The translations under genes were made by a program, and so were the position numbers. A DNA stretch of 41,750 bases from Nitrospirota bacterium (GTDB taxonomy: Bacteria > Nitrospirota > Nitrospiria > JACQCE01): NCBI GenBank assembly GCA_016201765.1, contig JACQCE010000043.1, forward strand, positions 1-41,750, given 5' to 3'. Positions 1-41,750 of this stretch are shown here, one piece after another. Positions within the stretch are counted from its first letter, which is position 1. Each line of letters begins with the position of its first letter. The notes under the pieces were generated by a model. That model made no database searches. It was not told the origin of the DNA and was given only the letters and a program-made list of their open reading frames with translations.

Positions 1-762
1 TGCCGGCCTGTAGAATTGACGTGTCTGCTCTTGCACCAGATGCTCATGCCGGCTGTCGATGACGCGGCCGCGCCGAAGCACCAGCCGATCCTTGACGAAC
101 ATCGCGACCGCATCGGCCAGCACCTCCCGCTCCAGCCGCTGCCCGATGCGGATCAGCTCCGGAATGGTCGCCCGGCTCTTGTTGATCCGCGCCGCCTGCT
201 GGCAGATGATCGGGCCGGTGTCCAGCTCAGCCGTCACGAAATGGGCCGTCACGCCGATATACTCCACCCCTTTGTTGAACGCCTGCTCGTAGGCCCTCGG
301 CCCGGGGAAGGCCGGCAGAAGCGATGGATGCATGTTGATGATCCTGCCCTCGTGGTGAAAGACAAACTCGGGCGAGAGAATCTGCATGTAGCGGGCCAGC
401 ACGATGAGATCAATGTGCTCGCGCTCCAACCGCTTCAGCACCTGCTGCTCGTGCCAGTTTTTATTCACCGACGGGATGTGGACGAAGGGCACGCGAAACC
501 GGCGGGCCAATGATTTCAGACCGGGCTGGTTGCCGATCATGACGGCCGCCTGCGCCTTGATGGCTCCCCGCCTGATCCGTTGCAGAATCTCCTCGGCGCA
601 GTGGGGCTCCCTGGTCACGAGCAGCGCCAAGCGCTTGAGCCCCTTGGGCCGCGGCGGCGTATACGTGATCTCCATCCGAATCTGCCCGGCCACGGCCTGC
701 AATCCCTTCAAAAATGTCGGGAGCGAACCCCGCAGGCCGCGCATGTCCACGACCATGTTCAT
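1..762 (-). CDS. purU: Formyltetrahydrofolate deformylase (PurU-like), runs off left edge
   Basis: Minus-strand translation MNMVVDMRGLRGSLPTFLKGLQ...LALLVTREPHCAEEIL...DLIVLARYMQILSPEFVFHHEGRIINMHPSLLPAFPGPRAYEQAFNKGVEYIGVTAHFVTAELDTGPII matches the PurU formyltransferase domain. ATG overlaps the hemG stop (TGATG). Confidence 0.85.
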   Translation of the reverse strand, partial: MNMVVDMRGLRGSLPTFLKGLQAVAGQIRMEITYTPPRPKGLKRLALLVTREPHCAEEILQRIRRGAIKAQAAVMIGNQPGLKSLARRFRVPFVHIPSVNKNWHEQQVLKRLEREHIDLIVLARYMQILSPEFVFHHEGRIINMHPSLLPAFPGPRAYEQAFNKGVEYIGVTAHFVTAELDTGPIICQQAARINKSRATIPELIRIGQRLEREVLADAVAMFVKDRLVLRRGRVIDSRHEHLVQEQTRQFYRPA

Positions 763-2234
763 CACCAGATAGACCTCTTCGCCAGCGTGGCAACCAGCCG
801 GTCGGCGAGCTGTTGCGCCTGCAGGATGCAATCCGGGACGGAGACACCGCGCAAATAGTTGCCCGCGGGGACGAGCGTGGGCCATTTTTCCAGCCCGGCT
901 TCGATCGCGGCTACACGATCGGCATGGCCGATCGTGTATTGCGGAATGGCCCGCGGCCATCGGACGATTTGAACCGCCTGCGGCGTGCCGGTCACGCCCA
1001 GCCAGCGGCGCAGTTCACCCATCGTCAGCGCGATCAGCTCGTCGTCGCTTGCGTCGACCACCTCCGGGCGTTTGGCGCCGCCCAGATAATTGGTCAGCGT
1101 CACCATCCCCTCCGGCGCCCGGCCGGGAAAAATCGTCGAGCTCCAGAGCGAGCCGAGTAAACGGCAGCCTTCCTTCCCCGGCAGCAGACAGCCAAAGCCA
1201 TCGAGCGGATGGCCGACATCGGCCCGCCGGAGCCCCAACCCGACAATGACGATCGGCGCGTAGGCGATGTCGCGCAAGGCCCGGGCAGCCGTCGGCGCCA
1301 GCGGCTCGATCAGATCGGCGGTGACCGGCGCCGGCGAGGCGAGCACCACGGCTTGCGCGTCATAGGTGCGCGTCCCGCCCGCTTCCCCCTGCTCCGATAC
1401 CTCCACCGTCCATCCATTCACGGCCGGTGTGATCCGGCTGACCCGGCTGTTCACTCGCAGCGCATCGCCGAGCGTCCGGCCGATCGCCGCCGGCAATTCA
1501 CCGACGCCGTCCTGAAACGAGAAGAACCGGCGTTTGAGCGGACTCTTGGCCGGTGAGGCGGCCGCGCGGGCCCGGCGGCCGAAGAGAACGCCTTTCACCA
1601 CGCTGCCGCTCTTCCGCTCCCATTCGACCAAACGGCTGAAGGTGCTCTGCATCGACAATCGTTCCGGATCGCCGGCGTAGACGCCGGAGACAAACGGATC
1701 GAAACCGTAATCAAGCACTTCACGGCCAAAGCGCCGGGTAATGAATTGGGCGACACTTTCCTCCCCATTGCCTCGGTACGGCGGGATAAACGGTTCGGCC
1801 AGCAACCGGAATTTGGCCGCGCCGCTCCAGATCGGCGTGCGGAGAAACGCGCCCAGTCCCTGCGGCAGGGGCAGCAGCCGGCCGTCGCGCATGACGTACC
1901 GCCGCCGGGAGGAGGCATTCGCCTCCACCAGCCGGTCGGCCAGACCGACGGCCTCGCAGAACCGGATGACGTCCGGATGATTGGTCATCAGGCTGGTGGG
2001 ACCGTGCTCGAACAGGAAGAACCGGATGACGTCCGGATGATTGGTCATCAGGCTGGTGGGACCGTGCTCGAACAGGAAGCCGCCGATCCGTTCACTGCGC
2101 ATGACGCCGCCGACCCGGCTCCCCTCTTCAAGCAGGACGATCGAACAGCCCCGTTCGCGGAGCCAATAGGCGGCCGCCAGCCCGGAAATCCCGCCCCCAA
2201 CAACGGCAACGTCGATTCGTCCGGGAACCGTCAT
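762..2234 (-). CDS. hemG: Protoporphyrinogen oxidase (HemG/HemY FAD-dependent family), with internal 20-aa duplication
   Basis: VAVVGGGISGLAAAYWLRERG Rossmann motif; C-terminal GNYLRGVSVPDCI; located in a haem gene cluster. Confidence 0.9.
   Translation of the reverse strand: MTVPGRIDVAVVGGGISGLAAAYWLRERGCSIVLLEEGSRVGGVMRSERIGGFLFEHGPTSLMTNHPDVIRFFLFEHGPTSLMTNHPDVIRFCEAVGLADRLVEANASSRRRYVMRDGRLLPLPQGLGAFLRTPIWSGAAKFRLLAEPFIPPYRGNGEESVAQFITRRFGREVLDYGFDPFVSGVYAGDPERLSMQSTFSRLVEWERKSGSVVKGVLFGRRARAAASPAKSPLKRRFFSFQDGVGELPAAIGRTLGDALRVNSRVSRITPAVNGWTVEVSEQGEAGGTRTYDAQAVVLASPAPVTADLIEPLAPTAARALRDIAYAPIVIVGLGLRRADVGHPLDGFGCLLPGKEGCRLLGSLWSSTIFPGRAPEGMVTLTNYLGGAKRPEVVDASDDELIALTMGELRRWLGVTGTPQAVQIVRWPRAIPQYTIGHADRVAAIEAGLEKWPTLVPAGNYLRGVSVPDCILQAQQLADRLVATLAKRSIW
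1958..2077. repeat. Exact tandem duplication, 2 x 60 bp, inside hemG
   Basis: 1958-2017 and 2018-2077 are identical; the protein shows RFFLFEHGPTSLMTNHPDVI twice. Confidence 0.98.
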
Positions 2235-2262
2235 GGGAGGCTCATACCGTCTGCCCGTGCTT

Positions 2263-2304
2263 ACAACTTGTCACTCGCCACTCATCACTCGTCACTTGTC
2301 ACTT
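2263..2304. repeat. Degenerate heptad tandem array (acaactt gtcactc gccactc atcactc gtcactt gtcactt)
   Basis: Six consecutive 7-bp units; contains the hemH stop codon (2299-2301). Confidence 0.85.
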
Positions 2305-3342
2305 ATGTTGCACCGCTTCCAGCACGATCGTTTTGAGCGCCTCGATGAAGAGCGGCGCCTCGTTGAGCGACGGCGCCCGGTGCCATTCGGTGATGCCCAA
2401 TCCCTTGGCCATGTTTTTGTAGAGGATGTCGATTTCGTAGAGCGTCTCCAGATGATCGGAGACGAAACTGACCGGCACGACCAGCACGGCGCGCACGCCG
2501 CGGCCGGCCAGCTCCTTCATCAGTTCCTCTGTCGAGGGGCCGATCCATTTCAACGGGCCGACGCGGCTCTGATAGCACAGATGCACGCGGGCGTCGTCAT
2601 AGCCGAGCGATTTGACCGTCAGCCGGACCGTCTCTTCGATCTGCCGCTGATAGGGATCGCCCCTGCGGATCAATTTTTCCGGCAGGCCGTGCGCGGAGAA
2701 GACCAGATGGACCCGTTCGTGCGGCGGGGCGATGGTGGCCAGGCCGGCCCGAATCCGGTCGGCCAGCGCGGCGATGTAGGCGGGATGGTCGTGCCAGTCA
2801 TCAATAAACCGCACGTCCATCCGGCGGGCGGCCCGCTGGCGGAGCAGCCGCTTCACTTCGGTGAATGCCGAGCCGGTGGTCGCCAGGGAATAGTGGGGAA
2901 AGAGCGGGAGCACAATGCACCGTTTGGCCGCGATGCCCAGCGCGGTGTTGACGGCCGTGTCGATCAGCGGATGCCAGTAGCGCATGCCGATCAGACAGGT
3001 GTAGACGCCGTGGGGTTTCAGCGCCTGTTCCAGCAGCCGGGCCTGGGCCTTGGTGTAATCGAGAATGGGCGATTTGCCGCCGATCAACCGGTAATAGTCC
3101 TGCACGATCGGCGCGCGCTTGCGCGCGATGGCGGCCGCGATCCGGTTGCGCACCCATTGGCCGACGGGGTAATCGATGACGTCCGGATCCCGGAACAGGT
3201 TGTAGAGAAAGGGCTCGACCGCGTCGAGTGAATCGGGACCGCCCAGGTTGAGCAACAGCACCGCCGTGACCGGTCCCGCCGACGCCGCCGGTTTGGCCGG
3301 CGTGAGCGTCAGCGTGATCGGTGTGAAGGTGTCGGCGGCCAT
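2299..3342 (-). CDS. hemH: Ferrochelatase
   Basis: LLLNLGGPDSLDAVEPFLYNLFRDPDVI; VFSAHGLPEKLI; CYQSRVGPLKWIGPSTEE. Confidence 0.95.
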   Translation of the reverse strand: MAADTFTPITLTLTPAKPAASAGPVTAVLLLNLGGPDSLDAVEPFLYNLFRDPDVIDYPVGQWVRNRIAAAIARKRAPIVQDYYRLIGGKSPILDYTKAQARLLEQALKPHGVYTCLIGMRYWHPLIDTAVNTALGIAAKRCIVLPLFPHYSLATTGSAFTEVKRLLRQRAARRMDVRFIDDWHDHPAYIAALADRIRAGLATIAPPHERVHLVFSAHGLPEKLIRRGDPYQRQIEETVRLTVKSLGYDDARVHLCYQSRVGPLKWIGPSTEELMKELAGRGVRAVLVVPVSFVSDHLETLYEIDILYKNMAKGLGITEWHRAPSLNEAPLFIEALKTIVLEAVQHK

Positions 3343-3345
3343 GGA

Positions 3346-4728
3346 TCAGACGGTGCGTGAGAAGAGCGGCTGGTCCGCGCTCTCCTCTCGAAGATACGCG
3401 TCGAATTCCATCGCGAGGTTGCGCACCAGCAGCCGCCCGGCCTCGGTCACGACGATTCGGCCGGCGTTGAGCTCGATCAATCCCTCCCCGGCGTCGCGCG
3501 CCAGATGGTGCAGTTCCGTGGCAAAATAGTCGTCAAATAAGAGATCGAAGCGGGCCTCGACATCGGCTTTGGTGATCTCCAGATCGCACAACAACCGCGT
3601 GATGACGTGGCGGCGGATCCGGTCGTCCGCGTTGAGCCGGTAGCCGCGATGGGTCGGCAGCGAGCCGGCCAGCACGGCCGCTTCGTAGGCCTCAAGCTCC
3701 TTCAGATTTTGGGCGTAGCAGTCGCCCACCATGCTGATCGCCGTCGCCCCGAACGCATAGAGGTCGCAGCCGGCTTTGGTGGTATAGCCCTGAAAATTCC
3801 GATACAGGCTTTTGGCCCGCTGCGCGCGGCACAATTCGTCATCCGGTTTCGCAAAGTGGTCCATGCCGACGTAGACGTACCCCGCGCCGGTCAGCCGCTC
3901 GATCGCCATTTTCAGGATGCGCAGTTTTTCCGCCGGCGGCGGCAGGGCGTTGACCGGGATCAGCCGCTGGTGCCGCTTGAGCGACGGCACGTGGGCGTAG
4001 TTGAAGACGGCCAGCCGGTCCGGGGCGATGTCGATCAGGATGTCGATCGTCCGGCTGAACGAGTCGACGGTCTGATACGGCAGCCCGTACATCAGATCGA
4101 CGTTGAGGCTCTGATAGCCGGCCGCGCGGGCCTCCTCGATCACCCGGCGCGTGAGCGATTCGGACTGGATCCGGTTGACCGCCTGCTGCACTTTGGGATC
4201 GAAATCCTGCACGCCGAGGCTGAGCCGGTTGAAGCCCAGCCCATGCAGCCAGGTGATCTGTCCGGGGCGGCTGTCGCGCGGATCGACCTCGACGCCGACT
4301 TCCGCGTCATCGGCCAGGACAAACCGCCGCCGCAACGTCCGGACCAGCCGTTCAATGAGTTCGTCGGCCAGATAGTTGGGCGTCCCGCCCCCCCACTGGA
4401 GCTGATGCACCGGGCGGCGCGGCGCCAGCAGACCGGCGATCCGTTCGATCTCCTGTTCGAGGCAGGCCGCGTACCGGGCCATCTTTTCCTGATCCCTGGT
4501 CACCAGCATGTTGCAGCCGCAAAAATAGCAGAGCGTGTTGCAGAAGGGCACGTGCAGGTAGAGCGAGAGCGGCGGCGGGTGGGGCAACGCGTTGGTCCGG
4601 CGGATCTCGTCGATGAACTCGGACGGCCCGAAGCGCTCGCTCCAGACCGGCGCCGTCGGATAGCTGGTGTAGCGGGGACCGGCCTTGTCATGCCGGGCGA
4701 GCAGTTCGAGCGAGACGGACATTGTCAT
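3346..4728 (-). CDS. hemN: Oxygen-independent coproporphyrinogen III oxidase
   Basis: Radical-SAM motif HVPFCNTLCYFCGC; QLQWGGGTPNYL; RYTSYPTAPVW N-terminus. Confidence 0.96.
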   Translation of the reverse strand: MTMSVSLELLARHDKAGPRYTSYPTAPVWSERFGPSEFIDEIRRTNALPHPPPLSLYLHVPFCNTLCYFCGCNMLVTRDQEKMARYAACLEQEIERIAGLLAPRRPVHQLQWGGGTPNYLADELIERLVRTLRRRFVLADDAEVGVEVDPRDSRPGQITWLHGLGFNRLSLGVQDFDPKVQQAVNRIQSESLTRRVIEEARAAGYQSLNVDLMYGLPYQTVDSFSRTIDILIDIAPDRLAVFNYAHVPSLKRHQRLIPVNALPPPAEKLRILKMAIERLTGAGYVYVGMDHFAKPDDELCRAQRAKSLYRNFQGYTTKAGCDLYAFGATAISMVGDCYAQNLKELEAYEAAVLAGSLPTHRGYRLNADDRIRRHVITRLLCDLEITKADVEARFDLLFDDYFATELHHLARDAGEGLIELNAGRIVVTEAGRLLVRNLAMEFDAYLREESADQPLFSRTV

Positions 4729-4740
4729 GTCGGGACCCTG

Positions 4741-5844
4741 TCAGACGCCGCGGTGAAACCGCGCGCTCTCCTCATGGACGGCGTCGACCATCGCAACGGC
4801 GTGGGCGACCGGGATGTCGGGCAGAATCCCGTGGCCCAGATTGAAGATGTGGCCCTCGCCCTTTCCAAAACTTTGCAGCACCCGCGCCACCTGCGCCCGG
4901 ATCGCGGCCGGCGGCCCGTAGAGCGCGCAGGGATCGAGGTTGCCCTGCAACGCGACCTTGTGGCCGACCCGCCGGCGGGCCTCGCCGATGTCGATCCGCC
5001 AGTCGAGGCTCAGCACGTCGGCGCCGGTCTCGGCCATCCGTTCGAGATAATCGCTCCCGCCGTTGACGTAGAGGATGACCGGCGTCCGCTCCCGGCGCAG
5101 GCCGGCAATCACCCGCTGCGTGTAGGGAAAGGCGAACTCGGCGTATTCCGTCGGGGACAAGGCCCCGGCCCAGGTGTCGAACAGTTGGACGGCGTGCGCC
5201 CCCGCGGCGATCTGCGCGTTCAGGTAGGCGGTCACCGTGTCGGCCAGTTTGTCCAGCAGGGCGTGCATGAGTTTGGGCGCTTCGAACAACCGCCGTTTGA
5301 TCCCGTAAAAATTCTTCGACGTTTCGCCCTCGACCATGTAGGTGGCCAGCGTGTAGGGGGCGCCGGAAAAGCCCAGCAGCGGGATGCGCCCGCGCAGCTC
5401 GGCGTTGATCAACCGGATCGCCTGCGGGACAAACGCCATCGTTTCCTCCGGGTCCGGCACGCGCAGTTTGGCGACGTCGGCCTCGGACCGGATCGCTCCG
5501 GGCAGTTGCGGCCCCTTCTTCTCCGTGAAGACGACCTTCATGCCCATCGCCTCGACGGGGATGAGGATGTCGGAAAAGAGAATCGCCGCGTCGACGTCCA
5601 TCACCGCCAGCGGCGTCATCGTCGCCTGCAGCGCGAGTTCCGGCGTCTTGCACAGCTTCATGAAGCTGACCTGCTTGCGGAGCGCGCGATAGGCCGGCAG
5701 ATAACGTCCCGCCTGGCGCATGATCCAGACTGGCGTGCGGTCGACGGGCTGCCGGCGGCAGGCCTTCAGCAGCCGGTCATTGTGTATGGGGTATCCGGGG
5801 TGTGGCGGCGCGGGTTGTCCGGCCTGGCGTTGTTTAGGGCTCAC
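4741..5844 (-). CDS. hemE: Uroporphyrinogen decarboxylase
   Basis: RTPVWIMRQAGRYLPAYRALR; GFSGAPYTLATYMVEG; LQGNLDPCALYGPP; NLGHGILPDIPV. Confidence 0.97.
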   Translation of the reverse strand: MSPKQRQAGQPAPPHPGYPIHNDRLLKACRRQPVDRTPVWIMRQAGRYLPAYRALRKQVSFMKLCKTPELALQATMTPLAVMDVDAAILFSDILIPVEAMGMKVVFTEKKGPQLPGAIRSEADVAKLRVPDPEETMAFVPQAIRLINAELRGRIPLLGFSGAPYTLATYMVEGETSKNFYGIKRRLFEAPKLMHALLDKLADTVTAYLNAQIAAGAHAVQLFDTWAGALSPTEYAEFAFPYTQRVIAGLRRERTPVILYVNGGSDYLERMAETGADVLSLDWRIDIGEARRRVGHKVALQGNLDPCALYGPPAAIRAQVARVLQSFGKGEGHIFNLGHGILPDIPVAHAVAMVDAVHEESARFHRGV

Positions 5845-5870
5845 TACTACTCCTCATGGTCAATCCGGTC

Positions 5871-5899
5871 ATGGTAGGAAATTCACACGGCGCTGTCAA
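5871..5899 (-). promoter_or_regulatory. Candidate sigma70 promoter upstream of hemE
   Basis: Minus strand TTGACA - 17 nt - TACCAT. Confidence 0.5.
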
Positions 5900-5962
5900 G
5901 GAATAGATGCCACCGGGCAAGAGGTCGTCACACGGCACATGCCGCACCCCCCTTCAAGACAT

Positions 5963-7066
5963 TCACGAGAAGAACTGCCGTCTGGGATCGGCCTGGTCGC
6001 CCTGCTTCTCGCGCACGCGCCGGAGCTCCTGGACCAGCGCCCGTTCTTCCTCGCTGGGCGAGGAGGGCGTGATGATCTTCAGCGTGTAGTACAGATCGCC
6101 CCGACCTCCGTCGGACGAGGGCCCGTGGAGATGCGGCAACCCCTTGCCCTTCAACCGAAGCCGGCCGCCCTGCTGGCTGCCCGGCGGGATTTTGAGCGAG
6201 AGGCGCCCTTCGAGCGTCGGGACCTGCACGGTCGCGCCGAGGACGGCTTCGTCATCCCGGATGGGCAGTTCGCAGACCAGATCATGGCCGTCGACTTGAA
6301 ACCACCGGTGCGGCCGCAGGCGCACCTCCAGAAAGAGATCACCCGGACGGCCGCCGGGACCCGCCGCCCCGCCCATGCCGGCCAATCGCACCCGCGAGCC
6401 GTCCGTCACGCCACGAGGGATTTTGACATCGAGACTCTTCCGGCCGCTGACGGCGCCGCGGCCGCCGCACTCGGGGCAGGTCACCATCGTCATCGTGTCC
6501 GATGGGCGCTTGCCGGTTCGCCGCGCCTGCCCCGTGACCACGCCCGTGCCGTGGCACCGGCTGCAGGGGTGATCCACGGAGAGTTGCAACCGCCGGCTCG
6601 TGCCGTGAAATGCCTCCTCAAGCGTCAGCTCGACGGGATAGCTGACCGTCTCGCCGTGCCGCACCGTTCCACCCGAGCCGTCATGACCGGTAAAAGGCGC
6701 CCATCCACTCGCCGCTCCTCCCCGCCGGCCGGCGCCACCGAAAAACGTTTCAAAAAAATCGTTCAGATCGAACGACTCCGCGCCGCCCCATTCGGCCCCC
6801 GGCGCCGCGTACTGACGGGCCGCCTCCTTGTTGCGGAGAATCTCCTCCCAGTTGGCCCCGAGCTCGTCATATTTTTTCCGCTTCCCGGCATCGCCCAGCA
6901 CTTCGTAGGCTTCGTTGATCGCCTTAAACTTCTCCTCGGCCTTTTTATCCCCCGGATGCAGATCGGGATGGAATTTTCTGGCCAATCCCCGATAGGCCGA
7001 TTTGATCTCCTGGGCGCTCGCCTGCTTCGCCACGCCGAGCACTTTGTAATAATCCTTATATTCCAT
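5963..7066 (-). CDS. DnaJ-family J-domain protein with reduced (two-motif) zinc region
   Basis: [57 protein letters not shown]; only CSRCHGTG and CPECGGRG motifs; DnaJ C-terminal domain. Confidence 0.88.
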
Positions 7067-7088
7067 TCTCTTTATCTTCCATGAGGGC

Positions 7089-8945
7089 TCACCGGCCGAG
7101 CAATCCCTTGAGCAGCGACTTGCCCGTTTGCTGCAATTGATCCACCTCGCCGGACAGCACCTCATTGAGCACCCGCTCGTTCAACCGCCTGCCCGTCCGT
7201 TTGGCCAGCAACTGCGCATCGGGAAGCACCAGCGGCTCGGCGATCGTCCCCTTGATCAGGACGGGAATGGCCAGCCGGCCCTGTTCAGACAACAGCGCGA
7301 CGGCCGACTTGCCTGGCAGCGACCGGCTGATCGGCTCCGAGAGCCGCATCTCCGCCTTGAGGCCCAGCGGTTGCGGCGCCGTCAATCCCACCTGTCCGGA
7401 AGCCGCAAGCGAAAAATCGGCCGACTCCACCTGAAACGATCCGATCGAGGCGACCCCCCCGCCCAGCGTCACGGCCGCCGTGGCCGATGTGAAGGGGGTG
7501 CGGTCGCGCTTGACGGCTTGTGAATCGGTTTTTCCTGCCAGCTTGTTCAGTTGCTGCGTGATGGTGCCCACCAGATCAATGCCGTGGAGTGCGCCGTCGA
7601 GAACCTCCACGTGCCCCCGTCCTTCAAGCACCTTGACCGCCTCCTGCCAATTGAAGGCCCTGCCCATCACGCCGTTGAGCGACGTCGTCACGGTCGCCGT
7701 GCCGGTGACTTTCGGCTCGGACGCCGAGAGGGCGCGCTGCACCACCTCAAGGTTGATGCGGCTTGCCGTCGCGTGGGCTTTGAACGGCCGATCGGCCCGC
7801 GCCAGATCAACGGCGCCGCTGGCATCGACCGTGCCGCCGGCCAGCCGTCCCGTCACCGTCTCCAGGCGCACCGCGCCGTTCTCCATCCGGCCGGCCAGGC
7901 GCAGATCGTCGACCGTCAATTGATGCGCCCGCAGGGTTCCAATGTTCGCCTCAACGCCGGCACGGCCCGGCCAGGGCGCGCGATCAGAAGGGGTGGACGC
8001 GGACGGCGCGCCCGCCTCACGGCCCGTCGATCCCGCGCTGGCCGCGCGGCCCGTTGCCACGGTGCCTGCGGCGACGGTGGCCGGCGCATTGGGCGTTCCG
8101 GATTGGCCGGTCTGGGCCATCAGCTCGTCCAGATCGAGCCGCTTCGATTCAAGACGGAGGTTCCATGAAGCGCTCAAGGGAGCGTCCCCCGGTCGTTCCC
8201 GATCGGGATGGGCAATCAGACGAAGATCACTTTTGCCGATCGTCACCAGCAGATCGGCGTCGGCGATGGGATTGGGGGCGACGGCGGCGGCCAATTGCAC
8301 GCGCCCCGACAGGACGATCGGCGCGGTCCAGCCGTTGACACGGGCCGATCCGCCCACCCCGACCGTTTCTCCCAGCTTCAGATGATCGACGGCGAGGTTG
8401 ATCCGGTCAGCCGCCGGCGGCGGCCCGGCGCCGGCGCGTTGATCGCGCACGGTCACCGTGCCGTTGATCACGCGAAGGTGCTGCAACTCCGGCAGGGCGG
8501 CTGGAACATCCGGTGGGGCGCCGGCGGGACCGGTCGTGGACGGATGATCCGACGCGGCGGCCGGTTCGAGGCTTTGATAGTTCCATCGGCCGTCGGCCCG
8601 CTTGATCAACGTCACGGCGGGGTTGGTGATCGTGAGCGAGGCGATTTCGATCCGCCGGTGCAGCAACGGCCGGAGTGCCGGTCGCACGGTGACGGCCTCG
8701 ATGGTCAAAAATGGTTTGCCGCCGAAGGCGGGATCGTCCATGACCGCAATCTCCCGGACCGTGACGCCGATCACAGGCAGGAGCGAGAGCCGCACGTGGC
8801 CGACGGTCAGCTGCCGTCCCAGCGCCCGCTCCGCCACGGGCAGCCAGCGGGCCTTGAGCGGCTCCAGATCGATCAGGGCCGGCAGCAGGAGCAGCAGCAG
8901 GACGACCACGAAAAGGCCGGCCGCAACCCAGAGGAGGCGTTTCAT
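7089..8945 (-). CDS. AsmA-family protein
   Basis: N-terminal TM plus [30 protein letters not shown]...; long beta-rich body with AsmA_2-like C-terminus ([10 protein letters not shown]..., [13 protein letters not shown]). Confidence 0.8.
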
Positions 8946-9023
8946 CGTATCGTCCGCGTTAACATCAGTTCAGCATCATGGGATAGGCGATGGGGACATC
9001 TGACAAAATCCGGCAGACGGCTG

Positions 9024-9641
9024 TTACCGGCGGCGCTCGTTGAGCCACAGCCGTTCCGGCTCGCCGAGTTGGCGGCCGGTCCACCGGGCCAGCACAAACA
9101 ACAGATCGCTCAACCGGTTCAGGTAGACCGAGGAGAGTCGATCGACCGCCTCCCGTCTGCCCAGACCAACCACGCGTCGCTCCGCGCGCCGGCAGACGGT
9201 CCGGCACAGATGCAGCGTGGCGGTCAACCGGCCGCCGCCCGGAAGGAGGAACGACCGCAACGGCTCGGACCCCCGTTGCAACTCATCCATCGTCCGTTCC
9301 AACCCGGTGATGTCACGATCGAGAATTCGTGGCGCGTCCCGCCTGGCCCGTTTGGCCGGCGCCGGCTTGGATGTGCGGGGCGGTGTGGCCAGTTGCGCTC
9401 CCAGGTCGAACAGCCGCTGCTGGATTTCTTCCAGGAGTTGCCGCACCATGCGGCGCTGCTCGTCCGACAACCGCGAGGTCTCCGCCTCCGCACAGGCCGC
9501 CCCCACCCAGCTGTTGAGTTCATCCACCGCGCCGTAGCTTTCCACGCGGAGACTGTCCTTGGCCACCCGCCGGCCGCCGACCAGTCCGGTGGTGCCTCGA
9601 TCGCCCGTGCGCGTGTAGACGCGTGTAATTCGGATCGCCAT
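9024..9641 (-). CDS. Cob(I)alamin adenosyltransferase (PduO/MMAB type)
   Basis: RITRVYTRTGDRGTTGLVGGRRVAKDSLRVESYGAVDELNSWVG; NRLSDLLFVLAR. Confidence 0.93.
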   Translation of the reverse strand: MAIRITRVYTRTGDRGTTGLVGGRRVAKDSLRVESYGAVDELNSWVGAACAEAETSRLSDEQRRMVRQLLEEIQQRLFDLGAQLATPPRTSKPAPAKRARRDAPRILDRDITGLERTMDELQRGSEPLRSFLLPGGGRLTATLHLCRTVCRRAERRVVGLGRREAVDRLSSVYLNRLSDLLFVLARWTGRQLGEPERLWLNERRR

Positions 9642-9659
9642 GTTCTCTCTCGCTTGGGC

Positions 9660-9796
9660 AGACAGTAGACTGTAGGCAGTAGGCAGGAAAGATCATCGGT
9701 AAAAATCGGAAAAAAATGAAGAGCTCTTGCTCGTCTCTCCTATTTCCCCTGTCTACTGCCTACTTTTTTCTTTTCCTGCCTACTGACTACTGTCTA
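9660..9796. repeat. Inverted pair of heptad arrays (AGGCAGT-type, then its complement)
   Basis: agacagt agactgt aggcagt aggcagg (9660-9687); ctgtcta ctgccta (9749-9762); ctgccta ctgacta ctgtcta (9776-9796). Confidence 0.85.
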
Positions 9797-9803
9797 CCAT
9801 CTT

Positions 9804-10202
9804 TTACGGGGCGACGTTGATCGAGCCCCACATCTGGAAATGAATCGCGCAGAAGAAATTGTAGTCGTCGGCCCGTTCGAACTGAAATTCGTAACTTTCC
9901 CCGGGCTGGATGGTGTGATAGATCAACAGCTGCTGGGTCGCTCCCTTCGGATCCTGCGTCACCACCAGATGTTTCTGGGCATCGTGATTCGTCCAGCGCA
10001 CCACGTCGCCGACATGCACGGACACCGTCTGGGGGGCAAAGGCGAAGCTGTCCTTTTCAACGGTGACCTCCAGCGTCTTTCCGACCGGGAGGGCCGGTTT
10101 TTTCTGCACGGTTTCCTCCAGGGCGCCCGCCCACACCGGCCACAGCATCACGCCCGAAAGAACGGCCCCCCCGATCAGCCGGACGGCCGCACGATGGGTC
10201 AT
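9804..10202 (-). CDS. Secreted cupredoxin/plastocyanin-like protein
   Basis: Signal-like N-terminus; SVHVGDVVRWTNHDAQKHLV...YNFFCAIHFQMWGSI copper-site pattern H...C...H...M. Confidence 0.82.
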   Translation of the reverse strand: MTHRAAVRLIGGAVLSGVMLWPVWAGALEETVQKKPALPVGKTLEVTVEKDSFAFAPQTVSVHVGDVVRWTNHDAQKHLVVTQDPKGATQQLLIYHTIQPGESYEFQFERADDYNFFCAIHFQMWGSINVAP

Positions 10203-10648
10203 GACGCCACCCCGCTCCGTCGCGCCGGCTGGCCGGCCCGGCGGCACCACTTGACCGTCTCGATGATGTCGGCCGGGCTCATCCCGGCCGGCCGTTTGAC
10301 GAACCCGATCGCATAGGATCCGGCATCCACAATGACCTCCTCCTCGAAGCCCGCTCCGGCGAACAGCGGCTGATACCTCCGATAGAGCGGGCGCAGTTGT
10401 TCGCGCGCCACCCGCTGCAATTCATCCTCGCCCAAATCCTCGTTGCTGGAGCCCGACACCAGCAATCTCAATTCCTGCATATCGACGCCCAACAGGCACC
10501 AGACGCCCGCCGCATCCACCTCGATCAGGTAGTCGTCCGGTCCATCGGTAATCGCTACACGGCCGGAGGGATCATCGACAAATCCAATGCCTCCCTGCCT
10601 CAGGAGCGTCTTGAGCCGGTCAATCCCGGCGGCGGAGTCCGCGGTCAT
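10199..10648 (-). CDS. Conserved hypothetical protein
   Basis: MTADSAAGIDRLKTLLRQGGIGFVDDPSGRVAITDGPDDYLIEVDAAG...; ATGA overlap with the cupredoxin start. Confidence 0.65.
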   Translation of the reverse strand: MTADSAAGIDRLKTLLRQGGIGFVDDPSGRVAITDGPDDYLIEVDAAGVWCLLGVDMQELRLLVSGSSNEDLGEDELQRVAREQLRPLYRRYQPLFAGAGFEEEVIVDAGSYAIGFVKRPAGMSPADIIETVKWCRRAGQPARRSGVAS

Positions 10649-10649
10649 C

Positions 10650-11048
10650 TCATCGTCCCCCGCCAGCTTGATCGGTTGAAGCGTTCCCACCGGCCGGATC
10701 AATTGGATCGGATGGATAGACGGGGCCGCCCGGCGCGCACCGCTCGCACGGGCAGAGCTGACGCAGCAGAGAAAAACCGTAAATGCCCGTGCCGTGGCCG
10801 TCGCTCCATTCCACATGGATCGCATACCGGCCCACCGGCCGGATCTCGAGCGGGGTGATGTCGGATGGAATGCGCTCCACCTGCACCAGCACCTTGCGGC
10901 TCCATTCATCCACGCAGGCCGCGCACTGGCAATGCGCGCGCAGGTACCGATGGGGATAGAGGCCGACATGGCCGTCGGCCCACGTGATGCGAAGCCCCCC
11001 GGTTTCCTTCCTGATCTCCGTGGGTTGAATTGAGGCCGTGGTCGTCAT
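10650..11048 (-). CDS. DUF971-domain protein
   Basis: GGLRITWADGHVGLYPHRYLRAHCQCAACVDEW...YAIHVEWSDGHGTGIYGFSLLRQLC. Confidence 0.85.
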   Translation of the reverse strand: MTTTASIQPTEIRKETGGLRITWADGHVGLYPHRYLRAHCQCAACVDEWSRKVLVQVERIPSDITPLEIRPVGRYAIHVEWSDGHGTGIYGFSLLRQLCPCERCAPGGPVYPSDPIDPAGGNASTDQAGGGR

Positions 11049-11151
11049 TGCGAATGGCACATTATACACCACACTCCACGCACGAGGCGAATCGAAGGGT
11101 AGATTTAAAACCAAGGGCAACGGGTGGCCGATGAACAATCAACGGTGGCTC

Positions 11152-11213
11152 GGGGCATGGGGGCATCGGAGGACGGGTTTTCGATTCCGCACGGGCCCCC
11201 ACATCCAATGCCC
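11152..11213. repeat. Hairpin repeat with conserved loop, copy A
   Basis: TGGGGGC (11158-11164)/GCCCCCA (11195-11201), loop ATCGGAGGACGG...TTCCGCACGG, outer GGGCAT/ATGCCC. Matches copy B at 24469-24516. Confidence 0.75.
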
Positions 11214-11297
11214 GGATGTTGCGGCGGCGGGACGGCTCGTGCTACTCTGCGGCGGCGGGACACGGCACAGGACAGTCAAACCACCCTGGAGACATTG

Positions 11298-11588
11298 ATG
11301 ATGGAGGGATTATCCGAGGAAGAAATCGAGGCGCGCCTGGGTCAAATTCCGGCCTGGCGGGTCTTCGATACCACGTTGCAGCGGCAGTGGAAATTCCCCT
11401 CATTCTTTGAGGGCATCCGCTTCGTCAATCGCGTGGCGGAACTGGCCGACGCGGCCGATCACCACCCCGACATCGACATCCGCTATACGCGGATCACCCT
11501 CCGCCTTTGGACGCACACGGCCAACGGCATCACCCAGAAAGACTTCGATTTGGCCAAACAAATCGACCGGGTCGCGCCGGCCAACTGA
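11298..11588 (+). CDS. phhB: Pterin-4a-carbinolamine dehydratase
   Basis: LSEEEIEARLGQIPAWRV...FPSFFEGIRFVNRVAELADAADHHPDIDIRYTRITLRLWTHTANGITQKDFDLAKQID. Confidence 0.93.
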   Translation: MMEGLSEEEIEARLGQIPAWRVFDTTLQRQWKFPSFFEGIRFVNRVAELADAADHHPDIDIRYTRITLRLWTHTANGITQKDFDLAKQIDRVAPAN

Positions 11589-11647
11589 TCACCCCGGCCA
11601 TTGTCAGACCAACCCACTCCCCGCCGTGCTGCGGGTGAGTCTCCCCC

Positions 11648-11857
11648 TCAAGCCGCCAGCCGCTGCCGGCGCCGGGCTCTCGTCCGGGGAAGCGGCTCCT
11701 CCGTGCGGCGCTGCTGCCGGTTTCTCACAATCACCGGATCGATCACCTCGCCACACGACAGGCAGCGCCATCCCATAAAGCAGAGTTGCCCCGTTTCATC
11801 ATAGAGATCGCAAAATCGCTCCAACGCCATGACTCCGTCACACCGTGGACAGTTCAT
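11648..11857 (-). CDS. Small zinc-ribbon protein
   Basis: MNCPRCDGVMALERF...GWRCLSCGEVID (two CxxC pairs). Confidence 0.65.
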   Translation of the reverse strand: MNCPRCDGVMALERFCDLYDETGQLCFMGWRCLSCGEVIDPVIVRNRQQRRTEEPLPRTRARRRQRLAA

Positions 11858-11883
11858 CGACCTCACCTCCTTTGTCCGTGCCA

Positions 11884-12492
11884 TCACTGATCCCCCCGCA
11901 GGGGCCGCAACCGTCCCAAACATGCCTTCAATCCCTCAAAACACTGTTCCATCACCCGCACATCCCGTTTCACCTTCGCCAGCAAAATCCCTCCTTGAAC
12001 GGTCGACAACACCAGAAATGACAGCTCCTCGACTTTGATGTCCGATCTGATCTGGCCGTGCAATTGCGCCGTTCTCAACGCCCGCTCCACCACACCCCGC
12101 CATGACTCAAAAATCAGAGCCAGCCTGGACCGGAATTCTTCGTGCAGATCGCTCATTTCCGCCGCCAGATTGCCCAACGGGCAGCCGCCCCCGCACTGGT
12201 TCTCTCTCGCCGTGGCAACCAGACAATCAAACATCTCATCGATCGCATCCAAGCCCTGACCCTCTTCAAGCCGTTTCAACAGGGTTGAACCCATCTGCGC
12301 CGCCGCACGGTCCACGATCGCCAGCCCGACATCATCCTTGCTTCTAAAATAGTGATAAAACTGGCCTTTCCCAGCTTCCGCCGCGTCCAGAATATCCTCC
12401 ACGCTGGTGCGATGGAACCCCTTGATATGCACCAATCGCGCCGCGGCTTCCAGAATTTGTTCGCGTTTCGATATGGGTTGTATCGCTCTCAT
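11884..12492 (-). CDS. TetR/AcrR family transcriptional regulator
   Basis: REQILEAAARLVHIKGFHRTSVEDILDAAEAGKGQFYHYFRSKDDVGLAIV; CPLGNLAAEM. Confidence 0.94.
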   Translation of the reverse strand: MRAIQPISKREQILEAAARLVHIKGFHRTSVEDILDAAEAGKGQFYHYFRSKDDVGLAIVDRAAAQMGSTLLKRLEEGQGLDAIDEMFDCLVATARENQCGGGCPLGNLAAEMSDLHEEFRSRLALIFESWRGVVERALRTAQLHGQIRSDIKVEELSFLVLSTVQGGILLAKVKRDVRVMEQCFEGLKACLGRLRPLRGDQ

Positions 12493-12496
12493 TTTC

Positions 12497-12516
12497 TGTA
12501 CCTACCGGTCGGTACA
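12497..12516. promoter_or_regulatory. TetR-type operator palindrome TGTACCTACCGGTCGGTACA
   Basis: 20-bp near-perfect palindrome (one mismatched pair), 4 bp upstream of the tetR ATG and abutting its -10. Confidence 0.75.
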
Positions 12517-12546
12517 ACAATACAGCGAAAATATGCCTCCTGTCAA
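12517..12546 (-). promoter_or_regulatory. Candidate sigma70 promoter for tetR
   Basis: Minus strand TTGACA (12541-12546) - 18 nt - TATTGT (12517-12522). Confidence 0.6.
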
Positions 12547-12588
12547 TCCCCCCAAACACCACCGGAACCTCGAATAATAACGCGTAAC

Positions 12589-12617
12589 TTGACAGCCGTT
12601 TTCTCCTTGATTACAAT
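12589..12617 (+). promoter_or_regulatory. Candidate sigma70 promoter for the GalT-like gene
   Basis: TTGACA (12589-12594) - 17 nt - TACAAT (12612-12617). Confidence 0.65.
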
Positions 12618-12692
12618 AAATTACGAAATCGTTGTTGGACGTGATCGACACCGGTCTTCATCGCTTCTATCGGGTCGAGGAATAGGAACACC

Positions 12693-14021
12693 ATGGATCA
12701 CCTGCGCTTGATGACGATCATGCCGGACGGCACGGTCAAGCAGATCAATCCCTTTACAGGCACCGAAGTCTGGGCCGTCCCCGGCCGCGGTAATCGTCCG
12801 CTGGGCAATGGCGGCGGAGCGCCGCCGAAACCGATTGAACGTCACGCCGTGGAGGATTATTGCAATTTCTGCGCGGCCCATTATCTGTCCACGCCGCCGG
12901 AAAAAGCCCGGCTGGTGCAGGAAGGCCCCGCCTATCGAACAATCGATCATGTGGCGGCGGCCGATCTCTTCAAAAGCCACGCGGTGATGCGTCGCATTCC
13001 GAATCTGTTTGAGATTGTGACGATCGATTATTGGGAAAAAAATTACGGGTATCGCCTGTCGGACCGCAACCGGACGTGGAAGGAGCAGTATCTGTCAACG
13101 CCTGAAGGCCAATCCCACGTCCGGCGGGTCCTGGAAATCAAACTGGCCGCAATGGGAAGGTCCAAGGAGGAGCTGAGCCGCCTGGATAACGGCGCGCTGT
13201 TCCGGATGGCCGATGCCTTTTTCGGCGGCGCCCATGAACTGATCATCATGGACCGCCATTACCGGCCCAATGCCCAGAGCGATGCCGACCTCCTCGCCTC
13301 CGGCGACCTCTCCACGGACGAGCACGACCGGTACTGCGCCTTCACCATTTCCGCCATTCAGGACATTTATGCCCAGAACCGCTACGTGCGCTACGTCGCC
13401 GTGTTTCAAAACTGGCTCCGCGCCGCCGGCGCCTCGTTCGATCATCTGCACAAGCAACTGGTGGGTCTGGACGATTGGGGCAACGCGCTGAAAGCCCAGA
13501 GCACGGCCGTCAGGGAGAATCCCAACGTCTTCAACGAGGCGGTGGTGAATTTTGCCGCCTACAACAACCTGGTCGTGGCCGAAAACGACTACGCGGTCAC
13601 CTTCGTCGAGATCGGCCACCTCTATCCCACGCTGGCGATCTACTCCAAGAGCCAGAGGCTCAGACCGTGGGAGCATCTGCCCGAGGAGGTCCGGGGCATG
13701 AGCGACATGATGCACGCCTGTCATGCCGCGATGGGATCGACGGTCTCCTCCAATGAAGAGTGGTATTATCTGCCCGTCGATTCGGTCGACCGGATCCCCT
13801 GGCACATTCAGATCCGCCTCCGCGTCAACAATCCGGCCGGCTTCGAAGGCGGCACGCGCATCTACATCAATCCCATGACGCCGTATGAACTGCGGGACAA
13901 AATCGTCCCCCGTCTCTACGAATTACGACAGCGAAAGGTGATCAGCGGGATGCGGATTGCCGAGGAATGCGTCCTGCGGCCCAACCCGCTCCGCTACTAC
14001 CAGGCAAGGACTGCAGGGTAA
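12693..14021 (+). CDS. DUF4921/GalT-like (HIT superfamily) protein
   Basis: 442-aa ORF; YCNFCAAHY CxxC; ASFDHLHKQLVG HxH motif; GalT-like ends. Confidence 0.72.
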   Translation: MDHLRLMTIMPDGTVKQINPFTGTEVWAVPGRGNRPLGNGGGAPPKPIERHAVEDYCNFCAAHYLSTPPEKARLVQEGPAYRTIDHVAAADLFKSHAVMRRIPNLFEIVTIDYWEKNYGYRLSDRNRTWKEQYLSTPEGQSHVRRVLEIKLAAMGRSKEELSRLDNGALFRMADAFFGGAHELIIMDRHYRPNAQSDADLLASGDLSTDEHDRYCAFTISAIQDIYAQNRYVRYVAVFQNWLRAAGASFDHLHKQLVGLDDWGNALKAQSTAVRENPNVFNEAVVNFAAYNNLVVAENDYAVTFVEIGHLYPTLAIYSKSQRLRPWEHLPEEVRGMSDMMHACHAAMGSTVSSNEEWYYLPVDSVDRIPWHIQIRLRVNNPAGFEGGTRIYINPMTPYELRDKIVPRLYELRQRKVISGMRIAEECVLRPNPLRYYQARTAG

Positions 14022-14065
14022 CCGCCGCCCGCCGGACGCGGGAGCCTGAGCCGGAAGCAGACCTG

Positions 14066-14281
14066 GCAGGGTGTTGAAAAACTGATTCTTCGGGCAGGCC
14101 GGTCAAAAAGTTCCACGACCCGCTCGCGCGGATACCCCGAGGCCGCAGGGAGCGAGAAACCCGGAGCGTACTGTGTTGTACGCGAGGATTTCGAGCGACT
14201 GAGCTTGTACCGGGAATCGGACATAACCTCTCATCTCCGATTCGAGGTAAACGTCGCAGATGGACTTTTTCAGCAGCCTGC
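14066..14281. repeat. MITE-like element with terminal inverted repeats
   Basis: GCAGGGTGTTGAAAAA (14066-14081) vs TTTTTCAGCAGCCTGC (14266-14281), 14/16 complementary; internal palindrome GCGTACtgtgttGTACGC. Confidence 0.7.
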
Positions 14282-14778
14282 TAGACGTTCCGAAGGACCG
14301 CGACCAGATCGCTCATGGCCCGGGAACTCTCGCGCAGCCGTTGACTCAGCACCCTGGCTTCCTGCTGGATCATCTGCCGGCTGGGGTGATTGGTCGCGTA
14401 CCGCTTGGCCTCCCCCAGCATCCGCTCCGTTTCCTCCGCCATCCGTTCGATCTTGCCGCGCAGCACGGGATGGTGCCCCACGACTCTGAGCAGCGCACGA
14501 CGCACCTCGCGGAATTGATCCTGAAAGCGGTCCGGGGCGTTCGCGGCGCCGGTGAACGGTCCGACCTCGCCGGTCAACGGCTGCAACTGGTGCGACAGAA
14601 ACATGTAATAGGAAATCAGGTGGCTGCCGACCTCCAGCATCCGTTGGCCGCGGTCGAGACGCAGCGAATCAAGCCGCCCCTCAAGCGCCTGGGGTGCCCG
14701 GCCCGCGGCCGGGCGAACGACACGCCGGCGCCCTGTTGGTGTGGAAGACCGTCCCCGTGTGGCACGTGATTTTTTCAT
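14281..14778 (-). CDS. Hypothetical protein, basic N-terminus and helical body
   Basis: MKKSRATRGRSSTPTGRRRVVRPAAG...; TAG stop formed at the repeat boundary. Confidence 0.6.
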   Translation of the reverse strand: MKKSRATRGRSSTPTGRRRVVRPAAGRAPQALEGRLDSLRLDRGQRMLEVGSHLISYYMFLSHQLQPLTGEVGPFTGAANAPDRFQDQFREVRRALLRVVGHHPVLRGKIERMAEETERMLGEAKRYATNHPSRQMIQQEARVLSQRLRESSRAMSDLVAVLRNV

Positions 14779-14954
14779 GCGAGGCCCTCCCTCAACGCTT
14801 GCCCGCCGCACACATGATTGGAAGGTGTGCGGCAAATCTTTAGTACCACAAGTAAAGACGGCATGGAGCCCCTCGGTCAAACCCTCGGGACAAGCCTCCC
14901 CCTCACGCTCGCTGTGCGCGCCGGGTGGATGCCCGAGGGGAAGCTCATGGGCAT

Positions 14955-15605
14955 CTATCGCCGTCCAAAAATCTTGGCGTTTTCCCGGGCGTCGTCTTCC
15001 AGCACCCGCTTCCAATCGCGTTGCCGTCTGGGCGCCTGACGAAATTCCTCGTAAATCCCCTTGGCAAGCTCCACCCGGTCGACCCCTTCCGGGGCCACTT
15101 GAATATCCAGCTGGGCCATGGTCAGGTCGAACTCGGTGTTCAACAACGCATCCGCGTCCATCCCGTACGCCTGCAGGGCCTGCTTGATCACACCGCCGTC
15201 CACGTTGAACCGCCTGGCAACATCATGCAGGTTGGAGGGGCGGTACTGTTTCTCCTTGGTAATGCCCAGATGGTAGGCGCAGAAGAGATCAAAGGGTTCG
15301 ATCTTCTTGATCTGATCCGTCATGACCATGCCCTGGGCCCCGCCCTGGGGCGTCGGACCCTGTACACGACCGGGCGGCGCACCGCTTCTGGAGGAATGCC
15401 CGTGGGCGCGAGAGGGATGTGCCGAATGCGATGAACCGCCAGGCCTGTGCTGCGAGTCCCGGGCGCGAGGGGGCTGCTGCCCTCTCCCACGATCACCGGG
15501 ACGATCGCTCGGGCGGTTACCCGACCAGCGGTCCTGCCAGTGTGATCCGCCTCGCGGGCGGTTATGTCGTCTCTGATCCGACAGGGAAGCCTCTCCTGGG
15601 GCCAT
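14955..15605 (-). CDS. Hypothetical protein with R/G/S/H-rich low-complexity N-terminus and ordered C-terminal domain
   Basis: MAPGEASLSDQRRHNRPRGG...; IEPFDLFCAYHLGITKEKQYRPSNLHDVARRFNVDGGVIKQALQAYGMD. Start is uncertain; MVMTDQIKK is an alternative. Confidence 0.6.
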   Translation of the reverse strand: MAPGEASLSDQRRHNRPRGGSHWQDRWSGNRPSDRPGDRGRGQQPPRARDSQHRPGGSSHSAHPSRAHGHSSRSGAPPGRVQGPTPQGGAQGMVMTDQIKKIEPFDLFCAYHLGITKEKQYRPSNLHDVARRFNVDGGVIKQALQAYGMDADALLNTEFDLTMAQLDIQVAPEGVDRVELAKGIYEEFRQAPRRQRDWKRVLEDDARENAKIFGRR

Positions 15606-15642
15606 TGTGGCACAATCCGAAGGCCGGAGCAACAAAAGATAA

Positions 15643-15740
15643 GGTAGCCGGGTTGTTGGGTCGCTAGGTGGCTAGGAAATGCAATCCAGGCGGGGTTCCC
15701 TAGCTACCCAGCGACCTCGTTACCTAGCCACCTTGTTACT
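15643..15740. repeat. Inverted pair of octad tandem arrays
   Basis: GGTAGCCG GGTTGTTG GGTCGCTA GGTGGCTA (15643-15674) and TAGCTACC CAGCGACC TCGTTACC TAGCCACC TTGTTACT (15701-15740). Confidence 0.85.
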
Positions 15741-15745
15741 ACAAT

Positions 15746-16423
15746 TCAAGACGCCAGGCTTCTGAAATCCCGCCGGACCAACGGGCGCACGAGCGCCACG
15801 CCGGCAAGAAACCCGCCGACATGCGCGAACCAGGCGACGCCGCCCGGCGTGCCCAGGCTGAAGACGCCGTAGAGCAGTTGAATGACGATCCAGAATCCCA
15901 GCACGAACAGCGCCGGCACGCGCACCATCCGCATCACAAACCCCATCGGCACCAGCGCCAGCACGCGCGCCCGGGGGAACACCACGAGGTAGGCCCCCAG
16001 CACGCCGGAGACGGCGCCGCTGGCGCCGATCATCGGCAACGTGGAGAACGGGTCGACCAGCGCATGGGCATAGACCGCCGCGACGCCGCTGATCAGATAG
16101 AACAACAGATACCGGACGTGGCCCAGCGCATCCTCGACATTGTTGCCGAAAATCCACAGATAGAGCATGTTCCCCGCTACATGCAGCACCCCGCCGTGAA
16201 GAAACATGGAGGAGAAGACCGTCACCACAACCGGCGGCGCCGGACCGGCGGCAGGCCCGGACGACAGCAGACGGACGGGAACGACCCCATAGAGGGCCAG
16301 AAACGACTGGAGACGCTCCCCCAGCGACACCTCGAAGACAAACGCCAGAACGTTGGCCGCGATCAACGTGAACGTGACCCACGGCACCAGCGTGGTCGGA
16401 TTGTCGTCCCGGAGCGGAATCAT
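15746..16423 (-). CDS. Rhomboid-family intramembrane protease
   Basis: SSMFLHGGVLHVAGNMLYLWIFGNNVED; PMIGASGAVSGVLGAYLV; WFAHVGGFLAGV. Confidence 0.93.
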   Translation of the reverse strand: MIPLRDDNPTTLVPWVTFTLIAANVLAFVFEVSLGERLQSFLALYGVVPVRLLSSGPAAGPAPPVVVTVFSSMFLHGGVLHVAGNMLYLWIFGNNVEDALGHVRYLLFYLISGVAAVYAHALVDPFSTLPMIGASGAVSGVLGAYLVVFPRARVLALVPMGFVMRMVRVPALFVLGFWIVIQLLYGVFSLGTPGGVAWFAHVGGFLAGVALVRPLVRRDFRSLAS

Positions 16424-16461
16424 GCGGGAATGAGTGACGGGCTGTGCAAGGAGGAAACGGC

Positions 16462-19400
16462 CTAGACCTTGGCGATCGTCCAGGGCGACGTGGTCACCCA
16501 CCGCGTCAATTCCTCGGCCGAAATCGGCCGGCTGATGAAATAGCCCTGCACCAGATCGCAGCCCAGTTCCACCAGCCGGTCCAGCGTCTGCTGGCTCTGC
16601 ACGCCCTCGGCCACGACCTTCAAACCCTGATTGTGGCCGAGATCGATGATCGACCGGACGATCATGGCGTCATCCGGATCCTCGGACATGTTCAGCACGA
16701 ACGATTTGTCGATCTTGATCTCATGCACGGGGAGTTTTTTCAAATAGGTCAGGGAGGAATGGCCGACGCCGAAATCATCGATCGCCAGCCGGACGCCCAT
16801 GATGCTCAGACTGCTGAGAATCTCCATGGCATGGTCGGGATCGGACATGATGGCGCTTTCGGTGATCTCCATGTCCAGCAGGCGCGGGGGAATTCCGAAC
16901 TCCAGCAGCCGCTTGTCGATCTGATCCGCAAAGGTGGGATCGTGGAGACTCCGCGCGGACAGATTCACGGAGATGCTCAGCGACAGGCCCTCGCGCATCC
17001 ATGCGCGGGCCTGTTCCAGGGCGGCCTCGATGACGAAATCCGTCAGCGGCTTGATCAGCCCGGTCTGCTCGGCCAGCACAATGAACTGATCCGGCGGGAC
17101 CAGGCCGTACTTGGGATGGCGCCAGCGGAGCAACGCCTCCGCGCCCACCACCTGCCCCTGCTTCAGGTTCACCGTGGGTTGGTAGTTCAGGAAAAGCTGG
17201 TTCCGTTCGATGGCATGCCGCAGCTCCCCCATGAGGGAGAACCGGCGATGGGTGTACTGGTCGTGCTCCGAGGCGTAGAGCGCGTAGCCGCTCCCCGCCT
17301 GTTTCGCGGTGTACATGGCGATGTCGGCGCGTCGCATGATCGTCTCGGCGTCCAATCCGTGTTCGGGAAACAGCGCAATGCCGATGCTGGCTTCCACATC
17401 AAGCGCCAGTTCATCCAGCGCAAAGGGTTTTTCCAGGGTTTGCAGGATTTTCTGCGACGTCATCACCGCGCCCTCCTGGTCCGCGGTGGGCAACAGCACG
17501 GCGAATTCATCCCCCCCCAGCCGCGCGATCGTGTCGGATTCCCGCAGGGCGGCGCGTAAACGCGGCCCCACTTCTTTTAACAACAAATCGCCGTGATGGT
17601 GGCCCAGGGTGTCGTTGATTTCCTTGAACCGGTCCAGATCCAGGACAAGGAGGGCCAGCGAATGATGATCGCGCTGCGCGGCCAGGATCGCCTGCCGCAG
17701 CCGATCGTTGAGCAGATTCCGGTTGGGCAGCGCGGTGAGGGCGTCATGGTTCGCCTGGTATTCAAGCGCCGCCGTCTGCGCCTTGCGCTCGCTGATATCC
17801 CGGGCGATCGTGGACAGGTATTCCACCGACCCGTCCTCCGTCTTGTGGGCCAGGATCACCTGTGACACGGGAATTTCTCGCCCGTCACGCGACAACAACA
17901 CGGACTCGCCGCTCCAGACCCCCTGCTTGATCGCCTTGGGAATCGCCTCATTCAAAATCACCGCGGCCGCCCATTGCGGGTGGCAGGTGGCGATCTGCAG
18001 CCCCGCCGCCGGTTCCCTGGCGCCGAGGCCCAGCATCGTCCGGCCGGCTTGATTCAGATAGAGAAACGTGCCGTTGGCGTCCACCGTGCCCACAAAATCG
18101 GTGGTCGCCTCCAGAATGGCGGCCAGCCGCTCCCGGGCCTCCGTCGATCGCTTCCGCTCGGTGATGTCCCGGCCGACCGACACAAAATGCGTGAGATTGC
18201 CGCCGCGATCCCTGATCGGCGTGATCGTTTTGTCCTCATAATAGATGTCGCCGTTCTTCTTCGCGTTGACGAAGACGGCGCGGAACGGATGGCCGGTCAG
18301 GATCGTCTCCCAGAGGCTCTCGTAAAACCGTCCGCTGTGATGGCCCGATTTCAACAAACGGGCGTTCTGGCCGATGGCCTCCTCGCGGGTGTAGCCCAGC
18401 AACTCTTCAAACGCGGGGTTCACATATTCGATGACGCCGTCGCGATCCGTGATAAACACGCTTTCGGCCGATTGTTCGACCGCGCTGGACAGCTTCACGA
18501 GCGTCGCTTCCGCCTGCGCCCGGCCCAACTCGGCCGAGACCTGCACCGCGAAGATCTGCAGCAGCGACTGGGCCTCCTCGCCGTTGAGGATCGGCAACCG
18601 GCTGACCGCCATCAGCAACCCGATTGGACGACCGGCGGCGTCGAACAACGGCGTACCGATGTAGCTTGACACGCCCAGTTCGGCCAGCCAGCGGTCGTTC
18701 GGAAACTGCCGCAGCACGTCGCTGGGATAATAGCAGAGGCGCCCGCTCGCCACCAGTTCGCAGGGCGTTCCCTCGAGCGGACGGACGAGATTCCCGACGA
18801 TGCTGCCGTTGGCATAGACCGCCAGGGTCTGCAACTCCCTTCCCGTCTCGGAGAGCCGGCCGATGACCGTGTACTCCACATCCAGCACCCGGGCCAGATG
18901 CTGCACGACCAGGCGGAAATATTCCTCCCCGTAACGGCCGGCAACCCCCTGGGCGATGTCGCGCAGCTGCTCCTCACGGCGCGTGCGGTCCAGCATGGCG
19001 TGAATCAGGTTGGCCACCGCCTGGAGAAAATGGCAATCGTCCTGCGTGAACCGGCGCCGAGTTGCGGTATGGGCGCCGAGGACGCCGAACGGCCGCTTCG
19101 CGCCCGGAATGACCACGCTCACCCCGCTGACCACGCCGTGTTCCTGCAGCAGCGCCGGGCCTCGAAACCGCGTCTCCAGCTCGAGCCTGTCGACAATCAC
19201 CGGTTCGGACGCCTGCAGGGTATACCCCGCCTGCGAGTCCGGACCGGCGCTCATCATCGCCCGGCCGACCGCCCCCCCCCGCCAGCCGACACCGGCCCTC
19301 AGCAGCAAGGCTCCCCCGTCCGACTGCAACTGCAGGACCTTGCAATAGTCGACGTTGAGCGTCCTGGCCACCGTCTCGACCACATCCTGCATGAATTCCG

Positions 19401-21285
19401 AAAAATCCGATCCGGCCAGCCCCCGCTGTCCCAACGCCGCCACGGCCGCCTGTTGACGCGCGCGCGTCCCGAGCTCCTGCTCCACGTTTCTGCGGTCGGT
19501 GATATTCGTGGCGATCACCATCGCCGCCTCGATCTGTCCGTTCTGTCGCAGGGGCACCAGGCGGGTCAGCCATTGCGTCGGCCCCGCCGCGCTGACCTCG
19601 AACGATCTGGACTCGCCCGTTTCAAACACTTCGTCGAGCATGCGGAGATACAGCCGCGAATCCTCCTCCGACAAATAATTGACCACGCTGGTGCCGATCA
19701 CCTGCTCAATGGTGTAGTCCGGCAGCGTGTAATTGATGAAAAGAATCGTGCCGTCGCGGGTCACCTGCATGATGACGTCGGGAGAGTTCTTCACCAGCGT
19801 CCGGAAACGCTGCTCCGATTCCACAATCGCCGCTTCGGCAAGCTTCAGCTCGGTCACATCCTGGACGGTGCCGAACATGCGAACGGGCTTCCCGGCCGCG
19901 TCAAAGGTCGCTTCCCCCTGACTATGGATCATCCGCTCCGACCCATCCGGCCGCACAATGCGGTAGTGGGCGTTGTACAACTGGCCGCTGGAGAGGGTCG
20001 CCTCAATCGCCTGTGTGACCTGTTGCCGATCATCGGGATGAATGCATTGCGCCAGTTTGTCCATGGTGGGAACAAATGCCTGCGGGGCAAAGCCGAAAAT
20101 CCGGAACAATTCGTCCGACCAGCGAATGGTGTCGGTCTCGAATACCCGCTCCCAACTTCCCACATGGGCCACGTGTTGGGCTTTTGACAACCACGTCTCG
20201 CTTTCCTGCAACCGCTCAAGCAGCATCGCCTGATCGATCGACTGGGCCAACTGCGGCGCCATCAGCGTCAGGCAATCCCGGTCGGCCTGGGTGAAGCCGT
20301 CCCGGCGGGTGGAGGCAATGTTCAGCGTGCCGAGACATTTCCCTTCATTCCACAGCGGCACCAGAAAATCGGACTGCAATCCGGCGTCGAGGAGTTTCCG
20401 GTTGATGGCGGCGTGGCCCCGCTCCGCGGCGATATCGGGCCGGTAGAGCGGGCGGGTCCCCTCAATGACTTCCGAGACGACGGCATCCTTCATGGGAAGA
20501 AACACGCCTTCATCAAATCCCGTCGTATCGCGGTGGCGGGCTTCGAGGATCCGGAATCCCTCTCGTTTCGGCAGAAACAGCGCGATCGTGGCGTGCTGGA
20601 ATCCCAGCCGTTCCTCGATAAAACTCAGCGCGGCGCGCGCCAGATCGCCGATCCGCTGCCCCGACGCCAACAAATGAAACTCGGCAAGCAGTTGGAACAG
20701 GCGGTGGCCGCTTCGCAAATCCTCCTCGACCCGTTTGCGGTCGGTGATATTCGTGATAAACCCTTCCAGCGCCAGCAACGCGCCGCCGGCGGCAAAGATG
20801 CCGCAGCCCTGTTCCCACACCCATTTTTCCTCGCCGGCTTTTGTTCGAATGCGGTAGACGAGTTGATACGGCTGCCGCTGTTCCAGCGCCGCCTGCACCT
20901 GATCCCACACGGCCTGCTGATCGTCCGGGTGGATGATCTGCTGCCCGTAGGAGACCGCCCCCTTCCCGGTCAATTCGTCCTGCCGGTAGCCGGTCAGCGG
21001 CAACACCCCGTCGCTGACAAACTCCAGCGTCCAATCCCTGTCGTTGAGGCAGCGATAGACCATGCCCGGCAGATTGCTCATCAGGGTCGCAAGCATCCGC
21101 TGGCTGTCCGAGACGGGGGGGGCGATGGGGAGGGGTGATGGGGGGGGGTGATTGGGGGGGCGACTGATGGACCGGCGGACGGCCGTCCGGCGCCGTTTCC
21201 TGTTGACCGTTTTTTTCCGAGGCGCCATCGCGTTTTGCTGCCTACCAGTCGGCTGCAGGGAGGTTACTGACCGAGGGTGACGCAA
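16462..21285 (-). CDS. Multi-PAS/GAF sensor GGDEF-EAL protein (~1600 aa)
   Basis: RESDTIARLGGDEFAVLLP (intact GGDEF and RxxD I-site); GAEALLRWRHP and DDFGVGHSSL EAL motifs; multiple PAS/PAC and GAF segments. Alternative start MAPRKK at ~21228. Confidence 0.95.
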   Translation of the reverse strand: MRHPRSVTSLQPTGRQQNAMAPRKKTVNRKRRRTAVRRSISRPPNHPPPSPLPIAPPVSDSQRMLATLMSNLPGMVYRCLNDRDWTLEFVSDGVLPLTGYRQDELTGKGAVSYGQQIIHPDDQQAVWDQVQAALEQRQPYQLVYRIRTKAGEEKWVWEQGCGIFAAGGALLALEGFITNITDRKRVEEDLRSGHRLFQLLAEFHLLASGQRIGDLARAALSFIEERLGFQHATIALFLPKREGFRILEARHRDTTGFDEGVFLPMKDAVVSEVIEGTRPLYRPDIAAERGHAAINRKLLDAGLQSDFLVPLWNEGKCLGTLNIASTRRDGFTQADRDCLTLMAPQLAQSIDQAMLLERLQESETWLSKAQHVAHVGSWERVFETDTIRWSDELFRIFGFAPQAFVPTMDKLAQCIHPDDRQQVTQAIEATLSSGQLYNAHYRIVRPDGSERMIHSQGEATFDAAGKPVRMFGTVQDVTELKLAEAAIVESEQRFRTLVKNSPDVIMQVTRDGTILFINYTLPDYTIEQVIGTSVVNYLSEEDSRLYLRMLDEVFETGESRSFEVSAAGPTQWLTRLVPLRQNGQIEAAMVIATNITDRRNVEQELGTRARQQAAVAALGQRGLAGSDFSEFMQDVVETVARTLNVDYCKVLQLQSDGGALLLRAGVGWRGGAVGRAMMSAGPDSQAGYTLQASEPVIVDRLELETRFRGPALLQEHGVVSGVSVVIPGAKRPFGVLGAHTATRRRFTQDDCHFLQAVANLIHAMLDRTRREEQLRDIAQGVAGRYGEEYFRLVVQHLARVLDVEYTVIGRLSETGRELQTLAVYANGSIVGNLVRPLEGTPCELVASGRLCYYPSDVLRQFPNDRWLAELGVSSYIGTPLFDAAGRPIGLLMAVSRLPILNGEEAQSLLQIFAVQVSAELGRAQAEATLVKLSSAVEQSAESVFITDRDGVIEYVNPAFEELLGYTREEAIGQNARLLKSGHHSGRFYESLWETILTGHPFRAVFVNAKKNGDIYYEDKTITPIRDRGGNLTHFVSVGRDITERKRSTEARERLAAILEATTDFVGTVDANGTFLYLNQAGRTMLGLGAREPAAGLQIATCHPQWAAAVILNEAIPKAIKQGVWSGESVLLSRDGREIPVSQVILAHKTEDGSVEYLSTIARDISERKAQTAALEYQANHDALTALPNRNLLNDRLRQAILAAQRDHHSLALLVLDLDRFKEINDTLGHHHGDLLLKEVGPRLRAALRESDTIARLGGDEFAVLLPTADQEGAVMTSQKILQTLEKPFALDELALDVEASIGIALFPEHGLDAETIMRRADIAMYTAKQAGSGYALYASEHDQYTHRRFSLMGELRHAIERNQLFLNYQPTVNLKQGQVVGAEALLRWRHPKYGLVPPDQFIVLAEQTGLIKPLTDFVIEAALEQARAWMREGLSLSISVNLSARSLHDPTFADQIDKRLLEFGIPPRLLDMEITESAIMSDPDHAMEILSSLSIMGVRLAIDDFGVGHSSLTYLKKLPVHEIKIDKSFVLNMSEDPDDAMIVRSIIDLGHNQGLKVVAEGVQSQQTLDRLVELGCDLVQGYFISRPISAEELTRWVTTSPWTIAKV
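21115..21160 (+). other. G-tract cluster with G-quadruplex potential
   Basis: + strand G8-cgat-G4-a-G4-tgat-G9-tgatt-G7. Confidence 0.8.
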
Positions 21286-21384
21286 CGAGAAAACTGCATC
21301 TCCAACACGGGATGAAGCCCTCCGCAGGGGAAAAGGGACAATCAGTGATAAGTGTAACCGAAACCGGAAAAAACCGCAATTTGC

Positions 21385-22848
21385 CTAGCGAAGATTTGAC
21401 AGGTGCAGGATCGCGTCCTGCGTATACCCCACCAACGGGGCCGGATAGAGGCCTATGATGACGGTTGCGGCGACGACGATCACGAGGGCCGCGACGGCCG
21501 ACGGCGACCACGCCAGCTCAATGGGGCCGGCCGGCTCCTTCATGTACATGACCATCACCACCCGCAGATAATAATAGGCGGAGACGGCCGACAGCAGGAC
21601 GCCGGCGACCGCCAGCCAGACCAGCCCCGCGTCGACCGCGGCCATGAAGAGATAAAACTTGGCCACAAAGCCGGCCGTCGGCGGAATGCCGGCCAGGGAG
21701 AACATGAAAATCAGCATCGCCAGCGCGGCGGCGGGGTGCTCCTTCGCCAGCCCGGACAGGTCGCTGATCTGCTCGCCCATGACGCCGGCCCGCCGCATCA
21801 GGATGACCACGCCGAAGGCGCCGAGATTCATCAGGACGTAAATCGCCATGTAGAGCATCAGGCTCATCGTGCCCAGCTCCCCGCCGACGATCAACCCGAT
21901 CATGGCATAGCCGGCGTGGGCGATGCTGGAATAGGCGAGCATGCGCTTGATGTTCTGCTGGACGATCGCGGCCAGATTGCCCAGCACCATGGTGGCCACC
22001 GACAGGCCGATCAGCCACCCCGTCCACTGGGGTTTGATCGAGCCAAAAACTTCAAGGAAGACACGAAGAAACACGGCAAAAGTCGCGGCTTTTACGGCGA
22101 CCGACATATAGGCTGTGACAGAGGTCGGCGCTCCCTCGTAGACATCCGGCGTCCACATGTGGAAGGGCACGACCGCCACCTTGAACCCGAACCCGACCAG
22201 GAGGAAGATCATCGCCATCACGAGCACCGGATCACCCTGCCCGTGCGCCAGCGCCGCCGCGGCCGTGCTCAAATGCGTGGTGCCCGTCGCCCCGAAGAGC
22301 AGCGACATGCCGTACAGAAAGATCGCCGCGGAGAGGGAGCCCAAAACAAAATATTTGGCCGACGCTTCGATCGGACGGAGCTCATGCCGGTTCAACCCCG
22401 CCAGAATGTAGAGAGAGACGGAAGCCAGTTCGAGCCCCAAAAAAATCGTGATCAGGTCCCCGCTCGAGACCATCATCATCAGCCCGGAGGTGGAAAACAA
22501 CAGAAAGGCGTAATACTCCCCCAGATGAATGCGCTCGATCTGGATGTAACGGATCGAGAGCAGAATGGTCAGGCCGGTCGCCAGATAGAGAAGCAACTTG
22601 AAGTAGGAGGAATAGGGATCGAGGATGAACAGCCCGCCGAAGGCCTCCGCCTGCGCGGTCGCAAGCTGCAGCGTCGCCGCGCCGGCCGCGGCCAGAATGA
22701 CCAGACTCAGATAGGCCAGCCAGTCGCGCGCCGGCTTGGGCAGGACCAGGTCCACCAGCAGGAGGAGGCAGGCGCCGACCGAGATGATCAGTTCGGGCAG
22801 GACGGCCGTCAGATCAGCCGATGTGATCATCGATGCCTGGGGGATCAT
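21385..22848 (-). CDS. nuoN: NADH-quinone oxidoreductase subunit N
   Basis: MIPQASMITSADLTAVLPELIISVGACLLLLVDL...; order after nuoM. Confidence 0.94.
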   Translation of the reverse strand: MIPQASMITSADLTAVLPELIISVGACLLLLVDLVLPKPARDWLAYLSLVILAAAGAATLQLATAQAEAFGGLFILDPYSSYFKLLLYLATGLTILLSIRYIQIERIHLGEYYAFLLFSTSGLMMMVSSGDLITIFLGLELASVSLYILAGLNRHELRPIEASAKYFVLGSLSAAIFLYGMSLLFGATGTTHLSTAAAALAHGQGDPVLVMAMIFLLVGFGFKVAVVPFHMWTPDVYEGAPTSVTAYMSVAVKAATFAVFLRVFLEVFGSIKPQWTGWLIGLSVATMVLGNLAAIVQQNIKRMLAYSSIAHAGYAMIGLIVGGELGTMSLMLYMAIYVLMNLGAFGVVILMRRAGVMGEQISDLSGLAKEHPAAALAMLIFMFSLAGIPPTAGFVAKFYLFMAAVDAGLVWLAVAGVLLSAVSAYYYLRVVMVMYMKEPAGPIELAWSPSAVAALVIVVAATVIIGLYPAPLVGYTQDAILHLSNLR

Positions 22849-24386
22849 GGAACCACTCCGGGAACCACTCCTGGCCCGGCTCCCCCACCCGCGATCCAGC
22901 GGACCAGCAGGTGCGCGCCGTCGGGCAACGACTCCCGTCCGACCTGCGCCACCACCTGCTCGACGCTGTGGTGCATCACCGCCAGCAGCGGCTCCGGATA
23001 GACGCCGATCCAGAAAACCAGTCCCACCAGAGGCGCCAGCGTCACCGCCTCGCGCCAGGAAAGATCGGGCAGCCGTTCCACCGCGGGGCGCGTCGCGCCC
23101 CACACCACCCGCTGCACCATCCAGAGCAGATACACCGCCGCCAGAATGATGCCCAGGGCCGACAGCGCCGCCACCCAGGGGGAGATCCGAAACGCGCCGA
23201 CCAGCACGAGGAATTCGCCGACGAAACTGTTGGTGCCGGGTAAACCCAGCGACGAGAGAGCAAAAATCACCAGGCAGGCCGCGAAGACCGGCATGGGACG
23301 GGCCACGCCGCCGTAATCCCCGATCATCCGGCTGTGCGTCCGCTCATACAACAACCCCACGCAGAGAAAGAGCGCCCCCGTCGTGACGCCGTGGTTGATC
23401 ATCTGCAGCAGCGCCCCCTCCACCCCCTGGACATTAAACACGAAAATGCCCAGCGTGACGAACCCCATGTGGCTGACGCTCGAATAGGCGATCAGCTTTT
23501 TCAGATCGTCCTGCGCGAGCGCCATGTAGGCGCCGTAGAGAATCGCCGTGATCGACAGCGCCGCGATGAACGGCATGGCGAGCTGCGACGCGTGCGGCGT
23601 CATCGGCAGGCAGAACCGGAGGAAGCCGTACGCGCCCATTTTCAGCAGGACGCTCGCCAGGACCACGCTGCCGGCCGTCGGCGCCTCGACGTGCGCGTCG
23701 GGCAGCCAGGTATGGAACGGGAACATCGGCACCTTGATGGCGAACGCCAGAAAGAAGGCCCAGAAGACCCAGAACTGGAACGGGGCGCTGTACGACGCCT
23801 CCATGAGCTTCATGAGATCGAACGTCCGGCCCCCCTCGAAATAGAGGGCGATCAGCGCGATCAGCAGGAGCAGACTGCCGGCCAGCGTGTAGAGGAAAAA
23901 CTTGATCGCCGCGTAGAGGCGGTTCGGCCCGCCCCAGACGCCGATGATCAGGTACATGGGGATCAGCATCGCCTCCCAGAAGACGTAAAAGAGGACGAAG
24001 TCGAGCGCGGAGAAGACGCCGATCATCGCCGTTTCCATCAACAGAAGGCTGATCATGAATTCCTTCACGCGCCGGTCGATCGCGCGCCAGGAACAGATGA
24101 CGCAGACGGGCATCAACAGCGTCGTCAACAGAATCAGCGGCAGGCTGATGCCGTCGACACCGACGCGGTAGAAAATATCAAACCGGGAGATCCAGGGGGC
24201 TTCGGCCACGAACTGCATCGTCGCCGTCGTCCGATCGAAGGAGCCCCACAGCGGCAGCGACAGCAGCAGCTCCGCCAGCGTGATCGCCAGCGCCGCGGCC
24301 TTGACCGCCTCCGGCCGGCGCACCGCCCAGAGGCCGATCGCGCCGGCGGCCGGGAGGAAAATCACCAGTGTCAGCCACGCCCCCAT
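22845..24386 (-). CDS. nuoM: NADH-quinone oxidoreductase subunit M
   Basis: EFMISLLLMETAMIGVFSALDFVLFYVFWEAMLIPMYLIIGVWGG; AYSSVSHMGFVTLGIF. Confidence 0.96.
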   Translation of the reverse strand: MGAWLTLVIFLPAAGAIGLWAVRRPEAVKAAALAITLAELLLSLPLWGSFDRTTATMQFVAEAPWISRFDIFYRVGVDGISLPLILLTTLLMPVCVICSWRAIDRRVKEFMISLLLMETAMIGVFSALDFVLFYVFWEAMLIPMYLIIGVWGGPNRLYAAIKFFLYTLAGSLLLLIALIALYFEGGRTFDLMKLMEASYSAPFQFWVFWAFFLAFAIKVPMFPFHTWLPDAHVEAPTAGSVVLASVLLKMGAYGFLRFCLPMTPHASQLAMPFIAALSITAILYGAYMALAQDDLKKLIAYSSVSHMGFVTLGIFVFNVQGVEGALLQMINHGVTTGALFLCVGLLYERTHSRMIGDYGGVARPMPVFAACLVIFALSSLGLPGTNSFVGEFLVLVGAFRISPWVAALSALGIILAAVYLLWMVQRVVWGATRPAVERLPDLSWREAVTLAPLVGLVFWIGVYPEPLLAVMHHSVEQVVAQVGRESLPDGAHLLVRWIAGGGAGPGVVPGVVP

Positions 24387-24423
24387 TATCCGCTCGCGCT
24401 CCGCGCTCGCTCATACGGGGGGA

Positions 24424-24443
24424 CCTGCCTGCCGGCAGGCAGG
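24424..24443. repeat. Perfect 20-bp palindrome CCTGCCTGCCGGCAGGCAGG
   Basis: Direct inspection; nuoL-nuoM spacer. Confidence 0.95.
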
Positions 24444-24468
24444 GATGCTCCTCCCCGCGTCATCATCT

Positions 24469-24537
24469 GTGGGGGCCCCGTGCGGAAGCGGTGAACCGTC
24501 CTCCGATGGCCCCCACGCCCCTGGCATCGCCATACGC
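24469..24537 (-). repeat. Hairpin repeat, copy B, with GCGTATGGCGATG leader
   Basis: Stem GTGGGGGCC/GGCCCCCAC (24469-24477, 24508-24516), loop shared with copy A; 13-mer at 24525-24537 shared with 27516-27528 and 37771-37783. Confidence 0.75.
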
Positions 24538-24561
24538 ATGTGGTCTTCATCTTACCCATCC

Positions 24562-26562
24562 TCACCCGAAGAGATACATCATCCCCGCCAGCAACACCAA
24601 TCCGATCACCATGAACAGCGCATAGTGCTGCAACTGGCCGCTCTGCATCTGTTGCGCCTCGCGCCCCAACCGCCACAACGTCATGCCGACGCCGTTGACC
24701 GTCCCGTCGATGACGCGCACGTCGATCCCGCGCCACAACGCCCGTGCCAATTGCACCGTGGGCCGCACGAAGAGCCGGTCATAGAGCTCGTCCACGTACC
24801 ACTTGTTGAGCGAGGCCTGATAGAGCGTGGGCAGCCGCTGCGCCCACAGGGCCGGCAGGTCGGGCCGCTTCACGTAGCAGAGATAGGCCGCGCCCCACCC
24901 GGCCACGGCCGCCGCGACGGACAAGCCGATCACGATGGTGTGCGCCGCCCCCTCTTCTCCGTGCCCGGCTTCATGCCCGGCAAATCCCATCACGCCCGAC
25001 AGCAAGCCGCCGATCCAATTCGTCGAGCCCGGCAATCCGATCCAGCCGGCCACGACCGACAGCACGCCCAACACGACCAGTGGAATGGTCATCACCGACG
25101 GCGATTCATGCAGATGAGCCGCCGCCTCCGGCCGGACTCGCGATGATCCATGAAACACCGTATACAGGAGCCGGAAGGCATAGAACGCGGTCAGCCCCGC
25201 CGTCACCAGTCCGACCAACCAGAGGAGTTTGGCGCCGATGCCCGGCGCCTGAAACGCGGCCCACAAAATTTCATCCTTGCTGAAAAAGCCCGCAAACGGC
25301 GGCAACCCCGACAACGCCAGCACACCGGCCAGGAAGGTGAGATAGGTGATCGGAAGACGCGAACGCAGCCCGCCCATCCGGCGCAGATCCTGCTCTTGAT
25401 TCAGCGCATGAATCACGCTGCCGCAGCCCAGAAAGAGGAGCGCTTTGAACGCCCCGTGGGTCAGCAGATGAAAAATGCCCGCGGTGTAGGCGCCCAGGCC
25501 GCAGGCCAGCATCATGTAACCGAGCTGGCTGACGGTCGAATAGGCGACGATCCGCTTGATGTCGGTCTGGGTCACCGCGATCGTCGCCGCAAACAGCGCG
25601 GTCGCCCCCCCGACGGTGGCGACCACCGCCATCGCCGTCGGCGACAGATTCAGGAGCGGACTCACCCGGGCAACCAGAAAGACGCCGGCCGTCACCATCG
25701 TGGCGGCGTGGATCAGCGCGGAGATGGGCGTCGGCCCTTCCATGGCGTCGGGCAGCCAGGTATGCAGCGGCAATTGCGCCGACTTGCCGATGGCGCCGAC
25801 AAAGAGGAGCAGGCCGATCAGCGTCAGGACCCCGATCTCCCAGTGCACGCCCGACAGCCCCAGCCAGGCCAGCGGCCCGAGCAGATTCAGCGTCACCCCC
25901 GTCATGGCCGGGGCCATGCCGAAGACGGTTTGATAGTCGACCGCGCCGAACGTCGTGAAGACCAGCAAAATCCCCAGCCCGAACCCGAAATCGCCGACCC
26001 GGTTGACCACGAACGCCTTCGTCGCCGCGTCGCACGCGCTCTTCCGCTCGTACCAATGGGCGATCAACAGATAGGAGCAGAGGCCGACCGCCTCCCAGAA
26101 GACGTAGAGCTGCAGAAAATTGTTCGACAGCACCAGCATGAGCATCGAAAAGGTGAAGAGGCCGAGATAGGCGAAGAACCGGTCGTAGCCCCGGTCGCCG
26201 TGCATGTAGCCGATCGTGTAGAGGTGGACCAGGCTGCTGACCAGCGTCACCAGCACCAGCATGACGGCGGTCAGCGGATCGATCTGAAACCCGATTGCGG
26301 CGCGGAACGTGCCGGAGGCGATCCAGACGTAAAGGTCCTCATTGAGCCGCAATCCCTCCGTCGCCTGCCAGCAGACGATCAGCGAGAGGAGCAACGACGC
26401 AAACGCGGCGGGCACGGCGATCAGATGGCCGCGCCCCCGAAACGGACCGCCGAAGAGACCCGTCAGACCGACCGTGAGGAACGAGGCCAGCGGCAACAGG
26501 GCGATGAGAAGAGCCAGGGTCACTCGAGACACCTGCCGGGCAGACGTCCGGGGGCGGGGCAA
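24562..26562 (-). CDS. nuoL: NADH-quinone oxidoreductase subunit L
   Basis: LPLHTWLPDAMEGPTPISALIHAATMVTAGVFLVAR; FFSKDEILW. Confidence 0.97.
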   Translation of the reverse strand: MPRPRTSARQVSRVTLALLIALLPLASFLTVGLTGLFGGPFRGRGHLIAVPAAFASLLLSLIVCWQATEGLRLNEDLYVWIASGTFRAAIGFQIDPLTAVMLVLVTLVSSLVHLYTIGYMHGDRGYDRFFAYLGLFTFSMLMLVLSNNFLQLYVFWEAVGLCSYLLIAHWYERKSACDAATKAFVVNRVGDFGFGLGILLVFTTFGAVDYQTVFGMAPAMTGVTLNLLGPLAWLGLSGVHWEIGVLTLIGLLLFVGAIGKSAQLPLHTWLPDAMEGPTPISALIHAATMVTAGVFLVARVSPLLNLSPTAMAVVATVGGATALFAATIAVTQTDIKRIVAYSTVSQLGYMMLACGLGAYTAGIFHLLTHGAFKALLFLGCGSVIHALNQEQDLRRMGGLRSRLPITYLTFLAGVLALSGLPPFAGFFSKDEILWAAFQAPGIGAKLLWLVGLVTAGLTAFYAFRLLYTVFHGSSRVRPEAAAHLHESPSVMTIPLVVLGVLSVVAGWIGLPGSTNWIGGLLSGVMGFAGHEAGHGEEGAAHTIVIGLSVAAAVAGWGAAYLCYVKRPDLPALWAQRLPTLYQASLNKWYVDELYDRLFVRPTVQLARALWRGIDVRVIDGTVNGVGMTLWRLGREAQQMQSGQLQHYALFMVIGLVLLAGMMYLFG

Positions 26563-26589
26563 CGCATCGATTCGATCACCACGTCGTCC

Positions 26590-26892
26590 TCACCACTTCA
26601 GGAGGGTGAGCTCTTCCACGTTGAGGGTGGCGCGCCGGCGGTACAGCGCAATGACGATGGCTAGTCCCACCGTGACCTCGGCGGCGGCCACCGTCATGAC
26701 GAAGAAGACGAACACCTGGCCGACGATCGTCTCGGCATAATGGGAAAACGCGACGAAATTGATGTTCGCCGCGTTGAGCATCAGCTCGATCGACAGCAGA
26801 ATGATCACGATGTTCCGGCGGATCAACACGCCCGCCAGCCCGATCACAAAGACGATCGCGCTCAGGATCACGTAATAGGACAACGGCACCAT
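26590..26892 (-). CDS. nuoK: NADH-quinone oxidoreductase subunit K
   Basis: [34 protein letters not shown]. Confidence 0.97.
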
Positions 26893-26913
26893 TTATTTCC
26901 CCTGCTTCTTGTT

Positions 26914-26948
26914 CCCCTGACCCTTGCCCCTTGACCCCTGACCCTATA
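26914..26948. repeat. Heptad array (cccctga cccttgc cccttga cccctga ccctata) in nuoJ-nuoK spacer
   Basis: Five units of 7 bp; overlaps the nuoJ stop (26944-26946). Confidence 0.8.
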
Positions 26949-27453
26949 CTTTCTTCGACAACACGATGGCCCCTACCATTGCCACGAGCAACAGCAATGA
27001 GGCGATCTCAAACGGATACAAATAGGTCGAAAACAACACCTGGCCGATGACGGCCGTGCTCCCCTCGGCCTGAATCCGTTCCGCGGTGAAACCGCCCCCC
27101 GGCCCTCCAGCCAACCCGCCGCCGACACGCCCCCCGAACAACACCAGCACCACTTCGGAGAGCAGCAGCACCGCAACGACGACCGCGGGAATCACCTGGC
27201 GCTGGAACCGTTCCTCCCGCTTGACGTTGAGCAGCATGACGACGAACAGATAAAGGACCAGGATGGCGCCGGCATAGACGACCACCTGCACCGCGGCGAT
27301 GAACTCGGCGTTGAGCAGCACGTACAACCCGGCCACGTGCGCAAACATCACCAGCAGGGAAATGGTGGAATAGATCGGATTGCGGAGCAACACCACCAGC
27401 AGGGACGCGCCGACAATGACGGCGGCCAGGTAAAAGAACAGGAGTGCCGTCAT
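26944..27453 (-). CDS. nuoJ: NADH-quinone oxidoreductase subunit J
   Basis: NPIYSTISLLVMFAHVAGLYVLLNAEFIAAVQVVVYAGAILVLYLFVVMLLN. Confidence 0.96.
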   Translation of the reverse strand: MTALLFFYLAAVIVGASLLVVLLRNPIYSTISLLVMFAHVAGLYVLLNAEFIAAVQVVVYAGAILVLYLFVVMLLNVKREERFQRQVIPAVVVAVLLLSEVVLVLFGGRVGGGLAGGPGGGFTAERIQAEGSTAVIGQVLFSTYLYPFEIASLLLLVAMVGAIVLSKKV

Positions 27454-27479
27454 CAGGCCGCACCCGCCTGGTCATTAAA

Positions 27480-27528
27480 GTCAGGGGGAGATGCTCCTCT
27501 CCCCCTGACCACCCCCATCGCCATACGC
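27480..27528 (-). repeat. 49-bp hairpin element, copy C (nuoI-nuoJ spacer)
   Basis: Minus-strand GCGTATGGCGATGGGGGTGGTCAGGGGGAGAGGAGCATCTCCCCCTGAC; 43/49 identical to 37771-37819; perfect 11-bp stem. Confidence 0.9.
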
Positions 27529-27582
27529 TTACCACCTCGCTCAGTTGTCATGTCTTCTGGTATCCCATCAACTCGTTCTGTT

Positions 27583-28143
27583 TCACCCTTGGTCGTCACT
27601 TTTGGTGGGATAGTGTTGCTGTTTGGCGGAGAGGAGGTACATCTCGCTTTCACAGGAACCGATGTAGGCCGGCTTGGGCGGCTGGTTGGGAAAGTACTGG
27701 TCGCCCAGCGCCAGCATCGTCTCTTTGCTCAGGAGCAGGTCCCGCTTGTTGGTCGTCGCATATTCGTAGTTGGGCGTCATCGCCAGCGCGTCGACGGGAC
27801 AGGCTTCGACGCAAAAGCCGCAGAAAACACACCGGCTTAGATCAAACCAGTATTCCCGCGCGTACCGCTTCAGCGGCGTCCCTTCCCGCTCGGCGCTGAC
27901 CACCTTGATCACGTTCGAGGGACAGGCCACCTCGCACAGCCCGCACCCGACGCACTTCTCGCCGCCGTCCTGATACCGCAGCAGTGACATGACGCCGCGA
28001 AACCGCTTCGCGACATCAGGACGTTCGTGGGGATACTGCCGGGTGATCGACCGGACGAACAGATGCCGGAACGTCAGCGTCAACCCCCGCAGAATCTCCA
28101 CGAGGAAGATGGTCTTCAGCAGCCGTGTGATCCGCGATGCCAT
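27583..28143 (-). CDS. nuoI: NADH-quinone oxidoreductase subunit I (2x[4Fe-4S])
   Basis: CVGCGLCEVACPSNVI; CVFCGFCVEACPVDAL. SD AGGAG precedes MASRITRLLK. Confidence 0.95.
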   Translation of the reverse strand: MASRITRLLKTIFLVEILRGLTLTFRHLFVRSITRQYPHERPDVAKRFRGVMSLLRYQDGGEKCVGCGLCEVACPSNVIKVVSAEREGTPLKRYAREYWFDLSRCVFCGFCVEACPVDALAMTPNYEYATTNKRDLLLSKETMLALGDQYFPNQPPKPAYIGSCESEMYLLSAKQQHYPTKSDDQG

Positions 28144-28160
28144 CTCATCTCCTCTGATCG

Positions 28161-29165
28161 TCACCGGGTCACAAAAGCGAGAAACGAGGTGATCAGGATG
28201 TTGGCCAGCGCCAGGGGAATCATGATCTTCCAGCCCAGTCGCATGAGCTGGTCATACCGCAGCCGCGGCAGTGTGGCCCGGATCCAGAAGAACAGGAAGA
28301 GCAAAAAATAGACCTTGGGCAAAAACCAGAACACACCCCACCAGCCGGTGGACGGCAGAAAATCGAACGGCGCCTGCCAGCCGCCCAGAAACAAAATCGC
28401 ACCGACACAGGAGACCAGGATCATGTTGGCATACTCGGCCAGGAAGAAAAAGGCAAAGCGCATGCCGCTGTACTCGGTGAAGAACCCCGCGACCAGTTCG
28501 CTCTCCGCCTCGGGCAGATCGAACGGCAGCCGGTTGGTCTCGGCGATCGCCGACAGCAGATAGATGACGAACGCCACGAATTGCGGGGCGGGAAAGGCGA
28601 ACGCGTACCAATGCCAGAAGCCGCCCGCCTGCCCCTGGGCGATCGCGGCCAGACTCAACGAGCCGCTGAGCAGCAGGACGCCGACGAGCGACATGCCGAG
28701 CGCCAGTTCGTAACTGATCACCTGTGCCGCGGACCGGAGGCCGCCCAACAGCGAATATTTGCTGTTCGACGCCCAGCCGCCCAGCAGGATGCCGTAGGCG
28801 CCGATCGACGAGAGCGCCAGAATGTAGAGAATGGCGATGTTGATGTCGGCGATCGGCCCGCGATCCGAAAAGGGGATCACGGCGAACGCGATCAGCGCCG
28901 GCACCAGCGAAATGATCGGAGCGACCGTAAAAATGATCTTGTTCGCCCCGGTCGGGATGATGTCTTCCTTGAAGAAGAGCTTGAGGCCGTCGGCGATCGG
29001 CTGCAAGAGGCCGTGATAGCCCACCTCCATCGGCCCTAAACGGTCCTGCATATGTCCCAGCACCTTCCGCTCGAAATAGGTCAGGTAGGCGACGTGCAGC
29101 AGCACCGCACCGAACACCACCACGATCATCGCCAGCGTTGTCACTACCGACATCAGATCCGGCAC
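28161..29165 (-). CDS. nuoH: NADH-quinone oxidoreductase subunit H
   Basis: [65 protein letters not shown]. Confidence 0.97.
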
Positions 29166-31895
29166 TTATACCCCCTCTCGCGCGGCCGCTTGAACCGACG
29201 CCGTCGCCGCGGCGCCCACAGCTTTTTCAATCATCACCCGCCCCGATCGGAAATAAGGCGTCTGCGTCACCGGATCGACCGACCAGTCGACCAGTTCCTT
29301 CACCCCGGCCTCGGGAAAATGGCCGGGGAAGCGGCAGAAGCCCGGAGCGATCTTGGCCCGGCGAACCGCCGGCACCACCGCCTCCCGGGAGGCGGAACCG
29401 TCCATCGTCCGCAGCCGCACCATGTCGCCGTCCTCCACGCCCAGCCGCTCCGCATCGGACGGGTTCAACTGCAATCGCCCCTCAGGCTCGATCCGCATCA
29501 ACTCCGACGCCCGGCGGGAGAGTTTGCCCGAATGAAAGAGGCTCTGGCTGATCACCAGCGTCATCGACCCGCCCCCCCTCCCCCGCTCCGACGCCGCCCC
29601 GGGGCCCGGCCGGTATCTGGCCTCCAGCTCCTCCGCGGTCAGATCGGCCAGATATTGGGCCATGACGGCGCCATCGATCCGGCCATCGGGCCGGTCGGAC
29701 AGCACGCGGCGGATCTCATCGGTGATCTCCCCCGCGCTGGCGTAGTCGAGCGGATGGCCGAGTCCGGCCGCCAGCTGGCCGAAGATGTCCCAATCGGGCA
29801 ACGCCTCCCCGACCGGCTCAAGCGCCCGCCGCACCCGCTGCACACGGCCTTCGTGATTCGTAAACGTCCCCTCTTTTTCGGCGAACCCGGCCGCCGGCAG
29901 GACCAGATGCGCCAGCCGGCCGGTCTCGGTCAGGAACGGATCCTGGCAGATGAGCAGCTCCAGCGATTGCAACGCCTGACGCACGCCTGATGAAGCCGGC
30001 AGACTGCCGAGCGGGTCCTCGCCGACCAGATAGAGCGCCTTCAACCGGCCCTGCCTCGCCTCCTCCAGCATCTGCGTGAGACTCCAGCCGGTCGCCGACG
30101 GCAGTTCCTCTTTCCAGGCCTCGCGCAGCCGCAGACGGGCCGCTTCATTGCGGACATCGATCAGGCCGGGCAGGAATTCAGGCGCCGCCCCCATTTCCAC
30201 GACACCCATTTCATTGTTCTCTTCGCAGAGCGGATTCAGCCCGCTGCCCGGCTTCGAATAGAGACCGGTCAGGATTGCCAGATCGGCCAGCGCGCAGACG
30301 GCGTCATAGCCGCCGGCCTGGCGCGTCAACTCCGGACCGAAGAGCACCACCGCCCGTTCGGCGCCAGAGAGACTCCGCGCGGCCGCCTTGATCGCATCGG
30401 CCGACAGCCCCGTGCGCGCTTCCGCCACCGGCCAGGGCAATTGTGTGACCGCGGCCTCGACGCGAGCGACATACGTCTGCGCCTGCGCGGCTACCGACGG
30501 CTCGATCAATCGTTCCTCCACCACCGCTTTGACCAGTGCGCGGACGACCATTGACTCCGATCCCGGCGTCACCGTGAGCGGCGCCTGGGACAGGTTGACC
30601 AGATTGCTGATCGGGCCGATCTCTTTCAAGTAGGGCCCCACGGTGATCAGATTTGCGCCGTGTTTGCGCACCGCCGCCTTGACCTTCAGCGCCGTGATCG
30701 GATTCGTCTCGGTCAGATCGGCGCCGATCACCATCACCACCCGGGCCGCCTCGATCGCCTCATACGGCGCCGTCATCCGGCCGTGGCCGGCCACCCGCGT
30801 CAGGGCGCGCACGCTGTTCAGATGGCCGTCGCGCGCCGAGCTGTCGACGTGCGGCGTGCCGATCGCCAGCCGCAGCAGCTTCTGGAACAGATAGGCCTCC
30901 TCGTTCGTGCAGCGGGCCGAGATCACGCCGCCGATCGCCTCGGCGCCGTACCGCCGCTTGATCTCCGACAACCGCTGCGCGGCCGCTTCGATCGCCTCAA
31001 TCCAGGGCCACTCGACCAAACGGCCGTCCTGCCGGATCATCGGGGCGGCCACCCGCTCGGGACTGTTGATCATGTGATAGCCGAAAAAACCCTTGGCGCA
31101 CAGATCACCCAGATTGCGCCCCTTTTCCCAGTCGGAGGTGACGCGGACGATCTGGTTCTCCGAGACCTTGCTTTCCAGCGTCAGCGTGCAGCCGTCGGCG
31201 CAGTAGGCGCAGACCGTCTCGGTTTTCTTCAACTGCCACGGCCGGTAATCATAGAGGGCGACGCGGTTGGTGAAGGCGCCGACCGGACAGATCTGCACGC
31301 AGCCGCCGCAGAATTCGCAATCCAGCTCCCGGTCCATGAACGTGCTGATTTCGACCCGGTCGCCCCGGTTGACGGCCGCGATGGCCTTCACATCGAGCAC
31401 TTCATCGCAGTAGCGGACGCACCGCATGCAGGTGATGCAGCGGCTCATTTCCCGCTCGATGTAGGGGCTGAAATAGCGCTTCTCGGGCAGCCGCTTGGCC
31501 TCGGTATAGTGGCTGTAGTTGTCGCTGTAGGCGTGCGTCCGGTCCTGCAGTTCGCACTCGCCGCCCTGATCGCACATGGGACAGTCGAGCGGATGATTGG
31601 CCAGGATGAAATCCATCACGCTCTTGTGAGCCTGCTCGGCCTTCTCGCTCGTGCTGCGGACGACCATCCCTTCGGCGACCGGCAGGTTGCACGACGTCTG
31701 CAGCTTCGGCATCTTCTCCACTTCGACCAGGCACATCCGGCAGTTGGCGTCCGGCGCCAGTTTCACGTGCGAGCAGAAATAGGGGATGTGGATCCCCGCC
31801 TGCCGGGCGGCGTCGATCACGTAGGTGCCCTTTTCGACCGTGATGCTCTTGCCGTCGATCGTCAGCGTCACCGGTGATTTCAGCGTCGTCATCAT
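29166..31895 (-). CDS. nuoG: NADH-quinone oxidoreductase subunit G
   Basis: CRMCLVEVEK; CPMCDQGGECELQD; CITCMRCVRYCDEV; molybdopterin-oxidoreductase-like body. Start uncertain (31895 or 31892). Confidence 0.94.
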   Translation of the reverse strand: MMTTLKSPVTLTIDGKSITVEKGTYVIDAARQAGIHIPYFCSHVKLAPDANCRMCLVEVEKMPKLQTSCNLPVAEGMVVRSTSEKAEQAHKSVMDFILANHPLDCPMCDQGGECELQDRTHAYSDNYSHYTEAKRLPEKRYFSPYIEREMSRCITCMRCVRYCDEVLDVKAIAAVNRGDRVEISTFMDRELDCEFCGGCVQICPVGAFTNRVALYDYRPWQLKKTETVCAYCADGCTLTLESKVSENQIVRVTSDWEKGRNLGDLCAKGFFGYHMINSPERVAAPMIRQDGRLVEWPWIEAIEAAAQRLSEIKRRYGAEAIGGVISARCTNEEAYLFQKLLRLAIGTPHVDSSARDGHLNSVRALTRVAGHGRMTAPYEAIEAARVVMVIGADLTETNPITALKVKAAVRKHGANLITVGPYLKEIGPISNLVNLSQAPLTVTPGSESMVVRALVKAVVEERLIEPSVAAQAQTYVARVEAAVTQLPWPVAEARTGLSADAIKAAARSLSGAERAVVLFGPELTRQAGGYDAVCALADLAILTGLYSKPGSGLNPLCEENNEMGVVEMGAAPEFLPGLIDVRNEAARLRLREAWKEELPSATGWSLTQMLEEARQGRLKALYLVGEDPLGSLPASSGVRQALQSLELLICQDPFLTETGRLAHLVLPAAGFAEKEGTFTNHEGRVQRVRRALEPVGEALPDWDIFGQLAAGLGHPLDYASAGEITDEIRRVLSDRPDGRIDGAVMAQYLADLTAEELEARYRPGPGAASERGRGGGSMTLVISQSLFHSGKLSRRASELMRIEPEGRLQLNPSDAERLGVEDGDMVRLRTMDGSASREAVVPAVRRAKIAPGFCRFPGHFPEAGVKELVDWSVDPVTQTPYFRSGRVMIEKAVGAAATASVQAAAREGV

Positions 31896-31911
31896 CTCCC
31901 TCAATGAGTCC

Positions 31912-33237
31912 TCAATGGCCGGCAAAACTGATCGGGTGGGCGGTGGCTGCGTCGACTGGCGGGCGGGCGTGGCCCATCACGCACTCCTTGCGGGTGATGT
32001 GGGCTTCGTATTCGGCGCGGAAATGGCGCAGCGTGCTGACAACCGGCGCCGTCTCGGCGTCGCCGAAGGCGCAGACCGTCCGGCCGGCGATGTTGCCGCA
32101 GACCTGCGGCAGGAGATCCAGATCGGTCAAACGCCCCTGGCCGTGCTCGATCCGGCGCAGGACGCGCAACAGCCAGTTGCTCCCCTCCCGGCAGGGCGTG
32201 CATTTCCCGCACGACTCGTGATGGAAAAAGCGCAGCAGATTGGCCGCCGCCCAGACCATGCAGACCGAATCGTCCATGACGGTCACGCCGCCGGAGCCCA
32301 GCATCGAACCGGCCTTGGCCACTTCGTCGAAATCCATCTTGACGTCCAGATGGTCCGGCGTAAAAAACGAGGCGGATGCCCCGCCCGGAATGAACGCCTT
32401 CAGGGGACGGTCCGACTTCATCCCGCCCGCCAGGTCGAAGATCAATTGCCGGAAGGTGATCCCCATCGGCACTTCATAGTTGCCCGGCCGTTTGACGTGG
32501 CCGCTCACCGAAAAAATCCGCGTGCCGGGGCTCTTTGGCGGCGAGCCGATCGACGCGTACCATTCCGCGCCCCGGCGCAGAATGTGCGGCAGGCTCGCGA
32601 GCGTCTCGACGTTGTTGATCACCGTCGGCTTGCCGTAGAGGCCGTGCGTAGCCGGAAAGGGCGGCTTGGACCGGGGCAAACCCCGCTTCCCTTCGATTGA
32701 TTCAAGCAGCGCCGTCTCCTCGCCGCAGATATAGGCGCCCGCGCCCCGGTGGAGCGTCAGTTCCAGATCGAAGCCGCTGCCGAGAATATTTTTTCCCAGA
32801 TAACCGGCCTTGTAGGCCTCCTGGACCGCCCGTGCGACGATGACCGCCTCCGACGCAAACTCGCCCCGCATGTAAATGTAGGCCGCGTGCGCGCCGATCG
32901 CATAACTGGCGATGACGATCCCCTCGATCATCTGGTGGGGATCGACCGTCATCAACTCACGGTCCTTGAACGTCCCCGGCTCGCTCTCATCGGCGTTGCA
33001 GCACAGATAGGTGACCGTCCGTTCCTTGGGCAGAAAACTCCACTTCATCCCCGTTGGAAAACCGGCGCCGCCCCGCCCGCGCAGATTGGCCCGTTTGACG
33101 AGCTCGATCAGCTCTGCGGGCGGGTACTGTTTGAACATCAGCCGGAGCGCCGCATAGCCCTCCTGCCGCTCATAGTCGGCCAGCGAGCCGGTGTAGCCGG
33201 GCAGATCCCGGTTGCGGAACAGCACCACTTCAGCCAC
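31912..33237 (-). CDS. nuoF: NADH-quinone oxidoreductase subunit F
   Basis: RGRGGAGFPTGMKWSF; GAGAYICGEETALLESIEGKRG; ESCGKCTPCREG. Confidence 0.97.
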   Translation of the reverse strand: MAEVVLFRNRDLPGYTGSLADYERQEGYAALRLMFKQYPPAELIELVKRANLRGRGGAGFPTGMKWSFLPKERTVTYLCCNADESEPGTFKDRELMTVDPHQMIEGIVIASYAIGAHAAYIYMRGEFASEAVIVARAVQEAYKAGYLGKNILGSGFDLELTLHRGAGAYICGEETALLESIEGKRGLPRSKPPFPATHGLYGKPTVINNVETLASLPHILRRGAEWYASIGSPPKSPGTRIFSVSGHVKRPGNYEVPMGITFRQLIFDLAGGMKSDRPLKAFIPGGASASFFTPDHLDVKMDFDEVAKAGSMLGSGGVTVMDDSVCMVWAAANLLRFFHHESCGKCTPCREGSNWLLRVLRRIEHGQGRLTDLDLLPQVCGNIAGRTVCAFGDAETAPVVSTLRHFRAEYEAHITRKECVMGHARPPVDAATAHPISFAGH

Positions 33238-33793
33238 GGCCCTTCCCCCTGGTTGAAGCGTTCCCTGCGTCCTGAACGGGCGGCGTCCGATGCCACTGTT
33301 CGATGAGCCGGTCGACCTGTTCCGTCGTCACCGCTTCATGATAGTCATCGTTGACCTGCATGACCGGCGCCTTGCCGCAGGCGGCCAGACATTCCACCGT
33401 GACGAGCGTGAATTTGCCGTCCGGCGTCGTCTGCCCCTCCCGGATGCCCAGCCGCTGCTCCAGATGGCTCAGCAATGACTCGGCCCCGCCGAGCGCGCAG
33501 GGCAGCGTCCGGCAGACTTGAATCAGGTATTCCCCCTTCGGCCGCAGATGAAACAGCGTGTAGAACGTCGCCACGTCGTAGACTTCATGCGGCGTCATCT
33601 CCAGGAGCGAGGCGACGTCGCGCATCCCCGCCTCGGTGACGAACCCCGCCTCCCGCTGCACCAAACGAAGGCCATGGAGCACGGCCGACCGCTTGATCGG
33701 ATAGCGCTTCGCCGTCTCGATCAGCTCCAACCGGGCCGCTTCTGACAGGCCGGCGGGTCTCTGCGACGAGCCGTTGTAGGGTGTGTGGGCCAT
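33230..33793 (-). CDS. nuoE: NADH-quinone oxidoreductase subunit E
   Basis: YDVATFYTLFHLRPKGEYLIQVCRTLPCALGGAE; CLAACGKAPVMQVN. Confidence 0.95.
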   Translation of the reverse strand: MAHTPYNGSSQRPAGLSEAARLELIETAKRYPIKRSAVLHGLRLVQREAGFVTEAGMRDVASLLEMTPHEVYDVATFYTLFHLRPKGEYLIQVCRTLPCALGGAESLLSHLEQRLGIREGQTTPDGKFTLVTVECLAACGKAPVMQVNDDYHEAVTTEQVDRLIEQWHRTPPVQDAGNASTRGKGRG

Positions 33794-33811
33794 CAATAAC
33801 ATCCTCCCATG

Positions 33812-33879
33812 AAAAAGGGGACAGGCTACTTTTTCACTACCATGCGTCGGGCTACCAAAAAGTAGCCTGTCCCCTTTTT
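33812..33879. repeat. REPIN-like palindrome, perfect 23-bp arms, GGGGACA core
   Basis: AAAAAGGGGACAGGCTACTTTTT (33812-33834) / AAAAAGTAGCCTGTCCCCTTTTT (33857-33879). Confidence 0.95.
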
Positions 33880-35176
33880 ATCTGTCGCATTCTCCCATTA
33901 CAATGTCATACGTGCCGAAGATCGTGACGATGTCGGCGATCAGGTAGCCCTTCGCCATGTAATCGAACGCGCCCATGTTCACGAACGACGGGGCGCGGAT
34001 GTGCATGCGATGCGGCCGGTTCGTCCCGTCGCTGACGAGATAGAAACCCAGCTCCCCCTTCGGGGTTTCCGTCGCGCAGTAGACCTCGCCCGGCGGCGTC
34101 TCAAACCCGTAGCAGGCCACTTTAAAGTGATGGATCAGGCTTTCCATGTCGGTCATCACCTTCTCCCGCTTGGGATAGGTGACGCCGGGAATGTCGGCCA
34201 GAATCGGCCCCTCCGGCAGCCGGTCCAGACACTGGCTCAAAATCCGGGCGCTCTGCCGCATCTCCTGCATCCGGACCCAATACCGGTCGTACGTGTCGCC
34301 GTGGCTGCCGACCGGCACCTCCCACTCGACCCGGTCATAGACGCCGTAGGGCTCCGCCTTGCGAATGTCATAGTTGACGCCGGAGCCGCGCAACGTCGGC
34401 CCGGTCAGGCCGAAATTCACCGCATCCTCGGCGGAGATCACGGCGATGTTTTTCGTTCTGCCCAGCCAGATCCGGTTCTCGGAGAGCAGCCCCTCATACT
34501 CTTCCAATTTCGCGGGAAAGGCGGCCAGAAACGTCCGCAGCTTGGCGATCACCTCCGGCGTCAAATCCCCCTGCGGATCGACGCCGCCGACGCGGAAGTA
34601 GCTCACCGTCAGGCGCGCCCCGCAGAGCGCTTCGAACAGGTCGAGCAGCAGCTCCCGCTCCCGGAACGTCCAGAAGAAGACGGTCATCGCGCCGATGTCG
34701 AGCGCCTGCGTCCCCAGCCAGAAGAGGTGGCCGATGATCCGCTGCATTTCGGAGACGATCGTCCGGACATATTCGGCCCGCTCCGGCACGGTGATCCCGA
34801 GCAGCCGCTCCACCGCCCGCACGTAGGCGTAGTTGTTCGCCATCGCACAGACGTAATCGAGCCGGTCGGTGAGCGGAATCACCTGGTTGTAGGTCTTGCC
34901 CTCCGCCAGCTTCTCCGTCCCCCGGTGCAGGTAGCCCAGATAGGGCGTCGCCTTGATGATCTTCTCCCCTTCCAGCTCCAGGACCACGCGCAGCACGCCG
35001 TGGGTTGCCGGATGCTGCGGCCCCATGTTCAGGAGGAGATCCTCGCTCCGGAAGAGCGGCTGACGCTCTTCGGCATCGACCGATTCCGTGACGACTTCAG
35101 TCGTGGCGCCGGACTCCGGCTCGTGGAGGATATAGCCGAACGAGCCCTGCTCGTCGTCGCGTTGTGCGGTCGTCAT
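33878..35176 (-). CDS. nuoD: NADH-quinone oxidoreductase subunit D
   Basis: LLLNMGPQHPATHGVLRVVLELEGEKIIKATPYLGYLHRGTEKLAEGKTYNQVIPLTDRLDYVCAM. Confidence 0.97.
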   Translation of the reverse strand: MTTAQRDDEQGSFGYILHEPESGATTEVVTESVDAEERQPLFRSEDLLLNMGPQHPATHGVLRVVLELEGEKIIKATPYLGYLHRGTEKLAEGKTYNQVIPLTDRLDYVCAMANNYAYVRAVERLLGITVPERAEYVRTIVSEMQRIIGHLFWLGTQALDIGAMTVFFWTFRERELLLDLFEALCGARLTVSYFRVGGVDPQGDLTPEVIAKLRTFLAAFPAKLEEYEGLLSENRIWLGRTKNIAVISAEDAVNFGLTGPTLRGSGVNYDIRKAEPYGVYDRVEWEVPVGSHGDTYDRYWVRMQEMRQSARILSQCLDRLPEGPILADIPGVTYPKREKVMTDMESLIHHFKVACYGFETPPGEVYCATETPKGELGFYLVSDGTNRPHRMHIRAPSFVNMGAFDYMAKGYLIADIVTIFGTYDIVMGECDR

Positions 35177-35745
35177 GACGCGCCCTTGTTTTTAGACGGG
35201 GCCAGCCCGCTCGCATTGATGGGGATTTCCACGGGCTTCACTTCACGCCCCGGCTCGATCGCCGGCCAGAACTCGTAGGTGTTCCGCCACCCCTTGCCCG
35301 CGGTCGGAAAATCCTTCCGGAGCGGAAAGCCCTCGTCGTACTCCTCCGGCATCATGATCCGGCGCAGATCGGGATGGCCGACGAAGCGGATGCCGAACAG
35401 ATCGAATGCCTCCCGCTCGAGAAAATTGGCCGCCTGCCAGACCGGCACGACCGAATCGATCTGACAGGAGGAGAGCGGCACGCGCGCCCTGAGCCGCAGC
35501 CGCTTCCGGTGGCGCAGCGAGTTGAGGTGATAGACCACTTCGAACCGCTCCGGCGCCTCCGGCCAGTCGACGGCGGTCAGATCGGAGAGCTGGTCGAACG
35601 CGAGCTCCGGGGCATCGTGCAGCCACCGGCAGACGGAGACGATCAGCTCCCGCGCGATCACCACGGTCTGCTCCCCGAAGGCGTCGACGGTTCCGCGCAC
35701 GGCGCCGGGAAAACGTTGTTCAATCAATTCGGCAATGGGCTGCAT
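35173..35745 (-). CDS. nuoC: NADH-quinone oxidoreductase subunit C
   Basis: FEVVYHLNSLRHRKRLRLRARVPLS...EREAFDLFGIRFVGHPDLRRIMMPEEYDEGFPLRKDFP. Confidence 0.95.
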   Translation of the reverse strand: MQPIAELIEQRFPGAVRGTVDAFGEQTVVIARELIVSVCRWLHDAPELAFDQLSDLTAVDWPEAPERFEVVYHLNSLRHRKRLRLRARVPLSSCQIDSVVPVWQAANFLEREAFDLFGIRFVGHPDLRRIMMPEEYDEGFPLRKDFPTAGKGWRNTYEFWPAIEPGREVKPVEIPINASGLAPSKNKGAS

Positions 35746-35828
35746 GTAAAGCGAGTCCCTCACACGGACACGGAAGAGAACGGGGGCCGTTGAAGCTTGG
35801 CGGCCCGGCAGTTCCAGACCCGCGCCGG

Positions 35829-36308
35829 TTATTTCACCAACACCTTCTCCTGCATGATTTTTTGCTGAAGCGTCAGCAGTCCGTGCAACAGCGCCTCCGG
35901 CCTCGGCGGACAGCCGGGCACGTAGACGTCCACGGGAAGGAACTGATCGACCCCCTGCACCACGCTGTAACTGTCGTAGATGTTGCCCGACGTCGCGCAG
36001 GAGCCCATCGAGATCACGTACCGCGGCTCCGGCATCTGGTCGTAGATCCGGCGGATGACCGGCGCCATCTTCCGGGTCACCGTGCCCGCCACGATCATCA
36101 GATCGGATTGCCGCGGCGAGGCGCGGAAGACCCCCGCGCCGAACCGGTCGATGTCATAGCGCGACGACACGCTTGCGATCATTTCGATCGCGCAGCAGGC
36201 CAGCCCGAACGTCATCGGCCAGAGGGACGATTTGCGCGCCCAGTTGATGGCCCAATCGAGCCGGGTCGTCAGGATGTTGGCGTCCAACTGGCCGTCGCTC
36301 AATCCCAT
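35829..36308 (-). CDS. nuoB: NADH-quinone oxidoreductase subunit B
   Basis: [57 protein letters not shown]. Confidence 0.97.
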
Positions 36309-36670
36309 TCCAGCGCCCCCTTCTTCCACGCGTAGACATAGCCGACCAGCAGCACCGCAATGAAGATCACCATCTCCACGAGCCCCACGAGCCCGATGTT
36401 CTTGAAGACCACCGCCCAGGGGAAGAGAAAAACCGCTTCGATATCAAAGATGACAAAGAGCATGCAGATGACGTAATAGCGGACCGGGAACGGCAGCCGC
36501 GCGTCGCCGAACGGCGTATTGCCGCTCTCGTACGCCATGAGCTTTTCCCGATAAGGACGGGAGGGGCGCAGCACCCATCCCCCGATGAGGCTCACCGCCG
36601 CAAAACCGATCGCAAGCACCAGAAAGAGGCCGATCGGCCAATAATGACTGGGCACAAATGTTCCTGGCAT
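36299..36670 (-). CDS. nuoA: NADH-quinone oxidoreductase subunit A
   Basis: [47 protein letters not shown]. Confidence 0.97.
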
Positions 36671-36775
36671 GCCTGTCGCCCTTCCCTCTCTCTCCCGGGT
36701 GTGAACCGGCCCTGGGTTTCACGCGCGCTGAATCAATACCCGATGCGTCGTCCGCATCAGGCCACAAGGAAGCCC

Positions 36776-36804
36776 ATCTTATTGATATTGCCAAACATTG
36801 TCAA
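36776..36804 (-). promoter_or_regulatory. Candidate sigma70 promoter for nuoA-N
   Basis: Minus strand TTGACA - 17 nt - TAAGAT, ~105 bp upstream of the nuoA ATG. Confidence 0.55.
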
Positions 36805-36844
36805 GCTCAAAGCCGGGGCAATCGCCGCCGGATCGGCCCACCGG

Positions 36845-38101
36845 TCAGGCGAAGGTTTGCGGCATCACAAACGGGCGGAATTTGAACCCGCTCAAGGGGG
36901 AGCGCGGCACCCCCTTGTACTGGACCAGCACTTTGAAGATCCGGCCCATCCCGTCCGGCGCCAGGAGCAGCTTCATGGCCGCCAGTTCCACCTCCCGCCG
37001 GACGCCGTCGCACGCGGCCAGACGCGCTTCCATCGCCTCCGCCGCCCCCAACCCGAGCAAAAACGACGTCTGATCGGTAAAACCGGCCACTTCCAATCCG
37101 ACTGCCCGTCCCACCCGCACCAACGCGCTGAAGTCGACGTGTGCGGTCAGATCCTGCCGGCCGACCCGTTGATACGGATCATCCAACCGGCGATGACCGG
37201 CATAACAGGCCAGCGTCCCCTCCCGCCGGGCCGGCGCATAGCGTTCCTCGGCGGCGTGGCCGTAATCGATTGTCAGGACAAACCCGGTGTTCAACAGCCG
37301 CCCGACCTGCGCCATCCAGTCAAGCGCCTCCAGATTCACCTCCGTCTGGAACCCTTCGGGGAGGCGAATGCCAAGCCGTTTGAAGTACTCCTCCAATGCC
37401 GGGGTGGACGGCAGATCGAGCTGCTCGATCAACCGCTCCCCGTTCAGCGTCACGAAGCGCTCCAGCAACCGGCCACCCTGCATGATCACACGGTGGACGG
37501 GAAAGGCATCGATCAGTTCGTTGGAGACGATAATGCCGGTCAGGTCGCCGGCGGCCGCCGCCTCCTCCAGGCTCCGGCACCACCGCACGGGGATGCCCTG
37601 GTCGGCAAAGCGGCCCAGCCGCCTCCGCTGTTCTGTTTCAAGCTGGGGGCTGATCTCCACCACGACGTAGCGCAATCGCTCCGGCCCTCCGACCGGAAGG
37701 ACCGAGAGGATATCCTCCGCCAGCAACCCCCGACCGGCGCCCATCTCGATGATGGTGATGGGTTCCGTGTGCGTATGGCGATGTGGGTTGTCAGGGGGAG
37801 GTGAGCAACTCCTCCTGACGTCAATAGATGGCGCCCGGTGGAGCTGTTCGACCATCTCCGCCACCTGCCGGCCGACCATCTGGCCGAAGAGCGGATGCAA
37901 GTCCGGCGCTGTGAAGTAGTCGCCCGCCCGTCCCGATCGGACGACCTCGGTCGACGCGGTCATGTAATAGCCAAGTCCCGGCTCGTAAAGCGCCATGCGC
38001 ATAAATTCCGCAAAGGTGATCCGCCCCTTCGATCGGATGGCGGCGCTGATCCGGTCGAGCAACGGAGGATGGCCGGCGGCGTCCTGTGTCCCGTCCGTCA
38101 T
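36845..38101 (-). CDS. MidA/NDUFAF7-like (DUF185) class I SAM-dependent methyltransferase
   Basis: ITFAEFMRMALYEPGLGYYM; DYFTAPDLHPLFGQMVGRQ; TIIEMGAGRGLLAEDIL; SNELIDAFPVHRV. Confidence 0.92.
   Translation of the reverse strand: MTDGTQDAAGHPPLLDRISAAIRSKGRITFAEFMRMALYEPGLGYYMTASTEVVRSGRAGDYFTAPDLHPLFGQMVGRQVAEMVEQLHRAPSIDVRRSCSPPPDNPHRHTHTEPITIIEMGAGRGLLAEDILSVLPVGGPERLRYVVVEISPQLETEQRRRLGRFADQGIPVRWCRSLEEAAAAGDLTGIIVSNELIDAFPVHRVIMQGGRLLERFVTLNGERLIEQLDLPSTPALEEYFKRLGIRLPEGFQTEVNLEALDWMAQVGRLLNTGFVLTIDYGHAAEERYAPARREGTLACYAGHRRLDDPYQRVGRQDLTAHVDFSALVRVGRAVGLEVAGFTDQTSFLLGLGAAEAMEARLAACDGVRREVELAAMKLLLAPDGMGRIFKVLVQYKGVPRSPLSGFKFRPFVMPQTFA
37771..37819 (+). repeat. 49-bp hairpin element, copy D, inside the midA-like CDS
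   Basis: GCGTATGGCGATGTGGGTTGTCAGGGGGAGGTGAGCAACTCCTCCTGAC; the ORF stays open through it. Confidence 0.9.
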
Positions 38102-38159
38102 AAAACTATCGTATCAACGATCGCGCGTGAAAAGCTACGCCGCCGCCCCCACCGGTAGC

Positions 38160-38285
38160 GGGTCAGTTTGATGGATCCACCGTGGCAAAAATGGGGACAC
38201 GTCCCCATTTCCTCGTGCGACGCACGGCACGCAACGAAATTGGGACGTGTCCCCATTTTTGAGCCGGTCGCGGTGAAACTGACCC
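38160..38285. repeat. Nested palindromic element, GGGGACACGTCCCC cores
   Basis: Outer GGGTCAGTTT/AAACTGACCC; inner CAAAAATGGGGACACGTCCCCATTTC (38186-38211) vs GAAATTGGGACGTGTCCCCATTTTTG (38236-38261); loop contains CGTGCgacGCACG. Confidence 0.9.
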
Positions 38286-38342
38286 ACTACCCCCGCCCCG
38301 CGCTTGGATTTACCGATACAAATCTGATAAGGTCTTCGCCCG

Positions 38343-39014
38343 ATGCAAGAAAACACCTTCGAAATGACCCGGGTACTCGGCTCCCTGACAGCCGTGATTA
38401 TTGTGATCGCGGCCGTGATCGTGTTGTTCCAAACACGGCGGCAAGCCGACTTGGCCCCGAGCACACGGGCCGTGATTCTTTTGGTGATCGGTTTGGGCGG
38501 CGGGCTGCTCTGGTACATGTGGTTTGGGCCTGGCTCGTCACCCCCGCCCCCGCCGCCCATGTCGAAAGCGGAGATCGACGCGCGGTTCAAGGAATCCCAA
38601 ACGGCGCTCCCGACCGATACGCCGGAAGCGATCATCCAAAAGCTGGGCTGTGCCGTCTGTCACAAAATCCCCGGCGTGCCTCACGCCACCGTCGGACACA
38701 ACGGCCCGGTGCTGATGCTCAAAACAACCGCGCCGCAGCGGCTCGCCTCGGCCGCCTATCAGGCAAGGGTCAAGGCGGGGCTGGCGCACGCAACCACGCC
38801 CATGGACTATGTGATCGAATCGATCATGGAGCCCGACGCGTTTTATGCACCAGGTTACGATCCGGCGACCAATCCGACCGTCATCCCCATGTATGCGCAT
38901 TATAAAGACCGCTTCACCCCTGAAGCGTTGCAGTTCCTCGTGCTGTTCCTGTTGCAGCTCGACGAAGAGCTGGCCCGCAAGGAAGGATTGTTGAATCATG
39001 AATCTAAACCGTGA
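38343..39014 (+). CDS. Membrane-anchored monohaem cytochrome c
   Basis: Two N-terminal TM segments, PPPPPP linker, LGCAVCHKIPGV (CxxCH), distal Met. Confidence 0.82.
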   Translation: MQENTFEMTRVLGSLTAVIIVIAAVIVLFQTRRQADLAPSTRAVILLVIGLGGGLLWYMWFGPGSSPPPPPPMSKAEIDARFKESQTALPTDTPEAIIQKLGCAVCHKIPGVPHATVGHNGPVLMLKTTAPQRLASAAYQARVKAGLAHATTPMDYVIESIMEPDAFYAPGYDPATNPTVIPMYAHYKDRFTPEALQFLVLFLLQLDEELARKEGLLNHESKP

Positions 39015-39038
39015 ACTGTGAACCATGAACCGTGAACT
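38991..39038. repeat. Heptad array (ttgaatc atgaatc taaacc gtgaact gtgaacc atgaacc gtgaact)
   Basis: 7-bp periodicity with one 6-bp unit; contains the cytochrome stop and the phzF-like start. Confidence 0.88.
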
Positions 39039-39888
39039 AGTTACAGCCTATCGAGTGAAGGTCTTCGGCGCGCAGGCCGGAGGCGGCAATCCCGCGGTCG
39101 TCGTGCTGGATGGAGGCGACCTGACCGATGGCGACCGACAGGCGCTCGCGACCAAAGCGACCGTGCCCGACACCGCGTTCGTCCGGCTGGATGGCGCGCG
39201 CTTCGCGATTCGCTGGTTCACGCCGATGACTGAAGTCGGGCTGTGCGGCCACGCCACGCTCGCGGCGGCCCGCGTCATTCGAGAGACGACGCCCGGCTCG
39301 GGCCGGATTGAATTTCAGAGCGCCAAAGCCCGGCTGATCGTCACGCAGGAAGGTGACCTCTCGTGGCTCGAACTCCCCGTCCCGACCAACACCCCTTTTG
39401 ACGGCTCACGAAACGCCATCGTGGAGGCATTGCAGATTTGGGGATCGGAGACGGAATTGAAGCTCCCGCTGGAGCTGACACCGGAACGGGATGTCATCAT
39501 CCCCTTGTCGGAGGCGGCCGATCTCCAGGCCATCGAGCCTGAGATGGACCAGTTGGCGGAACTGGGTCGTGAGTTTCAGGTGCGGGGGTTTTGTCTCCTC
39601 AGCCGGCAGAAACGGGACACCACATCCAATTTTTCGGTCCGGTTTTTCGCCCCGCATATCGGGATTCCCGAAGATCCCGCCACCGGCTCCGTCGCCGGCC
39701 CGCTCGCGCTCTACACGCTCGCCCACGGCTGGACCAAACGGGAACCGATTGTCCGGCTGCAATTTGAACAGGGTGACGCGGTCAATATTCCGTGCCGGTT
39801 GCAGGTGGAGATCACGTACGAGGGCGAGCGGCCCGTGCGGCTTCGCGTTGGGGGATTGACCTCGGCGCCCACTCCGCTCACGCTGTAA
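39025..39888 (+). CDS. PhzF-family epimerase/isomerase
   Basis: AYRVKVFGAQAGGGNPAVVVLDGG; IRWFTPMTEVGLCGHATLAAARVI; EDPATGSVAGPLALYTLAHG. Confidence 0.93.
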   Translation: MNRELVTAYRVKVFGAQAGGGNPAVVVLDGGDLTDGDRQALATKATVPDTAFVRLDGARFAIRWFTPMTEVGLCGHATLAAARVIRETTPGSGRIEFQSAKARLIVTQEGDLSWLELPVPTNTPFDGSRNAIVEALQIWGSETELKLPLELTPERDVIIPLSEAADLQAIEPEMDQLAELGREFQVRGFCLLSRQKRDTTSNFSVRFFAPHIGIPEDPATGSVAGPLALYTLAHGWTKREPIVRLQFEQGDAVNIPCRLQVEITYEGERPVRLRVGGLTSAPTPLTL

Positions 39889-39925
39889 TTATCCGTAAAA
39901 CGCCGACAATCTTGAGTCCAACTCT

Positions 39926-39950
39926 CCCCTCCCCCCTTGCGGGGGAGGGT
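39926..39950. terminator. GC-rich hairpin downstream of the phzF-like gene
   Basis: CCCTCCCCC-CTTG-CGGGGGAGGG; no clear U-tract, so it may be an intergenic palindrome rather than a terminator. Confidence 0.4.
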
Positions 39951-39989
39951 CAGGGAGGGGGGTGCTTCTCATTTTTAATGGGGACAGAT

Positions 39990-40187
39990 TTATTTTCTAT
40001 AAGGGAGGGCCCTGACGACTCCAGAATGACCGTCAAACACCCGGTTTAAGCCCAATTTACCGATGACTTTTCCTTCATCATCAAAATCGACATTCACTCC
40101 TTCAGTAATCTCCTGAGTTCTTGCCACGTGCTTTTCCTGCACTCTGATGTAGAGCGCATCCACTTCCTGATCGTATTCGATTTTCAT
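39990..40187 (-). CDS. DUF2283 small protein
   Basis: MKIEYDQEVDALYIRVQEKHVARTQEITEGVNVDFDDEGKVIGKLGLNRV. Confidence 0.85.
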   Translation of the reverse strand: MKIEYDQEVDALYIRVQEKHVARTQEITEGVNVDFDDEGKVIGKLGLNRVFDGHSGVVRALPYRK

Positions 40188-40307
40188 CTATCGCCTCCTA
40201 TCGGTCCTGTCAATGACAGTGACGACCACGATAAAGATCAGGGTCGGAGTACTTTTCTACGCAGCGCGGGGACCATTGACGGCGTGACGCGCCGTGTAGA
40301 GGACGCG

Positions 40308-40559
40308 CTACTTCTTACCTGCATGCGCCACGGGAACCTGTTCAGTGTGCTGGGGAGAGACTTTTCCTGTGGCAATGGCCTGGACCTGCTTGAGTGTTTC
40401 CGCCGAATAGAAGCGATTCCCGCATTTATCACACACCCCGATTACCACATCCTCGAGGATGACAAAGCCCGCTTTGTGTTTAAACGCCTCGCGCTCCACC
40501 TGCTTTGCTTGAACCGTCCCGTCACAGTATTCGCACCGGTATCCAAATTTGGCGGTCAT
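40308..40559 (-). CDS. YgiT/MqsA-type zinc-finger protein (putative antitoxin)
   Basis: YRCEYCDGTVQAKQVEREAFKHKAGFVILEDVVIGVCDKCGNRFYSAETLKQVQAI; 4-nt overlap with the DUF4258 ORF. Confidence 0.83.
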   Translation of the reverse strand: MTAKFGYRCEYCDGTVQAKQVEREAFKHKAGFVILEDVVIGVCDKCGNRFYSAETLKQVQAIATGKVSPQHTEQVPVAHAGKK

Positions 40560-40852
40560 GGCGATTCCTCCGTCACTTCATAGACCGTAATAATGAGATA
40601 GCGTCCGGTTTCAGTAAAACGCCCAACCACACTCACAGGCGTGGCTCCATCAGTCCCGATACCATGAATACTATACCGTTCTCCCCGAGGATCGTTCTTC
40701 TCTGTCTTGATCAGTTTACCGTTAAGAATGGCAGTTTCAACGTCCACTAGATCAAGTTCATCCTCCGCCATTTCTGCAACAGCATGAGCCGTCATGTCAT
40801 AGGCCCCATCGCGGATTGCGGCCTGAATTCGGTCGAGGATACGTCGGGGCAT
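40556..40852 (-). CDS. DUF4258 protein (putative toxin)
   Basis: ILDRIQAAIRDGAYDMTAHAVAEMAEDELDLVDVETAILNGKLIKTEKNDPRGERYSIHGIGTDGATPVSVVGRFTETGRYLIITVYEV. Confidence 0.85.
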   Translation of the reverse strand: MPRRILDRIQAAIRDGAYDMTAHAVAEMAEDELDLVDVETAILNGKLIKTEKNDPRGERYSIHGIGTDGATPVSVVGRFTETGRYLIITVYEVTEESP

Positions 40853-40999
40853 CTATCCGCTTTTCTTGAAGAAAATAAATCTGTCCCCATTAATATCGTG
40901 GAGGCAATGATAATGGATATCGAGGAGAAAATCAAACCGCTTTCCCCACCAACGAAGAGGCTTGCCTCCCAGCTACAGACTCGCGTATTGTAATCGACC

Positions 41000-41750
41000 A
41001 TGGAGACAACGACTTCCTCATCCGGACGATTACCCGCATCGGTCAAGCCCAAGTTGTACCAGATCACGCTGACGGTTGATCCGCAGGCGGGGCGGTTTTC
41101 GGGAGAGGTCCTCATCGATGTTGAACTGCGCGAACCGGCTCAGGCGATTACGCTTCACGCGTTGGAGCTGACGATCCAGAGTGCAAAAATCGAAGCAAGA
41201 GGCAAGAAGCAAGAGGCAAGAGTCACAGAAGAGAAAGAGACAGAAACGGTTACGCTGGCCTGTTCCGATCCCATCCCGATAGGAAAAGCCGTCATCACGA
41301 TCGCCTTTTCCGGCACGCTGAATCGACAACTCAAAGGGCAGCGCTACGCGTTTACCCAATGTGAGGCGACCGACGCGCGCCGGATTTTTCCCTGCTTCGA
41401 CGAACCGGGATTGAAGGCGCGGTTCCGGCTGACGGCCGTTATCCCCAAGCGGTTGACCGCGCTGTCGAACATGCCGATTGAGACGGACACGGTTGAGGGC
41501 GCCGTGCGCCGGGTACGGTTTCAGGACACACCGGTGATGTCGACCTATCTGTTTGCGCTGGCCGTCGCGCAATTTGAAGAAAGGCATGTGATGGTCGACG
41601 GCTGCCGTTTGGCCGTCGTCACGCTCCCCGGCCAGCTCAAGTACGCCGATTTTGCCCTGGAGGTGGGCGCGGCCGGCTTGAAGCTGCTCAATGACTACTT
41701 CGGTCTGCGCTACCCGCTGGCCAAGCTCGATCTGGTCGGCCTGCCCGATT
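41000..41750 (+). CDS. M1-family aminopeptidase, N-terminal part, runs off right edge
   Basis: LPASVKPKLYQITLTVDPQAGRFSGEVLIDVEL; FTQCEATDARRIFPCFDEPGLKARFRLTAVIPKRLTALSNMP; DTPVMSTYLFALAVAQF. Confidence 0.92.
   Translation, partial: METTTSSSGRLPASVKPKLYQITLTVDPQAGRFSGEVLIDVELREPAQAITLHALELTIQSAKIEARGKKQEARVTEEKETETVTLACSDPIPIGKAVITIAFSGTLNRQLKGQRYAFTQCEATDARRIFPCFDEPGLKARFRLTAVIPKRLTALSNMPIETDTVEGAVRRVRFQDTPVMSTYLFALAVAQFEERHVMVDGCRLAVVTLPGQLKYADFALEVGAAGLKLLNDYFGLRYPLAKLDLVGLPD
41193..41220. repeat. Heptad array (aagcaag aggcaag aagcaag aggcaag) inside the aminopeptidase CDS
   Basis: Four exact-phase 7-bp units coding through KIEARGKKQEARV. Confidence 0.85.

Follow-up and report, generated by a model that had tools for sequence, protein, structure and literature searches.

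The window, by which we mean the whole analysed stretch of 41,750 nucleotides, contains a gene for a MidA/NDUFAF7-type methyltransferase (midA) with a short hairpin repeat inside its coding sequence (Table 1). The assignment of the host gene is based on the PF02636 domain, which extends over the catalytic region, and on the conserved motif I; the protein matches the structures PDB 4f3n, 1zkd and 5ztz. The repeat, designated type A, occupies positions 37771-37825 of the forward strand (GCGTATGGCGATGTGGGTTGTCAGGGGGAGGTGAGCAACTCCTCCTGACGTCAAT) and has 55 bp composed of a head, an 11-bp hairpin and a TTCAAT-like tail.

Another type A copy is located between genes encoding an Fe-S protein (nuoI-like) and a PF00499 protein (nuoJ), and these identities agree with the nuoI-nuoJ spacer named in the original prediction. 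The identity of the two copies, claimed to be 43/49, was recomputed with the same result and amounts to 47/55 when extended over 37771-37825; hence the predicted repeat is real, but its unit is about 55 bp rather than 49 bp. The best non-self match of the midA copy in its own genome has E=4e-15 (BLAST), and a covariance model assigns it 74.6 bits (E=1.8e-17), the midA copy and its best sisters being in the training set. The resemblance of the midA copy to other copies is beyond chance. The search of the window against Rfam yielded no match.

Table 1. Features of the window and copies of the hairpin elements inside genes of the same genome.
Feature	Position	Strand	Type	Description
midA, MidA/NDUFAF7-type methyltransferase	36845..38101	-	A	host gene; PF02636, E=7.7e-63; 418 aa; copy within gene, in frame
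element-derived MidA segment, residues 92-112	37766..37828	-		SIDVRRSCSPPPDNPHRHTHT; element plus edges, translation
type A hairpin element	37771..37825	+	A	head GCGTATGGCGATGTGGGTT, hairpin GTCAGGGGGAG/CTCCTCCTGAC, tail GTCAAT
second type A copy	27474..27528	-	A	nuoI-like / nuoJ spacer; 49-bp match part is 27480-27528
type B sister element	11147..11209	+	B	intergenic
type B sister with A-type head	24462..24526	-	B	nuoL-like / nuoM-like spacer
spermidine-synthase-like membrane protein			A	within gene, in frame
copper-type P-ATPase			A	in frame, between YHS and HMBD domains
MazG			BA	in frame; 36 residues where 3cra has one
YchF			B	in frame; gap at element versus solved protein
AsnB			B	in frame; 35 residues where 7ylz has two
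uracil-DNA glycosylase-family protein (UDG)			B	in frame, in linker
LuxE-like protein			B	in frame; gap at element versus solved protein
AMP-binding ligase-like protein			B	in frame; gene truncated by contig end
heptosyltransferase-GmhB-like fusion ORF	G000:C25:15411-15473		B	in frame, exactly at domain junction

Insertion of the element into midA

The segment SIDVRRSCSPPPDNPHRHTHT immediately precedes motif I. It is absent from all 11 MidA homologues compared (42-49% identity, from other families of the class), in which both neighbouring blocks align, and nearly every row of the alignment shows a net difference of 22 residues. The ORF is open across 418 aa with conserved residues throughout its length, and the 240 nt on either side of the element score as coding, with strand and phase unchanged (24.2 and 20.5 log units). 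The original prediction of an in-frame insertion in an open MidA ORF is thereby borne out: the alignment of homologues places the absence of about 22 residues at exactly this point, and none of these homologues has the same residues. We consider an in-frame insertion into midA, with a putative gain of about 22 amino acids, to be supported by these comparisons.

Since the 55-nt core is shorter than the net insertion of 66 nt, the junctions account for 8-11 nt outside the element core. No target duplication was recognised at the midA site in a comparison made at the protein level, the nearest MidA genes being about 50% identical. In 4f3n, about six residues stand at the insertion site (spanned by residues 134-141), after the N-terminal part and before the strand of motif I; for the surface loop that had been predicted there, the sequence alignment to 4f3n argues in favour of the placement.

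Two families of hairpins and their copies inside genes

The genome, available as one fragmented assembly of 1.96 Mb (121 contigs, 86% completeness), has about 24 good type A copies, found by BLAST and by the covariance model R1, which was built from 16 copies. The consensus of type A is GCGTATGGCGATGGGGGTTGTCAGGGGGAG-loop-CTCCCCCTGACTTnAAT, and three pairs of the hairpin vary at both positions. In some A copies a second hairpin, type B, lies between the head and the A hairpin. Type B (model R2, consensus GTGGGGGCATCGGAGGAC-loop-CCGCACGGGCCCCCACATnnAAT) is a larger sister family, more numerous than A. Together, A and B form 93 modules at 83 sites, BA and BB composites included, with the weakest modules at about 25 bits, so that some may be chance matches. 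The majority of the 83 sites are intergenic or at gene ends.

Other palindromes occupy the loops of some copies. The palindrome GCTTCGCGAGC/GCTCGCGAAGC lies in the loop of, or beside, A and B hairpins (G000:C18:183 and G000:C121:4884), and several B loops contain the palindromes CCCAAAAGC/GCTTTTGGG or CCTGCC/GGCAGG; it looks as if hairpins were inserted into the loops of other hairpins. A conserved stretch, AGGGGCCGAGCGTCGATTTGACACGCGAGCCGTG, precedes A copies at six sites (G000:C114:5922, C69:16005, C77:4119, C42:17473, C121:19548 and C91:13288), pointing to a longer composite unit. Further repeats of the window include a perfect 60 bp tandem duplication (a multiple of three) at 1958-2077 within ORF 762-2234 (-), and additional inverted repeats, with cores of the form TGGGGACA(C/G), at 38179-38268 and at 39975-40003 / 40865-40893, one pair being 861 nt apart.

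To find copies within genes, the codon-usage phase was tested over the 240 nt to either side of each site, and the flagged sites were then translated. The ten copies within genes are all in frame and free of stops (Table 1), and a frameshifting intragenic copy was not found at any of the 83 sites. The identities of the host proteins are backed by Pfam; in four of the ten cases (AsnB, UDG, the AMP-binding protein and the ATPase) it was translation, and not the automatic phase flag, that revealed the position within the gene. One in-phase flag of this genome was discarded as a gene junction. Each of the seven same-strand sites that are out of phase is located between two genes or lengthens the C-terminus of a protein. 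In one member of the MoaD/ThiS family (PF02597), a B element (G000:C87:7717-7779) comes directly after the Gly-Gly with which these proteins normally end and prolongs the C-terminus by about 37 residues. The B element at the junction of the heptosyltransferase and HAD/GmhB-like domains may have fused two genes. The ratio of ten in ten is what would be expected from selection against frameshifts, and the count itself does not demonstrate a benefit.

Distribution in relatives and origin of the copies

In a scan of the class, type A was found in its own genome and in none of the remaining 272. Type B is present in 26 of the 273 genomes of the class, its own genome counted, and a strict B pattern searched in one genome per GTDB species was found in groundwater Nitrospirae MAGs, in Ca. 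Manganitrophus sp. GAC4 and in two Myxococcales MAGs. At those loci B is again in frame in genes that, by reading of the sequence and not by Pfam, encode a CusA-like transporter, MtnB-like and HlyD-like proteins and an M24-type peptidase; an aminotransferase of a Myxococcales MAG, named in the same way, has two B copies in tandem, in frame. Three in-phase flags in relatives have a stop ahead of the element and were discarded as gene junctions. Two genera of the same family share the position of the M24-type peptidase insertion, the two copies differing in length by whole codons only; it provides the best evidence, at the sequence level, that such segments may stay coding for long periods. Within genes, B keeps to a single frame for each orientation in 11 of 12 insertions; for type A several frames are seen. 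Given the numbers, the frame preference of B is a lead only.

Dispersed and diverged copies, compensating hairpin changes, homologues without the segment and the preserved phase make it very probable that the midA segment stems from a non-autonomous, REP/RPE-like mobile hairpin, one copy of which was inserted into midA. A trans-acting enzyme would recognise the hairpin and spread its copies, and those in genes would survive if the frame is kept, no stop is introduced and the loop or linker that is hit tolerates them. The added peptide would then be a passive decoration, able to persist for long, as the insertion common to two genera in the M24-type peptidase may illustrate.

Alternatively, the peptides could have been recruited for a function of the host proteins, with in-frame copies kept as useful, and the insertion that stays in frame across two genera and the constant frame of internal B copies per orientation (11/12) could be read in this way; however, the host proteins are unrelated, type A occurs in several frames, relatives of MidA and YchF lack such a segment, and neutral in-frame survival accounts for the pattern, which makes recruitment unlikely. 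It is very unlikely that the hairpins are primarily functional RNAs (terminators, mRNA-stability or regulatory elements) with a mainly intergenic role and coding copies as by-products: the hairpins are strong and most of the 83 sites are intergenic or at gene ends, but there is no T-run after the hairpin and no Rfam match, the copies occur in both orientations and as nested and fused forms, and type A was found in one genome of the class only; moreover, such a role would not change the route by which a copy reached midA. A misjoin or a dead midA gene, conceivable in an assembly of 121 contigs with 86% completeness, is scarcely credible given the open ORF of 418 aa with residues conserved along its length, the coding signal on both sides of the element and ten independent in-frame cases, which are not expected from misassembly.

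For the insertion of a mobile hairpin, a RAYT was considered as the resident partner and rejected, as the flanks of Y1_Tnp genes carry other repeats and the presence of Y1_Tnp does not match that of B. The genome has four Y1_Tnp loci, flanked by repeats of the GGGGACAG type, and three of the four genes resemble the NCBIfam RAYT model with scores below its cut-off. The inverted repeats of the window with TGGGGACA(C/G) cores resemble these GGGGACAG repeats flanking RAYT-like genes. The 624 kb around B copies contained, as a candidate for a neighbouring RAYT, one weak 44-residue match only, and several B-carrying genomes gave no Y1_Tnp match. In one relative (G004), near-identical B copies at more than five loci lie within a longer composite of several hairpins, at which several contigs end; an autonomous longer element around these copies was also rejected, the composite consisting of further hairpins with no gene. 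It is possible that the mobiliser has been lost or is distant.

Tentatively, A and B might represent a modular hairpin superfamily new to the literature, present in both Nitrospirota and Myxococcota and mobilised by some non-RAYT enzyme, that repeatedly adds in-frame loops with a preferred peptide frame to conserved proteins; in free-living bacteria, too, proteins could then be changed recurrently by way of coding palindromes.

Comparison with known palindromic elements

Rickettsia provides the best-known cases of palindromes inserted in frame, and there they could be attributed to obligate intracellular life. The ten in-frame cases described here come from a Nitrospirota lineage with groundwater relatives, and their hosts include proteins of YchF-level conservation. 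The spread of B over two phyla and an insertion kept in two genera provide a comparative set for the gain of loops in proteins, which also bears on the question of which enzyme moves untagged hairpins. A 2024 review regarded a similar process outside Rickettsia as merely conceivable (PMC10969869); intragenic REPs have been recorded from a number of free-living species (PMC3733652).

Rickettsia palindromic elements (RPE; Ogata et al. 2000) are found, many of them in frame, in unrelated protein genes (reviewed in PMC10969869). The likeness to RPE proposed in the original prediction holds for the behaviour: both are short dispersed palindromes which occur in frame in many unrelated genes and add tens of residues, and with ten such genes here and more in relatives, A and B can be classed, by this behaviour, with protein-coding palindromic elements. 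The sequences appear to be unlike, as had also been predicted, with no GTAG/CGTC tag in A and B and no match of the strict B pattern in any of the Rickettsia genomes scanned (one per GTDB species). Furthermore, RPE have about 150 bp, whereas the A/B core has 55-67 bp, is modular (A, B, BA) and mostly intergenic, and the hosts are Nitrospirota and, for B, also Myxococcales MAGs.

GTAG/CGTC REPs, some of which are intragenic (in Opitutus terrae, R. conorii and others) and code for 20-30 residues (Di Nocera et al. 2013, PMC3733652), are likewise short high-copy hairpins, mostly intergenic and in some cases within ORFs. The A/B elements differ from them by a conserved head, at least about 19 nt long, before the hairpin and by having no RAYT beside the copies, and neither a GTAG nor a CGTC tag is conserved at the hairpin foot in alignments A1 and A2 or in the listed copies. 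MITEs such as ERIC/RU (PMC2759123, PMC10969869) are also small, non-autonomous and dispersed and can be fused in frame to host genes; no terminal inverted repeats were recognised in alignment A1, and no target duplication in comparisons made at the protein level.

The literature searched contained no description of such elements in Nitrospirota or Manganitrophus. A 2025 survey of REPs (PMC12306157) tabulates three other Nitrospirota genomes by predicted repeat number; a search of its main text by terms yielded nothing on RAYTs, on Myxococcota or on copies that are intragenic or in frame. In summary, the kind of element is already known, and the A and B sequence families and their spread over two phyla are likely to be new.
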